Assembly (NCBI RefSeq): GCF_000373925.1
Contig: NZ_KB892709.1
Span: forward strand, 14,259 to 78,258
DNA: 64,000 bases
Source of the DNA: Actinopolymorpha alba DSM 45243
GTDB taxonomy: Bacteria > Actinomycetota > Actinomycetes > Propionibacteriales > Actinopolymorphaceae
Direction of reading: 5' to 3'
The translations under genes were made by a program, and so were the position numbers. The notes beneath the pieces were generated by a model. The model worked only from the letters and a program-made list of their open reading frames with translations. It ran no database searches and had not been told where the DNA came from. Positions 1 through 64,000 of this stretch are shown piece by piece. How positions within the stretch are numbered: the stretch's first letter is position 1; every line of letters begins with the position of its first letter.

Positions 1-195
1 AGCAGTCACAGCAAGACTCAAAGACTCGCCCCAACAGGCGATCTTCCGCGCGGCCTGAAGCAACACGCCAAGCTCGAAACCATTACAGGCGTCCCGATCG
101 ACAGCAGCGAACGCCGCCACCAACTCCGGACCGGGAAGCATCTCAGCAAACCCGGGCGGGAGCGGTGAGATCCGCACACCATCGCCGTCGCTCAT
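1..195 (-). CDS. DUF222 (13E12-type) HNH-endonuclease-family protein, N-terminal part
   Basis: The reverse strand is open for 65 codons from an ATG at 195 to the window edge, so the gene is cut at its 3' end. The peptide contains LPPGFAEMLPGPELVAAFAAV, then an NGFELGVLLQAARKIA stretch and a W-G-E-S-L segment. This is the usual opening of actinobacterial DUF222 proteins, in which a helical DUF222 domain is normally followed by an HNH nuclease domain. Only the first part of DUF222 is visible, so integrity and nuclease activity cannot be judged. The family is often multicopy in these genomes, and a degraded relative lies at 56837-57256. There is no ribosome binding site; the start is fixed by a -10-like TAAGAT seven bases upstream. 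Confidence 0.7.
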   Translation of the reverse strand, partial: MSDGDGVRISPLPPGFAEMLPGPELVAAFAAVDRDACNGFELGVLLQAARKIACWGESLSLAVTA

Positions 196-202
196 ACGTT
201 CG

Positions 203-208
203 ATCTTA
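203..208 (-). promoter_or_regulatory. putative leaderless -10 element of the DUF222 gene
   Basis: TAAGAT on the reverse strand lies seven bases before the ATG at 195. A transcript starting at or just before the ATG would lack a 5' leader. The degraded DUF222 gene at 57256 has the same arrangement. Confidence 0.45.
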
Positions 209-516
209 CTCCGCCAAGATCACCGTCGCAACCGACAGGGACGGCGAGAACCTTTATTTTCAAGGAGTTTCGCATTGCTGAGGCGAGAGTCTGGGCGGCC
301 GCAAGTCCGGAGCCACCGCCGGTCGCGACGGCGGCGGCCGCGTCGATGTCGCTGACGTCCAATGCTCGGGCCGTGATGGGGGATGTCGAATCCAGCCGTC
401 TATTTGCAAGGGAATCCGGGCCAACGAAGAAAGGGGAGTGGATACAGCGTGGTCCGCCGGAGAGCTGGCGCCGCGTGGCCGTGCTCGCTGTCCGGCCGGG
501 GTTCAGGGACAGGCTC
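209..516. other. gene-free stretch between the DUF222 gene and the MocR regulator
   Basis: No gene is recognised here. A short AT-rich segment (about 250-266) interrupts the GC-rich sequence. One frame of it spells ENLYFQG, a coincidental-looking match to the TEV protease site. Two NotI octamers follow at about 295 and 332. An open frame running right from 346 is antisense to the 3' end of the regulator and has no recognisable domain. Confidence 0.4.
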
Positions 517-1842
517 CTAAACCGCGTACGGTCGTCTGTCCGGCGTCAACGCGTAAGCGACGGCGCCGGCCAGGGTGTCGATGTCGCGGTCCGCCAACGC
601 GCTGGACGTGATGCGGATGCCGGGTCCAGCGGCGATCCGATAGATCCGGCCCGGTGCCACCACCCACCCCGCCTCCAGCAGCCGTGCGCAGACAGCCGTC
701 TCGTCCTGGACGGGCACCCACACGTTGAGGCCTGAACCCCCATGGGCCCGCACGCCACGTGCGTCGAGTGCGGCCAGAAGTCCCTGCCGGCGTTCGTCAT
801 AACGCCGGCCAGCACGGGCGACCAGCGCGTCGACGCGGGGATCGCGCCACAATGCCACCACCAGCGACTGCAGGATGGTCGACACCCAGCGCACGCCGAG
901 CCACTGGCGGCCTTCCACGCGCGCGAGCGTCTCTTCGTCCGCGGCGAGGACGGCGCAGCGCAGGTCCGGGCCGTACGGCTTGGACATCGAACGTACCAAC
1001 GCCCACCGCGTGGTCGAACCCGCGAGCGTCCGCAGCGGTTCATGCGAGAGTTCGGCAGCGTGGTCGTCCTCGATCACCAGTGTGTCCGGAGCGTCGCGCA
1101 ACACCGCACGAAGCTTCCTCGCCCGCTCCGCGCTGACGATCGCGCCGAACGGGTTCTGAGCGCGGCTCGTCACCAGCAGCGCGCGTGCGCCACGCCGCAA
1201 CGCTGCCATGACAGCGGCCGGGTCCGGGCCGTCGTCATCGACCGGCACGGGTTCGACCCGGAGCCCCATCGCCGCCACGAGGTCGAGCAGGTTGGACCAG
1301 CCTGGGTCCTCGACCGCGACGGCGTCCCCGGGAGCGAGGTAGGTCTGCAGTACGCGTTCGACCCCGTCGAGGCAACCACTGGTGACGGTGAGGGCGTCAG
1401 CGGGAACGCCGTCGGCGGTCAGGCGTTCCCGCGCGAGCTCGGCGAGTTCGGGCAGCATGCCGACGACGCCGTAGAGCACGGGCTCGGGCGCGAGTGTCCG
1501 CAGTCGCGGGCCGAGGGCGGGTAGCAGGCGGGGATCGGGGTTGCCGGCGGAAACATCCCGCGCGCCCGGCGGGACGGGCAGCCGAGCGTGCGAACGCGGA
1601 ACGACGGACGGTTTGGGCCGGACCCGGGTGCCGCGCCGACCGTCCGTACTGACCACGCCGCGCTGACGCAGTATCCGGTACGCCGCCGCGACGGTGCCCG
1701 GGCTGACGCCCAACTCGGTCGCCAGGCCGCGGACCGGGGGGAGCGGATCGCCAGGCGTCAGCGCTCCTGACCGGACGCCGGCCTCGACGCTGGCGGCAAT
1801 ACCGCTCGACGTCGTTCCCTCAATGCCATATCGTGGTGCCAC
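517..1842 (-). CDS. MocR/GabR-type regulator: GntR winged helix fused to PLP aminotransferase-like domain
   Basis: This 441-residue protein has an N-terminal GntR winged helix (GDPLPPVRGLATELGVSPGT, then AAYRILRQRGV, about residues 30-75). A fold-type I aminotransferase-like domain follows, with VTSGCLDGVERVL, the VIEDDHAAEL Asp region, and a probable PLP lysine in VRSMSKPYGPDLR. Proteins of this architecture are usually transcription factors that sense PLP or an amino compound rather than working transaminases. The start is a GTG at 1842 with a weak upstream AAGG. The gene diverges from a GNAT acetyltransferase with an inverted repeat between them, which suggests autoregulation and control of the neighbour. 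The effector is not deducible. Confidence 0.85.
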   Translation of the reverse strand: MAPRYGIEGTTSSGIAASVEAGVRSGALTPGDPLPPVRGLATELGVSPGTVAAAYRILRQRGVVSTDGRRGTRVRPKPSVVPRSHARLPVPPGARDVSAGNPDPRLLPALGPRLRTLAPEPVLYGVVGMLPELAELARERLTADGVPADALTVTSGCLDGVERVLQTYLAPGDAVAVEDPGWSNLLDLVAAMGLRVEPVPVDDDGPDPAAVMAALRRGARALLVTSRAQNPFGAIVSAERARKLRAVLRDAPDTLVIEDDHAAELSHEPLRTLAGSTTRWALVRSMSKPYGPDLRCAVLAADEETLARVEGRQWLGVRWVSTILQSLVVALWRDPRVDALVARAGRRYDERRQGLLAALDARGVRAHGGSGLNVWVPVQDETAVCARLLEAGWVVAPGRIYRIAAGPGIRITSSALADRDIDTLAGAVAYALTPDRRPYAV

Positions 1843-1850
1843 AAACCTTA

Positions 1851-1868
1851 TTTTGTTCTATTACAAAA
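1851..1868. promoter_or_regulatory. inverted repeat in the MocR/GNAT divergent promoter, candidate operator
   Basis: TTTTGT and ACAAAA arms (1851-1856 and 1863-1868) flank six bases inside an AT-rich island of an otherwise GC-rich region. It sits just upstream of the regulator start (1842) and about 20 bases before the GNAT start (1889). This is where a MocR operator would be expected; the assignment is inference. Confidence 0.45.
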
Positions 1869-1888
1869 ATTTGCGCAAGGAGTCTGCG

Positions 1889-2542
1889 GTGCCCGGATCG
1901 CTGGGAGCTGACGCAGGTACGCGGCCTACCACTCGGCAGCCCGCGCCGGCCGCCGAGTGGCACACCGCGCCGGTGCTCGCCGGCCGCCACGTACGCCTCG
2001 AACCCATGTCCCCCGACCACATCGACGGCCTGCTCGCCGCGGCCGACGACGAGGTGTTCCGGCACCTCTCGATCGCGACCCCGCGCACCCTGGAAGACGC
2101 CGAGCGGTGGGTGTCCGACGTACTCACGATGCGCGCCGAGCAAGGGATCATCCCGTGGGTACAGGTCGACGCACGGACCGGCGAGGTGGCCGGCACCACC
2201 TCCTACTACGACGTCAACCCGGCCTTGCGGACGGTAGCGATCGGCTTCACCTGGCTGGGCCAGCGCTGGTGGCGTACCGGCGTCAACACCGAGGCGAAGC
2301 TGCTGCTCCTCCGCCGGGCGTTCGACGACCTGGGTGCTGTGCGGGTCGTCTGGCACGCCGACATCCGTAACGAACGCTCGCAGGCCGCGATCGCCCGTCT
2401 GGGCGCGGTACGCGAAGGCGTGCTGCGCAAGCACAAGATTCGCCGGGATGGTTCGTGGCGCGACACGGTGCAGTTCGCGATGACCGACGACGACTGGCCC
2501 GGCGTATGCGATCGCCTCAGCGCCCGGCTGGCGGTTGGCTGA
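1889..2542 (+). CDS. GNAT-family N-acetyltransferase (RimJ/RimL-like)
   Basis: This protein of about 217 residues belongs to the Acetyltransf_3 branch of the GNAT fold. Visible are the N-terminal GRHVRLEPMSPDHIDGLLAA, a central AIGFTWLGQRWWRTGVNTEA corresponding to the acetyl-CoA-binding region, and the C-terminal RNERSQAAIARLGAVREGVL typical of RimL-like enzymes. Such enzymes acetylate protein N-termini or small amines; the substrate is unknown. I chose the GTG at 1889 because AAGGAG precedes it at 1877-1882. The longer open frame upstream overlaps the divergent regulator and is not family-like. Divergence from the MocR gene suggests control by it. Confidence 0.8.
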   Translation: MPGSLGADAGTRPTTRQPAPAAEWHTAPVLAGRHVRLEPMSPDHIDGLLAAADDEVFRHLSIATPRTLEDAERWVSDVLTMRAEQGIIPWVQVDARTGEVAGTTSYYDVNPALRTVAIGFTWLGQRWWRTGVNTEAKLLLLRRAFDDLGAVRVVWHADIRNERSQAAIARLGAVREGVLRKHKIRRDGSWRDTVQFAMTDDDWPGVCDRLSARLAVG

Positions 2543-2627
2543 GGGCTAACTGAGTGGCGGGCTGAGTGGCGCCGGGCCAAGACAGGGAAGACAGGCAGCC
2601 AAGGATCCGAGACCGGAGGTATGGGCA

Positions 2628-3305
2628 GTGTTGGTGCACCCGTGGGATGCGGCCACCGATGAGGAATGGCGGACGTGGCTGGCCGACCGCGACTTCGGCC
2701 AGCTGATCGCGGCGGGACGTGGCCGCGACGTTCCCGTCGTCGTGCCGACTCACTTCGCCTTCGACGGCGAGCGTCGAGCGTGGCTGCACCTCGCCCGCCC
2801 CAATCCGATCTGGGCGCAGCTGGAGGAGAATCCTCGTGCGCTGCTGACGGTGATCGGCGACTACGTGTACGCGCCGTCGGAGTGGCAGGCGGTCCCTGGT
2901 ACGCCGGTCGACCTGGGCGTCCCGACGTCCTACTACGCGACCGTGCAGCTGGTGTGCGACGTGCGGATCGTCGACGACCCGGCCGAGAAGGCGGATCTGC
3001 TGACCCGGCAACTCGGCCACTTCGAGCCGGGCTCCGGGCGCCGGCCGGTTTCGGCAGTGGAGGACCCCGACCGGCGGCTCCTGCCCGGCATCCGGGGCGT
3101 CGAGCTCACCGTGACCGACGTCCGCGCGAAGTTCAAGTACGCCGGGACGAAGGACCCGGCGCACCGTCGGGAGATCGCGAACCAGCTCCAGGACCGTGGC
3201 GGCCCGCTGGACGCCGCCGCCTGTGCCCATCTGCTCCGCCGCCTCGACGGCTCGACAGCTCGCGGTGATCATGACGCGGATGGTGAAAGCGAACGGGACG
3301 CATAG
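2628..3305 (+). CDS. PaiB-like FMN-binding protein (FMN-binding negative transcriptional regulator family)
   Basis: The protein has 225 residues and the split-barrel flavin-binding fold. Family hallmarks are PTHFAFDG near residue 45, HLARPNPIW, a VIGDYVYAPSEW segment, VPTSYYATVQLVCDV, and the C-terminal KFKYAGTKDPAHRREIANQL. The family is named after Bacillus PaiB, annotated as a repressor, but most members are simply FMN- or heme-binding proteins. The GTG at 2628 is chosen because GGAGG lies eight bases upstream. The gene stands alone, 85 bases after the acetyltransferase, and runs towards the ABC exporter pair. A hairpin between them overlaps its stop codon. Confidence 0.85.
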   Translation: MLVHPWDAATDEEWRTWLADRDFGQLIAAGRGRDVPVVVPTHFAFDGERRAWLHLARPNPIWAQLEENPRALLTVIGDYVYAPSEWQAVPGTPVDLGVPTSYYATVQLVCDVRIVDDPAEKADLLTRQLGHFEPGSGRRPVSAVEDPDRRLLPGIRGVELTVTDVRAKFKYAGTKDPAHRREIANQLQDRGGPLDAAACAHLLRRLDGSTARGDHDADGESERDA

Positions 3306-3349
3306 CCCCTTTTGCCTTCACGATCACGATCATGATCACGGAAAGGGGC
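3305..3349. terminator. bidirectional hairpin terminator between convergent genes
   Basis: The arms GCCCCTTT (3305-3312) and AAAGGGGC (3342-3349) pair perfectly around a loop that itself contains GATCATGATC. The hairpin fills the 57-bp gap between the PaiB-like gene and the oppositely oriented ABC exporter, so it probably ends both transcripts. Confidence 0.65.
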
Positions 3350-3362
3350 ACGGGGGAGGGCG

Positions 3363-5177
3363 TCAGCGGTAGGACTGCGCCTGGAGTTCGTAGAGCTCGG
3401 CGTACAACCCGCGCCGCGCCACCAGCTCCGCGTGGCTGCCGGTCTCGACGATCCGGCCGCGGTCGAGCACGACGATCAGGTCCGCCATGCGTACCGTCGA
3501 GAACCGATGCGACACGAGCACCGTCACCGCACCGGTCGACCGTCGAAGCTCGGCCGCGGCAGCTGTCCAGCGTTCGAAGAGCCGGTGCTCGGTGTCTGCG
3601 TCGAGGGCTGCGGTCGGCTCGTCGAGCAGCAACAGCAGGGGAGTCGTCCGCATCATCGCCCGCCCGATCGCGAGCTTCTGCCACTGGCCACCCGACAGAT
3701 CGACCCCGGCCGGCCAGCTCGGGCCGAGCTGGGTGTCGAGGCCGGCCGGCAGTGTCACGAGCAGGTCAGCGGCCCCCGCCCGGTCGAGGGCGGCCGTGAC
3801 CGCTGCCTGGTCGCCGAGGGTCGGGAGGTCACCGATCCCGACCGCCTCGCCCACCGCGAACTCCCAGCGGGCGTGATCCTGGAAGCCAGCCGAGACCCGC
3901 AGCCGCCAGTGTTCCGGGTCGAGCGTGCCGAGGTCCGTGTCGTCGACCCTGATCCGTCCCCGCGTCGGCACATACAACCCGGCCAGCAACTTCACCAGCG
4001 TCGTCTTGCCTGCGCCGTTGTCGCCCACGATCGCGACGGTCGAGCCGGCCGGCAAGGTGAGGTTGACACCCTCGAGCACGTCCTTGCGGCCGTGGGGGTA
4101 GCGGTACGACACGTGGTCGAGGCTGATGCCTGACCGCAGCGAGGAGGGTACGACGGCGCGCGCGTCCACCGTGCGGCGCGCCTGGGTCGCGACGTCCTCG
4201 AGATAGACAAAGCGACTCGCGGCAGTGAGTGTGCGCAGCGCCCACAACACGATCTCCGCCGAGCTACCTACCAGGCCGAGGACCTGGCCGGCGAGGACCG
4301 CGGTCAGGAGTACGTCACCGACGCTTGCCCGGCCGCGCACGGCCTGGTCGACCACGAAGAAGATCGCGCCGAAGTACCCGATGAGGAAGACCAGCCGGGC
4401 CAGCAGGCTCAGGAGCTGCCCGCGTACCTGCAGCCGGCGGTGGATTCGCCGTACCTCCCGGTGCGCGGCCTGGAACCGCCCCAGCACCTCCTCACCCAGG
4501 CGGAACAACCGGAGTTCCTTCGCTGGACCGCTCGTCGTCGCCAGCTCCCACAGGTCCCCCGCCCGGCGCGCCGGCTCGGCCGCAAGCTCGTTGCCGAGGC
4601 TGAACAGACCGTTGGTCCGGCGGCTGAGCACCAGCATGGGAAGACCGAACGCCGGAAGCGCGAGCAGGAGCGGGTTGACACTCGCGAGCAGGACCCCGGT
4701 GGCGATGATCCGGATCGCGACGTTCGTCAGGTCGATCAGGGAGGGAATCGCCTCCCCGAACTCCCACCCCTCCGAGTCCAACAGCTCCAGCTGGGTGAGG
4801 TGGGCCGGCGTCTCGTGGATCTCCAGCGTGGGCGTGCGGCTGACCGTCTCGGTCAGCCGGCGTTCGATCAGGTGGTGGGCGCGTTCGTTGAGGGCCGCCC
4901 GGATCCGGCTGCCGGCATAGTCGAGTCCGGAGCCCGCCGCGATGGAGGCGGCGATCGCGCCCGCCGCGGCCATGGACTGCCCGCTGTCACCCGCGGTCAG
5001 CGCGTCCAGGAGCAGCTTGAGCCACCAGGCGAAGAGCGCCGTCACCAACGCCTGGACGGTGAAGACGGCGAACGCCAGAACCGACCGGTGCCGGTCCGCG
5101 GCCCAGGCGAAGCCGAGCATCACCCGCGCCGCGCGGAGCCGGCTGGTCGGTGCCCGCAGGCCGGAACTGTCAGCCAT
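3363..5177 (-). CDS. ABC exporter half-transporter, fused TMD-NBD (second gene of pair)
   Basis: This 604-residue protein has an N-terminal six-helix type IV exporter membrane domain (about 20-330) and a C-terminal ATPase. The ATPase shows Walker A GDNGAGKTT near residue 385, an Asp-containing Q-loop region (SAGFQDH), signature LSGGQWQK near 495, Walker B LLLLLDEPTAALD near 520, and the switch histidine in LVSHRFSTV. It overlaps the next exporter gene upstream by eight bases, so the two are translationally coupled and probably form a heterodimer. Both signature motifs look intact. The substrate is unknown; the pair resembles lipid, peptide or drug exporters. Confidence 0.9.
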   Translation of the reverse strand: MADSSGLRAPTSRLRAARVMLGFAWAADRHRSVLAFAVFTVQALVTALFAWWLKLLLDALTAGDSGQSMAAAGAIAASIAAGSGLDYAGSRIRAALNERAHHLIERRLTETVSRTPTLEIHETPAHLTQLELLDSEGWEFGEAIPSLIDLTNVAIRIIATGVLLASVNPLLLALPAFGLPMLVLSRRTNGLFSLGNELAAEPARRAGDLWELATTSGPAKELRLFRLGEEVLGRFQAAHREVRRIHRRLQVRGQLLSLLARLVFLIGYFGAIFFVVDQAVRGRASVGDVLLTAVLAGQVLGLVGSSAEIVLWALRTLTAASRFVYLEDVATQARRTVDARAVVPSSLRSGISLDHVSYRYPHGRKDVLEGVNLTLPAGSTVAIVGDNGAGKTTLVKLLAGLYVPTRGRIRVDDTDLGTLDPEHWRLRVSAGFQDHARWEFAVGEAVGIGDLPTLGDQAAVTAALDRAGAADLLVTLPAGLDTQLGPSWPAGVDLSGGQWQKLAIGRAMMRTTPLLLLLDEPTAALDADTEHRLFERWTAAAAELRRSTGAVTVLVSHRFSTVRMADLIVVLDRGRIVETGSHAELVARRGLYAELYELQAQSYR

Positions 5178-7026
5178 CCGTGCCTCCCACGGGTTCCGCC
5201 TCCGGGTGGTAACGGCTCGCCTGGGTGCGGAACAGCGTGGCGTACTGCCCGCCCGCCGCGACCAGCTCCTCGTGGGTACCGTCCTCGGCGATCCGACCGC
5301 CGTCGAGGACCACGATCCGGTCCGCCCGCCGAACTGTCGAGAACCGGTGGCTGATGACGATGGACGTCAGGCCGTGGGTGAGGTCGATGAACCGGTCGTA
5401 GAGGTCGGCTTCGGCGCGTACGTCGAGGTGCGCGGTCGGCTCGTCGAGCACCAGCACCCGTGCCCCCGCGCCGACCGCCGCGAGCGCCCGCGCCAGCGCG
5501 ATCCGCTGCCACTGCCCACCCGACAGGTCGACGCCGCCGGTGTGGCGGCGGGAGAGCACCGTGTCCAGCCCGTCAGGCAGCCGATCGAGCACGGTGTCCG
5601 CACCAGCGCGCCGGGCGGCGGCGAGGACCCGCTCGTCGACCTCCGGCGCCCGGAGCGACTCGACGGCCCCGAACGCGATGTTGTCGCGGGCCGGCAGCTG
5701 GTAGTGCACGAAGTCCTGGAAGATCGCCCCGACCTGCTGGCGCCAGCTGGTCTGGTCGAGGTCGGCAAGGCTCACGCCGTCGACGCTGATCCGCCCACTC
5801 TGCGGGAGAGTCAGTCCGGTCAGGAGCTTGATGAGTGTCGTCTTGCCAGCGCCGTTCAGGCCGACGATGGCCAGCGACCGCCCGGCCTCGATGGTGAGGT
5901 CCAGCCCGTCGAAGACCGACCGATCCCTTCCTGGATAGGCGAAACGTACGTTCTCGAAGCGAATCTCCTGTGCTGGCAGGCCGCTCGCCGACCGGGCGGT
6001 GGAGCTGGTGGTCGGGACCCGCTGCGCGGCCAGGCGTTCGTGCTCGAGTACGTCGGGCACCGGGATCGCGCCGTTCTCGATCCAGACGTCTCCGTCCTGC
6101 GCGGCCAGGAACGCCATCCCGAACATCCCCTGGATGAGCACCGTCAGGTCGCCCACGCCGAGGTCGCCACGCAGGGCCGAGCGGGCCGCGTACACGATGA
6201 CCGCGACGTTGCCGACCAGCGCGACCGCCAGGAGCAGCCCGGTCGTGCGGTAGCCGACCCGGCGGGTCCGCCAGAGTTCGGTCATCACCTGGCGCCATTC
6301 CTTGCTGAACCGGTCGACCAGCCAGCCGGTCAGCCCGAAGATCCGCAGCTCCTTGGCCCATTCCGGCATCAGGCCGAGCCGCTTGAGGTACGCCGCCCGG
6401 CGGAGGGGTTCGGCCCAGAACGGGTTCGCGCGGTAGAAGTCCGTACGCAGGTGGCGGCCGATCAGGATCCAGACCGGCAGCAGGAGGAGCGCCGCCACCG
6501 GCCAGACGTATGCCACCACCGCGGTGGCGGCGAGTCCCTGAGCTTGGTTCGCCCATTTGGTGGAGAGTCCGCTGATCAGCTCGCCTGGTCCGTACTGCGC
6601 GATCCGGATCGCCCGGTTGGTACGGCCGGCGAGTTCGGGGTCCTCGAACAGATCGAGCCCGGGAACGCTGAGGGTCGTGGACATGACCCGGGCCAGGAGG
6701 TACTCGTCATGCCGCCGGTAGAGATCGGTCTCCAGGAGCCCGCGCAGCACCCGGATCACCTCCTGCGCGACCAGGACGACGCCGATCATCATCAGGGTGA
6801 AGACGATCGCCCTGCCAGCGGTGGAGTCGAGTCCCGCGCCGACCGCCTCTGGCAGGAGGTCGATCAGGCGTCCGACCAGGACCGAGAACGCCGCTGGCAG
6901 CGCGCCGATGAGCAGCGCGTACGCCGCGAGCAGGCCGGTGCGGGCGGGAAACGCCTTGATGAGGACGCCAAGTGCGGCACGCCGGGCCGATCGGCGCCGC
7001 GTCGGGTTCTCCGGCTCGATAGGCAT
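5170..7026 (-). CDS. ABC exporter half-transporter, fused TMD-NBD (first gene of pair)
   Basis: This 618-residue partner of the downstream exporter gene has membrane helices over about residues 20-320. Its nucleotide-binding domain has Walker A GLNGAGKTT near 390, Q-loop AIFQDFVHYQLP, signature LSGGQWQR near 505, Walker B VLVLDEPTAHLD near 527 and ISHRFSTV. Its stop overlaps the start of the second gene. It begins at an ATG at 7026 (MPIEPENPTRRR). A hairpin separates it from the anti-sigma gene upstream, so the exporter pair is probably its own unit. Nothing nearby names the cargo. Confidence 0.9.
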   Translation of the reverse strand: MPIEPENPTRRRSARRAALGVLIKAFPARTGLLAAYALLIGALPAAFSVLVGRLIDLLPEAVGAGLDSTAGRAIVFTLMMIGVVLVAQEVIRVLRGLLETDLYRRHDEYLLARVMSTTLSVPGLDLFEDPELAGRTNRAIRIAQYGPGELISGLSTKWANQAQGLAATAVVAYVWPVAALLLLPVWILIGRHLRTDFYRANPFWAEPLRRAAYLKRLGLMPEWAKELRIFGLTGWLVDRFSKEWRQVMTELWRTRRVGYRTTGLLLAVALVGNVAVIVYAARSALRGDLGVGDLTVLIQGMFGMAFLAAQDGDVWIENGAIPVPDVLEHERLAAQRVPTTSSTARSASGLPAQEIRFENVRFAYPGRDRSVFDGLDLTIEAGRSLAIVGLNGAGKTTLIKLLTGLTLPQSGRISVDGVSLADLDQTSWRQQVGAIFQDFVHYQLPARDNIAFGAVESLRAPEVDERVLAAARRAGADTVLDRLPDGLDTVLSRRHTGGVDLSGGQWQRIALARALAAVGAGARVLVLDEPTAHLDVRAEADLYDRFIDLTHGLTSIVISHRFSTVRRADRIVVLDGGRIAEDGTHEELVAAGGQYATLFRTQASRYHPEAEPVGGTDG

Positions 7027-7101
7027 CGCTCCTGAGGATCGCAGGACGCACGAGGCGCCGTCACCCCAGTTTTTGCGGCTGGGTTGGAGGGCGCGTGGGC
7101 A

Positions 7102-7123
7102 GGGAGCACAGCCGGCGGCTCCC
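7102..7123 (-). terminator. hairpin between the anti-sigma gene and the ABC exporters
   Basis: GGGAGC (7102-7107) pairs with GCTCCC (7118-7123) around ten bases, just past the end of the anti-sigma gene. A second small stem (CCCAG/CTGGG) follows at about 7062-7079. These could end the sigma operon; no U-tract is obvious. Confidence 0.35.
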
Positions 7124-7143
7124 CGCTCCGCGCGACCTTTGCT

Positions 7144-7845
7144 TTAGTCCTCCTCGGCTGGCACGGCTTCGCAGGGCGCGACCGGGCCGCGGGCGATGGC
7201 GATGGTGGGCAGGTCGGTCTTGACAGCGCCACCAAGACCCCGACCGTCCCGCGGTGCGGGCCCGGGCGTCATCGGCGGCCTGCCCGGGTGGAGGTTGGTC
7301 ATGGACGGCTTCGCACCCGCGATCACCAGGGTGTCGTCCGGACCGAGGATCGTCCGGTCGAAGGTCAAGATCAGCTTGCCATGCGTCTCCTCAGAACTGA
7401 TCGCACCAAGAACGAAGATCCTCTTGCTGAGGTCTGAGGGCTTCGGCGCTGGCTCGAAGCGGGGTTCCTTACACCGCTGGCCGGAGGGGAGGTAGTCCAC
7501 CTCGGCGGGTACGCCGAGTTCTTCGAGCCGGTCTTCCAGACCCTGCGCGTCCTCGTACGCCGTGATCGTCACCTCGATCCGGCCGTCGCCGGACTCCTCG
7601 ACCGCCCACGCGGCCGGCGCCCGGTCGCCCTGCAGAAGCGGCGCACTGACCACGACGCCGGTGGCCAGGGCGGCAGCGAGTCCGCCGAGGAGGACCGGCC
7701 GCCGCACGAAGGGGGAGCGGCGTACGGCCAGCGGCGCAGCCTGCGACCCGCTGCCGGCCGCGCGTTCGGCGACGACCTGCGTGAGTTCGCCGAGCAGCCG
7801 GTCTTCGAACTTCTCTGTGGTCATGTCGGGCTTCTCGGTGGTCAT
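7144..7845 (-). CDS. probable membrane-anchored anti-sigma factor
   Basis: This 233-residue protein has a short cytoplasmic N-terminus, one membrane segment (about residues 49-70, PVLLGGLAAALATGVVVSAP) and a long external part with three cysteines. It starts inside the last codon of the ECF sigma gene (ATGA overlap), the usual layout of a sigma/anti-sigma pair. I see no zinc-binding H-x3-C-x2-C anti-sigma motif. The N-terminus is oddly repetitive (MTTEKPDMTTEKF), so translation could begin at either Met. The function is inferred from position and topology. Confidence 0.55.
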   Translation of the reverse strand: MTTEKPDMTTEKFEDRLLGELTQVVAERAAGSGSQAAPLAVRRSPFVRRPVLLGGLAAALATGVVVSAPLLQGDRAPAAWAVEESGDGRIEVTITAYEDAQGLEDRLEELGVPAEVDYLPSGQRCKEPRFEPAPKPSDLSKRIFVLGAISSEETHGKLILTFDRTILGPDDTLVIAGAKPSMTNLHPGRPPMTPGPAPRDGRGLGGAVKTDLPTIAIARGPVAPCEAVPAEED

Positions 7846-8441
7846 GACGATGCCTCCCAGGGTTGGAGGGTGACAGCGGGAGCGAGGTGGGTGCGGAGAC
7901 GCTGGCGGGCGCGATGCAGCCGGACGCGGGCGGTCACCTGGCTGATCCGGAGTGCCTCGGCCGCCGCGCTGACGGTCAACCCGTCGACGGCGACGAGTTC
8001 GAGCACCGCCCGCTCGCCCTCAGACAGCCGTCCCATCGCGAGCCGCAGCTCACGAGCGCTTGCCTCGGCGTCGATCCGTTCCTCCAGGCGTACAAGATCA
8101 TCGGGCTCGACCAGCCGGCGCCCGGCGATCCGGCCGACGCTGCGCAGCTCACGCGCTCGCCGGCGGTTCTCGGACGCCACGACGTTGCGGGCGACCCCGA
8201 ACAACCAGGCGATCGGTGCCGCGCGGCCGGGCCGGAACGTGTGGGCCGAGTCGATCGCGGCGAGGAACACGTCGGCCGTCAGGTCCGCGACGAGATAGGG
8301 GTCGTTGACCCGCCGCGCGACGAAGTTCTGTATGACGTCGACGTGTGCGCGATAGAACGCCTCGAACGCCCGCGGATCATCCCTGATCCGCCTGACGTCG
8401 AAGTCCTTGCCGGTCGCATCCACACCAGCCTCCTCTGTCAC
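7842..8441 (-). CDS. ECF-type RNA polymerase sigma factor
   Basis: This 199-residue sigma-70-family protein lacks regions 1 and 3. Region 2 is visible as FEAFYRAHVDVIQNFVARRV, then DLTADVFLAAIDS and PIAWLFGVARNVV. Region 4 is the helix-turn-helix RLSEGERAVLELVAVDGLTV followed by SAAAEALRISQVTARVRLHR. It begins with a GTG at 8441 and overlaps the membrane protein downstream by four bases, so an anti-sigma partner is likely. The signal and regulon are unknown; none of its neighbours looks like an obvious target. Confidence 0.88.
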   Translation of the reverse strand: MTEEAGVDATGKDFDVRRIRDDPRAFEAFYRAHVDVIQNFVARRVNDPYLVADLTADVFLAAIDSAHTFRPGRAAPIAWLFGVARNVVASENRRRARELRSVGRIAGRRLVEPDDLVRLEERIDAEASARELRLAMGRLSEGERAVLELVAVDGLTVSAAAEALRISQVTARVRLHRARQRLRTHLAPAVTLQPWEASS

Positions 8442-8557
8442 CGGTTCGTTGGTGGTACGTGGTTCTCGGGAGTACTTCGCCGCTCGACCGGCTGGCGTTA
8501 CGTCCTCGCTGTCAGGAGATGTCGGGCATCTGTCCGCCCCGACTGCCCGGATCGTTC

Positions 8558-8583
8558 TGGCGGGTCCTGGCGGGTCCTGGCGG
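8558..8583. repeat. ten-base tandem repeat upstream of the ECF sigma gene
   Basis: TGGCGGGTCC occurs twice in tandem (8558-8567, 8568-8577), followed by a partial third copy. It lies in the divergent gap between the sigma gene and a small membrane protein. No function is assigned. Confidence 0.6.
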
Positions 8584-8700
8584 ATTTGTCAGAGTGTGGC
8601 AATGTCAGTGGGAGTCGAACCCAGCCGGTCCGGCGTTGAATGACAGACAATGGAGACACCGGCTACGGAGTTTCTCAGACGATGGCGTGGAGGGGACGAG

Positions 8701-8895
8701 ATGTCGAATCGCACATGGTGGATCGTCGGTGGGGTTGGGGTCGGGCTCCTCGCGCTGATCTGGCTTCCCTGGTGGGTGACCCTCCTGATCATTGCCGCGG
8801 TGGTCGGAGTGCCGATCGCGGGTTACCTCATGCTTGACCCCTCCCAGCGGCGGCGGCTGCAGCGAATCCGCGAGCGGCGGCAACTCGACCGTTGA
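8701..8895 (+). CDS. small membrane protein of unknown function (64 aa)
   Basis: The peptide MSNRTWWIVGGVGVGLLALI continues into a second hydrophobic stretch (VTLLIIAAVVGVPIAGYLML), giving two membrane helices separated by LPWW, and then an arginine-rich tail (RRRLQRIRERR) likely to face the cytoplasm. I chose the ATG at 8701 because AGGGGACGAG immediately precedes it; an in-frame ATG at 8650 would add 17 non-hydrophobic residues. Its stop overlaps the TTG start of the methyltransferase, so the two are probably co-transcribed. No family is recognised. Confidence 0.6.
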   Translation: MSNRTWWIVGGVGVGLLALIWLPWWVTLLIIAAVVGVPIAGYLMLDPSQRRRLQRIRERRQLDR

Positions 8896-9716
8896 CGGCG
8901 CCCCGCATGGGGTTCCTCGACTCCTACCCCGCTGATCTCGCGGAGTGGGAGCGCGACGCTCGTCTGGTCAAGCGCGGCTTCGTCCATCCCTGGCGTTCGC
9001 ACGTGGGCGCCGGCAACGGCGAGTCCTTCTTCGATGCTCTCGTACGTGATCATCTCTGGCCGGACTCCGTGGTGTTCGACGTCGGCTGCGGGCACGGCGC
9101 CTACACCTGCGCCCTCGCGGGGGGCTGCGCGCGGGCGATCGGGGTCGACCGCGATCCGGAGGTGCTGGAACTCGCCCGTGAGCTCGCAACCGAACGCGGC
9201 GTCGGCAACGTGGAGTTCCGCCCGCTGACCTTCGGGTCCGGCGCCGAGGGGGCACTCGCGGAGGTCCCGGAGCGGAGTGTCGACGTTTTCGTGTGCCGGC
9301 GCGGCCCGGTGCTGGGCCGCTGGTTGGACCTGGCGCGGCGGCTGGCCCGGCCGGGCGCGGTGGCGATCGGCATCCATCCGACCGGACCCGCGGGTGCCGT
9401 CCCGCCCTGGAACTCCCAACTACCCGCCTCGTTGCGCCTGGGCCGGGTCTTCGGGTACGACGAGGTGCGGTCCTGGGTGACCGGCGCACTGCCCGACGGC
9501 GATCAGCGCGTCCGGCTGGAGGGATGCTGGTGGCTCGACGTACCCGAGCGGTTCGACGATCCGGCGCAGCTGTATGCCCGGCTGGCCGGTGCGGCCAACG
9601 CGGAGACGTCGTACGCCGATGTCAAGGATGACTTGACGAAGCTCTTCGACGGGTACGACGGGACGCTGGAGCTACGGCACACCCGGCTGGTCTGGAAGGT
9701 CGCCCTGCACAGCTAA
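8892..9716 (+). CDS. class I SAM-dependent methyltransferase
   Basis: The protein has 274 residues. The SAM-binding motif I is VVFDVGCGHGAYTCALAGG at about residues 58-76, followed by motif II with the acidic IGVDRDPEVLELA and a post-II VEFRPLTFG. The C-terminal half has no family-specific features I recognise, so the methyl acceptor is unknown. The start is either the TTG at 8892, which overlaps the preceding stop (TTGA), or the ATG at 8907. The four-base overlap favours coupling with the small membrane protein. Confidence 0.75.
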   Translation: MTAPRMGFLDSYPADLAEWERDARLVKRGFVHPWRSHVGAGNGESFFDALVRDHLWPDSVVFDVGCGHGAYTCALAGGCARAIGVDRDPEVLELARELATERGVGNVEFRPLTFGSGAEGALAEVPERSVDVFVCRRGPVLGRWLDLARRLARPGAVAIGIHPTGPAGAVPPWNSQLPASLRLGRVFGYDEVRSWVTGALPDGDQRVRLEGCWWLDVPERFDDPAQLYARLAGAANAETSYADVKDDLTKLFDGYDGTLELRHTRLVWKVALHS

Positions 9717-9746
9717 GAGATCGCTCTGCCATCTGAATGGAGACGC

Positions 9747-12323
9747 GTGTCCCACCAGCTGACCGCCACGGTCGTCAACGGCGTACCAGTCGAACTCGAC
9801 GTCGACCCGGACACACCGCTCGTCTTCGTCCTGCGCAACGACCTACGGCTCCACGGCGTACGTGCCGGGTGCGCGATCGGGGAGTGCGGCGCCTGCGTCG
9901 TCCTCGTGGACGGACGGCCGCAACGTTCCTGCCAGACGCCGCTGTCGGCAGTCGCGGGGACCACCGTGACGACGCCCGAAGGGTTGGGTACGCCGGACCG
10001 CCCGCACCCGGTGCAGCAAGCCTTCCTTGACGAGCAGGCCGCGCAGTGCGGGTACTGCCTCAACGGCATCATCATGACGACCGCCGGCCTCCTCCAGCGC
10101 GAGCCGGCTCCCGACGAGTCCGCTATCCAGGCGGCGCTTGCCGAACACCTGTGCCGGTGTGGCACCCACCACCGCATCCTCCGCGCGATCCGGGGTCTCG
10201 CCGGCCGCAACGGCGACGGCGTCAACGGGGCCAGCGAGTCGGGCATGACCGTGACCCGCACCGACGATGCGCAGCCCGCGCAAGGAGAGGTTGACACCGA
10301 GACCGCGATCCCCGCGGCGCTCAGAGCCGCGTCCCACGTGGAGGACTGGATCAGGGACCTCCCCGACGGTCGGGTCGAGGTCCTCGCCGGCCGGGTCGAG
10401 CTCGGCCAGGGTGTGCGGACGGCGTTCGCCCAGATCGTCGCGGCTGAGCTCAACCTTCCGGTGGACCAGATCGAGGTGCGGTCGGCGGCCACCGACGCGA
10501 CACCGGACGAGGGTTACACCGCGGGCAGCGCGTCGCTCGAGCAGGGCGGCGCCGCGCTGGCGCGGGCCGCCGCGGCGTACCGCCGGCTGCGGGCCGAAGG
10601 GCGACCGCCCACCGGCCCCATCCAGCCCGCCGACCGCCCGCGCTGGAGCGGGGGGCCGGTCGGCGAGCCGGTGCCGCGCACCGACCTGCGCCCCAAGCTC
10701 ACCGGCGCGCCGGCGTACGCCCACGATCTCGACCTTCCCGGACTCAGGTTCGCCAGAGCCCTGCTACCCCCGACCTACGACGCGTGCCTGGTCGACCTCG
10801 ACACCGACGCGGCTCGCGCGCTGCCCGGGGTCGAGGCGCTCGTCCGCGACGGCAACCTGGTCGTGGTGGTGGCGCGCCGCGAGGACGAGGCGGTACGCGC
10901 GGTAGGCCGGCTCGGCCGCACCGCCCGCTGGGACGAGCCGCGCGGCCAGGACCGCCCGCCGCGCACCAAGGCACCGGCGCTGGTACTCCAACCCGTGGTC
11001 GAGGAGCCCGGGGTGGCGGCGGCTCTCGACGCGGGCCTTGCCACCGGCCGCCGGGTTCACGCGTCGTACGCCAAGCCATATGAAGCGCACGCCTCGATGG
11101 CACCCTCCAGTGCCACCGCGCGGGTGGACCCCGACGGCATCACCGTGTGGACGCACAGCCAGGGCGTCTATCCCCTGCGACGGGAGCTGGCCGCGCTGTT
11201 GGGCGAGGACGAGGAGCGGCTGACCGTACGGCATGTGGACGGACCCGGCTGCTACGGCCACAACGGCGCCGACGACGCGGCGGGGTTCGCTGTGCTCGCG
11301 GCGCGGGCGGTGCCGGGCCATCCGGTGCGGTTCCAGTTCTCCGTCCAGGACGAGTTCGGCTGGGAGCCGTACGGCCCCGCCATGCAAGCAGACCTTGACG
11401 CCAGCCTCGACCCGGCTGGCCGGGTGACCGCCTGGCGGCACCGGATCAGGACCGACACGCACACCGCCCGGCCGCACGGCACCGGAGACCGGCTGGTCGC
11501 TGCCTGGCTTCGCGCGGGCGGTCCGGCGCGCCCGTGGTCTGGCGGTGGCGAGGGCGGTGTCCGCAGCGCGGAGCCGATCTACGACCTGCCGGCTCGCGAC
11601 ATCGTCGGCGAATACACCCGGGGCCCGCTGCGGACCTCCGCCCTGCGGAGCCTCGGCGCCTACTTCAACACGTTCGCGATCGAGTCGTTCATGGACGAGT
11701 TGGCCGAGGCGGCCGGCGCGGATCCGGTCGCCTTCCGGCTCGCCCACCTGTCAGACCCGCGCGCCCGCGCGGTCCTCGAGATGGCCGCCGAACGCGCCGG
11801 CTGGCGGCCCCGGGTCGGCCCGAGCGGTCGGGGCCAGGGGGTCGCGGTCGCGAGGTACAAGAACTCCAAGGCGTTCGTCGCGCACGTCCTCGACGTCGAA
11901 GTCGACCCGGACAGCGGAGCGGTGGGAGTCCGGCGGGTGGTGACCGCCTGCGACGCCGGCGTGGTCGTCAACCCGGACGGGCTGCGCAACCAGATCGAGG
12001 GCGGCATCCTGCAGGGGCTCAGCCGGGCCCTCCACGAGGAGGTCCGCGTCGGGCCCGAGGGCGTCGAGAGCCGGGACTGGACCTCATACCCCGTGCTGAG
12101 GTTCTCTGAGGTACCCCTCCTGGAGGTCGTACTCCTCAACCGGCCGGGTCACCCACCGCTCGGCGCCGGCGAGGCCTCCACCCCGCCCACTCCGGCCGCG
12201 CTCGCCAACGCGGTCGACGACGCGGTTGGCATCCGGATGCGAACGCTGCCGCTCACACCCGAACGTCTGCGGGCGCGCCTCGAGAGCCTGACGGAGGAAG
12301 AACTCGCCCGCGTCATCGTCTGA
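9747..12323 (+). CDS. single-chain molybdenum hydroxylase: [2Fe-2S] domain fused to IorB-type molybdopterin subunit
   Basis: The 858-residue protein starts with a xanthine-oxidase-family ferredoxin domain (ligands C42, C47, C50, C62) and its second cluster domain (C101, C104, C136, C138). A molybdopterin-binding subunit follows from about residue 175. VELGQG and TPDEGYTAGSASLEQGG come before the VPRTDLRPKLTGAPAYAHDL segment, the domain order seen in isoquinoline 1-oxidoreductase and nicotinate dehydrogenase large subunits. The likely catalytic Glu is in PLGAGEAS near the C-terminus. There is no FAD domain, so electrons must leave to another acceptor such as a cytochrome. These subunits are usually separate genes. 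The substrate is unknown. The GTG start has a GGAG six bases upstream. Confidence 0.85.
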   Translation: MSHQLTATVVNGVPVELDVDPDTPLVFVLRNDLRLHGVRAGCAIGECGACVVLVDGRPQRSCQTPLSAVAGTTVTTPEGLGTPDRPHPVQQAFLDEQAAQCGYCLNGIIMTTAGLLQREPAPDESAIQAALAEHLCRCGTHHRILRAIRGLAGRNGDGVNGASESGMTVTRTDDAQPAQGEVDTETAIPAALRAASHVEDWIRDLPDGRVEVLAGRVELGQGVRTAFAQIVAAELNLPVDQIEVRSAATDATPDEGYTAGSASLEQGGAALARAAAAYRRLRAEGRPPTGPIQPADRPRWSGGPVGEPVPRTDLRPKLTGAPAYAHDLDLPGLRFARALLPPTYDACLVDLDTDAARALPGVEALVRDGNLVVVVARREDEAVRAVGRLGRTARWDEPRGQDRPPRTKAPALVLQPVVEEPGVAAALDAGLATGRRVHASYAKPYEAHASMAPSSATARVDPDGITVWTHSQGVYPLRRELAALLGEDEERLTVRHVDGPGCYGHNGADDAAGFAVLAARAVPGHPVRFQFSVQDEFGWEPYGPAMQADLDASLDPAGRVTAWRHRIRTDTHTARPHGTGDRLVAAWLRAGGPARPWSGGGEGGVRSAEPIYDLPARDIVGEYTRGPLRTSALRSLGAYFNTFAIESFMDELAEAAGADPVAFRLAHLSDPRARAVLEMAAERAGWRPRVGPSGRGQGVAVARYKNSKAFVAHVLDVEVDPDSGAVGVRRVVTACDAGVVVNPDGLRNQIEGGILQGLSRALHEEVRVGPEGVESRDWTSYPVLRFSEVPLLEVVLLNRPGHPPLGAGEASTPPTPAALANAVDDAVGIRMRTLPLTPERLRARLESLTEEELARVIV

Positions 12324-12364
12324 GCGGGCTGCGCGTCGCCCACCCATGCTGGGCCGAGGCCCTC

Positions 12365-12450
12365 AATGATCACGTATACGTGGTCATTACCTGCTTCGCA
12401 TGGTGTCGGTGCCATGCAAGGCATGCAATGACCACGTATACGTGATCATT
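12365..12450. repeat. 86-bp hairpin element, copy 1
   Basis: Two 24-base arms (12365-12388 and 12427-12450) are exact reverse complements of each other, and each is itself nearly palindromic around CACGTATACGTG. The inner 15 bases on each side also pair imperfectly, giving a stem of about 39 bp with an 8-base loop. A second copy with identical outer arms and the same length lies at 20519-20604. Here it sits between convergent genes, so it could end transcription from both sides. Confidence 0.85.
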
Positions 12451-12468
12451 TGGCCTCTCATCACCCGC

Positions 12469-13065
12469 TCAGTCGCGGACGACGGGAACGCCGACCAGCT
12501 CACAACCGGCGTTCCGCATCTCCGCCAGGGCCTTCTTCGTGGTGTCTCGCGCGACTCCCGCGGTCAGGTCGAGGAGCACCCGCGTGTGGAAGCCCTCCCT
12601 GGCCGCGTCGACCGCGGTGGCCCGCACGCAGTGGTCGGTGGCGATTCCGACCAGGTCCACGTGGTCGACATCGTGGGAACGCAGCCAGTCCGCGAGGCTC
12701 GCACCCTCGATGGACTTGCCTTCGAAGCCGGAGTAGCCGTGGGAGTATTCGCCGCAGTTGAAGACCGCGTCGAACGGCTGCGGGTCGATGTTGGGGTGGA
12801 AGGCTGCCCCGTCGGTGCCCGCGATGCAGTGTGGCGGCCAGCTCGTCACGTAGTCCGGCTCGGTGGAGAAGTGTTCGCCGGGGTCGATGTGGTGGTCCCG
12901 GGTCGCGACGACGTGGTCGTAGACCTTGTCGCGCTCGTCGGCCTCGTGCCAGGTCCGCAGGACCTCGCCGATATGGAAGGCCACCTCCGCGCCGCCGTGC
13001 ACAGGCAGGCTGCCACCTTCACAGAAGTCGTTCTGGACGTCCACGACGATCAGCGCTCGTGTCAT
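12469..13065 (-). CDS. pncA: nicotinamidase-like isochorismatase-family hydrolase with altered catalytic triad
   Basis: The protein has 198 residues and aligns along its length with actinobacterial PncA, which converts nicotinamide to nicotinate in NAD salvage. Conserved are Asp9 (IVVDVQNDF), the metal ligands Asp57, His59, His65 and His79 (RDHHIDPGEH, WPPHC), the cis-peptide region and nucleophile in GIATDHC (Cys146), and YSGFEG. At the position of the catalytic lysine (Lys96 of M. tuberculosis PncA, in FYKG), this protein reads FNCG, so the lysine is a cysteine. Activity may be altered or lost. It lies 44 bases after pncB on the same strand, supporting a shared operon and a role in NAD salvage. 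Confidence 0.8.
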   Translation of the reverse strand: MTRALIVVDVQNDFCEGGSLPVHGGAEVAFHIGEVLRTWHEADERDKVYDHVVATRDHHIDPGEHFSTEPDYVTSWPPHCIAGTDGAAFHPNIDPQPFDAVFNCGEYSHGYSGFEGKSIEGASLADWLRSHDVDHVDLVGIATDHCVRATAVDAAREGFHTRVLLDLTAGVARDTTKKALAEMRNAGCELVGVPVVRD

Positions 13066-13109
13066 CGCACCCTTCCTCCTTCCGCCCGGTCACCGGTCGG
13101 TCCGCCAGC

Positions 13110-14435
13110 TCAAGTCTCCGCGTCCTGGCCGCTTTCGTACATCGTCGGGAGTACGGGCTCCCCGCGCGACAGCATCAGGGCGGTCGGAGGGAGTTCGGCC
13201 AGGCTGCGCGCCCGGCGTTCCCGCGCGGCGTCGAGGGGTTCGCGGCCGACGATCTCGCCGTCCTTGACCAGCGGGACGAGCAGGCGGCGGCCGGGGAGAT
13301 CGGCCTCGGACCCGGTCGACACGATCTCGGCGGCGGCGATGCCGTTGTCGAGCAGGCGGCGGGCCCACTTGCGGCCCTTGTGGGTCGGCTTGCCGGTCGA
13401 GAGCTTCGCCACGCCGATGACCGGCGACTCCGGATCATTGCTTGCCGACCGGGCGACCAGCTTGTAGACCAGCTCTGCCGTGGGATGGCCGCTGCCGATG
13501 ACCAACGCGGTGCCCACGCCGTAGGCGTCGACCGGCGCGACACCAAGAGCCGCGATGGCGTACTCGTCGAGGTCGCCGCTCACCAGGATGCGGGTGCGGG
13601 TGGCGCCGAGTTCGTCGAGTTGGGCGCGTACCTCGTGGGCGAGCACCAGCAGGTCACCGGAGTCGATCCGGACCGACCCAAGGTCGGGACCGGCGACCTC
13701 CACCGCGATGCGGACGGCTTCGCGGACGTCGAACGTGTCGACGAGCAGCGTGGTGCCCCGGCCGAGGGCCGCCACCTGTGCGGTGAACGTCTCCTTCTCG
13801 GAGTCGTGCAGCAACGTGAACGCGTGGGCGCTCGTGCCGCGGGTGGGTATGGCGTACCGCTGACCCGCCGCGAGGTTGGACGTCGAGGAGAACCCGCCGA
13901 TGTACGCCGCCCGGGCCGCGGCGAGCGCGGCAACCTCGTGGGTCCGGCGCGACCCCATCTCGATGATCGGTCGGCCACCGGCCGCCGTCACCATCCGGGA
14001 CGCCGCGGACGCGATCGCCGAGTCGTGGTTGAGGACCGACAGGGAGAGGGTCTCCAGCAGGACGGCCTCGGCGAAGCTCCCCTCGACCACGAGAATGGGG
14101 GAGCCGGGGAAGTAGCACTCGCCCTCGGCATAGCCCCAGATGTCGCCGCTGAAGCGGTAGGACGCGAGCCAGTCGGCGGTCGGCTCGTCGACAATGTCCC
14201 GGTCTCGGAGAAACGCGAGCGTGTCCTCGTCGAACCGGAAGCGTTCCAGCGCGTCCAGGAACCGGCCGACCCCGGCCACCACGCCGTACCGCCGTCCGTC
14301 CGGCAGCCGGCGGGCGAAGACCTCGAACACCGCCCGTCGATGGGCTGTGCCGTGCGCCAGCGCCGAGCGCAGCATCGTGAGCTCGTACTGGTCGGTGCAC
14401 AGCGCCGTCGATGTCGCCGTGGACAGCTCGTCCAT
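13110..14435 (-). CDS. pncB: nicotinate phosphoribosyltransferase
   Basis: The protein has 441 residues and converts nicotinate and PRPP to nicotinate mononucleotide in the Preiss-Handler pathway. Family features are the N-terminal TDQYELTMLRSAL, FEVFARRLPDGRRYGV, the central SAASRMVTAAGGRPIIEMGS, the TSNLAAGQRY segment, and VRIDSGDLLVLAHEVRAQL in the phosphate-binding half. It is the first gene of a pncB-pncA pair transcribed away from clpS. The ATG at 14435 is preceded by TAGGCT with six bases between, so the message is probably leaderless. Confidence 0.92.
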   Translation of the reverse strand: MDELSTATSTALCTDQYELTMLRSALAHGTAHRRAVFEVFARRLPDGRRYGVVAGVGRFLDALERFRFDEDTLAFLRDRDIVDEPTADWLASYRFSGDIWGYAEGECYFPGSPILVVEGSFAEAVLLETLSLSVLNHDSAIASAASRMVTAAGGRPIIEMGSRRTHEVAALAAARAAYIGGFSSTSNLAAGQRYAIPTRGTSAHAFTLLHDSEKETFTAQVAALGRGTTLLVDTFDVREAVRIAVEVAGPDLGSVRIDSGDLLVLAHEVRAQLDELGATRTRILVSGDLDEYAIAALGVAPVDAYGVGTALVIGSGHPTAELVYKLVARSASNDPESPVIGVAKLSTGKPTHKGRKWARRLLDNGIAAAEIVSTGSEADLPGRRLLVPLVKDGEIVGREPLDAARERRARSLAELPPTALMLSRGEPVLPTMYESGQDAET

Positions 14436-14441
14436 GAGCCG

Positions 14442-14447
14442 AGCCTA
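14442..14447 (-). promoter_or_regulatory. putative leaderless -10 element of pncB
   Basis: TAGGCT on the reverse strand lies six bases before the pncB ATG, with no ribosome binding site in between. The same hexamer precedes mec and murI. Confidence 0.5.
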
Positions 14448-14635
14448 GGTCACGTTCGCGCTCCGGGACCGTGCGCGGGCCGCGCGATCTGCCGCCCTGA
14501 GCTGGTGCGGAGTTGGCGAGGACCTGTGGTGTCTCGCCGGTCTTTCCGCGTTTCCGGGGGTACGTGGCCACCTGTCCCGACCACCTCCGCGCGATTTTTC
14601 CGGGGTGCGCGGGGAGTGACCGAGGCGACAGATGC

Positions 14636-14641
14636 CACGAT
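14636..14641 (+). promoter_or_regulatory. putative leaderless -10 element of clpS
   Basis: CACGAT lies six bases before the GTG of clpS. It matches the CANNNT-N6-start pattern seen before several other genes of this window. Confidence 0.35.
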
Positions 14642-14647
14642 GGGACG

Positions 14648-14947
14648 GTGAGTGGTACCGCTCCAGTTGAGCTCGAACGCCCCGAAGTCGAGGACGTGGT
14701 CGTCCGCGACATGCCGTGGGTGACCATTGTCTGGAACGACCCGATCAACCTGATGTCGTACGTCACGTACGTGTTCCAGGCCTACTTCGCCTACACCCGC
14801 AAGAAGGCGGAGAAGCTGATGATGGACGTCCACCAGAAGGGGAAGGCGGTCGTCTCGAGCGGTACCCGCGAAGAGATGGAGCGTGACGTCGAGGCGATGC
14901 ATTCTTACGGCCTGTGGGCGACGCTGCAGAAGACTGGGGACACATGA
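14648..14947 (+). CDS. clpS: ATP-dependent Clp protease adaptor ClpS
   Basis: This 99-residue ClpS protein binds N-degron substrates and delivers them to the ClpAP/ClpCP protease. The core signature [20 protein letters not shown], with its N-degron-binding Asn-Asp pair, is followed by [17 protein letters not shown]. The GTG at 14648 gives a family-length N-terminus and has CACGAT at a leaderless spacing; the open frame upstream of it is unrelated. Its last codon overlaps the DUF2017 gene (ATGA), as in many actinobacteria. Confidence 0.92.
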
Positions 14948-15504
14948 CGACCGGTTTCCGGGCCCGGCACGGTGTCGTGTCGGCCACCTTCGCCGCCGAG
15001 GAGGCGCGGGTCATCCAGGGGCTCATCGGCGAGCTGGTCGAGCTCATCCGCGATGACGTTCCTGCCCCGTCCGCACCGCCCGAAGACACTCTTGCCGCAC
15101 TGGTCGGGCACCTCGGCTCGACCGAGCCGCCCGAGGACGAGGTCCTCGCCCGGCTCTTTCCGAACGCCTACCACGGCGACGAGGACGCGGCGGGTGAGTT
15201 CCGGCGGTTCACCGAGCACGGGCTGCGCGACGGCAAGGTGAAGAGCGCCGAGACGGTGCTCGAGTCCCTCGGCGATCCGGCGTACTCCGACCAGGTGACG
15301 GTCTCCCTCAACCCTGACGAGTGTCAGGCGTGGCTGCGGACCCTCACCGACCTCCGGCTCGCACTCGGCACCCGGCTTGGTGTGGAGCAGGACGACGAGG
15401 ACCTCTGGACCCGGCTGCCGGCAGATGACCGGCGCCGGCAGGTGTACGGCGTGTACGTCTGGCTGGGGTGGCTGCAGGAGTCGCTGGTCACCTGCCTGGG
15501 GTAA
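14944..15504 (+). CDS. DUF2017-family protein
   Basis: This 186-residue acidic, mainly helical protein follows clpS directly with a four-base overlap. The N-terminal [20 protein letters not shown] and C-terminal [16 protein letters not shown] match actinobacterial DUF2017 proteins, which almost always sit beside clpS. No catalytic motif is visible and the function is unknown. Conserved linkage suggests a role with ClpS or the downstream cysteine pathway, which is inference. Confidence 0.85.
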
Positions 15505-15582
15505 CCGCACGACGGTGCGGCCTCGGTGCCGGCTCGGCGTCTGCCCGGGGTGAAGCGTGGCGGCGGGGTGGCGGAGCCTCGG

Positions 15583-15588
15583 TAGGCT
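15583..15588 (+). promoter_or_regulatory. putative leaderless -10 element of mec
   Basis: TAGGCT lies seven bases before the GTG at 15596, with no ribosome binding site. It suggests that mec has its own promoter rather than being read only from clpS. Confidence 0.5.
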
Positions 15589-15595
15589 CGGGTCC

Positions 15596-16057
15596 GTGCT
15601 CACGATCGACCAGGCGACCCACGACGCGATCGTCGCCCACGCCCGCGAGGACCACCCCGACGAGGCCTGCGGCGTGGTGGCGGGACCCGTTGGCTCAGAC
15701 CGGCCGGCGCGATTCGTCCCGATGACCAACGCGGAGCGCTCGCCGACGTTCTTCCGGTTCGACCCGCAGGAGCAGTTCCGGGTCTGGCGCGAGATGGACG
15801 ACCGGGACGAGGAGCCGTTGGTGATCTACCACTCCCACACCTCCACCGAGGCGTACCCCTCCCGTACCGACATCTCCTACGCCGCCGAGCCGGGCGCGCA
15901 CTACGTCGTCGTCTCGACCCGGGAGTCCGGCAGTGACGATGGTCCGGTCGAGTTCCGGTCGTACCGGATCATCGACGGCGTCGTCACCGAGGAGGAGGTC
16001 CGGGTCGTCCCGACGTACGCCCTGGCGTCCGAAGGCGAGCCGACGCCCCGAGCCTGA
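15596..16057 (+). CDS. mec: JAMM/Mov34 metallopeptidase (Mec-type, CysO-cysteine hydrolase)
   Basis: This 153-residue zinc peptidase has the JAMM set: Glu in DEACGVVAG, His-x-His in IYHSHTSTEAYPS, then the Ser and Asp of PSRTD. In mycobacteria, Mec releases cysteine from the C-terminus of the carrier CysO after CysM has built it there. cysO and cysM follow about 1.1 kb downstream, which supports this role. The GTG at 15596 is preferred over the longer frame because a TAGGCT hexamer lies seven bases upstream and the family begins near LTIDQATHD. Confidence 0.88.
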   Translation: MLTIDQATHDAIVAHAREDHPDEACGVVAGPVGSDRPARFVPMTNAERSPTFFRFDPQEQFRVWREMDDRDEEPLVIYHSHTSTEAYPSRTDISYAAEPGAHYVVVSTRESGSDDGPVEFRSYRIIDGVVTEEEVRVVPTYALASEGEPTPRA

Positions 16058-16126
16058 CGGCTGGGGCGGCTCAGGCCCGCGCCGCCGTTCCCGTCCGAGC
16101 CACCGTTCATCAAGGAATCTGCTGGC

Positions 16127-16852
16127 CTACCAGCTCTCCGTCGCCCAACGACGGCCGAAGTGCCTCTGCCACTCCGGATCCAGTGTCGCCACCCACTGGC
16201 CGTCCTCGTCGAGCACCTTCAGGCCGGGCTCAGGGCACGGCAGGCCGGCGAGCACCAGCATGAGCCGGGACCTGGTCTCCATGGGGGAGTCGACCCGGGG
16301 CAGGACCAGGGTCGTGGCCCGGCGGGCGAGGGTGGCTCCGTGCTGGCGAGTCGCCGAGTGCGTGATGTCGTGTAGCTGGTTGACGGTGACCCGGCCGCGT
16401 CTCACCATCGCGTCGCCGAGGACAACAAGGTCGAGAAGGTTGAGGTGTCCAGCGAGCTCGAGGAAGTTCCGGTCCGGCGTGACGACGGGCCGACCATCGA
16501 GTTCCGTAACCGAGCCGGCGAAGGGTCTGGTGTGCACCGCGATACCGCCGATCTCCGGACGTGGCGTTCCCGGCGGAACGGTCGCGTGGATCAGCCCGTC
16601 GTGGGGTAGCGGCAGGTGACGGAGTTGGGCGGCGGTGTGGTGGCTGACCGCGCCCGCGGGGAGGAGGAGCCGAGCCGCATCCGCTCGGACCTCGATCGTC
16701 TCGGGTACGCATGCGGAGAGGTAGACGCCTCCAAAGGGCCGGCGGAAGCGCTGCCCGCGCAGGACCTTCCGAGCGACCCCGAGGCTTCGCGCCTGAGACA
16801 GGGTGAAGGGCCGAGCCAGAAGCTCCGGCGGCAGGTCGGATGGTGCTGGCAT
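16127..16852 (-). CDS. AbiEi/DUF559-like protein, apparently truncated at the C-terminus
   Basis: The protein has 241 residues. The N-terminal LLARPFTLSQARSLGVARKVL and RGVY-like RRPFGGVYLSA resemble the winged-helix antitoxin-like domain of actinobacterial AbiEi/DUF559 proteins; VSHHTAAQLRHLPLP and VDSPMETRSRLMLVLAGLPC are also typical. Homologues I know continue after VATLDxA into a DUF559 nuclease-like domain with conserved Asp, Glu and Lys. Here the frame ends at VATLDPEWQRHFGRRWATESW, so that domain is missing. No toxin partner is adjacent. It runs antisense between mec and cysO and looks like an insertion into that conserved cluster. Confidence 0.65.
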   Translation of the reverse strand: MPAPSDLPPELLARPFTLSQARSLGVARKVLRGQRFRRPFGGVYLSACVPETIEVRADAARLLLPAGAVSHHTAAQLRHLPLPHDGLIHATVPPGTPRPEIGGIAVHTRPFAGSVTELDGRPVVTPDRNFLELAGHLNLLDLVVLGDAMVRRGRVTVNQLHDITHSATRQHGATLARRATTLVLPRVDSPMETRSRLMLVLAGLPCPEPGLKVLDEDGQWVATLDPEWQRHFGRRWATESW

Positions 16853-16858
16853 CGTGAC

Positions 16859-16864
16859 AGCGTG
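16859..16864 (-). promoter_or_regulatory. putative leaderless -10 element of the AbiEi-like gene
   Basis: CACGCT on the reverse strand lies six bases before the ATG at 16852. It fits the CANNNT-N6-start pattern but is a weak hexamer on its own. Confidence 0.25.
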
Positions 16865-16972
16865 CCCTGTGCGGGGCGGGACGCGAGCGAGTTATCCACA
16901 AGCGTCTGACGAGCCCGCATCTGGTCGCGGATCGGGCAAAAATCCCCGGCTTCCTCCCGTATAGGCGGCCCG

Positions 16973-16978
16973 TAAGCT
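16973..16978 (+). promoter_or_regulatory. putative leaderless -10 element of the cysO leader peptide
   Basis: TAAGCT lies seven bases before the GTG at 16986, the spacing seen before mec, murI and rph. It is the only good -10 candidate in the 290 bases before cysO. Confidence 0.5.
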
Positions 16979-16985
16979 AAAGGGC

Positions 16986-17048
16986 GTGCAGCGCTTCCTC
17001 CTCGGACACTCCGCTCCGGTCGTCGTCTACGACTGTTCCGGCCGCTGA
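16986..17048 (+). CDS. putative leader peptide upstream of cysO (20 codons)
   Basis: A GTG-started frame of 20 codons reads MQRFLLGHSAPVVVYDCSGR and ends in TGA, 102 bases before cysO. It begins seven bases after a TANNNT hexamer and has no ribosome binding site, so it would be translated leaderless. A cysteine codon lies three codons before the end. Cysteine-rich leaderless peptides act as attenuators of sulfur genes in mycobacteria; this one has only one cysteine, so a similar role is a guess. CGTACG pairs around 17100-17130 could form a downstream stem. No homologue is recalled with certainty. Confidence 0.45.
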   Translation: MQRFLLGHSAPVVVYDCSGR

Positions 17049-17150
17049 CAGCACTCAGTAGCTGATCCAGCACCCAGGAACCGGAATCCCACCGGGCCCG
17101 TACGTGTTGATCGCATCGGGCTCGTACGACCACCAAAGGAGCATCAACCG

Positions 17151-17423
17151 ATGGCTATCGAGGTTCGCATCCCGACCATCCTCCGCACGCACACCGGAGG
17201 CGCCAAGACCGTCGAGGGCGCCGGCAAGACGCTGTCCGAGCTGATCGACGACATCGAGGCGCGTCACGTCGGGCTCAAGGAGCGGCTGGTGCACAACGGC
17301 GACCTCCGGAAGTTCGTGAACGTCTACGTCAACGACGAGGACGTGCGGTTCCGCGGCGGCCTCGGCGCCGAGGTGTCGGACGGCGACGTCGTGACCGTCC
17401 TGCCCGCCGTCGCGGGCGGCTGA
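17151..17423 (+). CDS. cysO: MoaD/ThiS-family sulfur carrier CysO
   Basis: This 90-residue ubiquitin-like protein ends in VLPAVAGG. The terminal Gly-Gly is converted to a thiocarboxylate that donates sulfur for cysteine synthesis. The visible core is VRIPTILRTHTGGAKTV, LIDDIEARHVGLKERLV, FVNVYVNDEDVRF and GDVVTVLPAV, all expected for CysO. An AAAGGAG ribosome binding site lies ten bases before the ATG. The gene is followed after 30 bases by cysM, its partner enzyme, and preceded by a possible leader peptide. Confidence 0.93.
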   Translation: MAIEVRIPTILRTHTGGAKTVEGAGKTLSELIDDIEARHVGLKERLVHNGDLRKFVNVYVNDEDVRFRGGLGAEVSDGDVVTVLPAVAGG

Positions 17424-18401
<978 letters not shown>

Positions 18402-18897
18402 GAGTCTGTCTGGATTGTGCGCTGGACGTACGTCACGTCTGATCCGTTCCATGCTGTGCCTGAGTGTGGCGTATTCAACAGCTTCGAACCGGATGCAACC
18501 TCTTGCTCCGTTCAGGGGTTTGGTCCATGACGCGCCCGGGACGGCGGATTTGGGGAGGTCGGGGGGTACGCCGAGCACCGAACGCGGCCGCATGGAGGAC
18601 ACACAAAGCCAGCTGGTTCCGATCGAACCAACGGCGACCGTGTGAGGAGTGGCCGCTGTGCTTGGCTCCGCCACAGGTGGGGCGCCAGCAGGGCCCGGTC
18701 TGGGCGGAGCCGCCGGAAGGTGGCGTCTCCGTCTTGGACCGGGCCCCAAAAATTTCAGACCGAATTTCCACCGTCGGGTATCAGCCTCCGTCGGGTGTCA
18801 GCCACGAGTCGTACGCGCTGGCAGCGGCGGCGCACACTGTCGGCGTCTGGACCGCGCACACCCGGATGGTCCGGCCACAACCGGCCGTCGCTCGCCG
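18402..18897. other. gene-free 0.5-kb stretch between cysM and murI, with a tandem repeat
   Basis: No gene is recognised on either strand, although many actinobacteria carry a rhomboid protease gene at this place. A 16-base unit CCGTCGGGTATCAGCC (18771-18786) is repeated with one change at 18788-18803. A short AT-rich patch lies near 18747-18768. The region may hold upstream control elements for murI. Confidence 0.5.
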
Positions 18898-18903
18898 TAG
18901 GCT
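18898..18903 (+). promoter_or_regulatory. putative leaderless -10 element of murI
   Basis: TAGGCT lies seven bases before the GTG at 18911, identical in hexamer and spacing to the one before mec. Confidence 0.5.
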
Positions 18904-18910
18904 GGCGCCC

Positions 18911-19705
18911 GTGTCAGATTCGCCGATCGGGATATTCGACTCCGGGTTCGGCGGCCTCACGGTCGCGCGGGCCATCCTCGACCAACTGCCGCACGAACCC
19001 GTCCTCTACCTGGCGGACACTGCCAGGTACCCGTACGGCGAGAAACGCATCGCCGACGTTCGCAAGTTCGCGCTGGAGTGCCTTGACCACCTTGTCGACC
19101 AGGGAGTCAAGGCACTCGTCATCGCCTGCAACTCCGCCAGCGCCGCGGTCCTTCGCGACGCGCGGGAGCGGTACGCCGTTCCTGTCGTGGAGGTGATCCT
19201 GCCCGCGACCAGGCGCGCGGTCTCGGCCACCCGCTCGGGGCGGGTCGGCGTCATCTGTACGCAGGCCACCGCCACCTCCCAGGCGTACGACGACGCGTTC
19301 GCGGCCGCACCCCACATCGAGTTGCACACGCGGGCCTGCCCGAGGTTCGTGGAGTTCGTGGAGCGCGGGATCACCAGCGGACCCGACCTTCTCGATGCCG
19401 CGCATGAGTACCTCGACCCGCTGACGAAGGCGGCCATCGACACGCTGGTCCTCGGGTGCACCCACTATCCCCTCCTCACCGGCGTGATCTCGTACGTCCT
19501 GGGGCCGACCGTGACGCTTGTGTCGAGCGCCGACGAGACGGCGAAGGACGTCTACGCGCGGCTGCTCGGTGACGGCATGGAACGCGACCTCGTCCTGCCC
19601 CCGCCGCGGCACAGGTTCCTCACGACGGGCGATCCGGAGGCGTTCATGGAGATCGGCGGGCGGTTCCTCGGCCCGGAGATCTCCTTCGTCGAGGAGGTGC
19701 CGTGA
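18911..19705 (+). CDS. murI: glutamate racemase
   Basis: This 264-residue enzyme interconverts L- and D-glutamate for peptidoglycan synthesis. The first catalytic region is [18 protein letters not shown] with ADTARYPYG. The two catalytic cysteines are in [12 protein letters not shown] and LGCTHYPLL. The usual ACNT is ACNS here, a mild change. The GTG at 18911 is chosen because the family begins at this point and a leaderless -10 precedes it; the frame upstream is unrelated. Its stop overlaps the next gene (GTGA). Confidence 0.93.
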
Positions 19706-20463
19706 GGCTCACCGTAGTGGGATGCGCGGGGTCGTTTCCGGGGCCGGACTCGCCCGCGTCGTGCTACCTCGTCGAGGCGCCGTACGAGGGCTGGACGTAC
19801 CGCCTCGTCCTCGATCTCGGCAACGGTGCGTTCGGGGCGCTGCAGCGCTACACCGATCCGTACGCCGTTGACGCCGTGGGCCTCTCTCACCTGCACGCCG
19901 ACCACTGCGTCGACATGTGCTCCTACTACGTCGCCCGGAAGTACCACCCCGACGGGCCGCGGTCGCGGATCCCGGTCTACGGGCCGTTCGGTACGGCGGA
20001 CCGGCTGGCGATGGCCTACGGCCTGCCGCTCGATCCGGGGATGCGGGACGAGTTCGAGTTCCGGGCGTGGGTGGCTGGCGAGGCTGGTCGACTCGGACCG
20101 TTCGCGGTGTCGGTCGCTCCGGCGTGCCATCCGGTCGAGGCGTACGCCCTCCGGCTCGAGCACGAGGGGCGCTCCCTCGTCTACACCGGCGACACCGGCC
20201 CGACAGACGCGGTCGCCGACCTGGCCCGCGGCGCTGACCTTCTGCTCAGCGAGGCGACCTTCCACGACGGAGTCGACAACCCACCCGACCTGCACCTCAC
20301 CGGTCGGCAGGCGGGGGAGTACGCCGCGCGCGGCGAGGTGCGGCGCCTGGTGCTGACGCACGTGCCGCCGTGGTACGACCCCGACGAGATGGCCGCCGAA
20401 GCCCGGTCGGTCTACTCCGGCCCGCTCGACGTGGCCCGGCCGGGTGCGGTCTTCGAACTCTGA
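19702..20463 (+). CDS. MBL-fold metallo-hydrolase
   Basis: The protein has 253 residues and the metallo-beta-lactamase fold. The zinc motif is [12 protein letters not shown], with further ligands in [19 protein letters not shown] and the C-terminal LVLTHVPPW. Its size and the N-terminal [23 protein letters not shown] match the tRNase Z-like hydrolase that follows murI in many actinobacteria. The substrate is unknown; a phosphodiesterase is plausible. It is coupled to murI by a four-base overlap, and an 86-bp hairpin element follows it. Confidence 0.88.
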
Positions 20464-20518
20464 CGCCACGTGCCGGCTCCGACCTGTGCTGGTGCTGGAC
20501 GCGCCGCTGGGGGACCGG

Positions 20519-20604
20519 AATGATCACGTATACGTGGTCATTACCCGCCTCGCATGGCATCCGGGCCGTGTGAGGCATGCAATGACCACGTATACGTGAT
20601 CATT
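20519..20604. repeat. 86-bp hairpin element, copy 2
   Basis: The outer arms (20519-20542 and 20581-20604) are identical to those of copy 1 at 12365-12450. The inner stem differs in sequence but keeps the pairing through compensating changes, and the loop is again eight bases. This copy lies between two genes on the same strand, 55 bases after the MBL hydrolase stop and 52 before the permease, where it could separate transcription units. Confidence 0.85.
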
Positions 20605-20656
20605 CCGGGTCGGCTGGGCGCTCCGGGGTGATGGTGGACGAGGGCGGTGAGGTGCT

Positions 20657-21937
20657 GTGAGTACGCCCCCGCAGGGCCTGCGCCGGCAGCTGGGCACCTT
20701 CGACGCGGTGGTCATCGGCCTGGGCGCGATGATCGGTGCCGGCGTCTTCGTGGCGTTCGCCCCTGCCATGAACGCCGCAAAGGGCGCGGGCGGTCCCGGC
20801 CTCCTCATCGGTCTCGGGCTGGCTGGCCTCGTCGCCTTCGCGAACGCCACGTCCTCGGCCCGGCTCGCCGCGCTCTACCCGCTGTCCGGAGGCACCTACG
20901 TCTACGGGCGTCGCCGGCTGGGGGAGTTCTGGGGCTACCTCGCCGGGTGGGGTTTCGTGGTCGGCAAGACAGCGTCCTGCGCGGCGATGGCGTTGACGGT
21001 CGGTTCGTACGTCGCTCCGGGGTACGCGCGGTGGATCGGCGCCGGCGCGGTCGCGGTCCTCACCGGGCTCAATTATGTCGGCGTCCAGAAGGCCGCCTGG
21101 CTGACGAGACTGATCGTGGCGTTCACGCTGGTGGTACTGGCGTTCGTCGTCATCGCCTGCCTCGTGGCTGGCCCCGGCCCCGACCGCCCCGGCGAGCTCC
21201 GCTTCGCAGTGGCCGAATCACCGTTGCCGCCGGTGTACGGCGTCCTCCAGGCCGCCGGACTTCTCTTCTTCGCGTTCGCGGGGTACGCCCGGATCGCCAC
21301 GCTCGGTGAGGAGGTGCGCGACCCGGCCCGGACGATCCCGCGGGCGATCCCGATCGCGCTCGGCATCACTCTCGGGGTCTACGCGGCGGTCGCGGTCGCG
21401 CTACTCGTGGAGCTGGGCGCCCCGATGCTGGCCGACAGCACCGCGCCGCTCCAGGAGGCGGTGGGGCGCACCAGCCTCGCGGCGTTCGCGCCAGTCGTCC
21501 AGGTCGGCGCCGCGGTGGCGGCCCTCGGCTCGCTGCTCGCGCTCATCCTCGGCGTCTCGCGGACGACCTTCGCGATGGCGCGGGACCGGCACCTGCCGGG
21601 GGCCCTGGACGCGATACATCCGCGGTTCGGCGTACCCCACCGTGCCGAGGTTGTCGTCGGCGCCGTCGTCGTGGTGCTGGTGCTCACCGTCGACCTGCGG
21701 GGCGCGATCGGCTTCTCGTCGTTCGGTGTACTGGTCTATTACGCGATCGCGAACGCCTCCGCGTGGACACTGCGCGCCGACGAGAACCCACCCCCGCGGT
21801 TCCTGCCCATCATTGGGTTGGTCGGCTGTCTCGCGCTGGCTCTCACCCTGCCGCTCACCGCCGTACTCATCGGAGTGGGAGTGCTGGCGCTCGGCGCGGT
21901 GCTGTGGGTGGTACGCCGATCCGCCGCGTCGGGGTGA
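20657..21937 (+). CDS. APC-family amino acid/polyamine permease
   Basis: This 426-residue integral membrane protein has about 12 hydrophobic segments. The first segment has the APC signature VIGLGAMIGAGVFVAFAPAM, and a later FFAFAGYARIATLGEEVRDPARTIPRAI matches the conserved loop of the family. The substrate is not deducible; there is no metabolic partner gene adjacent. The GTG at 20657 follows a GGTGAGGTG ribosome binding site. A long inverted repeat begins two bases after its stop. Confidence 0.85.
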   Translation: MSTPPQGLRRQLGTFDAVVIGLGAMIGAGVFVAFAPAMNAAKGAGGPGLLIGLGLAGLVAFANATSSARLAALYPLSGGTYVYGRRRLGEFWGYLAGWGFVVGKTASCAAMALTVGSYVAPGYARWIGAGAVAVLTGLNYVGVQKAAWLTRLIVAFTLVVLAFVVIACLVAGPGPDRPGELRFAVAESPLPPVYGVLQAAGLLFFAFAGYARIATLGEEVRDPARTIPRAIPIALGITLGVYAAVAVALLVELGAPMLADSTAPLQEAVGRTSLAAFAPVVQVGAAVAALGSLLALILGVSRTTFAMARDRHLPGALDAIHPRFGVPHRAEVVVGAVVVVLVLTVDLRGAIGFSSFGVLVYYAIANASAWTLRADENPPPRFLPIIGLVGCLALALTLPLTAVLIGVGVLALGAVLWVVRRSAASG

Positions 21938-21938
21938 G

Positions 21939-22027
21939 ACGCCGAGTCGATGGCGGGAATCCTTCGACGGACTGCTCGCAGGCTCCCTTGACGTCTCGTC
22001 GAGGGATTCCCGCCAGCGACTCGGCGT
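21939..22027. repeat. long inverted repeat directly after the permease gene
   Basis: Two 31-base arms (21939-21969 and 21997-22027) pair with only two mismatches around a 27-base loop. They contain ACGCCGAGTCG and GGCGGGAATCC. There is no U-tract. It may act as a transcription terminator or be the remnant of a small mobile element. It is unrelated in sequence to the 86-bp hairpins. Confidence 0.75.
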
Positions 22028-22137
22028 GGCCAGCAGCGCGCCGTTCGGCGGGGTGGTTATGGGGAGTTCGCGGGACGTTCGGCCGCGGGTCACACTGTGT
22101 GCGTCCGCTCGGCGGCCCGGCTACCGAGCCTGGTCGC

Positions 22138-23037
22138 GTGAACGCGATCCACCCTGGCCGCGAGCTGCGGTTCGTTGCTCTCGGCGACAGCGTGACGGTG
22201 GGTGTGGGCGACCCTACCGAGCGCGGATGGCGGGGATGGGCGGCTTTGCTGGCCGAGTCGCTCGCGACGTCGTACTCCCTCCACTTCGCCAACGTCGCGA
22301 GTGAAGGCGCGACCGCCTCGCAGGTGCTCCGCGACCAGCTGCCCCCGGCCATCCACTTCCAGCCGCACCTGGCATCGATGGTCGTCGGGATCAACGACAC
22401 GTTGCGGTCGACGTTTGATCCCGCCCGGATCCGCGGTGAGCTGTTCACAATCGCCGGGGAACTCACCGGCGCCACCCTGCTGATGCTGCGCTTCCACGAC
22501 CACGGGCGGGTCTTCGGGCTACCCGGTTTCCTAAGACACCGGCTCAGCAGCCGGATCGAGGCAGTCAACGCGGTGTACGACGAGATCCACTCGGTCTTCG
22601 GCGGGCTGTACGTCGATCTGGCGGCGCGGCCGCAGGTGTACGCCCGGACGGCGTGGAGCGTCGACCGGCTCCATCCGTCCGAGCGCGGCCACCGCGAACT
22701 CGCGCGCGCCTGTGCGCAGACCCTCGAGCAGGCGGGGCTTTCGATCGCCAACCCACCCGGTCTCGACAGCTGCGGGGGTACCACTCCCTCCAGATGGGCG
22801 GATCTGGTGTGGATGGCGACGAAGGCGACGCCCTGGATCGGGCGGCGCGCCTGGGACCTGGGCCCGCAGGCCGCCCGGTCGGCCGTGGCGGCGACGGTCT
22901 CCGGCGTACGGCGGGTTCCGGTCGGGGTCGGGGCACCACCGGAAGCCCGGGTGGCCTCGGCTGACGCCGGCTGCCCGCTCGATCGGCGCGGCCTGCCATC
23001 GGGGGTCGTGGGTACGCCGATAGGGTCGAAGTCATGA
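22138..23037 (+). CDS. SGNH/GDSL-family hydrolase
   Basis: The protein has 299 residues. Block I is [14 protein letters not shown] with the catalytic serine; [12 protein letters not shown] supplies the oxyanion glycine, VVGINDTLR the oxyanion asparagine, and [15 protein letters not shown] the Asp-x-x-His pair. Family members are esterases or lipases, and the natural substrate here is unknown. The last 90 residues lack recognised features. The GTG at 22138 is chosen because the family begins there; a longer frame runs back through the inverted repeat. It overlaps rph by four bases, although rph also has its own promoter-like hexamer inside this gene. Confidence 0.82.
23021..23026 (+). promoter_or_regulatory. 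putative leaderless -10 element of rph
   Basis: TAGGGT lies seven bases before the rph ATG, inside the last codons of the SGNH hydrolase gene. It would allow rph and rdgB to be transcribed independently. Confidence 0.5.
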
Positions 23038-23777
23038 CGAGAGTGGACGGTCGGTCCGCCGACCAGTTGCGTCCGGTAAAGATCACCCGCGGCTGGCTTG
23101 ACCACGCGGAGGGATCGGTGCTCGTCGAGTTCGGGCGTACCCGCGTCCTCTGCGCCGCCAGCGTCACCGAAGGCGTCCCGCGCTGGCGGCGAGACTCCGG
23201 GCTCGGCTGGGTCACCGCGGAGTACGCCATGCTCCCGCGCGCCACCAACACCCGCAACGACCGCGAGTCGGTCAAGGGTCGGCTCGGCGGGCGCACCCTG
23301 GAGATCTCCCGCCTCGTGGGCCGGTCGCTCCGGGCGGTGATCGACTACGCCGCGCTCGGCGAGAACACCATCATGCTCGACTGCGACGTCCTCCAGGCTG
23401 ACGGCGGCACCCGTACCGCCGCCATCACCGGCGCCTACGTCGCCCTGGTCGACGCGGTGCGCTATCTCGAACGCCGCGGCTCCCTCAAGGGCACCGCCCT
23501 CACCGACTCGGTGGCGGCCGTCTCGGTCGGCATCGTCGGCGGCGCCCCCATGCTCGACCTCTGCTACGAGGAGGACGTGCGGGCCGAGACCGACATGAAC
23601 GTCGTGATGACGGGAGACGGCCGGTTCGTGGAGGTGCAGGGTACGGCCGAAGGCGAGCCGTTCGACCGGAAGCTGCTCGACAACCTGCTGGAGCTGGCCG
23701 GGTCGGGATGCGCGGAGCTGGCCCGGATCCAGGCTGACGCGCTCGCCCAGGCACTTCCCGCCGAGGTCGGGCGATGA
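23034..23777 (+). CDS. rph: ribonuclease PH
   Basis: This 247-residue phosphorolytic exoribonuclease trims tRNA 3' ends. Recognisable are [19 protein letters not shown], the [20 protein letters not shown] active-site region, [35 protein letters not shown] and the C-terminal [15 protein letters not shown]. It is complete and of normal length. It is coupled to rdgB by a four-base overlap, the standard actinobacterial arrangement. Confidence 0.95.
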
Positions 23778-24397
23778 CGCACCGCCTCCTCATCGCGACG
23801 CACAACCGCAAGAAACTCGCCGAGCTCGCGCGGATCCTCACGCCGCTGCTGCCTGACCTCAAGGTGCTCGACCTCGACGACGTACCCGCCTACGCCGAGC
23901 CCGCCGAGACCGAGTTGACGTTCGAGGGCAACGCCAGCATCAAGGCGCGGGCGGCCGTGGCGCACACGGGTCTGCCGGCGGTCGCCGATGACAGCGGGCT
24001 GTGCGTCGACGCCCTGAACGCGATGCCCGGCGTACTTTCTGCCCGATGGTCCGGACGCGCGAAGGACGACAGGCGCAACCTCGAACTCGTCCTCGACCAG
24101 CTCGCCGACGTCCCGAAGGAGCGGCGCGGCGCGAGCTTCGTGGCCTGCATGGTGCTGGTCCTGCCGGACGGTCGCGAGTTCGCGGTGGAGGGCCGGCTGG
24201 CGGGCCGGATCGCCTATGAGGCGAAGGGCGATGGAGGGTTCGGGTACGACCCGATCTTCGTGCCCGAGGGGGAGACCCGGACCTTCGCCGAGATGTCGCC
24301 GGAGGAGAAGGACGCGGTGAGCCACCGGGGCCGTGCCCTACGCCAGCTCGCTCCGATCGCCGCGGCCGCGCTCGCGGGCCAGCCCGCCGAACGCTGA
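23774..24397 (+). CDS. rdgB: RdgB/HAM1-family non-canonical purine NTP pyrophosphatase
   Basis: This 207-residue house-cleaning enzyme hydrolyses ITP, XTP and dITP. Typical features are the N-terminal [79 protein letters not shown] and the C-terminal [14 protein letters not shown]. It is the last gene of the conserved block; the following 214 bases hold no gene and separate it from a convergent WYL regulator. Confidence 0.95.
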
Positions 24398-24611
24398 AGC
24401 TGGCAGAGGGCAAGAGCTTGCCGAGTCGTCATAGGTTTCTCGGCTGAAGACGTCGCGCAGATTGGCGCGGGGGCGCGCTCGGCAGCAAACCAGGCACAGG
24501 TCTTGGCGCTCATGGAGTTGCGACGTGCTGGATCATCGGGGAGGCCTATCCCTGTGCCTCGCCGGCTGCCACGAACGTCGCACCACCGTCGCGGTGCCAT
24601 GGCGAGGAAGG

Positions 24612-25568
24612 TCATGCGGGTGCGCGGGTGGCCCGGATGAAGCGGGCGCCCCACTCCTGGACGTGCGCGGCGAACTCCGGCGGCCCCAGGACCTCGAACT
24701 CGGCGCCCACGTTGCCCAGTGCCTGGGTCGGCCAGTCGAGGGAGGTCGAGGTCATGGTGAGCCGGCAGTTGTCCTGATCGAGCGGTTCGATCGTGCCCCA
24801 GCTACCGACCACCTGCCGCACCCGCGAGGAGGGCGCGTGCACAAGGACCTCGACCGTGTACGGGGCTGGGGCCCCGCTCGCTGCCTGGACGAAGGCCACG
24901 GCGTCCTCGGCCGGGAGCAGGCGCGGCCGGAAGCGCGTGCCGATCGCCGTCGGCTCGGTCAGCCGGTCGAGACGGAAACTACGCCAGTCGTGCCGACCCA
25001 GGTCGTAGGCCACCAGGTACCAGCGTCCGCCGAGTGCGACGACGCGGTGCGGCTCGACCTCGCGCTCAGTGGGTGCGGAGCCCCTGGCCGTGTAGGCGAA
25101 CCGCAGCCGCTCCCCGTCCCGGCAAGCCTGGGCGACCGCGGTGAGCACCCCCGCCGCGACGACCGGCCCGGACACGACAGCGGAGAGAGTCATCGCCCGC
25201 AGGGCGTCCACCCTGGTCCGCAGCCGGGGCGGTAGGACCCGCACCACCTTGGTGAGTGCGCGCAGCGACGCCTCCTCCATCCCCGCGATCCCGCTCTGCG
25301 CAGCGTCGCCCACGCCCACCGCGAGGGCCACCGCCTCCTCGTCGTCCAGCAGCAGCGGCGGCAGGACGGCGCCGGGCGCGAGCTGGTAGCCGCCGTCGGT
25401 GCCCCGGGCCGCGCCGACCGGGTAGCCGAGCTCGCGCAGCCGCTCGACATCGCGGCGCAGCGTCCGCTCGGAGACCCCGAGCCGGTCGGCCAGTTCCGGG
25501 CCGGACCAGTGCCGGTGGGTCTGCAGCAGCGAGAGCAGTCTGAGGGCCCGTGAGCTGGTGCTCGCCAT
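24612..25568 (-). CDS. YafY-type HTH/WYL-domain transcriptional regulator
   Basis: This 318-residue protein has an N-terminal DeoR-like winged helix (LSLLQTHRHWSGPELADRLG, then VSERTLRRDVERLRELGYPV) and a GTDGGYQL wing. The central WYL domain has GERLRFAYTARGS, HRVVALGGRWYLVAYDLGR and DWRSFRLDRL. A C-terminal WCX domain follows. WYL domains bind small ligands or nucleic acid. It diverges from a quinone-oxidoreductase-like gene with a 25-bp palindrome between, so it probably controls that gene and itself. CAGGAT lies six bases before its ATG. Confidence 0.88.
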   Translation of the reverse strand: MASTSSRALRLLSLLQTHRHWSGPELADRLGVSERTLRRDVERLRELGYPVGAARGTDGGYQLAPGAVLPPLLLDDEEAVALAVGVGDAAQSGIAGMEEASLRALTKVVRVLPPRLRTRVDALRAMTLSAVVSGPVVAAGVLTAVAQACRDGERLRFAYTARGSAPTEREVEPHRVVALGGRWYLVAYDLGRHDWRSFRLDRLTEPTAIGTRFRPRLLPAEDAVAFVQAASGAPAPYTVEVLVHAPSSRVRQVVGSWGTIEPLDQDNCRLTMTSTSLDWPTQALGNVGAEFEVLGPPEFAAHVQEWGARFIRATRAPA

Positions 25569-25574
25569 GCCGAC

Positions 25575-25580
25575 ATCCTG
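25575..25580 (-). promoter_or_regulatory. putative leaderless -10 element of the WYL regulator
   Basis: CAGGAT on the reverse strand lies six bases before the ATG at 25568. The 25-bp palindrome at 25587-25611 sits immediately upstream, where it would block the promoter. Confidence 0.4.
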
Positions 25581-25586
25581 CCTCGG

Positions 25587-25611
25587 CTTCCGGTCAGAAA
25601 CTGGCCGGAAG
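25587..25611. promoter_or_regulatory. 25-bp palindrome, candidate WYL-regulator operator
   Basis: CTTCCGGTCAG and CTGGCCGGAAG pair in ten of eleven positions around a central AAA. The site lies between the divergent regulator and oxidoreductase and abuts the likely -10 of the regulator and a TAGGGT (25619-25624) facing the oxidoreductase. Confidence 0.6.
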
Positions 25612-25655
25612 TCTTCCTAGGGTCGATCTCGACGCACTCGAGGTAAGGACGGAAA

Positions 25656-26645
25656 TTGATCAGTCGTGAGATCCAGCTGACTGCCCAGATCACCGGCGTG
25701 CCCGCACTCGACCATTTCACCGTCGCCAAGACCGAGGTGGACGGTGAGGTCCTGGTACGCACCGACCAGATCGGGCTCGCCGCGACCTACCTGGAGCTGA
25801 TGCGGGCCGACTGCACCATCCCGGTCCCGGCCTGGCAGCCGGGGCAGCGGGTAGGGGTGGCCGCCATCGCCACCGTGGTCCGATCCGACAGCCCCGAACT
25901 CGAGGTCGGCGAGCTGGTCCAGTCGATGACCGGCTGGAGCGAGTACTCCGCCGGCCCGGCCGGCTCGTACCTCAAGCTCGATCGTGAGCTGTTCGCCGAC
26001 CCCGGTTACTACCTCGGCCAGGGTCCGACCGCCTACTACGGGATGGCCGAGGTAGCGGCCGTCGGCGAAGGCGACGTGGTGTTCGTCTCCGGCGCGGCGG
26101 GTGGCGTCGGCTCGCTGGCCGGGCAGATCGCCAAGTGCCGTGGCGCCGCGCGGGTGATCGGCAGCGCCGGCAGCCCGGCGAAGGTGGACTACTTGGTGAA
26201 CGAGCTCGGCTACGACGCCGCCTTCGACTACCACGACGGCTCCACGGCCGACAGGCTGCGGGAGCTCGCGCCCGAGGGCATCTCGGTCTTTTTCGACGTC
26301 GTGGGCGGCGAGCAGTACCAGGGCGCGCTGCAGGCGGCCCGGCCCGGAGCGCGCTTCGCCCTCTGTGGCTCACTGTCCAGCCAGCTCGGTGACGCGACGC
26401 AGCGCTTTCCGCAGCCCGATCACGCGGCGGCCGAGGCCAGGGGCGTCGAGCTGCTGCCGTTCTCCTGCTACCACACGCCCGATCAGATCGCGGCCTGGCG
26501 CGAGCACTTCAGCAGCTGGCTCGGCGAGCGCCGCTTCGTCTACCCGCAGACGGTGGTCGAGGGCGGTATCGAGGATGTGCCGCAGGCGTTCCTCTCCCTG
26601 CTGCAGGGTTCCTACCAGGGCAACGTCTCGGTGCGGCTGTCGTGA
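25656..26645 (+). CDS. NADP-dependent medium-chain oxidoreductase (quinone/enone reductase type)
   Basis: This 329-residue zinc-free medium-chain dehydrogenase/reductase resembles leukotriene B4 dehydrogenase and curcumin reductase. The N-terminal ISREIQLTAQITGVP is typical of the group. The Rossmann glycine motif is SGAAGGVGSLAGQIAKCRGA, followed by VIGSAGSPAKVDYLVNELGYD and FFDVVGGEQYQGAL. It reduces carbon-carbon double bonds of enones with NADPH in known relatives. Translation appears to start at TTG 25656, with AAGGA seven bases upstream. It is coupled by a GTGA overlap to the next gene and is probably controlled by the divergent WYL regulator. Confidence 0.85.
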   Translation: MISREIQLTAQITGVPALDHFTVAKTEVDGEVLVRTDQIGLAATYLELMRADCTIPVPAWQPGQRVGVAAIATVVRSDSPELEVGELVQSMTGWSEYSAGPAGSYLKLDRELFADPGYYLGQGPTAYYGMAEVAAVGEGDVVFVSGAAGGVGSLAGQIAKCRGAARVIGSAGSPAKVDYLVNELGYDAAFDYHDGSTADRLRELAPEGISVFFDVVGGEQYQGALQAARPGARFALCGSLSSQLGDATQRFPQPDHAAAEARGVELLPFSCYHTPDQIAAWREHFSSWLGERRFVYPQTVVEGGIEDVPQAFLSLLQGSYQGNVSVRLS

Positions 26646-27766
26646 CCACGCTCTCCCTCCGGGCCCTGAACCGGGCGCTGATGGACCGCCAGTTCCTGCT
26701 GCGGCGCACCGATCACACCCCGCTGGAGGTGATCGGGCGACTGGTTGCGCTGCAGGCACAGGAACCCAACTGGGCCTATGTCGGGCTGTGGAGCAGAATC
26801 CACGCCTTCACACATTCCGAGCTCACCGCACTGCTGGAGGACCGGCAGGTGGTTCGCTCCGCTCTGCTGCGCAGTACCCAGCACCTCACCGCGGCCGACG
26901 ACTTCCGTCGGCTGCGGCCGCTGCTGCAGCCCGTGCTCGACCGTACGGCCGGCTCGCCCTACTTCACCCGGAACAGCAGCGGCTTGGACGCGGCGTCCTT
27001 GGTGGCCGAGGGACTCGGCCTACTCGCGGAAGGGACGCTGTCGCGCAAGGAGCTGGCACGGCGGCTGGCCGAACGCCATCCGGGACGCGACGGCAGGATT
27101 CTGGCCGGGCAGGTGGAGTTGCGCACCCCCCTCGTCCATGACGCGGCCACCGGCGCATGGGGCTCCTGGGGCAACCGGTCGGCGATCTCGGTCACGCCCG
27201 CCGAGGTCTGGCTGGGACAGCCGATGGCGACGGCAGCGACGGCGACTGCCGCCAAGGATTCGGCCAAGGAGCTGATCCGCCGCTATCTGGCCGCCTTCGG
27301 CCCGGCCGGAGTGAAGGACGTCCAGGCCTGGTGCGGACTGACCCGCCTGGGCGAGGTCGTCGCGGACATGCGCGCCGAACTGCGCCCCTACTCCGGCCCC
27401 GACGGCAGGGATCTGATCGACCTGGCCGACGCCGAGCTGCCCGACCCCGACACCCTTGCTCCAGTGCGGCTGCTGCCCGCCTTCGACAACGCCCTGCTCG
27501 GCCACGCCGACCGGACCCGGGTCATCAGCGACGGGGACCGGAAGTGGGTGATGCCCGGCCAGGCGCGGGTACGGCCCACGTTCCTGGTGGACGGCTGGGT
27601 GCACGGAACATGATCCCTCGACGACGGGACGCTGCGGCTCACCCCGTTCCGACCGCTCGGCACAACCGATCGGGCGGCCCTGGAACAGGAAGCCACCCGG
27701 CTGCTGCAATTCGTGGGAGGCAGGGTGGTGTCCTACAGCGACCCTGTCGCGGCCCAGTCGTCTTGA
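26642..27766 (+). pseudogene. HTH_42 (AlkZ/YcaQ-like winged-helix) protein interrupted by an in-frame TGA
   Basis: The open frame 26642-27613 encodes 323 residues of an HTH_42 protein. LVALQAQEPNWAYVGLWSR contains the Q-x-Q motif of the AlkZ-type DNA glycosylase superfamily, and VVRSALLRSTQHLTAADDF follows. The frame ends at HGT-TGA, exactly where the family has a conserved Trp (GTW). In the same frame after the TGA comes SLDDGTLRLTPFRPL and an AALEQEATRLLQFV helix, ending at 27766. A single TGG to TGA change thus removes the last 50 residues. It may be a real nonsense mutation, a sequencing error, or readthrough; function is uncertain. Confidence 0.75.
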
Positions 27767-27936
27767 GGTTCCCCCGGCGCCAGTCGACGAAGGCGTCGAT
27801 CGCGCCATTCGCCCCGTGTGCGCTATCCGGCCATGCAGGCCGCGCGGGTCGGGCAGGGCACGTTTTGCATCGGAGGGCGCACCCGTGCCTATCTGCGCGA
27901 TCTCTTAAGAGACCGAGGAACCTATGACAACTCGGG

Positions 27937-27957
27937 GCCTCATCGGGCTCATGAGGC
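27937..27957 (-). terminator. short hairpin at the end of the membrane glycosyltransferase gene
   Basis: GCCTCAT (27937-27943) pairs with ATGAGGC (27951-27957) around seven bases and overlaps the stop codon of the gene at 27949. A perfect 12-base palindrome TCTCTTAAGAGA lies just beyond at 27901-27912. Either could help end transcription. Confidence 0.3.
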
Positions 27958-29808
27958 GGGCAGCGTCGTCGCCGGGCGCTCTGGATCGCCGGCGGGTCCG
28001 ACGGGTGCGTAGTCGAGGCAGCGGGCCGGGCGTGCGTTCGGCGTACTCCCCGGCATCACGGCCTGCACCGTGACCAGGCCGCGGTCCTGGTGCCAGACCG
28101 ACCGGAAACGGGGAAGCAGCGGGGCGATGAGGGTGTACCTACTCGGCTGGTCGGCGTAGATCGGCACCACATCGCCGCTGACCAGCCAGACCCGCCGGGC
28201 AGAGGTGATCTGTGCGGGCATCGCGCACCGCGCCCGAGTCGCCTGGGAGTCGGGTGGGATCGCCCGCAGCCCCTTCTCCGGCGGCAGCCCGAGCCGGGGG
28301 CCGTAGACGCGGACGGCGGGCCGGTCACCGTTGCCGACCACCAGCACGTCGCCGTCCTGCCACTTGGTCGCGACGAACGCGAGTGCGGTGCGGTAGTCGT
28401 CGATGCCGTACAGATAGTTCAGGTCATGCATGAGCCGCGACGGCGTCGTCCAGCAGGTCACCAGGACGACAACCGCGCCGACGCCGGTCGCGACCGCACT
28501 GGCTCGCCGGCGTACGGCACTGCCCACGCCCGCGGCGCTCACCCCACCGGCGAACGCGTCGACGAGCACGCCGAGGTAGCACAGCAGACCCGGAACGCAG
28601 AACAGCACGAGCCGGCGGCCGAAGGGATACATGCCGAGGACACCGACCGCGTAGGCGGTCAGCAGGGGTAGTACGAGCACGATCCCGGTCGCGGGTTGGC
28701 GGCGGACCGCGACGACGAGACCGGCCACGACGAGGAGCAGGCCCCACCAGGTGGCGAACCCCAGCTCGCGTACGGCCAGGTCCCGGAACACGAACCCATG
28801 CCAGTCCACCCAACGAAGGAGAGGCTCGCCACGCGGACCGAAGAAATCCGTCCAGTAGCTGGCGAAGTCGCTGACCTGGCTGGTGAGGTGCCGGGCATGG
28901 AGGGCGGCGGCGAGGACGGACACGGCCGGCAGGGCGAGGCCGGCGAGCAGGCCAAGGGTGCTGGAGCCGCGCCGGATCCGCACGCGGTGGGGGGTGGGCC
29001 CTACGGACGAAGCCCGTGGGGGCCGGATTCGACACAGCACGACCCATCCGGCGACCAGTGGCGCGCTCAGCATGAACCCATGCGACACCCACGGCAGGAC
29101 CGCGAGCGAGAGAAAGAACGCGAAGCGGGTACGACGGTCGCCGCGTCCGTCTCCCGTCACGTCCGTACGAAGGAGGCGGACCGCGAGCAGGAGCAGCCAG
29201 CTGACCGTCAGAGTGTCGGCGGTGTACTGCTTGGTCTGGGCGGTGTAGAAGACCAGCTCGGAGATGGTCGAGAGGAGTACGACGGGGATGACCGCCGCCC
29301 AGCGTCGCCGGACCAGCTGCGCACTGAGAAAGGCGACCACCACGACGGTCGCGCAGCCCGCCGACAGCGCCACCAGGCGGTACGCGCGTTCGCCGTCCCC
29401 GGCGACCAACGTCACGGCCCGGACGAGGAGCAGCCACAGCGGGGGCGCCGACTGCGCGTCCGAGAGCCGCCCCACCAGCTGGGCGGCGCTGTAGCTGTCG
29501 AGGCTCTGGATCAGCGCCAGCTCGTCGCGCCAGAACGCGCGGTCCTGCCACCACAGCCCGATCCGGACGGCGATGCCGGCGACGGTGACGAGGACCAGCG
29601 TGGCGGTGGCGCCGTCGAGTGAACGTACGCCGGACCGGCCCGCATGCTCCTCGGACTCCTCGGCCCCGTCGATGCCCTCCACGACCTCAACGGCGTCGGC
29701 GCCCGCGACTCCCTGCCCCCGCCGGGACCGACGGGGGTAACGCCTGCGGCGTACGGCGGGTGGCCGGCTCACCCGCGCCCGAAGAGACGGATGCGGAGGA
29801 GGATCCAC
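27949..29808 (-). CDS. polytopic membrane glycosyltransferase-like protein (GT39/GT83-like)
   Basis: The protein has up to 619 residues with about ten membrane segments. The first loop contains WWQDRAFWRDELALIQSLDS. An aromatic-x-Asp-Glu loop after helix 1 is typical of lipid-linked sugar transferases of the GT-C fold. LSDAQSAPPLWLLLVRAV and FYTAQTKQYTADTLTVSWLL match actinobacterial proteins annotated as such. It follows and overlaps a GT2 glycosyltransferase on the same strand, suggesting that the GT2 makes a polyprenyl-phosphate sugar used here. The exact start is uncertain: the first 60 residues are charged, and translation may begin further in. Confidence 0.65.
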   Translation of the reverse strand: MDPPPHPSLRARVSRPPAVRRRRYPRRSRRGQGVAGADAVEVVEGIDGAEESEEHAGRSGVRSLDGATATLVLVTVAGIAVRIGLWWQDRAFWRDELALIQSLDSYSAAQLVGRLSDAQSAPPLWLLLVRAVTLVAGDGERAYRLVALSAGCATVVVVAFLSAQLVRRRWAAVIPVVLLSTISELVFYTAQTKQYTADTLTVSWLLLLAVRLLRTDVTGDGRGDRRTRFAFFLSLAVLPWVSHGFMLSAPLVAGWVVLCRIRPPRASSVGPTPHRVRIRRGSSTLGLLAGLALPAVSVLAAALHARHLTSQVSDFASYWTDFFGPRGEPLLRWVDWHGFVFRDLAVRELGFATWWGLLLVVAGLVVAVRRQPATGIVLVLPLLTAYAVGVLGMYPFGRRLVLFCVPGLLCYLGVLVDAFAGGVSAAGVGSAVRRRASAVATGVGAVVVLVTCWTTPSRLMHDLNYLYGIDDYRTALAFVATKWQDGDVLVVGNGDRPAVRVYGPRLGLPPEKGLRAIPPDSQATRARCAMPAQITSARRVWLVSGDVVPIYADQPSRYTLIAPLLPRFRSVWHQDRGLVTVQAVMPGSTPNARPARCLDYAPVGPAGDPERPATTLPAS

Positions 29809-30458
29809 AGCGCCTCGACGCCGTCGCGCCAGGTGAGCTTCTTGCCTTCGGCGCGGCTGCGGGCGCGGTAGGAGATCGGGACCTCGTAGGGCCGGTAGCC
29901 GCGGCGCAACAGCTTGCCGGTGACCTCGGCCTCCATGCCGAACCCGGCGGACCGGATGTCGAGCTCGCGGTAGAGCGCCAGCGGCATCAGCTTGAAGCAG
30001 GTCTCGAGGTCGGAGATGTAGCAGTTGAAGAGCACGTTGGCGAACGTCGTCACGCCCCTGTTGCCCAGCACGTACCAGTAGGAGTACGACGTGTGGCTGC
30101 TGAAGGTGCGGGTGCCGTAGACGACTTCCGCGTCACCGTTGATGACGGGAACCAGCAGCTTCGCGATGTCGTCGGGGTCGTACTCGAGGTCGGCGTCGCA
30201 GATCGTCATGTAGTCGCCGGTCGCCACGCTGCCCGCGGTGCGGATGGCGGCGCCCTTGCCGCGGTTGACGGTGTGGCGGTGGATCACGACCCGCGGGTCA
30301 TCCACCTGGTCGAGCAGCTCGCCCGTGCCGTCGACGCTGCCGTCGTCGACCACGACGACCTCGACCTCACAGGGATAGTCGACGTCCAGGATCCGCTTGA
30401 GAACGCGATTGAACGTCGCGACTTCGTTGTAGACGGGGACGAGGATCGAGAGCTTCAC
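29769..30458 (-). CDS. family 2 glycosyltransferase (dolichyl/polyprenyl-phosphate sugar synthase-like)
   Basis: This 229-residue GT-A protein begins KLSILVPVYNEVATFNRVL. It has the nucleotide-binding VVVDDGSVDGTGEL, VNRGKGAAIRTAG and the metal-binding D-x-D in CDADLEYDPDD. A GTRTF segment, LETCFKLMP and GFGMEAEVTGKL place it near polyprenyl-phosphate mannose/glucose synthases. There is no C-terminal membrane domain. The GTG at 30458 is chosen because GGGAG lies upstream; the longer frame adds an unrelated 31 residues. Pairing with the membrane protein downstream suggests lipid-linked glycosylation. Confidence 0.85.
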   Translation of the reverse strand: MKLSILVPVYNEVATFNRVLKRILDVDYPCEVEVVVVDDGSVDGTGELLDQVDDPRVVIHRHTVNRGKGAAIRTAGSVATGDYMTICDADLEYDPDDIAKLLVPVINGDAEVVYGTRTFSSHTSYSYWYVLGNRGVTTFANVLFNCYISDLETCFKLMPLALYRELDIRSAGFGMEAEVTGKLLRRGYRPYEVPISYRARSRAEGKKLTWRDGVEALWILLRIRLFGRG

Positions 30459-30581
30459 CGGTGGTTCTCCCACGGGACGGCGACATGCCTGGACAGGAGC
30501 AGGCCGGACCTTCCAAGTGTCCCGCAGATCGGTCTCGATCGGTGAGGACACGCCCCCAGCTCAGCCGCCGACGGGAACGAG

Positions 30582-30663
30582 TGCGAGAGGAGGGACTCGA
30601 ACCCTCACGCCCGGAGGCACCGGATCCTAAGTCCGGCGCGTCTGCCAATTCCGCCACTCTCGC
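30582..30663 (-). tRNA. tRNA-Leu (anticodon UAG)
   Basis: The reverse strand folds as a class II tRNA. The acceptor strands are GCGAGAG (from 30663) and CTCTCGC (30589-30583) with discriminator A at 30582. The anticodon stem-loop is CCGGA-CTTAGGA-TCCGG with anticodon TAG. A long variable arm and a T-arm with GGTTCGAGTCC complete it. CCA is not encoded. Confidence 0.93.
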
Positions 30664-30710
30664 GGTCGGCCCGCCTGCGGCGGACCAGTCTACGGGTCAG
30701 GACAGATCGC

Positions 30711-31184
30711 TCACACGTCGAGTTCGCGCCGGAGCTTCGCCACGTGGCCGGTGGCCTTGACGGCGTACTGGGCGACGGCGATGGTGCCGTCCTCGTCGAC
30801 GACGAAGGTCGACCGGATCACTCCGGTGACGGTCCGGCCGTACATCTGCTTCTCGCCGTACGCACCCCAGGCGGTGAGCACCGCCTTGTCGGGATCGGAG
30901 AGCAGCGGGAACGTCAGGCCCTCCTTGTCACGGAACTTCGCCAGCTTGGCCGGCTGGTCGGGCGACAGGCCGAGGACGGCGTAGCCCGCCGCGGCCAGGG
31001 AGTCCAGCGAGTCGCGGAAGTCGCACGCCTGCTTGGTGCAGCCCGGCGTCATGGCGGCGGGGTAGACGTACACGATCACCTTCCGGCCGCGGAAGTCGGA
31101 CAGCGAGACGGACTTGCCGTCGGCGTCGAGCAGCGTGAAGTCGGGTGCCGGGTCGCCGGCGCTCAGGCGGGGGGTCGGGCTCAC
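30711..31184 (-). CDS. bcp: Bcp-type peroxiredoxin (thioredoxin-dependent thiol peroxidase)
   Basis: The protein has 157 residues and reduces peroxides using thioredoxin. The peroxidatic cysteine lies in YPAAMTPGCTKQACDFRDSL, and the second cysteine five residues later (C-x4-C) is the resolving cysteine of the BCP subfamily. DFTLLDADGKSVSLSDFRGR and VIRSTFVVDEDGTIA are also typical. The GTG at 31184 has GGAGG just upstream and gives a normal BCP length. It diverges from the nickel transporter across a Nur-box-like site. Confidence 0.92.
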   Translation of the reverse strand: MSPTPRLSAGDPAPDFTLLDADGKSVSLSDFRGRKVIVYVYPAAMTPGCTKQACDFRDSLDSLAAAGYAVLGLSPDQPAKLAKFRDKEGLTFPLLSDPDKAVLTAWGAYGEKQMYGRTVTGVIRSTFVVDEDGTIAVAQYAVKATGHVAKLRRELDV

Positions 31185-31234
31185 TGGTCCTCCACGGTCG
31201 GGGTTCGGCGCGCGCGGCACCGGGCCGGGGCTTG

Positions 31235-31251
31235 TTGCAAGTCTTTTGCAT
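31235..31251. promoter_or_regulatory. Nur-box-like operator upstream of the nickel/cobalt transporter
   Basis: TTGCAA-N5-TTGCAT matches the tTGCaa-N5-ttGCAa Nur box described for the nickel-sensing Fur homologue of Streptomyces. It lies about 80 bases before the nikM-like gene, in the gap divergent from bcp, in an AT-rich promoter-like patch. Nickel repression of the transporter is the natural inference. Confidence 0.6.
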
Positions 31252-31329
31252 GTAAGAATGACGGGCCTTAAGTGGCAGCCCCATCATCCAGCGGTAAGTA
31301 CAGCATCTACCAGGGACGAGGAGCCCCCT

Positions 31330-32037
31330 GTGCACGTACCCGACGGATTCCTCGACGCCCCGACCTCGGTCGCCACGGGCGTCGCCGCAACGGCCGTGGT
31401 CGGCCTCGCTCTGCGGGGCGCCCGCCGCGAACTCGACGACAGGACCGCGCCCCTCACCGGACTGGTCGCGGCGTTCGTCTTCGCCGTACAAATGCTCAAC
31501 TTCCCGGTCGGCGCCGGCACCAGCGGACACCTGCTCGGCGGGGCGCTGGCGGCGGTCCTCCTCGGCCCCTGGACGGCGATCCTGTGCATGACTGTCGTCC
31601 TACTCGTCCAGGCGCTCTTCTTCGCCGACGGCGGGATCACCGCGCTCGGCACCAACGTGACCCTCATGGGCATCGTCACCGTCGTCGTCGGCTGGGCGGT
31701 CTTCCGGCTGGTGCTGCGGTTCCTGCCCAAACGCCCGTCATCCGCGGTGCCGGCGGCGTTCGCGGCGGCTCTGCTGTCGGTGCCGGCGTCGGCGCTGAGC
31801 TTCGTCGCGTTGTACGTCGTCGGGGGTACGGCCGACATCCCGCTCGCCCCGCTGACCGTCGCCATGCTCGGCTGGCATGTCCTCATCGGTCTGGGTGAGG
31901 CCGTCATCACCGCCCTCACCGTGGGCAGCGTCATCGCCGTACGCCCCGATCTCGTCCACGGCGCGCGCCCGCTCCTGGCCGCCCGCGACCTGACGATCCG
32001 TCAGAGTCCCGTTGCTTCCAAGGAGGCCGCGTCATGA
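31330..32037 (+). CDS. nikM: CbiM/NikM-type substrate-binding membrane component of a Ni/Co ECF transporter
   Basis: This 235-residue protein with about seven membrane segments begins (M/V)HVPDGFLDAPTSVATGVAA. The N-terminal Met-His pair that coordinates the metal in CbiM/NikM proteins is preserved if the GTG is decoded as Met. FPVGAGTSGHLLGGALAAVL, with the conserved metal-site histidine, and LGTNVTLMGIV are family motifs. The GTG at 31330 follows GAGGAG; the longer frame lacks family features. The next three genes supply the other components, and a Nur-box-like site precedes the operon, favouring nickel over cobalt. Confidence 0.9.
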   Translation: MHVPDGFLDAPTSVATGVAATAVVGLALRGARRELDDRTAPLTGLVAAFVFAVQMLNFPVGAGTSGHLLGGALAAVLLGPWTAILCMTVVLLVQALFFADGGITALGTNVTLMGIVTVVVGWAVFRLVLRFLPKRPSSAVPAAFAAALLSVPASALSFVALYVVGGTADIPLAPLTVAMLGWHVLIGLGEAVITALTVGSVIAVRPDLVHGARPLLAARDLTIRQSPVASKEAAS

Positions 32038-32426
32038 CTGTCCAGATGGAAGGCGAGGGCCGGGCGAACGGCGAGGGCCAGCTGAAAGAGCGTGGGCCGC
32101 TGAAGGATCGCGTACGCCTGAAGGTCGTCGTCCTGCTGGGCGTCCTCATCGTGCTCGGCCTCGCGGGTGTCGTGAGCTTCCACGCCTCGGGCAGTCCCGA
32201 CGGGCTCGAGCGGGTCGCCGAGGACCACGGGTTCGGGCACACCGCCGAGGACAGCGCCACCGGTGACTCACCGCTCGCCGACTACGCCACCCGCGGCGTC
32301 GACAACCCCCGGCTCTCCGGCGGGATCGCCGGCGTGGCCGGTGTGGTGGTGGTCCTCGGGCTCGGGACCGGAATCGCGTACGCCCTCCGGCGACGTGCCC
32401 GGGACCGGCGCGAGTCGGCGGACTGA
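32034..32426 (+). CDS. nikN: PDGLE-domain component (NikN/CbiN-like) of the Ni/Co transporter
   Basis: This 130-residue protein has one N-terminal membrane helix (VVVLLGVLIVLGLAGVVSF), then the SPDGLERVAEDHGF motif that names the PDGLE domain, and a second helix near residues 100-122. It overlaps nikM by four bases. In these transporters the small subunit stabilises NikM and is needed for metal uptake. The charged N-terminal 40 residues are rather long for the family. Confidence 0.88.
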   Translation: MTVQMEGEGRANGEGQLKERGPLKDRVRLKVVVLLGVLIVLGLAGVVSFHASGSPDGLERVAEDHGFGHTAEDSATGDSPLADYATRGVDNPRLSGGIAGVAGVVVVLGLGTGIAYALRRRARDRRESAD

Positions 32427-32427
32427 C

Positions 32428-33195
32428 ATGGGTGCGGGCCACGCGCACCGGCTCCACCTACCGGGCCGTTCGCCGGTCCATCGGCTGCCGGCACAGTGCA
32501 AGCTGGTGGGGCTGGTCGGGTTCGTCCTCGTCGTGGTGGCGACGCCGCGGACGGCGTACTGGGCGTTCGGGTGTTACGCCGGGCTGCTGCTGGCGGTCGC
32601 GGTGGTCGCCAGGGTGCGGCTGGGGTTCGTGGCGAAGCGCGCCGTGGTCGAGGTGCCCGTGGTGGTTTTCGCGCTGCTCCTGCCGTTCGTCGCGCAGGGT
32701 CCGCGGATCGAGGTGGTCGGGATCGCGCTGTCGGAGTCCGGCCTGCTCTCCGCGTGGAACGTCCTGGCGAAGGCCACGCTCGGTGTGGTCGGATCGATCC
32801 TGCTCGCGGCGACGACAGAGCAGCGTGACCTGCTGGTCGGCCTGCGGCGCCTGAAGATGCCGGGCCAGTTGGTCCAGATCGCGTCGTTCATGGTCCGCTA
32901 CCTCGACGTGATCGCCGACCAGATGCACCGGATGCGGATCGCGCGGGAGGCGCGCGGATTCACCCCGCACGGGCCGCGGTCCTGGCCGGTGCTGGCCCGC
33001 TCGGCCGGCGCGTTGTTCATCCGGTCGTACGAACGCGGGGAACGCGTCCATCTCGCGATGCTCTCGCGCGGCTACACCGGTGGTCCTCCGCCCGTTCTGT
33101 CTGAGACCCGTGCCGCCACGTCGGCGTGGGTGTCCGCCGCCGCGCTGCCGGTGGTCGCACTGATGATCGCGGTCACGGCGTGGTGGACCCGATGA
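32428..33195 (+). CDS. nikQ: CbiQ/NikQ-type energy-coupling transmembrane protein
   Basis: This 255-residue T component has about five hydrophobic segments. Two Ala-Arg-Gly-type coupling motifs are visible: RIAREARGFTP and HLAMLSRGYTGG, which contact the ATPase. The start is the ATG at 32428 (GAGHAHRLHLPGRSPVHRLP), one base after the nikN stop. The HRLPAQCKL segment is typical of CbiQ. Its stop overlaps nikO. Confidence 0.9.
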   Translation: MGAGHAHRLHLPGRSPVHRLPAQCKLVGLVGFVLVVVATPRTAYWAFGCYAGLLLAVAVVARVRLGFVAKRAVVEVPVVVFALLLPFVAQGPRIEVVGIALSESGLLSAWNVLAKATLGVVGSILLAATTEQRDLLVGLRRLKMPGQLVQIASFMVRYLDVIADQMHRMRIAREARGFTPHGPRSWPVLARSAGALFIRSYERGERVHLAMLSRGYTGGPPPVLSETRAATSAWVSAAALPVVALMIAVTAWWTR

Positions 33196-33983
33196 GCGCG
33201 CCCGTGCTGGAGGTGTCCGGACTCGCGTACGCCTATCCCGACGGCCACCAGGCGCTCTACGGCGTCGACCTCGCACTGACCCGCGGCGAGCGGGTCGCGC
33301 TGCTCGGGCCGAACGGTGCCGGCAAGACCACGTTGGTGCTCCACCTCAACGGCATCCTCACCGGCGGGCTCGGCAGCGTCCGGGTCGACGGGATGGCGGT
33401 CGGCCGGCAGACGCTGCAGGAGGTGCGCCGCCGGGTCGGCGTGGTGTTCCAGGACCCTGACGACCAGCTCTTCATGCCGACGGTGCGCGACGACGTGGCC
33501 TTCGGTCCTGCCAACCTCGGGTTGCGCGGCGCGGAACTCAGTGCCCGGGTACGCCAGGCGCTCGAGCGGGTCGGCATGGAGGAGTACACCGACCGGCCGC
33601 CCCACCATCTGTCGTTCGGCCAGCGGCGACGGGTCGCGGTGGCGACGGTCCTCGCGATGGAGCCGTCGATCCTCGTCCTCGACGAGCCGTCGAGCAACCT
33701 CGACCCGGCCAGCCGGCGCGAACTCGCCGACATCCTGCGCGGACTCGACGTCACGGTGCTGATGGTCACCCACGACCTGCCGTACGCCCTGGAGCTGTGC
33801 GAACGCTCGGTCATCCTCGACGGCGGCGCGATCGTGGCCGACGGGCCCACCCCGGAGGTGCTCGGCGATGCGGAGCTGCTGGCGGCCCACCGCCTCGAAC
33901 TCCCGTACGGCTTCGATCCCGCGATCGTCCGGACCACCCGCCCGCCGCGAAGCGAAGGTGCCGGCGCCGCGCTAACGGGGTAG
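33192..33983 (+). CDS. nikO: CbiO/NikO-type ATPase of the Ni/Co ECF transporter
   Basis: This 263-residue ATPase has Walker A GPNGAGKTT near residue 39, Q-loop VVFQDPDDQLFMPTV followed by the ECF-typical DDVAFGPANLGL, signature LSFGQRRRVAVA, Walker B ILVLDEPSSNLDP and the switch His in MVTHDLPYA. The signature reads LSFGQ instead of LSGGQ, which is common in CbiO proteins. It completes a full NikMNQO set in one overlapping operon. Confidence 0.92.
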   Translation: MSAPVLEVSGLAYAYPDGHQALYGVDLALTRGERVALLGPNGAGKTTLVLHLNGILTGGLGSVRVDGMAVGRQTLQEVRRRVGVVFQDPDDQLFMPTVRDDVAFGPANLGLRGAELSARVRQALERVGMEEYTDRPPHHLSFGQRRRVAVATVLAMEPSILVLDEPSSNLDPASRRELADILRGLDVTVLMVTHDLPYALELCERSVILDGGAIVADGPTPEVLGDAELLAAHRLELPYGFDPAIVRTTRPPRSEGAGAALTG

Positions 33984-34070
33984 AGGCCCACGGGAGGTCC
34001 GATCTGCAAGACTGAGGTGATCACCGGGAACGATGACGTTCACACGGGGCTGTGATCGGAAAGGACCACA

Positions 34071-34394
34071 GTGAGCGACACGACGAGGCCAGCTCTCCCA
34101 GATCGCAAGAAGTCGGGCGCCCGCAAAGTTGCCGCTGACGGCAGCCGGTCCGCTGATCAGATCGAGGCAGAACTCGCCGAGACCCGGCAACGCCTGGCCG
34201 CGACCGTCGACGCGCTGGCCGAACGGGTCCAACCCAAACAGCTCGCCGCCCGGAGCGTGTCGAAGATGAAGCTTGCCGTCCTCACCCCCGAGGGCCAGCT
34301 GCGGACCGGCCGTCTGGTCACCGTCGCGGCAGTGGTGGCCGGTGCTGTCGGGGCGCTCACCCTCCTCCGTTCGCTCGTCCGCGGCCGCCGTTGA
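34071..34394 (+). CDS. DUF3618-family membrane protein
   Basis: This 107-residue protein has the DUF3618 core SADQIEAELAETRQRLAATV followed by DALAERVQPKQL, a predicted amphipathic helix, then one membrane helix (VTVAAVVAGAVGALTLL) and a basic end. The function of DUF3618 is unknown; members often accompany DUF1469-type membrane-stress proteins. A GAAAGGA precedes the GTG. In related genomes this gene often neighbours bcp and a GroES-like gene; here the nickel transporter lies between. Confidence 0.85.
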   Translation: MSDTTRPALPDRKKSGARKVAADGSRSADQIEAELAETRQRLAATVDALAERVQPKQLAARSVSKMKLAVLTPEGQLRTGRLVTVAAVVAGAVGALTLLRSLVRGRR

Positions 34395-34437
34395 GCTGCT
34401 GTCCGCCGCCAGGGCTGCTAACCCGCCGCTGAGGCGG

Positions 34438-35031
34438 TCAGCCCGCTGTACGCCAGCGGTGGATCAACGCCCACCCGGCCGCGACAAAGCCCAGGCCGGC
34501 GGTACCAAGCAGCTGCCAACTCCACCTTGACGAGCCGCTGGCACCTCCGGCGTTGGCCAGGATTGGCTCCGCTGGTGTCCGGTTCGCCAGGTCCGTACGC
34601 ACCTGCGGGGTGAGTTCGGTGCTGCCGCCGCAGAGGCTCGCGGCGTACTGCCCCTCACCGGGTGCGGGGATCGGTTCGCCGGCGTTCTTTTCGGCGTAGA
34701 CGACGAACGGGCCGGATCCCTGGAGTTCCAGGCCGCACGAGGCGCCGCTCTCGACCGTGACGATCTCCTGCTGGCGGTGTACCTCGCCCTTGTAGACCTG
34801 CGACACGTCGAACGTCCACACCGCCCTGTCGGTGCTGGAGAAGAGGCGGCTGGGTACGTCGCGATCGGTCATGCGTCCGACAAAGACGGCGTCCGCCCGG
34901 TCGTACGCCTCGGCGGGGGACTGCGAGACACAACTACAGGCCGAGGCCGGCGCGGGGGCCAGCAGGAAGGCGCCCGAGGCGATGAGGGCGAGGATCAGGG
35001 CAACGCATAGCTGGCGGAGTCGGTGGTTCAT
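34438..35031 (-). CDS. secreted or membrane-tethered CSC-motif protein (NTR/TIMP-like)
   Basis: The 197-residue precursor has a signal peptide (RLRQLCVALILALIASGAFLL) ending APASA, so the mature protein would begin CSCVSQSPAEAYDRADAVFV. A mature N-terminal Cys-x-Cys followed by a beta-barrel-like domain resembles netrin/TIMP-type modules found in bacterial exported proteins. A C-terminal membrane helix (LLGTAGLGFVAAGWALI) and RWRTAG tail would tether it. The ATG at 35031 has GAAGGAG nine bases upstream. The function is unknown. Confidence 0.72.
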   Translation of the reverse strand: MNHRLRQLCVALILALIASGAFLLAPAPASACSCVSQSPAEAYDRADAVFVGRMTDRDVPSRLFSSTDRAVWTFDVSQVYKGEVHRQQEIVTVESGASCGLELQGSGPFVVYAEKNAGEPIPAPGEGQYAASLCGGSTELTPQVRTDLANRTPAEPILANAGGASGSSRWSWQLLGTAGLGFVAAGWALIHRWRTAG

Positions 35032-35054
35032 CGCGCATGCTCCTTCGTACTGGC

Positions 35055-35100
35055 CCCGGTGGTGATCCGTGGACGCGCCCGGTGATGATTCGTGGACGCC
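35055..35100. repeat. 23-bp direct tandem repeat upstream of the GroES-like gene
   Basis: Positions 35055-35077 and 35078-35100 are adjacent copies of a 23-base unit containing CCCGGTG and CGTGGACGC, differing at three positions. They lie in the divergent gap between the secreted protein and the GroES-like gene. The role is unknown. Confidence 0.65.
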
Positions 35101-35194
35101 TGGACCCAGCACTTGGTTGGCTCCGCTGTCGTTTGGGCGGCGCCAGCTGCGGCGTACTCGGACTCCCCGTTGGCGCATGGCCTGCCGGCCGCCG

Positions 35195-35200
35195 TACCCT
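35195..35200 (+). promoter_or_regulatory. putative leaderless -10 element of the GroES-like gene
   Basis: TACCCT lies eight bases before the GTG at 35209, and no ribosome binding site intervenes. Confidence 0.4.
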
Positions 35201-35208
35201 CTCATGAC

Positions 35209-35556
35209 GTGACCGACACGCCGAACGGACAGATGGCCGTCGACAAGCTACCGATCCGCATGCTGCACGACCGGGTCCTTGTCGCCCTTGACAGCGAGAG
35301 CGCAGAACGCCGTTCCTCCGCGGGGATCGTGATTCCCGCGACCGCCAAGATGGGTAAGCGCCTAGCCTGGGCGCGGGTGGTGGCGATCGGACCCCTGGTG
35401 CGCTCGATCGTGGTTGGTGACCGGGTGTTGTTCGACCCCGAGGACCGTTCTGAGGTGGAGGTGCGGGCCGAGGCGTACATCCTGCTCCGCGAGCGCGACA
35501 TCCACGCGGTGGCATCCGAACGCCTCGAGGACGACCAGACCGGGCTCTACCTCTAG
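35209..35556 (+). CDS. GroES-like chaperonin-10 family protein
   Basis: This 115-residue protein has the Cpn10 opening LPIRMLHDRVLVALDSESAE, RRSSAGIVIPATA, and the second half VVGDRVLFDPEDRSEVEVRA. The mobile-loop region differs from true GroES (KMGKRLAWARVVAIG), and no groEL is adjacent, so this is probably the divergent GroES-like paralogue common in actinobacteria rather than the main co-chaperonin. The GTG at 35209 is chosen because a TACCCT lies eight bases upstream and the N-terminus then has normal length. Confidence 0.82.
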   Translation: MTDTPNGQMAVDKLPIRMLHDRVLVALDSESAERRSSAGIVIPATAKMGKRLAWARVVAIGPLVRSIVVGDRVLFDPEDRSEVEVRAEAYILLRERDIHAVASERLEDDQTGLYL

Positions 35557-35607
35557 TTACCGGGCGGGCGGGCAGGAAGGCAGCGGGCGTCGCGAGCGGA
35601 GGCGGTC

Positions 35608-36792
35608 ATGCCAGGTCGAAAGCCGATGGCCGCGCTGATGCGTCGAGGTGAGGCAATCCTCGACGACGCGGCCCAGCGTTCCCGGGAGTCGCTGCGGACC
35701 AGGTTCGGGCGCCTGCGACGCACGCTTGTCCCGATCATCCAGTCGGCCGCCGCGGCCGGCCTCGCCTGGCTCATCGCGACTCGGGTGGTCGGACACCCGC
35801 AACCGTTCTTCGCGCCGATCGCCGCCGTCCTGTCGCTCGGGGTGTCCCTCGGGCAGCGGTTGCGGCGTTCCGTCGAACTCATCGTGGGCGTCGCCCTCGG
35901 GATCCTGGTGGCCGACCTGCTCATCGGCGTGATCGGCCGGGGTGCCTGGCAGATCAGCCTGGTGGTGTTCCTCGCGATGGCGGGTGCGGTCCTGCTGGGT
36001 GGGGGACCCTTGCTGGTCAACCAGGGTGCGGCCTCGGCGGTCCTGCTCGTCGCTCTCGTACCCGCGACATCCACGGGAGCGGCGGCGACGTCGCGGTTCG
36101 TGGACGCGCTCACCGGTGGGGCGGTCGGGTTGCTCGTCAACGCCATCCTGCTTCCGACGAACCCGATCGTCATCGCTCGGCGGGCCGCGAACCCCGTCAT
36201 CGACGAGCTGGCCGGCACCCTCGAGGACATCGCGAACGCCCTGGAGCTGCACAGCCGGGAGGCGGCGAGCGCGGCGCTCTCGCGGGCCCGGCGGATCGAG
36301 GGATCGTTGGGAGAGCTGCGGGACGCGCTCGCGGCGGGCTCCGAGATCGCGCGGATCGCGCCGGTCCGGTGGCGGACCCGCGGGCATCTGTTCTGGTACG
36401 TCGACGCCGCGCCGCATCTGGACCACGCCGTCCGCAATGTGCGGGTGCTCGCCCGGCGGGCGCTGGTCGTGATCCGTGTCGGCGAGAGTGTGGACCCCCG
36501 GTTGCCGCTGGCGATCAGACGCCTGGCCGAGGCCGTCCGGACGCTGCGCAACGAGTTGGCCAAGGGAACCGAACCGCTGGCCACCCGGCGCGGGCTGCTG
36601 GACGCGGCACAGATGGCGACCGCGACGTTGGGGTCGTTGGGATTTTCGGGCAACGTCATCGTCGCCCAGATCCGCTCGGCCGCGGCCGACCTGCTGCAGG
36701 CGACCGGCGTCGAGCGCGCTGACATCGACAAGATCTTCGCCAGCGGTGGCAGCCCCGGCCCCGGGCCCGGCCCTGGGTCCGGCGCGACGTGA
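35608..36792 (+). CDS. FUSC/aromatic-acid-exporter-like membrane protein
   Basis: The protein has 394 residues. An N-terminal block of about six short hydrophobic helices (residues 40-185, including FFAPIAAVLSLGVSLGQRLR and FVDALTGGAVGLLVNAI) matches the FUSC/ArAE half-domain. The rest is a long helical cytoplasmic region with leucine- and alanine-rich segments, ending in a Gly-Pro repeat (PGPGPGPGSG). Relatives include aromatic-acid efflux pumps, but a half-size protein of this kind has no known substrate. GGAGG precedes the ATG. Confidence 0.78.
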   Translation: MPGRKPMAALMRRGEAILDDAAQRSRESLRTRFGRLRRTLVPIIQSAAAAGLAWLIATRVVGHPQPFFAPIAAVLSLGVSLGQRLRRSVELIVGVALGILVADLLIGVIGRGAWQISLVVFLAMAGAVLLGGGPLLVNQGAASAVLLVALVPATSTGAAATSRFVDALTGGAVGLLVNAILLPTNPIVIARRAANPVIDELAGTLEDIANALELHSREAASAALSRARRIEGSLGELRDALAAGSEIARIAPVRWRTRGHLFWYVDAAPHLDHAVRNVRVLARRALVVIRVGESVDPRLPLAIRRLAEAVRTLRNELAKGTEPLATRRGLLDAAQMATATLGSLGFSGNVIVAQIRSAAADLLQATGVERADIDKIFASGGSPGPGPGPGSGAT

Positions 36793-36839
36793 TCGAAGGT
36801 GCAGTTCGGGCTGGGGCGTTGGTCAGGAGCAGTGCGCGG

Positions 36840-38519
36840 TCAGCGCTCGGCCTTCGTCTTTGACGGCGGCGCTGTGTGGATCCGGCCCCTCACGGGCTTC
36901 GCCCGTCCGGGCCCACCCCGACCTCTGCGTTGCTGTTCGGGGACCTGTGGTGCCGGCTCGCCGCTCCTGAGGACCGTTTCCTCCGTGGGTTCGATCCGGG
37001 CCGGCAGGTCGTGCTGGAGGCAGAGCGCCACCAGGCTGTGCCCGTCGTACAACCGGAGCGGCCGGCCGTGCGCGTACTCATACGCCTGTGAGTCGAGGCC
37101 CCCGGTGGTGAGGAGTAGACCAGCGTCGGCGCGTTCGTGACGGACGGCGGACTGGAGTCCGCGCACCTCGGACGTCTCCAGCAATCCGGGGGTACGCCGG
37201 ACCCGGATGACGGAGCGTTGCTCGATCCCGTCCGCGGTGGAGCGGGTGGCGATGAATCCGCCGCCAGACCTTTCGGCGCGAATGGCCGCGTATCCCATGC
37301 GTTCGAGCAGCCGCTCGACCAGCCGGTGCAGCTCCTCGACGGGAATGCTGAGCAGGTTGGGCGCGCGGGTGGAGGCGGCCGGCGAGATGTCGGGATCGGC
37401 CAAGTCGAACGGAAGAAGCGGCGCGATCCCGGTGAGCTCGTCGGGGTAGGCGGAGATCTCGGCGCCGAACTGCTTCTCGACGAGGTCCAGCGGATCGTCA
37501 AGCGTGTTGAGCCGGAGCCTGCTGAAATGTCGCCGGGACGAGCTCATGCTGATGAGGCACGGCCCCGGCCCGTCGTCGCTGGGTACGACACCGTTGAACA
37601 CGACCGACTCGACAAGCCAAGTGGGATCCGTCGCGAACGCGGTGTTGATGGCCCGGAGCGCGAACTGCGCGAGCAGATTGAGGTAGATATCGCGCACCTC
37701 GCCGATGGACCGCCATTTGTGAACGCCAACCGAGTCGGTCGCCTTGTTGTAGCGGTATTCCTTCTCCCGCGGAATGATGTCGGTGGTCGGGACTTCCCAT
37801 TCGATGAGCAGGAGCTTTGACTCGGGTATGTACGCGAACCGCCGGCCACGCGGAAAGCTGGAGCGGTCCACGACCGACTCGAAGACCCGGCGGAAATAGT
37901 CGCTGACGCTTGCCCGGTCTCCTGCGAGCACCCGCTGCCGGTAGGCGTCGATCTCGCCGTTGTGTTCGAGAACCCGCTGCGTTTCGGCGGTGTGAGTGTC
38001 GCGTTGGGTGCGCTGGAGTTCGTCGATGCGGCGCTGCCGGGCGGCTTCCTCAGCCCGATAGCGTTCGAGAGCGCTCGCGTACGCCTTCTCCGCTTCGGCT
38101 TCAGCGTCCACCTTGCTGCGGTGGACACTCCGGGTCAGCAGGCGACTGATGAGGCCACGGCTCTTGGGCGCGTACTCCTCCCACATGGGAAGGGGGAGGG
38201 GTGCGGCGTCGGTGCCGAGGTCGAGCGCCGGCAGGTCTTCCTTCAGGCGTTCGAAATCAAGGGGTTGGACGATGCGGGACAAGGAGGCGCGGAGCAGCGT
38301 GCCGAGTTTCTGGACTCGTTGCTCGACCTTGTCGGTCCTGACGACGGCATCCTCGGCGAGTTGCTGGACGTGGATTTCCTGGCGGCGGTGTTCCTGTGCC
38401 GTGACATGTCGCTTGGGGCGACCCCGGCGTTTGTCCTCCGTTGCGGCGCCTTCGGTTGGCGTGGTCTGGCGGCGTTGACGCCACCCGGCTGGTCGCAGGC
38501 GTTGTATGCGATGCACCAT
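36840..38519 (-). CDS. Mrr-like restriction-endonuclease-family protein with altered nuclease motif
   Basis: The 559-residue protein has an N-terminal basic, coiled-coil-rich part. A central domain follows with YIPESKLLLIEWEVPTTDII, LLAQFALRAINTAF and a CLISMSSSRRHF segment, then a C-terminal Mrr-like domain (LLERMGYAAIRAER onward). This layout matches a common Streptomyces family. In that family the Mrr core reads RDGGVD and VIQAKRY; here the same places read RSGGGF and VIRVRRT, so the metal-binding Asp and the catalytic Lys are absent, while LLLTTGG and LYDGHSLVALC are kept. It is probably not an active nuclease. The ATG at 38519 has GAGGGAG upstream. Confidence 0.72.
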   Translation of the reverse strand: MVHRIQRLRPAGWRQRRQTTPTEGAATEDKRRGRPKRHVTAQEHRRQEIHVQQLAEDAVVRTDKVEQRVQKLGTLLRASLSRIVQPLDFERLKEDLPALDLGTDAAPLPLPMWEEYAPKSRGLISRLLTRSVHRSKVDAEAEAEKAYASALERYRAEEAARQRRIDELQRTQRDTHTAETQRVLEHNGEIDAYRQRVLAGDRASVSDYFRRVFESVVDRSSFPRGRRFAYIPESKLLLIEWEVPTTDIIPREKEYRYNKATDSVGVHKWRSIGEVRDIYLNLLAQFALRAINTAFATDPTWLVESVVFNGVVPSDDGPGPCLISMSSSRRHFSRLRLNTLDDPLDLVEKQFGAEISAYPDELTGIAPLLPFDLADPDISPAASTRAPNLLSIPVEELHRLVERLLERMGYAAIRAERSGGGFIATRSTADGIEQRSVIRVRRTPGLLETSEVRGLQSAVRHERADAGLLLTTGGLDSQAYEYAHGRPLRLYDGHSLVALCLQHDLPARIEPTEETVLRSGEPAPQVPEQQRRGRGGPGRAKPVRGRIHTAPPSKTKAER

Positions 38520-38532
38520 CTTGCGCTCCCTC

Positions 38533-38548
38533 GTACGAACGGTCGTAC
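38533..38548. promoter_or_regulatory. inverted repeat upstream of the Mrr-like gene, candidate operator
   Basis: GTACGA-N4-TCGTAC lies 13 bases before the chosen start (38519). If the transcript begins further upstream, the repeat would lie in its leader. TetR-type operators can look like this, but no cognate regulator is adjacent. Confidence 0.3.
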
Positions 38549-38576
38549 CTCTGCGGTGAGGCAGGGTCAGGGCCAT

Positions 38577-39022
38577 GACGGACGAGCGGCGGTGCTCGTG
38601 TAGGTGCAAGAAGGGAGGAATATGGGCAGCCTCGGACGACCTCTGGTGACCGGCGCGGTTTGCGCGCCGGGTCGACGTTTCGGCCACGGTCGTGGCGCTC
38701 GCGTCTCATCGGGTCGCCCTCCGGGTGGGGTCTCGGCGGCCGATCACGCTGCGTTGGTGTTTTGTAACATGCCGCTGCGGCTCAGGCCAAGGGGTTGTAT
38801 CGCTTGGTGAGCCACCGACCCCGATTGTCACCCTTGGGGAAGGGCCGGCTCGAGCCATTAAACTTTGCCGGGCTTGCGGTTTCTGTCCGTCTTTACGGCA
38901 TGAGAAATGATTGTGTAGATCGCGGTCCCGCTGCTGACCTTGGTGACGTCAAGGGGCTGTTGGCGGCACGAGCGGGCCGGCGCTCCCCGAAGAACAGCTG
39001 CGTCAACTCCTGGCTGCGTCCG
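38577..39022. other. gene-free 0.45-kb stretch
   Basis: Nothing is recognised. Frames on both strands are short and lack domains. GC content drops around 38755-38900, where TTGTAACAT and ATTAAACTTT occur, so promoters or a small RNA are possible but unsupported. Confidence 0.35.
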
Positions 39023-39442
39023 TCAGCTGTGAATCGTTCCGCGTTCGCGTTCTTCCGCGGAAGAACTGGCGAGCTCTGGCCGCAGGAGTTCGGCTCGCCT
39101 CCGCCTCGACTGGACGGCGAGCGCGGCTACGGCCAGAACCACCGCGCCAGCGAGGGAGCCGACCGCCACTGTGAGCGCGGGGCGCGCCGCTTGTGAACAC
39201 ACGGGTTTGAGTGCCTCGAGTTCGGAGGGGCTGAGCTCGCCTACGCGAATGATCGACTCGTCCATACGGAAGGTCTCCGCGAGGACCGTTCGCGGGCAGT
39301 AGCTGAGGCCTCCGAGTGGGACGAGTCCGCTCGTTCGATCGAGGAAGAGCACCCCGAGGGAAAGCGCCACGACGGCGAGTGTCCATACGAGTGGCAGTCC
39401 ACCACGAATGCCGCGGGGCGCTGACTCCTCCGATGTGTGCAC
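39023..39442 (-). CDS. small two-helix membrane protein with YCPR motif (paralogue A)
   Basis: The 139-residue protein has a first membrane helix (WTLAVVALSLGVLFLDR), an external loop of about 60 residues with SYCPRTVLAETFRMDESIIR and a second cysteine in LKPVCSQAA, then a second helix (LTVAVGSLAGAVVLAVAALA) and a basic tail. The pattern FLDR-x(10)-YCPR-x3-E-x-F-x(20+)-C, then helix 2, is shared with the protein at 46325-46747, so they are paralogues. The two loop cysteines could form a disulfide. The function is unknown. The GTG at 39442 is supported by a CATGAT six bases upstream. Confidence 0.6.
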   Translation of the reverse strand: MHTSEESAPRGIRGGLPLVWTLAVVALSLGVLFLDRTSGLVPLGGLSYCPRTVLAETFRMDESIIRVGELSPSELEALKPVCSQAARPALTVAVGSLAGAVVLAVAALAVQSRRRRAELLRPELASSSAEERERGTIHS

Positions 39443-39448
39443 GGCGCG

Positions 39449-39454
39449 ATCATG
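39449..39454 (-). promoter_or_regulatory. CATGAT element before paralogue A
   Basis: CATGAT lies six bases before the GTG inside CTGCCATGATCGCGCCGTG. The same CTGnCATGATC block at the same distance precedes the genes starting at 46747 and 53772. Confidence 0.4.
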
Positions 39455-39604
39455 GCAGAGACGGGAGCAGTTGTGGGGCCGATTCTGGCCGGAATCGTGG
39501 CTGCTGGACGCCGGCAATCCGGGCCCTTTGTGGGATGTCACAGTGCCGCGGTCCGAGCGTAGGTTTTAACCAGGCCGCGACCTGTCTGATCGCGGAGGGT
39601 TTGC

Positions 39605-40543
39605 ATGACCATGAGGGATATGCCCGTCCTGGTGACCGGAGCCGGCGGCGGTGTCGGCGGGGTGGGGCACAGGGTCGTCGGGTTGCTGCGCCAACGGGAC
39701 GTGCCAGTGCGTGCCATGGTGCACCATGACGACGAGCGCGCGGACGTCCTGCGATCCATGGGCGCGCAGGTGACGGTTGGTGACCTCACCCGTCCCACCG
39801 ATGTGGCTGAGGCACTCGACGGTGTGGCCCGCATGTTGTTCAGCATGAGCGTTTCGCCGGACTACCTGGAGGCATCCGCGACGGTCGCCACGGTGGCTCG
39901 TGCCACGGGAACCCTCGACGCGTTGGTCAACCTGTCGCAGATGACGGTGTCCCAGATGACCGCGGTGAGCACTGAGGAGTCGCATCAGCAACGACTGCAC
40001 TGGCTGTCCGAACAGCTACTCGGCTGGTCATCCCTCCCGGTCGTGCAGGTACGCCCGACGATCTTCCTGGACAACCCGTTGTTCACCACGCTCGTGGCCG
40101 AGTCCGTTGCCGAGAGCGGAACCATCCCGCTGCCCTTCGGTGACGGTCGCAGCTCACCGATTGCCGCCCGCGACGTCGCCGCGGTGATCGCGGAAGTCCT
40201 GGTCGACCCCGACCGCCACCTTGGCCAGGTGTACGAACTGACGGGGCCGCGATCGCAGGACATGACCGGCATCGCCGAGGAATACTCCCGCGCCCTCGGC
40301 AGGCCTGTGACCTATGTCGATGTGCCGCCACAGCCGTGGGCCGACCGAATCGCCGGCGATCCCCAGCTGTCACCACACGTCCATCAGCACCTCGTCACGC
40401 TTGCCCGGCTGCACCGCCAGAACCGCTTCGACCGGTTCACCCGCACTGCCGAGGAGATCACCGGAACGCCGGCACAGTCGGTCGAAGAATTCGTCGCGGA
40501 GCGAGCCGACCTTTTCAATCGTGCAGCATCCGCGCCTCAGTGA
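39605..40543 (+). CDS. NmrA-like NAD(P)-binding atypical short-chain dehydrogenase
   Basis: This 312-residue Rossmann protein has the glycine-rich VLVTGAGGGVGGVGHRVVGL near the N-terminus, VRAMVHHDDERADVLRSMGA and GDLTRPTDVAEALDGV, the usual start of NmrA/HSCARG-like proteins. VVQVRPTIFLDNPLF and IAARDVAAVIAEVL are also typical. These proteins usually sense NADP or act as redox-dependent reductases; no tyrosine-x3-lysine dyad is evident. GGAGGG lies before the ATG. It diverges from the small membrane protein. Confidence 0.82.
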   Translation: MTMRDMPVLVTGAGGGVGGVGHRVVGLLRQRDVPVRAMVHHDDERADVLRSMGAQVTVGDLTRPTDVAEALDGVARMLFSMSVSPDYLEASATVATVARATGTLDALVNLSQMTVSQMTAVSTEESHQQRLHWLSEQLLGWSSLPVVQVRPTIFLDNPLFTTLVAESVAESGTIPLPFGDGRSSPIAARDVAAVIAEVLVDPDRHLGQVYELTGPRSQDMTGIAEEYSRALGRPVTYVDVPPQPWADRIAGDPQLSPHVHQHLVTLARLHRQNRFDRFTRTAEEITGTPAQSVEEFVAERADLFNRAASAPQ

Positions 40544-40563
40544 CGTGGCCCGGCCAGCCCTGG

Positions 40564-40569
40564 CAGGAT
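40564..40569 (+). promoter_or_regulatory. putative leaderless -10 element of the broken HIT gene
   Basis: CAGGAT lies six bases before the ATG at 40576, the arrangement also found before the WYL regulator. Confidence 0.35.
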
Positions 40570-40575
40570 GTCGAG

Positions 40576-41057
40576 ATGCCGTGGGCCGAGGACTGGGACG
40601 CGCGGATGTCCGGGGAAGTCTGCCGGTTCTGCCGCAAAGGTAGGCCGGACGAGAACGAGGATGGAGCCCGTGTCTACGCGGGGGAGGTCTCGGATGCGTA
40701 CCTTCCTCGAAACGTCGTGATGCGAGGCTATGCGGTAGTGGTGTGGCGCGGCAGGCACGTTGTTGAACCAACTGAGCTAACGTCCGGTGAGGCCGCGTCC
40801 TACGGGGGAAATGTGCTGCTGGTCGACCAGGCAATCCAGAAGCATTACCGCCCCCTGAAAATGAACTACGCGACGATGGGGAACTGGACCCACATCTCCA
40901 CACTCATGTGACGGCGCGATTTCTCGGTGATCCAGCAGCGGGAGATCCGCTGCCGCCTCTTCCGCGGTCGGCGCTCCCGGAGGGTTCGTGGCGCGCCGAC
41001 GTGGCGGCGTTACGTCATCTCCTGGCCGACCCGGAAGCGCTGCTGCCGGACTTCTGA
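40576..41057 (+). pseudogene. HIT-family protein broken by a one-base frameshift
   Basis: From the ATG at 40576 the frame encodes MPWAEDWDARMSGEVCRFCR and continues to NYATMGNW, the region just before a HIT active site, then ends at 40911. The adjacent frame from 40890 carries PHLHTHVTARFLGDPAAGDP, the His-x-His-x-His motif and normal C-terminus, to a stop at 41057. One base appears to be missing near 40885-40890. Both halves together give a HIT hydrolase of about 160 residues, likely nucleotide-binding. An intact HIT gene follows directly, so loss may be tolerated. A sequencing error is the main alternative. Confidence 0.8.
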
Positions 41058-41071
41058 GCACGACCTTCTGG

Positions 41072-41077
41072 CAGGGT
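41072..41077 (+). promoter_or_regulatory. putative leaderless -10 element of the intact HIT gene
   Basis: CAGGGT lies seven bases before the ATG at 41085, favouring that start over the GTG at 41076. Confidence 0.35.
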
Positions 41078-41084
41078 GTTTCCT

Positions 41085-41558
41085 ATGGAGCTTCCTGTAC
41101 GAGAACCCTGTCCGCTGTGTGAGGTTGTCGATCGGCAAGCATGGACACATGACGGTGAGGAGTGCCGGACTGCCGTGGTCGTCGAGAGCGGGCTTGCTCT
41201 GGCGTTCATCCGCGATGACCGTGCCGACGGCTACTCGTACGTTATTCCGAGGCGGCATGTTGGCTTGTTCACCGATCTGCATGGGGATGAGGTGACCGCG
41301 CTCATGGCGATGGTTCATCAGGTGGCGAAAGCCGTGGTCGCCGAGCTTTCGCCAGATGGGTTGAACATCTTTCAGAACAATGGTCTCATCGCCAATCAGA
41401 CAGTGCCTCACGTGCATATCCATGTCGCGCCAAGGTCCGCCGAGCAAATGGCCACCTGGCAGCCGGCGAGCGACCGCTGGAGCGGCCAGGTGCAACCCTT
41501 CCAGGCGCGCCAGGATCTGGCTCGACGCCTTTCCCAGGTGCTTCGGACGTCCCGTTGA
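41085..41558 (+). CDS. HIT-family hydrolase
   Basis: The 157-residue protein has a CPLC pair near the N-terminus, ALAFIRDDRADGYSYVIPRR, GLNIFQNNG and the catalytic QTVPHVHIHVAPR motif. HIT proteins hydrolyse nucleoside phosphoramidates, dinucleoside polyphosphates or AMP-modified compounds; the substrate here is unknown. The start is taken as ATG 41085 because of the CAGGGT at leaderless spacing; a GTG three codons earlier is possible. It follows a frameshifted HIT gene of a different subtype, so this is not a simple tandem duplication. Confidence 0.85.
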   Translation: MELPVREPCPLCEVVDRQAWTHDGEECRTAVVVESGLALAFIRDDRADGYSYVIPRRHVGLFTDLHGDEVTALMAMVHQVAKAVVAELSPDGLNIFQNNGLIANQTVPHVHIHVAPRSAEQMATWQPASDRWSGQVQPFQARQDLARRLSQVLRTSR

Positions 41559-41574
41559 TGGTAAGAATGCGCCT

Positions 41575-42342
41575 ATGGTTGAGCCTTTTGTGAAGCGCCG
41601 TGCGCGGCCGCTCCCTGGTTCTATTCCTGACGTACTGCAGATATTCCTTGCCGAGGTGCGTCTTTATCGCGAGATCGCGCCCGTGGTCGGCGTTCGCGTG
41701 CCTGGATGCCTGAACGCGGAGGAGGTCGACGGCGCGACCTACCTGCTCCTCGAGAACCTCTCCGCATGGCGTCCCGGCGCTGAGCCAACGGCGCCGGCCC
41801 GGATCCTGGCGACCATGCACGAACGATGGCAAGGAGCGGCGAGCGACCGCTGGCCGTGGCTGCGTACCCCAGGTGCCGCCGGCGAACTCGTCGGCGATCT
41901 CTTTGACAAGACCTGGCCGACTCTGGCAAGCCGCTCAGATTGCACACCTACGGTGCGCGCAGTGGGAGAGCGGCTCTACGGTCACGTCCCTTCGTACGAA
42001 CGTCTTGCGGGGGCGTCAGGCCCTTCGACCTTGGTGCATGGAGACGCATCCATGCTGAACATCCGCACCAGCCCTGCCGGCGAGGTCGCGCTTCTCGACT
42101 GGGAAGACGTTGGAGCCGCACCAGGTGTCACCGATCTGGCCTGGCTTCTCATCTCATCCATCGAACCCGCGCAATGGGGCGAGACCGTCACAGCCTACGG
42201 GAAGGCGGCCGGACTCCGTGACGCTCTTCCAGCAGTGGCGTCACAGGCGATCCTGTCGCTGGCGGACACGCCCGCGGGTTCGGAGGATGCGGTCAACTGG
42301 GTACGTCGTATCGAGGCGGCGCACCGGTGGGCGTCGGCCTGA
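41575..42342 (+). CDS. aminoglycoside phosphotransferase/choline-kinase-like phosphotransferase
   Basis: This 255-residue kinase-like protein has the catalytic loop LVHGDASMLNIRTS (His-Gly-Asp and Asn), then the metal-binding LLDWEDVGAAPGVTDLAWLL. The N-terminal lobe is short: VKRRARPLPGSIPDVLQIFL and AEVRLYREIAPVVGVRVP correspond to the lysine and glutamate region of the family. Substrates range from antibiotics to sugars; none can be named. TAAGAAT lies seven bases before the ATG. It is 16 bases downstream of the HIT gene and may be co-transcribed. Confidence 0.78.
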   Translation: MVEPFVKRRARPLPGSIPDVLQIFLAEVRLYREIAPVVGVRVPGCLNAEEVDGATYLLLENLSAWRPGAEPTAPARILATMHERWQGAASDRWPWLRTPGAAGELVGDLFDKTWPTLASRSDCTPTVRAVGERLYGHVPSYERLAGASGPSTLVHGDASMLNIRTSPAGEVALLDWEDVGAAPGVTDLAWLLISSIEPAQWGETVTAYGKAAGLRDALPAVASQAILSLADTPAGSEDAVNWVRRIEAAHRWASA

Positions 42343-42376
42343 GTAAATCCGTTGGCAATCGCCGCTGGCGCCGTCG

Positions 42377-42382
42377 TAGCGT
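42377..42382 (+). promoter_or_regulatory. putative leaderless -10 element of the frameshifted glycosyltransferase
   Basis: TAGCGT lies seven bases before the ATG at 42390, the same geometry as for murI and rph. Confidence 0.4.
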
Positions 42383-42389
42383 TCCCGAC

Positions 42390-43173
42390 ATGCGCGTTCA
42401 GGTCGTGACCGTCAATCATGGGACCACCGCCTACGCCGATCTGCTCCTGCCGTCGCTGCTCACGCATCATCGAGACACTGCTGCCGACGTGTCGGTCCTG
42501 GTGCTCGACAACGAATCCGGCGACGTGGATCGGTTGGAGTGGGCTAAGGAGTTCGGCGTACGAATTCGTCCTTCGGGCTACCCTGAGCGTTCCCGTCAAC
42601 ACGCACGGCGAAATCGTGCGCGATGCGGTCCTCGCCGCGCCCCACTGCGACGCGTACCTTTTCGTCGACTCTGATGTGTGCTTCACCACCGACAACACGA
42701 TCGATGCGATGGCCGCGGAACTCGCGGCCGACCCCAGGCTCTTTGCGGTGGAGGCAAGCTGGGGCAGCGAGGACGGAAGCGTGTACGACCATGCCGCCGG
42801 CTCGCCACCCAGCAACAGCCGGATTCGAGAGTCGGTCCGCTTCGCTGGTGGCGAGTGGTGCGAGCCGTATGAATTTGAGGTGGGGTACGGCGACCGCCTC
42901 CATCCCTTCTGCGCGCTGGTACGCAACGACGCGCCGTTTCGTTCCACGGTTGAGCTGCTGGGCCTCTCATCGGCGATGACGCAATGCGTGCGCGGCGCGT
43001 TGTTCTTCGACACCTTTGGCCTACTCACCCAGGTGATGAAAACACACGACCGCTCCTTTGCGAGGTCGAGCCAGAAGGTGATCCACTTCGGCAACGTGAG
43101 TTGGCAGTCGGCGTACGCCGATGAGAAGGCTGCCCGAAGGGACGCTCTCCTTCGACGTTATGCCAGCATCTGA
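42390..43173 (+). pseudogene. glycosyltransferase-like gene broken by a frameshift
   Basis: The first frame (42390 on) encodes MRVQVVTVNHGTTAYADLLL and VSVLVLDNESGDVDRLEW, the start of a GT2-like protein, and continues to GVRIRPSGY. The next frame then carries LSVPVNTHGEIVRDAVL and the D-x-D-type AYLFVDSDVCFTTDNTI, and runs to 43173. The junction at about 42576-42583 is best explained by loss of two bases (GGCTACCCTG for an expected GGCTACACCCTG). Combined length is about 260 residues. It overlaps the convergent aldo/keto reductase by 16 bases. A true lesion and a sequencing error cannot be told apart here. Confidence 0.72.
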
Positions 43174-44153
43174 GTCGACTCGGTGCCGGCTGCGTCGAGG
43201 CGGCGCATTGTCGACTCGTCCAGCTGTAGGTCGACGGCCGCGAGTTGCTCGTCGAGCTGAGCCACTGACCCAGCCGCACTTACAGGAATGATCGGCGGGT
43301 CACTGTGCAGCATCCAGGCAAGGACAACCTGGTTGGCTGTGGCGCCTAGCTCCTTCGCGACGTCGCGTAATGTCGCCAGCCGCGAAGCATTACTCGGATG
43401 CTCGTACCCCAGCTCAAATGGCCGGCGATCCGGCCGGGTGTAGCCACCGCGTAGCAGCGGCTTGTAGCCGAGAATCGCGAAGTCAGACTGGGTTCGCGCG
43501 TAGTCGATCAGCTCTCCTGTCACCACGCTACTGTGGGCCAGGTCCGGGCGCGGCCAGAGGTAGGTGTGCAACTGCTGGACGCAGGTGTACCCGGGTAGAC
43601 CGGCGGTCCGCGCCAGGGCACGCGCCTCCTCGATGCGCCACACCGCGGTGTTGCTACAGCCGATCACGCCGACTTTGCCTGTCCGTACCAACTCGCCGAA
43701 GACCTCGACCCGCTCCTCCAACGCGGAGGCGCGATGGTCCCAGTGCGCGTAGTAGAGGTCTATGCGTTCGACACCCAACCGGTGCAGACTCTCCTCGACA
43801 CCGGCCCGAATATCATTGCCCGCCAGGCCGATGAAATTGGGCTCCGACGGATCACCGGGCACCGTCGTACGCGCTCCCACCTTGGTGGCGATGACAACCT
43901 GGTCTCGCACGCCACGGGAACGAATCCACCGGCCGATAACCTCTTCGCTCTCGCCGCCCTTACCGACCCACTGGTCGTAGTTGTCGGCCGTGTCGATGAA
44001 GGTCCCGCCAGCTTCGAAGAAACGGTCGAGAATCGCGAACGCGGTTTCTTCGTCGGTGCCGGTGCCAAATGGGATCGTGCCGAGACAGAATTCGCTGACG
44101 GAAATTCGGCCGTGGGCATCTCCCAAGAAAATCTGGCGCACGAGTGCTCCCAT
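43158..44153 (-). CDS. aldo/keto reductase
   Basis: This 331-residue TIM-barrel reductase uses NADPH. The catalytic tetrad is visible: Asp and Tyr in FIDTADNYDQWVGKGGESEE, Lys in VIATKVGA, and His in LYYAHWDH. VGVIGCSNTAVWRIEEA and VLAWMLHSDPPIIPVSAAGS are also typical. The ATG at 44153 gives MGALVRQIFLGDAHGRISVS, a normal start; 22 extra residues upstream are not family-like. Two 12-base direct repeats lie 107-142 bases upstream. The substrate is unknown. Confidence 0.88.
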   Translation of the reverse strand: MGALVRQIFLGDAHGRISVSEFCLGTIPFGTGTDEETAFAILDRFFEAGGTFIDTADNYDQWVGKGGESEEVIGRWIRSRGVRDQVVIATKVGARTTVPGDPSEPNFIGLAGNDIRAGVEESLHRLGVERIDLYYAHWDHRASALEERVEVFGELVRTGKVGVIGCSNTAVWRIEEARALARTAGLPGYTCVQQLHTYLWPRPDLAHSSVVTGELIDYARTQSDFAILGYKPLLRGGYTRPDRRPFELGYEHPSNASRLATLRDVAKELGATANQVVLAWMLHSDPPIIPVSAAGSVAQLDEQLAAVDLQLDESTMRRLDAAGTESTQMLA

Positions 44154-44259
44154 ACCCAAGAGAAGATCTTCGGCCCGATCGCCGGCGGGGTCCGGGCCTG
44201 GTGCGATCTGGGGCCACAACGCTCACAACGCTAGCCCTCAGGCAAGCCGTGGCACCGAA

Positions 44260-44295
44260 CCAATCGGCCAGGTCATATCCGATCCAATAGGCCAG
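44260..44295. repeat. pair of 12-base direct repeats upstream of the aldo/keto reductase
   Basis: CCAATCGGCCAG (44260-44271) and CCAATAGGCCAG (44284-44295) differ by one base and are spaced 24 bases apart, about two helical turns. They lie between the reductase start and the end of the TetR gene and could be tandem binding sites. Confidence 0.45.
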
Positions 44296-44311
44296 TCGAA
44301 AACGAACTGCG

Positions 44312-45010
44312 TTAGTTCCGCCGGTCGATCAGCAGCTGAACACCGTCGAGGATGCACCGCAGGCCGAAGTCGAGCGCTTGGTTCTTACCGGCCGAGTCGG
44401 CCAGCACCGCCGCGAGGGCGGGGAACCGATCCTCACGGCCACTCAGCACCGCGTTCATCGCCTCATCCATCGCCTGCTCGGGGTCGCGAGTACCCATCGC
44501 GGCGGCCTGCTGCGCGATCATCCGCACCTGCCCGATCAGGGTCACCGCCACGTCGAGAATCTCACCGCCGGTCAGCGGGGTGCCGGTCAGCGCAGCGGTC
44601 GCCTCTTCTAACCAGCCGAGTTCGTTGGGCCCGATCGCACGCGCCCCGACGGTAGCCTCCAGCGCCCACGGATGGCCTGCGAATCGATCGAACATCTGCC
44701 GCGCCCAGGTGTCGAGCTTTCGTCGCCAGCCGCCGGTCATCCTCTCCAGTCGGGGCGGTTCACCGATCCCACGGTCGATCATCAGCGCCACCAGCTCCAC
44801 CTTGCCCGGCACGTACCGGTACAAGGCCATCTTCGTGACCCCCAGCCGCTCGGCTACGCGTTGCATCGTGAGCGCGGCGAGCCCATCGGCATCGGCGATC
44901 TCAATACCCGTGGTCGCGATCATGTCCAGGCTCAGCGTTGGTTTCGGCCCGCGCTTCGACGCGGTCTGCTGTTCCCAGAGCAGCGCCATCGCCGTTGCCT
45001 CAACTGCCAT
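44312..45010 (-). CDS. TetR-family repressor (TetR_C-type)
   Basis: This 232-residue regulator has an N-terminal helix-turn-helix, GLAALTMQRVAERLGVTKMA followed by LYRYVPGKVELVALMIDRGI. The RGPKPTLSLDMIATTGIEIA lead-in and the C-terminal domain resemble tetracycline-repressor-type proteins that control drug-modifying or efflux genes. AAGGAG precedes the ATG. It diverges from an FAD monooxygenase, and an inverted repeat lies between, so repression of the monooxygenase is likely, in the manner of tet regulons. Confidence 0.88.
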   Translation of the reverse strand: MAVEATAMALLWEQQTASKRGPKPTLSLDMIATTGIEIADADGLAALTMQRVAERLGVTKMALYRYVPGKVELVALMIDRGIGEPPRLERMTGGWRRKLDTWARQMFDRFAGHPWALEATVGARAIGPNELGWLEEATAALTGTPLTGGEILDVAVTLIGQVRMIAQQAAAMGTRDPEQAMDEAMNAVLSGREDRFPALAAVLADSAGKNQALDFGLRCILDGVQLLIDRRN

Positions 45011-45054
45011 TGGTACTCCTTGCCCTCGACGCAGAACTGTGTCTAGAGTACACT

Positions 45055-45069
45055 GTGTCTGTCGGACAC
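45055..45069. promoter_or_regulatory. inverted repeat in the TetR/monooxygenase gap, candidate operator
   Basis: GTGTC-N5-GACAC lies directly upstream of a TATTAT (45070-45075), the likely -10 of the monooxygenase. A further GTGTC and GTACAC occur within 20 bases to the left. Binding of the TetR protein here would block the promoter. Confidence 0.45.
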
Positions 45070-45102
45070 TATTATTCCTGTCTCTGTTCTGGGGAGAGCG
45101 AC

Positions 45103-46290
45103 ATGGTCAGTTCCGAGTTACGCGGCCTGCGGGTCCTGATCTCCGGCGCTGGCGTGGCCGGCCCCGCCGTGGCGTACTGGCTGTCCCGGTACGGGGCTGA
45201 CACCACGGTCGTCGAGGTCGCGCCGGCGCTGCGGACTTCCGGTTTCGCGGTCGACTTCCGGGGCCCCACCCACCTGGGTGTGCTGTCGAAGATGGGCGTC
45301 CTCGACGACTTGCGCGCGCTACAGACCCATGCCGGCGCGATGCGGGGTGTGGACGAGAACGGCCGCCAGATCTTCGAACTGCCCGCTGCCTTCGCCGGCG
45401 GCGACCTTGAGGTACACCGTCGCGATCTCTCCCGGGTCTTTTATGAGCGCAGCGCCGAGCGCACCGAGTACCTCTTCGGTGACGTCATCGCCGCCGCGAC
45501 CGAGACCGCCGACGGCATCCACGTGGAGTTCGGCCATCACGTCGCGCGCACGTTCGACCTGGTAATCGGCGCCGACGGGCTGCACTCCGGTGTGCGCCGC
45601 ATCATGTTCGGGCGTGAGGAGCGCTATGTACGACACCTTGGCTACTACCTGGCTGGCTGGGATCTGCCCAACTCACTGGGGGTGGACGCCACGCCGCTGC
45701 AGTACAACGTCCCCGGCCGGATGGCCAGCGTCGCCGCCGACCAGCGCAACCCGGACCGGGTCGGTGCGTTCGTGGTGTTCGTCTCGCCACGGCTCGACTA
45801 CGACTGGCGCGACATCGACCAGCAGAAGAAGCTGATCGCCGACACGTTCACCGGCCTGCGCTGGCACGTACCGCACCTGCTTGCCGGACTACGCGACGCG
45901 CCCGAGTTGTACTTCGACTCGATCAGCCGGGCCAGTGTCCCGGCCTGGTCATCCGGCCGCGCCGCTCTGCTGGGCGACGCCGCCTGGGGTGTGACACTCG
46001 GCGGCATGGGGGTGGGTACTGCCATCGTGGGCGCTTACGTGCTGGCCGGCGAACTCGCTGCCGCCGGTGGCGACCACCGTGCGGGCTTCAGCGCATACGA
46101 GAACCGGATGCGGCCCTACGCCGCCCGCTGGCAGCGCGGCGCCAGCCCAGGCAAGTTCCTGGCCCCCGCCAGCGCCCTCGGCCTGTGGTTTCGTAATTCC
46201 CTTCTCGGCACCCGCCTCGCCCAGCGGTTGCTGATCAGCAGCACCAAGACCCTGGCAACCGACGCTGACCTGCCCGAGTACGTCAGCTGA
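45103..46290 (+). CDS. FAD-dependent monooxygenase (TetX/aromatic hydroxylase type)
   Basis: This 395-residue flavoprotein has the Rossmann VLISGAGVAGPAVAYWLSRYG, a DG-type motif in DLVIGADGLHSGVRR and the second FAD motif in ALLGDAAWGVTLGGMGVGTA. It belongs to the group that contains TetX and polyketide hydroxylases, which hydroxylate aromatic substrates with NAD(P)H. Together with the divergent TetR-type repressor, it looks like an inducible detoxification pair. GGGGAG lies before the ATG. Whether it acts on tetracyclines cannot be told from sequence. Confidence 0.88.
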   Translation: MVSSELRGLRVLISGAGVAGPAVAYWLSRYGADTTVVEVAPALRTSGFAVDFRGPTHLGVLSKMGVLDDLRALQTHAGAMRGVDENGRQIFELPAAFAGGDLEVHRRDLSRVFYERSAERTEYLFGDVIAAATETADGIHVEFGHHVARTFDLVIGADGLHSGVRRIMFGREERYVRHLGYYLAGWDLPNSLGVDATPLQYNVPGRMASVAADQRNPDRVGAFVVFVSPRLDYDWRDIDQQKKLIADTFTGLRWHVPHLLAGLRDAPELYFDSISRASVPAWSSGRAALLGDAAWGVTLGGMGVGTAIVGAYVLAGELAAAGGDHRAGFSAYENRMRPYAARWQRGASPGKFLAPASALGLWFRNSLLGTRLAQRLLISSTKTLATDADLPEYVS

Positions 46291-46324
46291 TCACCGAGGT
46301 TTGCTCTTCGATCCCGCTTGGCAC

Positions 46325-46747
46325 CTAGCTCGCTGAGACAACGATGAAGGAGAGCACCAGGGCGACACCCAGGACCGCGAGTACGGTCCGTCGCGCCCGC
46401 CTGCTCGGGCGCGCCACGATGGACGCCGCGCCGAGGAGGAACGCAAGGGCGCCGGCGAGCGACCCGCCGCCCACGATCATCGCTGGTGCTGCCGCCGACC
46501 GGCACTTCGCCTTGTCGGCGTCAATCTCGGCCTTCGAGCGGGGTTCACCCTCGAGGAAGACGTGCTCGTTCAGGTTGAACATCTCCCCGAGCACGTTCCG
46601 CGGGCAGTACTCATTGCCCTGAACGTGCACCGACTGCCCGGCCCGGTCGAGGAAGACCACGCCGAGGGCAAGAGCCAGGGCAACCATCAGGGCCGCGAGC
46701 GCGAATCGCGCCTGAGGCTTGCTTCGTACCAGCGGCTGAGCGGTCAT
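46325..46747 (-). CDS. small membrane protein with YCPR motif (paralogue B)
   Basis: The 140-residue protein is a paralogue of the one at 39023-39442. Helix 1 is ALAALMVALALALGVVFLDR; the loop has NEYCPRNVLGEMFNLNEHVF and a second cysteine in KAKCRSAAAP; helix 2 is MIVGGGSLAGALAFLLGAA. Unlike paralogue A it has a third helix at the C-terminus (TVLAVLGVALVLSFIVV). The function is unknown. The ATG at 46747 is preceded by CTGACATGATC, as in two other genes of the window. It is convergent with the monooxygenase. Confidence 0.62.
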   Translation of the reverse strand: MTAQPLVRSKPQARFALAALMVALALALGVVFLDRAGQSVHVQGNEYCPRNVLGEMFNLNEHVFLEGEPRSKAEIDADKAKCRSAAAPAMIVGGGSLAGALAFLLGAASIVARPSRRARRTVLAVLGVALVLSFIVVSAS

Positions 46748-46753
46748 TGCCTG

Positions 46754-46759
46754 ATCATG
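46754..46759 (-). promoter_or_regulatory. CATGAT element before paralogue B
   Basis: CATGAT lies six bases before the ATG, within CCTGACATGATCAGG, itself an imperfect palindrome. It matches the element before the genes starting at 39442 and 53772. Confidence 0.4.
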
Positions 46760-46851
46760 TCAGGTTATTCAAAACCTCTGGCGCCGGACAGGGTTGCTGG
46801 ATCTGGGTCGAGGGTTACTCACTATGCGAGGTCGCCCACCGAGGTTGCGGT

Positions 46852-46901
46852 GACTTGGCGGAGGAGTTTCGGCATAGAAACCGAGACACCTCCGCCAAGT
46901 C
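46852..46901. repeat. perfect 13-bp inverted repeat with nested stem
   Basis: GACTTGGCGGAGG (46852-46864) and CCTCCGCCAAGTC (46889-46901) pair perfectly, and the 24-base loop contains a second GTTTC/GAAAC stem. It lies between paralogue B and the 3' end of the GH51 gene, where it could terminate the GH51 operon transcript. Confidence 0.6.
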
Positions 46902-46985
46902 GCCTCCCGATCCCTTCACGAGGCCGCGACCTGTCGGCGTGAGGGGTTTTGAACAAGTTGGCTCCGGCCCCCAGGATGCCGGGCG

Positions 46986-48620
46986 TCAGCTCAGCTCGAA
47001 CGACAGCAGCGTGACGCTGTGCGGCGGGAAGTCGTAGCTCGTGCCGGACCACTCGAGCACGCCGCGATCTCGCAACCCCACGCGGTCCGGAGCGCTGAGG
47101 GAGTTCGACGCCAGGACGTCGTCCACGTCCGCGCCGAGATCCCTCACTGCGACCCGGGACGGCAGGACACCGACGCGGCCGTCGAGGGCCAGCTCAGCAC
47201 GAATCGGGGCGGACTGATGACGGTTGATCACCGCCAGCCGGAGCGATTTACCGTCTTCGGTCTGCGTCGCGGAGACGTCGAGGTCCGGCACGGTAGCCGT
47301 ACGCACGCGGAAGTCGCCGCGGTGGTCACGCTCGTCGCCCTGCCGTACGCCAGCCAGCCGCCCGGGCGAGCGCACCTCGGCCGCGAGCGCGACGCGACCC
47401 AGGTGGTTCTGGTAAAGGTCCCACACGTGGTACGTCGCAGCCCGGACCGCGCCGCCGGGTCGAGCGACGACCACGCCGTTCGCGTTGAGCAGGTTGACGG
47501 TGTTGGCCATCGTGACCGGCACCTCCAGCCCACTGGCCCGGTGCAACGCGTGGAAGACGCCCGCATAGAAGAGCGCGTCCGCCAGCGTCCGGGGACTCCA
47601 GCGGTTGACCCGGCGCGGACGACCGGCGACCAGCCCGTCGATGTCGCGTTCCACGGTGCCACCGTCGTCGGACGGCAACGGCGCGGGCCACTCCGAAGGC
47701 TCGACGTGCCGGATGTTCCACTCGTCCAGCGCCAGGCCCAGCGGACGCTCACGCCCATTGCGGGCCGCGAGCTCGCCCACCAGGTCCGAATACGCCTGGA
47801 TCTCCTGCTCGAAGTAGAGCGGCTGCGCCACGATCGCGTCGTAGTCGGCGGCTCCGTCCACCAGTTGCGTGGTCGCGCCGTACAGATGGAACGACATGTA
47901 GTCGACCGCGTTGCCGACGGCCTCCATCACGGTCCGGGTCCAGCCCTGCCGGTCGTCGATCAGCCCCACGGCGATGAACTTCAACGACGGGTCCACAGCC
48001 CGCATGAACCGCGCGTGCTCGGCCGCATCGGCAGCATATGCGACGGCACTCCGGTGACCCATCTGCCAGTTGCCGTAGACCTCGTTGCCGAGCCCCCAGT
48101 ACGTCACGCCGTACGGCTCGGGGTGTCCGTTGCGGGCGCGCTGCCTCGTGTAATCCGTGTCGCCGTGGTAGTTCGTGTACTCGACCCACCGGACCGCCTC
48201 GTCGACGTTCCGGCAGCTGTGCGCCAGGTAAGGCTCGGTGCCGACCTCGGCACACCACGCAAGGAATTCGTCGGTGCCGAAGCGGTTGGTCTCCTCCTCG
48301 CCCCAGGCGAGCTCGAGCCGGCGTGGCCGGCCGGCACGCGGCCCGATCCCGTCTTCCCAGTGGTACGGCGAGGTGAAGTTGCCGCCGGGCCAGCGGACGA
48401 TCGGCAGGCCGAGTTGGCGGCAGAGCTCGATCACGTCGGCCCGCAGCCCGTTGCGAACACCGTCGCCGGCGTACGCCAGCGGCGAACCCTCGTCGAAGAC
48501 GCCGCCGTCGATGTTGCCGAAGAAGGCCGACTCCAGGAAATGCCCGTAGATGAAGGGATCGATGACACTGCGCCGGTCCCGGCGTACGTCGATCACCGCG
48601 ATGGCAGGGTCGGAGCTCAC
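46986..48620 (-). CDS. GH51 alpha-L-arabinofuranosidase (third gene of the ROK operon)
   Basis: This 544-residue retaining glycosidase has the GH51 opening VIDPFIYGHFLESAFFGNID, then RWPGGNFTSPYHWEDGIGPR. The acid/base Glu is in YWGLGNEVYGNW and the nucleophile Glu in GLALDEWNIRHVEPS. A C-terminal beta domain completes it. No signal peptide is seen, so it is intracellular and would act on imported arabino-oligosaccharides. It overlaps the sulfatase gene by four bases. The partner sulfatases suggest a sulfated arabinose-containing substrate, which is inference. Confidence 0.9.
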   Translation of the reverse strand: MSSDPAIAVIDVRRDRRSVIDPFIYGHFLESAFFGNIDGGVFDEGSPLAYAGDGVRNGLRADVIELCRQLGLPIVRWPGGNFTSPYHWEDGIGPRAGRPRRLELAWGEEETNRFGTDEFLAWCAEVGTEPYLAHSCRNVDEAVRWVEYTNYHGDTDYTRQRARNGHPEPYGVTYWGLGNEVYGNWQMGHRSAVAYAADAAEHARFMRAVDPSLKFIAVGLIDDRQGWTRTVMEAVGNAVDYMSFHLYGATTQLVDGAADYDAIVAQPLYFEQEIQAYSDLVGELAARNGRERPLGLALDEWNIRHVEPSEWPAPLPSDDGGTVERDIDGLVAGRPRRVNRWSPRTLADALFYAGVFHALHRASGLEVPVTMANTVNLLNANGVVVARPGGAVRAATYHVWDLYQNHLGRVALAAEVRSPGRLAGVRQGDERDHRGDFRVRTATVPDLDVSATQTEDGKSLRLAVINRHQSAPIRAELALDGRVGVLPSRVAVRDLGADVDDVLASNSLSAPDRVGLRDRGVLEWSGTSYDFPPHSVTLLSFELS

Positions 48621-50113
48621 GGTCGGGATGCCTCCTCGTCCAGGGCACTCAGGGCGGTGTCGTAGGTCTTCGCGCCGACTTCGAACATCGACGTCATCCA
48701 GTGGTAGAAGTTGTCCCCGCGCTCCCGCAGCAACTCGTACAGCCGGCCCATGAGTTCTCGACGTACGACGGCCAACTCGGGATGGTCGTAACGGTTCTGC
48801 AGCTCGTGCGGATCCGCCTGCAGGTCGTACAACTCGTTCTCGTCGGCCGGGTTGACGATGAGCTTGTAGCGCTCGGTGCGGATCATCCGCTGGGGATATG
48901 GGAAGTGGTGCCCGTGGAATTCAGCGACCACCTCGGTCGGCCAGTCTGCCGGCTCCTCCCCGGCGATCAGTGGCAGGAGCGAGCGTCCCTGATAGTGCTC
49001 GGGAAGGTCGACCCCGGCGAGGTCCAGGAACGTCGGAGTCAGGTCGGTCAGAGTCGCGAAGCCATCCTCGACCCGCCCGGCCGGTAGCCCAGGAACCCTT
49101 GCCAGCAAGGGCACGCGGTAGATGTCGTCGTACATCGCCGGACCCTTGTCGTGCAGGCGATGAGCGCCGGTGAACTCGCCATGATCGGCGGTGAACAGGA
49201 CGGCGGTGTCGCTGGCGAGGCGGAGTTCGTCAAGCACGGAAAGGATCCGCCCGACCTGCTCGTCGATCAGTGTCACATAACCCCAGTACGCCGCGATCAG
49301 CTCGCGCCACGTGTCAGGGCTGATGCTGTCGAAGGTCCAGTGCGAGGAGTAATGCTGTTGTACGCGGGGTTTCTTCGCGAACGTCTCCGCGATCGAGGCG
49401 GGCAGCTCGACCTGGTCGGCGTCGTAGCGATGGTAGTAACCCTCCGGCAGCAGATAGGGGAGATGCGGCCCGAACCAGTTACAGGCAAGGAAGAACGGTC
49501 GACCCTCGTTGCGGTAGATCTCGGCGTACCGGCGAAGGTGCTCGATCGTCCGCTCGGCGAGGAAGTACTCGAATGTCGCTTCCACCGGCTGGTCGAGGAT
49601 GCCGGCCAGCAGGTTGCCGGGCTCGCCGTTCGCGAAGGTCCCGCGCACCGGCGAGTGCACCGCGAACGGGGGATAGCCCCGCTCGGCAAGATATCGCTGG
49701 TAGTCGGGGTGCTGGACCGCGTTTCCCCAACCCGCGTAGTGCTCACCGTCGTACCCGAAGTCCTTTGGTCCCTTGATCTTGCCGACGTGCCATTTCCCGA
49801 TGTGGCCCAGCTGGTAGCCAACCTCGCCGAGGTAGTGCGAGAACGGCGGGAAAGTGTCGTCGAGCTCCTCGCGATAACCAACATTGCGCTCGTAGTTGGC
49901 CAGCAGCGTGTGCCGATAGGGGAGGACGCCGGTCTGCAGTGTTGCCCTGGCCGGCGTGCAGATCGCGGTCGGGGTGAACCCGTTCGTGAAGCGCGTCCCA
50001 TCGGTGGCGAGCGCGTCCAGCGCGGGCGTCTCGCACAACTGGTTGCCGTAGCACCCCAAGGTGTCCAGCCGGTGCTGGTCGGTCATCAGCAGCAGGATGT
50101 TCGACGTGCTCAT
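48617..50113 (-). CDS. S1-family sulfatase (Cys-type), second gene of the ROK operon
   Basis: This 498-residue arylsulfatase-like enzyme has metal-binding Asp in LLLMTDQHRLDTLG, the Cys-type activation motif ICTPARATLQTGVL whose cysteine is matured to formylglycine, GKWHVGK, and a second metal site in VLFTADHGEFTGAH. No signal peptide is visible, so it is probably cytoplasmic. I chose the ATG at 50113 because AGGAGG precedes it; a TTG at 50131 would place that site inside the gene. It lies 14 bases after the ROK gene and overlaps the arabinofuranosidase. Confidence 0.9.
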   Translation of the reverse strand: MSTSNILLLMTDQHRLDTLGCYGNQLCETPALDALATDGTRFTNGFTPTAICTPARATLQTGVLPYRHTLLANYERNVGYREELDDTFPPFSHYLGEVGYQLGHIGKWHVGKIKGPKDFGYDGEHYAGWGNAVQHPDYQRYLAERGYPPFAVHSPVRGTFANGEPGNLLAGILDQPVEATFEYFLAERTIEHLRRYAEIYRNEGRPFFLACNWFGPHLPYLLPEGYYHRYDADQVELPASIAETFAKKPRVQQHYSSHWTFDSISPDTWRELIAAYWGYVTLIDEQVGRILSVLDELRLASDTAVLFTADHGEFTGAHRLHDKGPAMYDDIYRVPLLARVPGLPAGRVEDGFATLTDLTPTFLDLAGVDLPEHYQGRSLLPLIAGEEPADWPTEVVAEFHGHHFPYPQRMIRTERYKLIVNPADENELYDLQADPHELQNRYDHPELAVVRRELMGRLYELLRERGDNFYHWMTSMFEVGAKTYDTALSALDEEASRP

Positions 50114-50127
50114 GACGAGCTGCCTCC

Positions 50128-51339
50128 TCAACCGATGTCCTGGAGCTGGTCTCCGTCTGGGAGGCCAGGGGTGGTCGCCGGATAGCCGGCGAGCAGGGCG
50201 GAGCGACGCAGCACCAGGGCGATGCCGCCGCGGGCCGCGTCGTCGTGCCCGAGTACGGCAGGCGCGATGTGCAGGCGTTGCCGTACCTGGTTGTGCGCGT
50301 ACTTCCGGACAGCGGCGCGCAGCGGACGCAGCAGGTGGTCACCGGCGGCCGTCAGCTCGCCCCCGATCACCACGCTTTCCGGGTTGACGGTGTTGCAGGC
50401 GGCGGCCAGGACCTCACCGATCCGAGTGCCGGCGTCCTCGATCACCTGGCGAACCGCGGAATCGTCGGCTTCCAGCCGGCGGAGCACCTCGTCGAAGCCG
50501 CGCACCCCGCACCGCTCGAGCACGGCCGCAAGGGACACGTAACGCTCGAGGCAACCGCGGCCACCGCAGGCACAGCGCGGACCGTTCCGGTCGACGCTGA
50601 TGTGGCCGAGCTCGCCGGCCGCGCCGCCCGCACCGGAGAACAGATGACCGCCGAGGACGAGCCCGCCACCGACGCCGTGCGACAGCCGCAGGTACAACAC
50701 GTCCTGCAGTCCGGCGCCCGCTCCCCAGATCGCTTCGGCGAGGGCGGCGAGCCGGGTGTTGTTGTCGACGTACACGGGAACGCCGAACCGCTCGGTGAGT
50801 CCGTCGCGGACGAGTGCGATCCGCGCGGCGCGGCTCGGTTGCCGATGCCCGCCGGTGTCGGAGACCGGACCGACGACGCCGACTCCCACGCCGGCCAGTG
50901 CGTCGAGCGAGATCTCGTGGCGGCCGGCCAGCTCATCGACCAGGCGTAGGGCGAGTTCGAGCCGCTTCGCCCACGGGGTCCGCCCCGAGCAGGCGGTGCC
51001 TTCGGAGGCAACGACCTCGTGCGCGACGTTGGCGACCGTGACGTGGATGCTGCGATGACCGAGGTCCATGCCAAGCGCGAGCCCACCGGCGGCGTTGAGG
51101 GTCAGCAGGGTGACCGGCCGGCCGCGACAGCGTCCTGACTCGCCACCGCTCGCGGTTTCGGAGACCGCGTGCTTTGCCAACAGGTGTTGCACGATCGAGG
51201 ACAGCGTCGCTCTCGACAGGCCGGTCTGCTCGGCGAGCTGGGCGCGGGTCAGCGCTCCCTGGGTGCGCAGAGCCGTCAGCACCCGTTCCTCGTGGGTCTC
51301 GCGAAGCAGGCGTAGGGGTCCGGCGGTTTCCTTGGCCAC
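50128..51339 (-). CDS. ROK-family transcriptional regulator
   Basis: This 403-residue protein has an N-terminal winged helix (VLTALRTQGALTRAQLAEQT, then GLSRATLSSIVQHLL) and a sugar-kinase-like ROK domain. That domain has GLALGMDLGHRSIHVTVANV, VYVDNNTRLAALAEAIWGAG, a GAGGAAGELGHISV turn, and the zinc motif CACGGRGCLERYVS. ROK repressors sense sugars or sugar phosphates. The GTG at 51339 fits a promoter with TTGACA, an 18-base spacer, CAGAGT and six bases to the start. It heads the sulfatase-GH51 operon and diverges from a second sulfatase, so it probably controls both. Confidence 0.88.
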   Translation of the reverse strand: MAKETAGPLRLLRETHEERVLTALRTQGALTRAQLAEQTGLSRATLSSIVQHLLAKHAVSETASGGESGRCRGRPVTLLTLNAAGGLALGMDLGHRSIHVTVANVAHEVVASEGTACSGRTPWAKRLELALRLVDELAGRHEISLDALAGVGVGVVGPVSDTGGHRQPSRAARIALVRDGLTERFGVPVYVDNNTRLAALAEAIWGAGAGLQDVLYLRLSHGVGGGLVLGGHLFSGAGGAAGELGHISVDRNGPRCACGGRGCLERYVSLAAVLERCGVRGFDEVLRRLEADDSAVRQVIEDAGTRIGEVLAAACNTVNPESVVIGGELTAAGDHLLRPLRAAVRKYAHNQVRQRLHIAPAVLGHDDAARGGIALVLRRSALLAGYPATTPGLPDGDQLQDIG

Positions 51340-51345
51340 GGCAGG

Positions 51346-51375
51346 ACTCTGGGTGTTGCCCGCGACTTCTGTCAA
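51346..51375 (-). promoter_or_regulatory. leaderless promoter of the ROK-sulfatase-GH51 operon
   Basis: On the reverse strand TTGACA (51375-51370), an 18-base spacer and CAGAGT (51351-51346) lie six bases before the GTG at 51339. Its -35 falls inside the left arm of the 51371-51418 inverted repeat. Confidence 0.6.
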
Positions 51376-51418
51376 GAGGTCGGAATTAATCCGCTCGCCA
51401 TTATTTTGACCTCTTGAC
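51371..51418. promoter_or_regulatory. inverted repeat spanning the divergent ROK/sulfatase promoters, candidate ROK operator
   Basis: The arms GTCAAGAGGTC (51371-51381) and GACCTCTTGAC (51408-51418) are perfect reverse complements. Each holds the -35 hexamer of one of the two divergent promoters. The 26 bases between are AT-rich and include CGGAATTAATCCG, itself nearly palindromic. A dimeric ROK repressor bound here would shut both promoters. Confidence 0.6.
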
Positions 51419-51443
51419 GTAATCGTGCGCGGGTGCCGACACT
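51414..51443 (+). promoter_or_regulatory. leaderless promoter of the divergent sulfatase
   Basis: TTGACG (51414-51419), an 18-base spacer and GACACT (51438-51443) lie seven bases before the ATG at 51451. The geometry mirrors the ROK promoter on the other strand. Confidence 0.45.
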
Positions 51444-51450
51444 GGCGTTC

Positions 51451-52878
51451 ATGACTCCGGACCAGCGCCCGAACGTGCTGTTGATCTGCACCGACCAGCA
51501 GCGATTCTCCGCACTCGGCGCGTACGGCAACGACGAGATCGAGACACCGAACCTGGACCGGCTCGCGGCGCAGGGCGTGCTCTTCGAGAACTGCTATGTG
51601 CAGAACCCCGTGTGCGCCCCGTCCCGGGCCAGCCTGATGACCGGGCGCTACGTCCACTCGCACGGCCTGTGGGCCAACGGCGTCGGCCTGCCATCCTCGG
51701 AGCGGTTGTTCAGTCGGGATCTGGCCGACGCGGGGTACGACTGTGGCCTGGTCGGGAAGTTCCACCTCAGCGCGTGTTTCGGCGGGCGGCTGGAGAAACG
51801 GCACGACGACGGCTTCCGGGTGTTCCGCTGGGCGCACGATCCGTACCCTGGCTCGTCCGAGAACGAATACCACCGCTGGCTGCGGGCCGTCCGTCCCGAC
51901 CTTCTCGATGGTGAGGTCGACTACGACTCACTGCCGACCGAGGTGCACTACAGCCGGTGGATCGGCGACCAGACGATCGACTTCCTCACCCGCTCGCGCC
52001 AGCGCGACAAGCCGTTCTTCTTCGTCGCGAACTTCTTCGACCCGCACCATGGCTTCGGGGCACCGGAGGAGTACCTCAAGCGCTACCAGGCGGAGCGACT
52101 CAGCCGCCCCGTCACCACCGCCGGCGAGCTGACCGGTAAGCCGCCGATCCAGACCGAGGCGTCGCATGAGTCGTACGCCGGCAAGGCGCGCGGCTACACG
52201 TCGTACTCCGCCGAGGAGTTGCAGGATGTCAAGGCCGCCTACTACGCGATGGTGTCGCTGGTGGACGACGAGGTCGGGCGGATCCTCGACGCGCTCGACC
52301 GGCAGGGGCTCGCCGAGAACACGCTGGTGATCTTCACCAGCGACCACGGCGAGATGCTGGGGGACCACCAGCTGATGCTCAAGGGGCCGATGATGTACGA
52401 ACAGGCGGTCCGGGTTCCTTTGCTGCTGAGGTGGCCGGGTGGCGGGCTTCCGGCCGGGCGGCGCTGCCCAGAGCTGGTGCAGTGGATCGACGTGGCGGCG
52501 ACGATCCTCGCGGCGACTGGTCTTTCTCCGCAGCCGCGAGCGCAGGGCGAGAGCCTGTTGCCGTTGGCACTTGGCGAGGGAAGTGGCCGCGGCTGGGCGC
52601 TGAGTGAGTACCGCAACAGCGGCCAGCCGTACGACTCAGCCGTCCACCTCACGATGGTGCGACGCGATCGGTGGAAGCTCGTCGTCCAGCATGGTTCGCC
52701 GGCCACCGCCCGGGATCGGACCGGCGAGCTGTACGACCTGGCGACTGATCCGGACGAGCTGCGGAACTTGTGGGACGACCCAGCCCACCGGGACATCCGT
52801 ACAGACCTGCAGGAGTTTCTGCTTGACGTCCTGGTCGCCACTGAGGACCGCAGCCAGGTCAGAGAAGGTCCGTGGTGA
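51451..52878 (+). CDS. S1-family sulfatase (Cys-type), divergent from the ROK operon
   Basis: The 475-residue protein has metal-binding NVLLICTDQQRFSALGAYGN, the activation motif NPVCAPSRASLMTGRY with a Cys-x-Pro-x-Arg core, GKFH and the second metal site VIFTSDHGEMLGDHQLM. There is no signal peptide. It resembles choline-sulfatase- and heparan-type sulfatases, but the substrate is unknown. It is only distantly similar to the other sulfatase here, so they may remove different sulfate esters from one glycan. The ATG at 51451 is chosen from promoter spacing; a GTG at 51433 is possible. Confidence 0.88.
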   Translation: MTPDQRPNVLLICTDQQRFSALGAYGNDEIETPNLDRLAAQGVLFENCYVQNPVCAPSRASLMTGRYVHSHGLWANGVGLPSSERLFSRDLADAGYDCGLVGKFHLSACFGGRLEKRHDDGFRVFRWAHDPYPGSSENEYHRWLRAVRPDLLDGEVDYDSLPTEVHYSRWIGDQTIDFLTRSRQRDKPFFFVANFFDPHHGFGAPEEYLKRYQAERLSRPVTTAGELTGKPPIQTEASHESYAGKARGYTSYSAEELQDVKAAYYAMVSLVDDEVGRILDALDRQGLAENTLVIFTSDHGEMLGDHQLMLKGPMMYEQAVRVPLLLRWPGGGLPAGRRCPELVQWIDVAATILAATGLSPQPRAQGESLLPLALGEGSGRGWALSEYRNSGQPYDSAVHLTMVRRDRWKLVVQHGSPATARDRTGELYDLATDPDELRNLWDDPAHRDIRTDLQEFLLDVLVATEDRSQVREGPW

Positions 52879-52896
52879 TCTTCAACTCTTGCGCCT

Positions 52897-52921
52897 CTTT
52901 TGGACGATTCGCGTCCAAAAG
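52897..52921 (+). terminator. hairpin terminator after the divergent sulfatase
   Basis: CTTTTGGACG (52897-52906) and CGTCCAAAAG (52912-52921) pair perfectly around ATTCG, 18 bases after the sulfatase stop. Confidence 0.7.
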
Positions 52922-52985
52922 TGGGGTTGGGTAAGGCAGCTGGCAGCGTGTTGCGATCTTCGTCTGGGCGGTGGAGGCTGGAGGC

Positions 52986-53198
52986 GTGGAACCTCGGGAG
53001 AGGCCAGCCCGACCGGTTTACGTCACGCGCTGGCAGTGGTACTGGTGGCTGTTCATCTCACGCACGGGCCTGCGGGCGTTGCTGTTCTGGCTCGACGCCT
53101 CGGTGCCGGGCTTCCGTGGCCGCCTCTACCGGCTGCATCACCCTTGGGATGATCCGTCACCGCCGCCACCGACCTCGACGTGGATAAATCGCCCCTAG
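52986..53198 (+). CDS. small hypothetical protein, Trp-rich (about 70 aa)
   Basis: From a GTG at 52986 the frame gives VEPRERPARPVYVTRWQWYW, then a hydrophobic WLFISRTGLRALLFWLDASV, then a proline-rich end. One membrane-associated segment is likely. No family is recognised and no ribosome binding site is clear, so this may be a chance frame. Confidence 0.35.
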   Translation: MEPRERPARPVYVTRWQWYWWLFISRTGLRALLFWLDASVPGFRGRLYRLHHPWDDPSPPPPTSTWINRP

Positions 53199-53271
53199 GT
53201 CTTCGGATCGTCGACGAATTCGCGCGGTCGTAGGGCTTCAAGGTCACCTGAGGGCGATGCCGGGGAACGAA

Positions 53272-53772
53272 TTAGTGCAGCCAGCGCACTTTGTTGAGGT
53301 CCGTGGTGAACGGAACGCTTTGCCAGGCAGCCCGGTTGGTCGGGTCGTGGTCGGACAGGTCGATTACTACTCTGATGTCCTCTACCCGGCGTACGACACT
53401 GTTGTTGTCCGAGTCGATGACGCAGTTCTCCTGGTGGTCGCTGGCAGACTCCACGCACATCTGCACACCGACGATCCGGCCATCCGCGCCTCCGGCCTCG
53501 CTCGGGAAGAAGGTGACGTCCCGACTGACGGCTGTGCCATCAGGGCCGGTGGCAGATCCCCAGAAGTTGGCCGGCCCGTAGCCGGGCGGCAAGTCGACCG
53601 GCAGCGCCATCAGCACACCTTCAGCCTTGGCCAGCTCAGCTTCGACGTACTCGCGGCGTGCTCGATCTGGCAGGTCGCGGCTGTCCATGAGGTTCCAGAT
53701 GATGCCACCGACCACGACCAAGGCGCCAAGTCCGATCAGCATCCCCGAGACGATCGACCGATGTGTATTCAC
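53272..53772 (-). CDS. membrane-anchored protein of unknown function
   Basis: This 166-residue protein has one N-terminal membrane helix (IVSGMLIGLGALVVVGGIIW) and an external domain with two cysteines (VQMCVESASDHQENCVIDSD) that could form a disulfide. It is not homologous to the YCPR paralogues, but it shares their upstream block CTGnCATGATCGCGCnGTG, which includes the start codon, so the three may be expressed alike. I chose the GTG at 53772 for that reason. The function is unknown. Confidence 0.55.
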   Translation of the reverse strand: MNTHRSIVSGMLIGLGALVVVGGIIWNLMDSRDLPDRARREYVEAELAKAEGVLMALPVDLPPGYGPANFWGSATGPDGTAVSRDVTFFPSEAGGADGRIVGVQMCVESASDHQENCVIDSDNNSVVRRVEDIRVVIDLSDHDPTNRAAWQSVPFTTDLNKVRWLH

Positions 53773-53778
53773 AGCGCG

Positions 53779-53784
53779 ATCATG
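53779..53784 (-). promoter_or_regulatory. CATGAT element before the anchored protein
   Basis: CATGAT lies six bases before the GTG at 53772. With its flanks it matches 17 of 19 bases of the element before the gene starting at 39442. Confidence 0.4.
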
Positions 53785-53890
53785 ACAGCTCCCGTGCATG
53801 TCCGGGAAGCGGCATCGAAAGCTTGCAGGGTTCGCAGGTTTGCCGGTGGCCTGGCTTGGTCCGGGGGAGTGGGAGCAAGAGCGGCTTCGC

Positions 53891-54745
53891 TCAGCTGCTG
53901 GCACTCGCGTAGGACCGTAGGCCATACCGCCACTGTGCACGTACGAGCACTATCGCGACCACGGTGAGGCCGACACCTTCGGCGACCTGCAACCAGCCGA
54001 GGTCGCCGCGCAGTGCCTGCGCCGGGAAGGTCGATGCGAACGCGACAGGGAACGCGAACGTGAGGAATGCGCGTACGCCAGCCGGGAAGAACACCAGCGG
54101 ATACCGACCCGACTCCAGCAGGTTGTTGTACAGAAAGGCAATGGGGTTTACGGATTGCAGCCAGAACGCGGTGAACGACATCGCGCACCACACGGTGGCG
54201 AGTAGCACCGTTCCACAGGCGACCAGCATCACCGCCTGCAGAATCTCCAATGCGTTCGGGCTAATACCCGACCGGACAAGCCCGAAGATGACCATGAGCA
54301 GCCCGCTCGCAACATTGCTGAGCTCCGCGACGTTGATCCACCGTAGAGTCAAGTAGAACTGGCTTGACACCGGACGAACGAGAACGCCGTCGAGCTCGCC
54401 TTCGGTGATGTAGGTCGTCATCCGCATCAGGTTGGGCGCGACGAACGTCGCCAGAACGCCCGTTACGACCTGAAACAGGCCGACGAGCGTGATCACCTCG
54501 GCCTGCGACCAGCCCCGCACGTCATCGGTGTAGCCGTACAGCAAGAGGATCGGAACGAGCGCGAGCCCGAGTCGCACCAGCCCGACGATCAGCGTTGTCA
54601 CGAAATGCGCGCGGTAGTGGGTCTCGCGCACGATCGCCTGTGACAGGAATCGGCGCCACAGCCGGAGATGCCGCTCCTGCCGGTGAAACCAGGTGCGGTC
54701 GAGCGGTCGTCGCGGCTCGGCGTACGTCTGTGTCCGCGTCGTCAT
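53891..54745 (-). CDS. ABC-2 type permease (third gene of the transporter)
   Basis: The 284-residue protein has six hydrophobic segments. Its N-terminus RHLRLWRRFLSQAIVRETHY and the TTYITEGELDGVLVRPVSSQ loop match the DUF990/COG4587 group of ABC-2 permeases. It overlaps the preceding permease gene by four bases and is the last gene of a three-gene ATPase-permease-permease unit. The transported compound is unknown in this group. Confidence 0.85.
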   Translation of the reverse strand: MTTRTQTYAEPRRPLDRTWFHRQERHLRLWRRFLSQAIVRETHYRAHFVTTLIVGLVRLGLALVPILLLYGYTDDVRGWSQAEVITLVGLFQVVTGVLATFVAPNLMRMTTYITEGELDGVLVRPVSSQFYLTLRWINVAELSNVASGLLMVIFGLVRSGISPNALEILQAVMLVACGTVLLATVWCAMSFTAFWLQSVNPIAFLYNNLLESGRYPLVFFPAGVRAFLTFAFPVAFASTFPAQALRGDLGWLQVAEGVGLTVVAIVLVRAQWRYGLRSYASASS

Positions 54746-55554
54746 GCGCCCACCGCCGAGTAGGCCCGAATGCCCGACGACCAAACGAGGCGAGCGAGTA
54801 CGCCGAACACGAGGACGTAGCCGAGTTGAAAGCCTATGCCGGTAAGGAGCTCAGCACTCGACAGGTCGCCGGCGACGATCTCAACTGGGAACGACACCGT
54901 GTACCGGAACGGCTGGTTGTCAATGAAACCCCGCGACCAGCTCGGCATCAGCGCGAGCGGAACAATCGAGCCGGACAACACATTCGCGATGACCAAGCGT
55001 GCTTGGTGCAGTGCGGAGACGTCGTCCATCCAGAAGGCGAGCGAAGCGATCAGAATGTCGATCGTGAAGACCAGGATGCCTGCGAGCAGAATGCTGATCA
55101 CGAACAGCACCACGCGACTGGGTCCGGCCGGGACGTTCATCGAGTCGTGGAAGGCCCACCACAGCACGCCAATCATGGGCACTAGAGCAAACAGCTTCAT
55201 GACCTTCTCGGACAGGTTGTTGGCGACGAAGTTCAGCAGCAGCGAAGCCGGTCGCACCATCCAGCTGGACAGCTTGCCGAGCCTGATGTCGCTTGCCAGG
55301 AAGGTCGTCAGCCACGACGAGGTGGCCATCGTGACGATGCTCAGCAACACGAAGTAGGTCGTGATGTACTGCTCGTCAATCGGGAGTTGCGCACCGTGCG
55401 CCAGTGCCGTTCGCCAGATGAGGAGCGAGATGATCGGCACGCTGATGTTGGCCGCCATGAAGATGAGCCACACACCACGGTACGTCAACGACATGGCGAT
55501 ATGGGCAGCGGTCATCCGACGAAGGACGCGGAGGTTACGCGGTACCGTCCTCAT
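54742..55554 (-). CDS. ABC-2 type permease (second gene of the transporter)
   Basis: This 270-residue protein with six hydrophobic segments has the typical loop LASDIRLGKLSSWMVRPASL after the second helix and FVANNLSEKVMKLF. It belongs to the same permease superfamily as the next gene (COG3694-like) and probably pairs with it. It overlaps both neighbours by four bases, so the three genes are translated together. Confidence 0.85.
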   Translation of the reverse strand: MRTVPRNLRVLRRMTAAHIAMSLTYRGVWLIFMAANISVPIISLLIWRTALAHGAQLPIDEQYITTYFVLLSIVTMATSSWLTTFLASDIRLGKLSSWMVRPASLLLNFVANNLSEKVMKLFALVPMIGVLWWAFHDSMNVPAGPSRVVLFVISILLAGILVFTIDILIASLAFWMDDVSALHQARLVIANVLSGSIVPLALMPSWSRGFIDNQPFRYTVSFPVEIVAGDLSSAELLTGIGFQLGYVLVFGVLARLVWSSGIRAYSAVGA

Positions 55555-56591
55555 CGCGCGTCCTCCATGTCCAGCGTGCCGCGCCGAAGGAACAGGTCAC
55601 GCATGATCTCCTCTATTTCGACGTCTGCGACGTCGAGGTCGACCAGCGGACCTAGCCGTGTCAGCTGCTCAAGCGCGTCGCCAGTACGTTCCCGTTCGAC
55701 CTCGAGCTTGATGATCTGGTCGGAGTCGCCGCTCTCGACAATGACGCCCTCGAGGCCGGCGAGATGGCTGCCGTCGACGGCTTGCGCGTAGGTGGCCCGG
55801 ACGAGCTTGCGCGGCCTCGCTGTCCGGACGAGTCCGCTCAGGCTGCCGTCGTACTGCAGTCGCCCATGGTCGACGACCATCACCCGCGAGCAGAGTGCCT
55901 CGATGTCGTCCATGTCGTGGCTCGTGACGAGGATCGTGGTGCCGTGACGTCGGTTGACCTCGTTGAGGAACGTGCGTACGCGGGCCTTCGCGACAACGTC
56001 GAGACCGATCGTCGGCTCGTCCAGGAAGAGGATCTCCGGGCTGTGGACAAGCGCTGCCATCAGCTCGAGCTTCATCCGCTCGCCGAGGGAGACCTTACGC
56101 ACCTGCACGTTCAACAGGTCTTGGACCTCGAGTAACTCTGCCAAGTCGGTGACGCTGCGATCGAACTCCGCAGTCGTCAGGTCGTACATCTCCTTGTGTA
56201 GGAGCAGGCTCTCCATGGCCGGAACATCCCACCAGAGCATGGACTTCTGGCCCATGACAAGTGCGATGCGGCGTAGGTAGTCGGGTCTGCGCCTCGACGG
56301 CGTGTGCCCGAGGACCTCCAAGTCGCCGGAAGTCGGGTAGAGCAGACCGGACAGCATCTTCAGGGTTGTGGTCTTGCCAGCGCCGTTCGGGCCGAGCAGG
56401 CCGACGACCTCGCCGCGGCCGATCGTGAACTCGATGCGGTCGACCGCAAGGCGCGTCTCGTAGGTGCGGCGCAGAAGGCTTTTGACGGCGCCGACCAGTC
56501 CGGCGCCCTGCTTGTGGAACGTGTAGGTCTTGGTGAGCCCAGCAACCGCGATGACAGGAGGCTGATCGACGCAAGCGTGAACGGACGTCAC
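55551..56591 (-). CDS. ABC-2 transporter ATP-binding protein (first gene of the transporter)
   Basis: This 346-residue ATPase of the COG4586 group has VIAVAGLTKTYTFHKQG, Walker A GPNGAGKTT near residue 68, Q-loop VMGQKSMLWWDV, signature VSLGERMKLELMAAL, Walker B ILFLDEPTIGLD and ILVTSHDMDDIEAL. The signature reads VSLGER, as is usual in this group. About 100 extra C-terminal residues form a separate domain. The start is a GTG at 56591. With the two overlapping permeases it makes a complete exporter of unknown substrate. Confidence 0.88.
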   Translation of the reverse strand: MTSVHACVDQPPVIAVAGLTKTYTFHKQGAGLVGAVKSLLRRTYETRLAVDRIEFTIGRGEVVGLLGPNGAGKTTTLKMLSGLLYPTSGDLEVLGHTPSRRRPDYLRRIALVMGQKSMLWWDVPAMESLLLHKEMYDLTTAEFDRSVTDLAELLEVQDLLNVQVRKVSLGERMKLELMAALVHSPEILFLDEPTIGLDVVAKARVRTFLNEVNRRHGTTILVTSHDMDDIEALCSRVMVVDHGRLQYDGSLSGLVRTARPRKLVRATYAQAVDGSHLAGLEGVIVESGDSDQIIKLEVERERTGDALEQLTRLGPLVDLDVADVEIEEIMRDLFLRRGTLDMEDAR

Positions 56592-56836
56592 GTGTAAGCA
56601 CCGCTTTCGAGATTCGATGGTGGTTCGGACCGGGCAGCGTCAATGCGCGCGGAGCGCAGAGCTGATCCACCAAATCTCGCCGGGCGGTGTCATAGGTGCG
56701 GCTGCCACCGGCACAATAGGACGTACCCGAAAGCGACGTCAACCAGTTTCACGGCGAGCCAGCTGGCGACAGATGAAGTCGCGCCAGACGGTGATCGCCG
56801 TGGGCTTGGTCTCAGCATGCCTGCCGGTGTGGCCGG

Positions 56837-57256
56837 TTAGTTGCTTGTCCTGCGATCCGAGTACGTCGAAGAGAGCCAGTTGGCCGTCTCTGGGGATTGC
56901 CCAAACCCCTGTGCAGTCCCGGCCCCTGCCGAAGACCGAACTTGCCGAAGACCACGCAACGAAGTCGACCGCCCATGGCGGCCGCCAAGGGGAGGCCGAA
57001 CCGGGTACCCATGGACATCCCCAGGTGTGGCACCAGCCTGGGAGGCAAGCTCACGAGTATCCACGTCATGAATGGACCGGAGCCGTACCGCCTCGAACTT
57101 CGAGGCAAGCTTATGCGCCAACTCCACAGCCTCGGTCAGATCAGCGTCCGTACAAGACCAGGTGGGGAACTCCAGAATGTCATCAAGCACTGAATCGACC
57201 GCGCCCACCAAGCCCAGCAGCGGGTGCGTGGGCGGGGAACCAGTCGTGAGATCCAT
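56837..57256 (-). pseudogene. degraded DUF222 (13E12-type) gene
   Basis: The start encodes MDLTTGSPPTHPLLGLVGAV and continues to ELAHKLASKFEAVRLRSIHD, the opening helices of a DUF222 protein. After SQAGATPG, the expected WLR-type segment is lost and the frame goes on into low-complexity sequence without family features, ending at 56837. The HNH domain is absent. The rest may be frameshifted or deleted. Its ATG has TAGTGT seven bases upstream, as in the DUF222 gene at the left edge. Confidence 0.65.
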
Positions 57257-57263
57257 GACCGGA

Positions 57264-57269
57264 ACACTA
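57264..57269 (-). promoter_or_regulatory. putative leaderless -10 element of the DUF222 remnant
   Basis: TAGTGT on the reverse strand lies seven bases before the ATG at 57256. It still looks intact although the gene does not. Confidence 0.4.
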
Positions 57270-57677
57270 TCGGCGACCACCGACAACACCCCACCCGAAA
57301 GAGCCCATTCCAAGGCTTCCCGGAATGTAATTTTGGGTAGCTTGGAATTGCTTTCTGTAACCCTCTTGAAGGTTTACTGAATGATCCGCGGTGTCATTGA
57401 ATAGACCGCAGCTGAGGTCGGCTCCGCCGCTTCTGCGGTCGCGCGGACCAGCGACCTATCCGGCGCAGCGGCGCGTATCATTCCCGCTCCCGCCCGCCAA
57501 CCTGCGCTGAGCGCAGCGGCCACCCCGGCGACATGTCCCAAGACCCTTACTTGCAAGAGAACCACCCAAGATCACGATCTACGGCTGCAGTGCAAGTACG
57601 GTATTAGTCAAGGAGCCGTTCCGTCTCTGGTCCGTTCTTCGTGGGCAGGGTGAAAGCTCGGCTCAAGGGTGTCCGCG
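57270..57677. other. gene-free 0.4-kb stretch
   Basis: No gene is recognised. GC content is lower than around it. CATTCC-N10-GGAATG (about 57305-57330) is a small inverted repeat, and a 63-codon frame on the reverse strand has no known domain. Confidence 0.35.
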
Positions 57678-57683
57678 CATAAT
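57678..57683 (+). promoter_or_regulatory. putative leaderless -10 element of the DUF1990 gene
   Basis: CATAAT lies six bases before the ATG at 57690. Confidence 0.45.
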
Positions 57684-57689
57684 GGCTCA

Positions 57690-58253
57690 ATGATGCGAAA
57701 AGCTGGACCGAGCTTGTCGGAACGTACGTTGAGCTACGAGCCGGTCGGCATGACGTTGGCCACCGGCGACTGGCGGGCTGGCCTGCCTGGTGGCTTTCGT
57801 GGATTTGAGCGCAGAGCGCGCCTCGGGAGCTCATCGGTCTGGACGTTCACCTCAAATGAGGTCCTGCGATGGGGGGTCAAGACTCGCAGTGGCTTCGCCG
57901 TAGAGCGCGAGGGTGGGCTTCCGATCGGTCCGATCCCCGATGCCACGGTGGTAGCTGGTGCCAGGTATTGGCTCATCGCTCATCTGGGGCTACTGCGCAT
58001 CCGCGAGCCTGTTCAAGTGATCGCGGTGGTAGATGAACCGGACCGGAAAGGCTTTGCATACGGCACGCTGACAGGGCATCCAGTCAGCGGGGAAGAAGCG
58101 TTTCTGCTCGATCGGAGACCAGATGGCTCGGTCTGGCTAACTGTCCGCTCCATGACCCAACCCTCACTCGGGATCTGGCGAGCAACTTATCCGCTGTTGC
58201 CGGTGGCGCAAACCTTCTACAGGCGGCGCTATCTTCGCTCCCTAGCCTCCTGA
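57690..58253 (+). CDS. DUF1990-family protein
   Basis: The 187-residue protein has the DUF1990 features LSYEPVGMTL near the start, VEREGG, a hydrophobic VVAGARYWLIAHLGLLRI, and VIAVVDEPDRKGFAYGTLTG followed by HPVSGEEAFLLDRRPDGSV. The family has a START-like or lipid-binding appearance but no proven function. The ATG at 57690 is chosen because CATAAT lies six bases upstream. No partner gene is adjacent. Confidence 0.82.
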   Translation: MMRKAGPSLSERTLSYEPVGMTLATGDWRAGLPGGFRGFERRARLGSSSVWTFTSNEVLRWGVKTRSGFAVEREGGLPIGPIPDATVVAGARYWLIAHLGLLRIREPVQVIAVVDEPDRKGFAYGTLTGHPVSGEEAFLLDRRPDGSVWLTVRSMTQPSLGIWRATYPLLPVAQTFYRRRYLRSLAS

Positions 58254-58494
58254 GCCGTGAGTCGTGTCGACGAACTGATCGCGCTGGAGGGAGCGGGACC
58301 GCTATCGGCGCGCCGCGGTCGACACCAAGCTGGCGGCGTGTCTCATCGCCAAACAGCCAGGGTGCCACGCCGCCGACGATGAGCAGGACGCCAAGCAGGA
58401 GGCCGCACCAGCCGATGCTGTCGGCGAGAGTTGGCCGGACGGTCCGACTCCTGGGAGGTACCAGGGTGCAGTCCGCCTGCACCGCGGGATCATG

Positions 58495-58658
58495 TCACAC
58501 CGCGGAGGCGTGGGCGGACAGGTTCGGGACGTAGTCGAGTGCGGCCAGTGCCTCTTCGACCCGCGCCCGCGTGGCAGGGCAGACGGTCGCCGTACCGTTC
58601 GAGACCGTCCGCACGGAGACACTGGCACGCTCGGCCCACCGCGCAACGTGACTGTCAT
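58495..58658 (-). pseudogene. remnant of a LacI-family regulator (DNA-binding domain only)
   Basis: On the reverse strand an ATG at 58658 is followed, after a frame change, by VARWAERASVSVRTVSNGTA and VEEALAALDYVPNLSAHASA, then a stop at 58495. This is the helix-turn-helix and hinge helix of a LacI protein with a short deletion after TVSN. The sensor domain is missing. It diverges from the GH51/sugar transporter operon, the place where an operon-specific LacI repressor would be expected, so control of that operon has probably changed. Confidence 0.65.
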
Positions 58659-58699
58659 GCCTTGCTGCGTGACGACTGGATATTCCTGCCCCCGATTCG

Positions 58700-58729
58700 T
58701 TGACAGCGGGATTACGCCCGTAGCAAACT
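58700..58729 (+). promoter_or_regulatory. promoter of the GH51-sugar ABC transporter operon
   Basis: TTGACA (58700-58705), an 18-base spacer and CAAACT (58724-58729) give the same layout as the ROK promoter. The start codon lies 44 bases further on, with GGAG before it. Confidence 0.5.
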
Positions 58730-58773
58730 TCCGGCACCTCGATTACATCGTTGAAGTTTTTCTGGAGTCATCG

Positions 58774-60279
58774 GTGACTGTGACCTCGACGATCGATCCG
58801 GCCTTCTCTGTCGGACCGGTCAATCCCTGGCTGTTCGGTACCTTCGTGGAGCACCTCGGCCGGTGTGTCTACACCGGCATCTACGAGCCCACGCACCCTT
58901 CAGCCGACGAGGACGGCTTCCGCGGCGATGTCGCCGCCCTGGTCCGTGAACTCGGTGCGACCGTCGTCCGCTACCCGGGCGGCAACTTCGTGTCCAACTA
59001 CCGCTGGGAGGACGGCGTCGGGCCGCGCGCGTCGCGACCGCGGGTGCTCGACCTCGCCTGGCGTTCCATCGAGACCAACCAGGTCGGCACTGACGACTTC
59101 CTCGCTTGGTGTGCCCGCGTCGGTCTGGAACCGATGCTCGCGGTCAACCTCGGCAACCGCGGCCTCGCCGAGGCGGTCGACTATCTCGAGTACGTCAACG
59201 GCGCCCCCGGCACCCGGTACGCCGATCAGCGCGTGAGCAACGGGCATGCCAAGCCCTGGGGCGTACGGCTGTGGTGCCTCGGCAACGAGATGGACGGTCC
59301 GTGGCAGATCGGCCACAAGACGCCGGTGGAGTACGCCCGGATCGCGCAGGAGGTCGCCCACGCGTACAAGACTTTCGACGCGGAGCTCCAACTGGTCGCC
59401 TGCGGCTCCTCGAACACGACGATGCCAACCTTCGGCGACTGGGAGCGCATCGTCCTCGAACACTGCTTCGACGAAGTCGACCTGATCTCCGCGCACGCCT
59501 ACTACGAGCCGACCGGCGGTGACGAGGTGTCCTTCTTGGCGGCCTCGGAGCACATGGATCGCTACATCCGTGACGTGGTCGCGACCGCCGACCACGTGGC
59601 CGCCAAGCGGCACTCGTCGAAGCGGATCAACGTCTCCTTCGACGAGTGGAACGTCTGGTTCGCCGCCCGGCACGCCGAGAACGAGGTGGAACGCAACGAG
59701 GCGTCGGAGGCACCCGCCCTGATCCAGGACGTCTACACCGCGCTCGACGCGGTCGTGGTCGGGTCGTTGTTGATCACCCTGCTGCGCCACACCGATCGGG
59801 TCGGCGTGGCGTGCCAGGCGCAGCTGGTGAACGCGATCGCGCCGATCCTGACCACCGCGGGCGGTGCCGCGTGGCGGCAGACGATCTTCCACCCGTTCGC
59901 ACTGACCGCCAGGCACGCCCGAGGCACTGTTCTGATGCTCGCCGGTGATCACGGGCAGGTCGACACTCCTGCCTACGGCCCCGTCGAGCAGGTGTGGGCG
60001 GTCGCAACGCACGATGCGCAGTCCGGTGAGCTGGCGATCTTCGTCACCAACCGGTCGCTGACCGACCCCGCCTCGTGGGCCGTACGGCTGGGCTCCCTCG
60101 GCGAGCTCCGCCTGGTCGAGCACCTCGTCGTCGGCGACGAGGACCACAACGCCGTCAACTCCGAGGATGCCCCTGACCGGGTCGTCCCCCAGGCCGGCGT
60201 CTCCGCCCTCGCCGGCGACCGCTTGACCGTCACGTTGCCGCCGGCTTCGTGGCACTGCATTCGGCTCGCCAGCCGCTGA
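58774..60279 (+). CDS. GH51 alpha-L-arabinofuranosidase (first gene of the ABC transporter operon)
   Basis: The 501-residue enzyme has the GH51 opening FGTFVEHLGRCVYTGIYEPT, YPGGNFVSNYRWEDGVGPR, the acid/base Glu in WCLGNEMDGPWQ and the nucleophile Glu in VSFDEWNVWF. No signal peptide is seen. It is closer to classical AbfA enzymes than the GH51 protein at 46986-48620. It heads an operon with a sugar-binding lipoprotein and two permeases, which fits uptake and cytoplasmic cleavage of arabino-oligosaccharides. The GTG at 58774 follows GGAG by eight bases. Confidence 0.92.
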   Translation: MTVTSTIDPAFSVGPVNPWLFGTFVEHLGRCVYTGIYEPTHPSADEDGFRGDVAALVRELGATVVRYPGGNFVSNYRWEDGVGPRASRPRVLDLAWRSIETNQVGTDDFLAWCARVGLEPMLAVNLGNRGLAEAVDYLEYVNGAPGTRYADQRVSNGHAKPWGVRLWCLGNEMDGPWQIGHKTPVEYARIAQEVAHAYKTFDAELQLVACGSSNTTMPTFGDWERIVLEHCFDEVDLISAHAYYEPTGGDEVSFLAASEHMDRYIRDVVATADHVAAKRHSSKRINVSFDEWNVWFAARHAENEVERNEASEAPALIQDVYTALDAVVVGSLLITLLRHTDRVGVACQAQLVNAIAPILTTAGGAAWRQTIFHPFALTARHARGTVLMLAGDHGQVDTPAYGPVEQVWAVATHDAQSGELAIFVTNRSLTDPASWAVRLGSLGELRLVEHLVVGDEDHNAVNSEDAPDRVVPQAGVSALAGDRLTVTLPPASWHCIRLASR

Positions 60280-60297
60280 TGTTCGAAAGGACCAACG

Positions 60298-61644
60298 ATG
60301 ACCACTTCTGATCCCGTGCGTTTCGGCCGCCGCGCCCTGCTCGGCGCCGCTGCGGCTGTCGGCGGTGGGCTCGCCTTGTCCGCCTGTGGCGGCAGCCACG
60401 GCCCGGGTCCGGGCCCGGGCCAGGCGACGGCGACCGGCAAGGGCGGCGCCGAGGGCTACGACGGCCCTCCCGTCGAGCTGAAGTACTGGAACGGCCTCAC
60501 CGGCGGCGATGGCCCGGTGATGAAGAAGTTGGCCGCCAAGTTCATGGACGCCCATCCGAAGATCAAGGTCACCACCACGTCGATCGCGTGGGCCGACCTG
60601 TTCCAGAAGCTGCCGGCCGCGGTGCAGAGCGGCCGCGCGCCTGACATCTGCCTGATGCACACCGCCGACATCGCCACCAACGCGGCCCGCCAGGTGGTTC
60701 AGCCGATCGACGACGTGGTCAAGGGTCTCGGGCTCGCTGCCGCCGACTACGCAGACCTCGTCTGGAAGGCGACCTTCTACAAGGACAAGCAGTACGCCAT
60801 CCCGCTGGACATCCACCCTGCGGGCCTCTACTACAACAAGAAGGTGCTGACCCAGGTCGGCGCCGATCCGACCAAGCCGCCAACCACCAAGGACGAGTTC
60901 ATGGCTGTCCTTGACAAGTGCAAGTCCAAGGGCGTCAAGGGCTACTGGGTGAGCGCGCTGAGCATCGGCGGCCTGGTCGCGCAGTCGATGATCTTCCAGA
61001 ACGGCGGCTACATGATCAGCGAGGACGGCACCAAGACCGGCTTCGCCGACCAGCCGGCGATCGACGCGATCACGTACTTCAAGAGCCTGATCGACGACGG
61101 CTACTCGCCGAAGAACGCTGCCGGCGACGGCGACTGGGTCTCCTTCAGCAACAGCAAGGCGGCCTTCATGATCAGCGGCCCGTGGATGGTCACCCCGTGC
61201 AAGGAGGCCAAGGGTCTGGACTGGGGCTGTGCACCGATCCCGGTGCTCGGATCGCAGCAGCAGACGTGGGCGGGTTCGCACTGCTTCACGCTGCCGCGGC
61301 AGACCAACCAGGACAAGAACAAGGCGACGGCGGCCCGCGTCTTCGTCAACTGGATGAGCCAGAACTCCGTCGGCTGGGCCGAGGCTGGGATGGTGCCGGC
61401 GCGCCGATCGGTCCGCGAGTCGCCCGAGTTCGCCCAGTACGCCGAGGTGAAGCAGTTCGAGAAGATGATCGAGTGGGCGCACTTCCCGCCCAACGTGCCG
61501 GGCTCCGGTGACACCGACCCCGAGTGGTCCAAGGCCGTCAGCCTCGCGGTGACCGGAAAGAAGCCGATCGCGCAGGCGCTGCAGGGTGCGGCGCAGAAGG
61601 GTGATCAGATCCTCACGGCGAACAAGAAGAAGTACGGCGGATGA
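60298..61644 (+). CDS. extracellular solute-binding lipoprotein of a sugar ABC transporter
   Basis: The 448-residue protein has a twin-arginine-type signal (RFGRRALLGAAAAVGGG) ending in the lipobox LSAC, with the lipidated Cys near residue 30 and a Gly-Pro-rich linker (GPGPGPG). The rest is a family 1 sugar-binding fold (VELKYWNGLTGGDGPVMKKL, APDICLMHTADI, VMISGPW-type AAFMISGPWMVT). It lies 18 bases after the arabinofuranosidase and before two permeases, so it probably binds arabinose-containing oligosaccharides. Confidence 0.92.
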   Translation: MTTSDPVRFGRRALLGAAAAVGGGLALSACGGSHGPGPGPGQATATGKGGAEGYDGPPVELKYWNGLTGGDGPVMKKLAAKFMDAHPKIKVTTTSIAWADLFQKLPAAVQSGRAPDICLMHTADIATNAARQVVQPIDDVVKGLGLAAADYADLVWKATFYKDKQYAIPLDIHPAGLYYNKKVLTQVGADPTKPPTTKDEFMAVLDKCKSKGVKGYWVSALSIGGLVAQSMIFQNGGYMISEDGTKTGFADQPAIDAITYFKSLIDDGYSPKNAAGDGDWVSFSNSKAAFMISGPWMVTPCKEAKGLDWGCAPIPVLGSQQQTWAGSHCFTLPRQTNQDKNKATAARVFVNWMSQNSVGWAEAGMVPARRSVRESPEFAQYAEVKQFEKMIEWAHFPPNVPGSGDTDPEWSKAVSLAVTGKKPIAQALQGAAQKGDQILTANKKKYGG

Positions 61645-61672
61645 GCGGCGGAAGCGACCGGGAGCGCCAGTC

Positions 61673-62572
61673 GTGAGCCGGACTGCGTTGCGACACCACC
61701 ATCCCGTGACGCCGTACCTGTTCGTTGCGCCCTACGTGGTGCTGCTGGTGACCTTCCTGGTGGGGCCCGCGGTCTTCGGTATCTGGATGAGCCTGCACAA
61801 CTGGGACTTCATGCTGCCGGGTAAGCCATGGGTGGGGTTGCAGAACTATCGCGATCTGCTCGACTCCGGCTCGGTGATCTTCCATCCGTTCTGGAACGGC
61901 ATGAAGAACACCTTCGTGTTTGTGCTGATCAGCGTGCCGTTCCTGGTCGTGATCCCGCTGCTGTTGTCGCTGCTGCTCAACCAGAAGTTCGCCGGGCGCA
62001 CCTTCTTCCGTGCGGTCGTGTTCACTCCGTTCGTGCTCGGGGTCGCGGTGGTCGGCCTGCTCTTCGGCTACCTCTTCGACCCCGCGGTCGGGCTGATCAA
62101 CGGCATCCTGAACGGGGTCGGGCTGCCGAAGGTCGACTGGCTGACCACCCAGCCGCAGGCCTGGATCACGATCGTGATCATGACAATCTGGTGGACGATC
62201 GGCTTCAATGCGGTGATTTTCCTGGCCGGGTTGCAGGGCCTGCCCGGAGAGCTGTACGAGGCGGCGGAGCTGGATGGTGCCGGCCGGTGGGCGAGGTTCC
62301 GCTTCGTCACCGTGCCGGGCCTCCGCAATGTCTTCCTGTTCGTGGTGACGACAACCATTCTTGCCAGCGCGAACCTGTTCGGACAGCCGTACATCTTGAC
62401 CAAGGGGGGCCCGGGCGACAGCACCACGACGGCGATCATGGCGATGACCAACGAGGGCCTGCGCGGCTTCCGGATGGGCACCGCCGCGGCGATGAGCTAC
62501 ATGCTGGCGCTGGCCCTGGCGATCATCTCCATCGCCAACTTCCTGATCATGCGGGAGCGCAAACCGTCATGA
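61673..62572 (+). CDS. sugar ABC transporter permease (MalF/UgpA type)
   Basis: The 299-residue protein has six membrane helices. The EAA coupling loop is EAAELDGAGRWARFRFVTVP. PYLFVAPYVVLLVTFLVGPA at the N-terminus is typical of carbohydrate uptake transporters of the CUT1 family. The GTG at 61673 is chosen because the upstream frame is arginine-rich and overlaps the binding protein. It overlaps the next permease by four bases. Confidence 0.92.
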   Translation: MSRTALRHHHPVTPYLFVAPYVVLLVTFLVGPAVFGIWMSLHNWDFMLPGKPWVGLQNYRDLLDSGSVIFHPFWNGMKNTFVFVLISVPFLVVIPLLLSLLLNQKFAGRTFFRAVVFTPFVLGVAVVGLLFGYLFDPAVGLINGILNGVGLPKVDWLTTQPQAWITIVIMTIWWTIGFNAVIFLAGLQGLPGELYEAAELDGAGRWARFRFVTVPGLRNVFLFVVTTTILASANLFGQPYILTKGGPGDSTTTAIMAMTNEGLRGFRMGTAAAMSYMLALALAIISIANFLIMRERKPS

Positions 62573-63483
62573 CGACGACCAAGTCGATCACCAGCAGTCG
62601 ATCCGGCGCCGACTCGTCCGCCGAGCCCGGCGGGCGAGCTCGCCGCCGGCGGGCCCACTCCCGGACCAGTGTGGGGCCGCTGACCTACGTCGCAATGACA
62701 GCGATCTCGTTGATCTTTGTGCTGCCGCTGCTGTGGATGCTGCTCACCACGTTCAAGACCGAGTCCGACGCCCGCTCGATCCCGATCCGGGTCATGCCCA
62801 GCGAATGGACGCTACGGGCGTACACGGTGATCTTCGACGACCCCGCGAACCCGGTCTACACCTGGTTGTTCAACTCGCTGGTAGTCGCAGTGCTGCACAT
62901 GCTGCTCAACCTGGTGGTAGCGGCGATGGCGGCCTACGCGTTGTCCCGGATGCGCTTCGCCGGCCGGAATCTGCTCTTCGGCGTACTGATCGCCACGCTC
63001 TTCGTCCCCGGCTTCATCTTCTTCATGCCGAACTACCTCACGATGAGCACGCTCGGCTGGCTGGACAGCTATTGGGCACTGGTGGTGCCGGGTGCGGCGG
63101 GCGCGTTCGGCGTCTTCTTCCTCCGCCAGTTCTTCCTGTCGATCCCGCGCGAGCTGGAGGAGAGCGCCCTGATCGACGGCGCGAACTCGTGGACGATCTT
63201 CACCCGGATCGTGCTGCCGCTCTCGAAGCCCGCGTTGGTGACGCTCGCGGTGCTGAGCTTTCTCGGCTCGTGGAACGACTTCGTCTGGCCGGTGTTCGTG
63301 CTGTTCAGCCCGGACAAGATGACGCTGGCACCCGGCCTGGCGACGCTGCAGGGCGCATACACCACCGACTATCCCGTGGTGATGGCCGGGGCGACCGTGG
63401 CCGCCGTCCCAGTGTTGATCTTGTACGTCGTGGTGCAGCGCTACGTGATCGAGGGCGTCGCCAACAGCGGCCTGAAGGGCTGA
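62569..63483 (+). CDS. sugar ABC transporter permease (MalG/UgpE type)
   Basis: The 304-residue protein has a charged N-terminal tail (residues 1-35), then six helices. The EAA loop is EESALIDGANSWTIFTRIVL. FVLPLLWMLLTTFKTESDAR is typical of the second CUT1 permease. No ATPase gene follows; in actinobacteria a shared MsiK-type ATPase commonly energises such systems, which I infer here. A hairpin follows its stop. Confidence 0.92.
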   Translation: MTTTKSITSSRSGADSSAEPGGRARRRRAHSRTSVGPLTYVAMTAISLIFVLPLLWMLLTTFKTESDARSIPIRVMPSEWTLRAYTVIFDDPANPVYTWLFNSLVVAVLHMLLNLVVAAMAAYALSRMRFAGRNLLFGVLIATLFVPGFIFFMPNYLTMSTLGWLDSYWALVVPGAAGAFGVFFLRQFFLSIPRELEESALIDGANSWTIFTRIVLPLSKPALVTLAVLSFLGSWNDFVWPVFVLFSPDKMTLAPGLATLQGAYTTDYPVVMAGATVAAVPVLILYVVVQRYVIEGVANSGLKG

Positions 63484-63493
63484 CCGCCTAAGG

Positions 63494-63533
63494 CACTGTG
63501 TCTCCTTACGGGCTACGCCACTAGGAGACAGTG
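63494..63533 (+). terminator. hairpin after the sugar ABC transporter operon
   Basis: CACTGTGTCTCCT (63494-63506) pairs with AGGAGACAGTG (63523-63533) with a two-base bulge, eleven bases after the permease stop. It probably ends the operon. Confidence 0.6.
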
Positions 63534-63598
63534 GGACGTTCGTGGCGAGTGCTGTACCCACCTGGGATGTGGAGCCGAGGACGAGTTCGACAAAGCCG

Positions 63599-63634
63599 CC
63601 CATGCCCCGGCCCGGTCGACGACCGGGGCATGGG
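63599..63634. terminator. perfect 12-bp hairpin between convergent units
   Basis: CCCATGCCCCGG (63599-63610) and CCGGGGCATGGG (63623-63634) pair perfectly around 12 bases. It lies between the sugar transporter operon and the convergent gene at the right edge and may end the latter. The 190 bases beyond it hold no recognised gene. Confidence 0.55.
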
Positions 63635-63825
63635 ACCGTTCAGCAACGCAGGGCTGTGGGCGATGTCCTCCGTCGGGTGATGCGCGACACTCGTCCGCCA
63701 ACGGATCTGCGACAGTGGAAAGCGTGGATCGCGCCATGGGCGGGCGTTGACTCGGCGACTCGACGGGATGCCCGGGGTCTCTCAATGGCTCACCGGTCGC
63801 CTTCGCGGGTGCCCGTTTCAGCGCG

Positions 63826-64000
63826 TCACTTCAGCAGAGCGCGATGTGCTGCTTCCGTGACAAGCTGTTGTGCGGTCGCTTCGGGTGTGAGCGCGGATGT
63901 GTCGAACCACCAGCCGACATCGCTGAAGTCCCGTCGCAAGTCGGCCTCGAGCTTGTGGTAGCCGTCGAACTCCCAACGCTCGCTGACTTCACGCGTCGCG
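63826..64000 (-). CDS. C-terminal end of an unidentified protein
   Basis: The reverse strand is open from the window edge to a TGA at 63826, giving 57 residues that end GWFDTSALTPEATAQQLVTE and AAHRALLK. The gene continues beyond the window. The ending faintly resembles small P-loop kinases or nucleotide-handling ATPases (an aspartate followed by TPE-type residues and a terminal helix), but this is too little for an assignment. Confidence 0.4.
   Translation of the reverse strand, partial: ATREVSERWEFDGYHKLEADLRRDFSDVGWWFDTSALTPEATAQQLVTEAAHRALLK

Follow-up and report, generated by a model that had tools for sequence, protein, structure and literature searches.

The locus examined here raises the question of how expression of cysO and cysM is adjusted in Actinopolymorpha alba DSM 45243, where a reading frame of 20 codons lies just 5' of the two genes within the 64,000-nucleotide stretch of DNA that was analysed (the window). 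The best explanation, with a probability of roughly 0.7, is that this frame would serve as a leaderless attenuator that responds to cysteine and probably acts on translation, and that a thiol-stress promoter would bypass it. The frame, MQRFLLGHSAPVVVYDCSGR (16986–17048), opens with GTG at 16986 and closes with TGA at 17046–17048, 102 bases before the ATG of cysO. The sulphur carrier protein CysO belongs to the ThiS/MoaD family (17151–17423; Pfam ThiS, 3.1e-17) and its gene is followed by cysM, which encodes a cysteine synthase (17454–18401; TIGR01136, 5.6e-105). The JAMM peptidase gene mec (15596–16057; Pfam Prok-JAB, 2.8e-32) lies farther upstream; we take Mec to free cysteine from CysO, as in the mycobacterial pathway. 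These features, and the promoter, leader and pairing elements located below, are on the forward strand. A 241-amino-acid gene on the minus strand (16127–16852), which has no Pfam or NCBIfam match, separates mec from the leader; five genus relatives lack it and have a mec–leader gap of 82–256 nt.

Initiation of the leader message is best considered through the hexamer TAAGCT at 16973–16978. By itself this hexamer is common (two occurrences in the window, with 3.6 expected); only 10 sites on the two window strands have the combination TANNNT-N6/7-RTG, several of them at apparent gene starts. The same −10 element with the same 7-base spacing precedes the leader start in 6/6 members of the genus, and nearly all leaders of relatives have TANNNT 6–7 bases 5' of a start codon in frame. 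A −35 consensus was sought upstream of the leader −10 element and was not found. TAAGCT is predicted to be a housekeeping-type −10 element, from which transcription would start at the leader GTG and yield a leaderless message. A preliminary description of the locus had placed the hexamer, the GTG seven bases on, the 20-codon frame and the 102 bases to cysO exactly as they stand, and had pointed to a promoter-to-start spacing in common with mec (15596) and murI (18911), both of which are indeed among the 10 sites.

The leader peptide has been conserved at one locus across many genera. Its consensus, VQSFLFAHTPxVVVYDC-x-stop, is found upstream of cysO in 6/6 genomes of the window's genus and has one match each in 86/150 genomes searched of the GTDB family that includes Nonomuraea, Actinomadura and Microbispora. 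Loci collected by CysO similarity carry the same peptide directly 5' of cysO in Nonomuraea, Microbispora, Planomonospora, Streptosporangium, Actinomadura and others. When a 17-residue profile was run against 394 genomes of the class, 20 strong matches were obtained, one per genome, with E-values from 1e-11 to 2e-8; the next match (0.007) is five orders of magnitude away, and all placed strong matches lie 5' of cysO at distances of 48–191 nt. A held-out test of 66 new loci gave the same arrangement, with cysO 52–258 nt 3' of the leader in all of them. Nocardioides- and Kribbella-like relatives in which mec adjoins cysO have no leader there. The homologous leaders number 94 distinct sequences. 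Synonymous change is favoured in codons 4–10: the FLFAHTP stretch has a pS of 0.56 and a pN of 0.135 (ratio 0.24) in frame, compared to pN/pS values of 1.3–1.6 for the other two frames of the same stretch. These codons mostly change synonymously, so the peptide is under selection. Codons 13–17 (the GTC TAC GAC TGT region) have a pS of only 0.10, which marks an additional constraint on the nucleotides. Searches with the leader peptide returned nothing credible from Pfam or NCBIfam, and an Rfam search of the leader region gave nothing above gathering scores. A leader-peptide family at cysO is real and conserved in many soil actinomycetes, and is unmatched in NCBIfam and Pfam. An open frame that arose by chance and has no function could be suspected because twenty codons are few and the hexamer is common; one-locus conservation over many genera, in-frame selection and the held-out test refute this reading, which retains a negligible probability, and the frame is almost certainly a functional leader.

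What the leader senses is indicated by its cysteine codon. The proposed sensor is the UGU at 17034–17036. This terminal cysteine is encoded by TGT in 93/93 distinct leaders that have it and in 66/66 of the held-out set; against the codon-usage baseline, TGT makes up 3/114 cysteine codons of the adjacent cysO and cysM at leader loci and 17/94 in the window ORFs. The remaining cysteines of these leaders are encoded by TGC (11) and TGT (4), and the one leader without the terminal cysteine has TGT for its only cysteine. The TGT statistics, like those for the ACGAC element treated below, rest on related sequences, and clusters were therefore also counted: with coarse clustering, TGT holds in 19/20 clusters (the twentieth is the leader without terminal cysteine) and ACGAC in 17/20. 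A similar rule applies to the leader families NF042934 and NF042936, in which the conserved cysteine 11 residues past a histidine is TGT in 46/47 cases, compared to TGC 34 and TGT 14 for their other cysteines (Fisher 2e-13). Models of these families do not match the window peptide at E-values up to 1 or the peptides of four relatives at E-values up to 10. That two mutually unmatched peptide families obey the same UGU rule points to decoding by tRNA-Cys at UGU as the functional event. Because the rare UGU always stands at the leader end, the leader is very probably a built-in gauge of cysteine supply, and it is likely to respond to cysteine at this codon; UGU may have been chosen for its slower decoding. 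Further NF042934-type leaders with TGT at the conserved cysteine occur in the window's own genome (L143, L144, L145).

These comparisons bear on several earlier expectations. Loss of the frame in relatives, or a lack of preference for synonymous change, had been named as a reason to abandon the leader; the frame is conserved and synonymous change is favoured, and comparison across relatives gives good support to the idea that cysO has a leaderless leader linked to cysteine. The view that a single late cysteine calls for a different logic is unneeded, given that in most NF042934 leaders, too, the conserved UGU is single and close to the stop, and control by CysO-bound cysteine finds no support.

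The peptide sequence itself could do more than carry the sensor codon. If the nascent chain were the sensor, FLFAHTPxVVVYD would arrest the ribosome on a small molecule (free cysteine or another thiol) and UGU would merely set the arrest site. Residues L5, H8, Y15 and D16 are invariant across 47 non-redundant homologues, change at most conserved positions among 4–10 is synonymous, the last 17 residues are kept although the N-terminal part may be absent or may reach about 40 residues, and poly-cysteine runs are absent, all of which suit such a sensor. Charging of tRNA-Cys is nevertheless the simpler account of the strict UGU bias, which also extends to an unrelated leader family, and direct sensing by the nascent peptide is considered unlikely.

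A possible output of the leader lies beside the cysO start. In the predicted fold of the long transcript, the leader segment GCUCC-GGU-CGUCGUC (codons 10–14; 17013–17027) faces the region 5' of cysO, so that GCUCC pairs with GGAGC, GGU with ACC and GUCGU with the ACGAC element at 17126–17130; the Shine–Dalgarno (SD) sequence of cysO, GGAG at 17138–17141, is predicted to be held by the leader GCUCC. When the window leader is recoded synonymously, the SD is hidden as effectively in only 0.7% of cases, and SD accessibility is 0.20 compared to 0.004 with the native leader; the overall stability of the window fold is ordinary (z −1.1). The leader GTC GTC codons are near invariant, and ACGAC lies within 60 nt 5' of cysO in 36/39 leader loci (shuffle mean 1.7), where it is the commonest 5-mer 5' of the cysO SD. 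It is present in 33/37 leader loci compared to 6/57 loci without a leader, for which most control stretches are mec coding sequence, and in 55/66 held-out loci.

Evidence for pairing across the family is uneven. Hiding of the SD has a mean rank of 0.38 among synonymous recodings, and with a ribosome stopped at UGU the SD is predicted to be more accessible in just 24/39 family loci (p 0.09). The two closest relatives (L004 and L005) lack GTCGT, and their SD is hidden no better than with recoded leaders. Cognate leader/ACGAC duplexes have energies no better than non-cognate ones because both segments are conserved, and their near invariance also places the pairing beyond covariation tests. RNAalifold applied to a 26-sequence alignment gave no strong consensus structure, with gaps that upset the register. 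Occlusion of the SD is the favoured control step, but only tentatively so, with somewhat less than an even chance of being correct.

A second promoter lies between the leader and cysO. The sequence GGAAT-N18-GTT at 17083–17108 fits the SigR promoter form GGAAY-N17/18-GTT, following the SigR/SigH consensus (PMC4803200), and it is kept in 6/6 genus members and in 59/66 held-out loci. The window genome encodes SigR, with a similar promoter upstream of that gene. A transcript from this promoter would start near 17115 and would not contain the leader. The mec-cysO-cysM operon of Mycobacterium tuberculosis is a direct SigH operon (PMC4803200), and cysM of S. coelicolor is induced by diamide (PMC4340878). 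The preliminary description held that a transcript start after the frame would speak against a leader; such a start is predicted here, but as a second one beside the upstream promoter. Its promoter picture stands as regards the upstream element and is incomplete as regards the SigR-type promoter at 17083–17108, which it missed. In seven Streptomyces loci, where cysO has an NF042934-type leader, a SigR-like motif overlaps the start codon of that leader, and transcription driven by SigR would therefore leave the leader out in these loci too. Upstream of cysO at six loci, a GC-rich inverted repeat has the SigR −10 GTT within its loop or close to it, and the stem sequence of this repeat differs between genera.

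Many relatives have the SigR −10 element inside a predicted hairpin that can form only in the longer transcript, which bears on whether control is exerted on transcription instead of translation. UGU would then still be the sensor, and with enough cysteine either Rho or the U-less hairpin at the SigR −10 element would end the transcript before cysO. Rho-dependent termination has been proposed for mycobacterial cys leaders (PMC1262725), and the hairpin is possible in the read-through transcript of many relatives (mean z −0.95). The interval between leader and cysO in the window has no terminator-like site, however, and in Nonomuraea the leader stop is only about 70 nt from cysO; ACGAC beside the SD fits translational control better. 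For mycobacterial cysteine leaders, a passage in PMC13236596 that cites Canestrari 2020 reports translation attenuation. Transcriptional control is accordingly given a low probability.

For a leaderless translational attenuator with a promoter bypass, the following course of events would apply. The housekeeping promoter would start the message at the leader GTG. At low levels of charged tRNA-Cys, the ribosome would pause at the single UGU codon, possibly with help from the conserved FLFAHTPxVVVYD nascent chain. The ribosome at UGU would cover the leader GUCGUC, which is the partner of ACGAC beside the cysO ribosome-binding site, and cysO would be translated; in the window species, pairing of GCUCC with GGAG would likewise be prevented. 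With ample cysteine, the ribosome would finish and depart, the pairing would form and cysO-cysM expression would fall. Under thiol stress, the SigR promoter inside the interval would produce a leader-free transcript that escapes leader control. The sequences establish the frame, the selection on its peptide, the invariant UGU, the ACGAC element and the presence of a SigR-type promoter sequence; leaderless transcription, ribosome pausing, SD occlusion and promoter bypass are what we infer from them.

The origin of the leader may lie in the neighbouring peptidase. Profile matches in eight Geodermatophilaceae loci were rejected as leaders because the matching stretch is the C-terminus of Mec: the protein ends there in VESYLFGHSPTTVVYD, a homologue of the leader, and the mec stop TGA stands at the position of the leaders' TGT. 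The ACGAC element is absent from these mec-tail loci. In Nonomuraea, the leader core starts 5 nt past the mec stop, and the two may be related by a split of the leader from Mec or by its fusion to Mec. The homology to a Mec tail would also suit action in trans, with the peptide as a small protein that binds Mec, CysO or CysM. The Geodermatophilaceae tail is predicted to be disordered (pLDDT <50) and lacks the cysteine, its loci lack ACGAC and protein function would leave the UGU requirement unexplained, which makes action in trans very improbable. A broader scenario, which is speculative and more doubtful than the attenuator itself, is that the leader is a split-off Mec tail which came to arrest the ribosome as a nascent chain and to sense cysteine at an obligatory UGU, and that UGU generally serves actinobacterial sulphur leaders as a dedicated sensor codon whatever their peptide sequence.

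Known systems share parts of this arrangement. TnaC is a nascent peptide that arrests the ribosome in response to tryptophan. TnaC-type arrest peptides have a conserved C-terminal peptide, as does the cysO leader, and in these and in ermC-type translation attenuators the position of the ribosome on the leader governs a downstream ribosome-binding site, as predicted here. The cysO leader differs in that its proposed signal is tRNA-Cys charging and not a drug or known ligand, and in that arrest is hypothetical. A classical transcription attenuator has an intrinsic terminator between leader and first gene, which is absent from this interval in the window. Members of the SigR/SigH thiol-stress regulon offer another parallel, with GGAAT-N18-GTT before cysO-cysM as for mec-cysO-cysM in M. 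tuberculosis (PMC4803200), but here the SigR-type promoter lies 3' of the leader peptide and would skip it. One operon could, as this suggests, answer both cysteine shortage through the leader and thiol stress through the leader-skipping promoter. In NF042934 (cis_reg_atten, HVDLxRVxSAxC), a single conserved cysteine close to the stop is likewise encoded by UGU, and in Streptomyces this putative leader occupies the same place before cysO; it has a different conserved peptide and occurs several times per genome, whereas the cysO leader occurs once, before cysO. The polycysteine leaderless short ORFs of mycobacteria (NF042936, NF042933), reportedly the subject of Canestrari's 2020 study, share with the cysO leader the leaderless start (predicted here), sulphur or cysteine genes downstream (here cysO-cysM), cysteine codons next to the stop and UGU at the conserved position. 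The cysO leader departs from them in having one conserved cysteine codon instead of a run, in its place before cysO, in its putative bypass by a SigR-type promoter and in a peptide that is unrelated by profile. Cysteine control in actinomycetes thereby gains a leader-peptide family that is unmatched in NCBIfam and Pfam, together with a testable rule that the sensing cysteine codon is UGU, rare in these genomes, in two unrelated leader families. By analogy, the cysO leader probably works like the known cysteine leaders while standing outside their peptide families.
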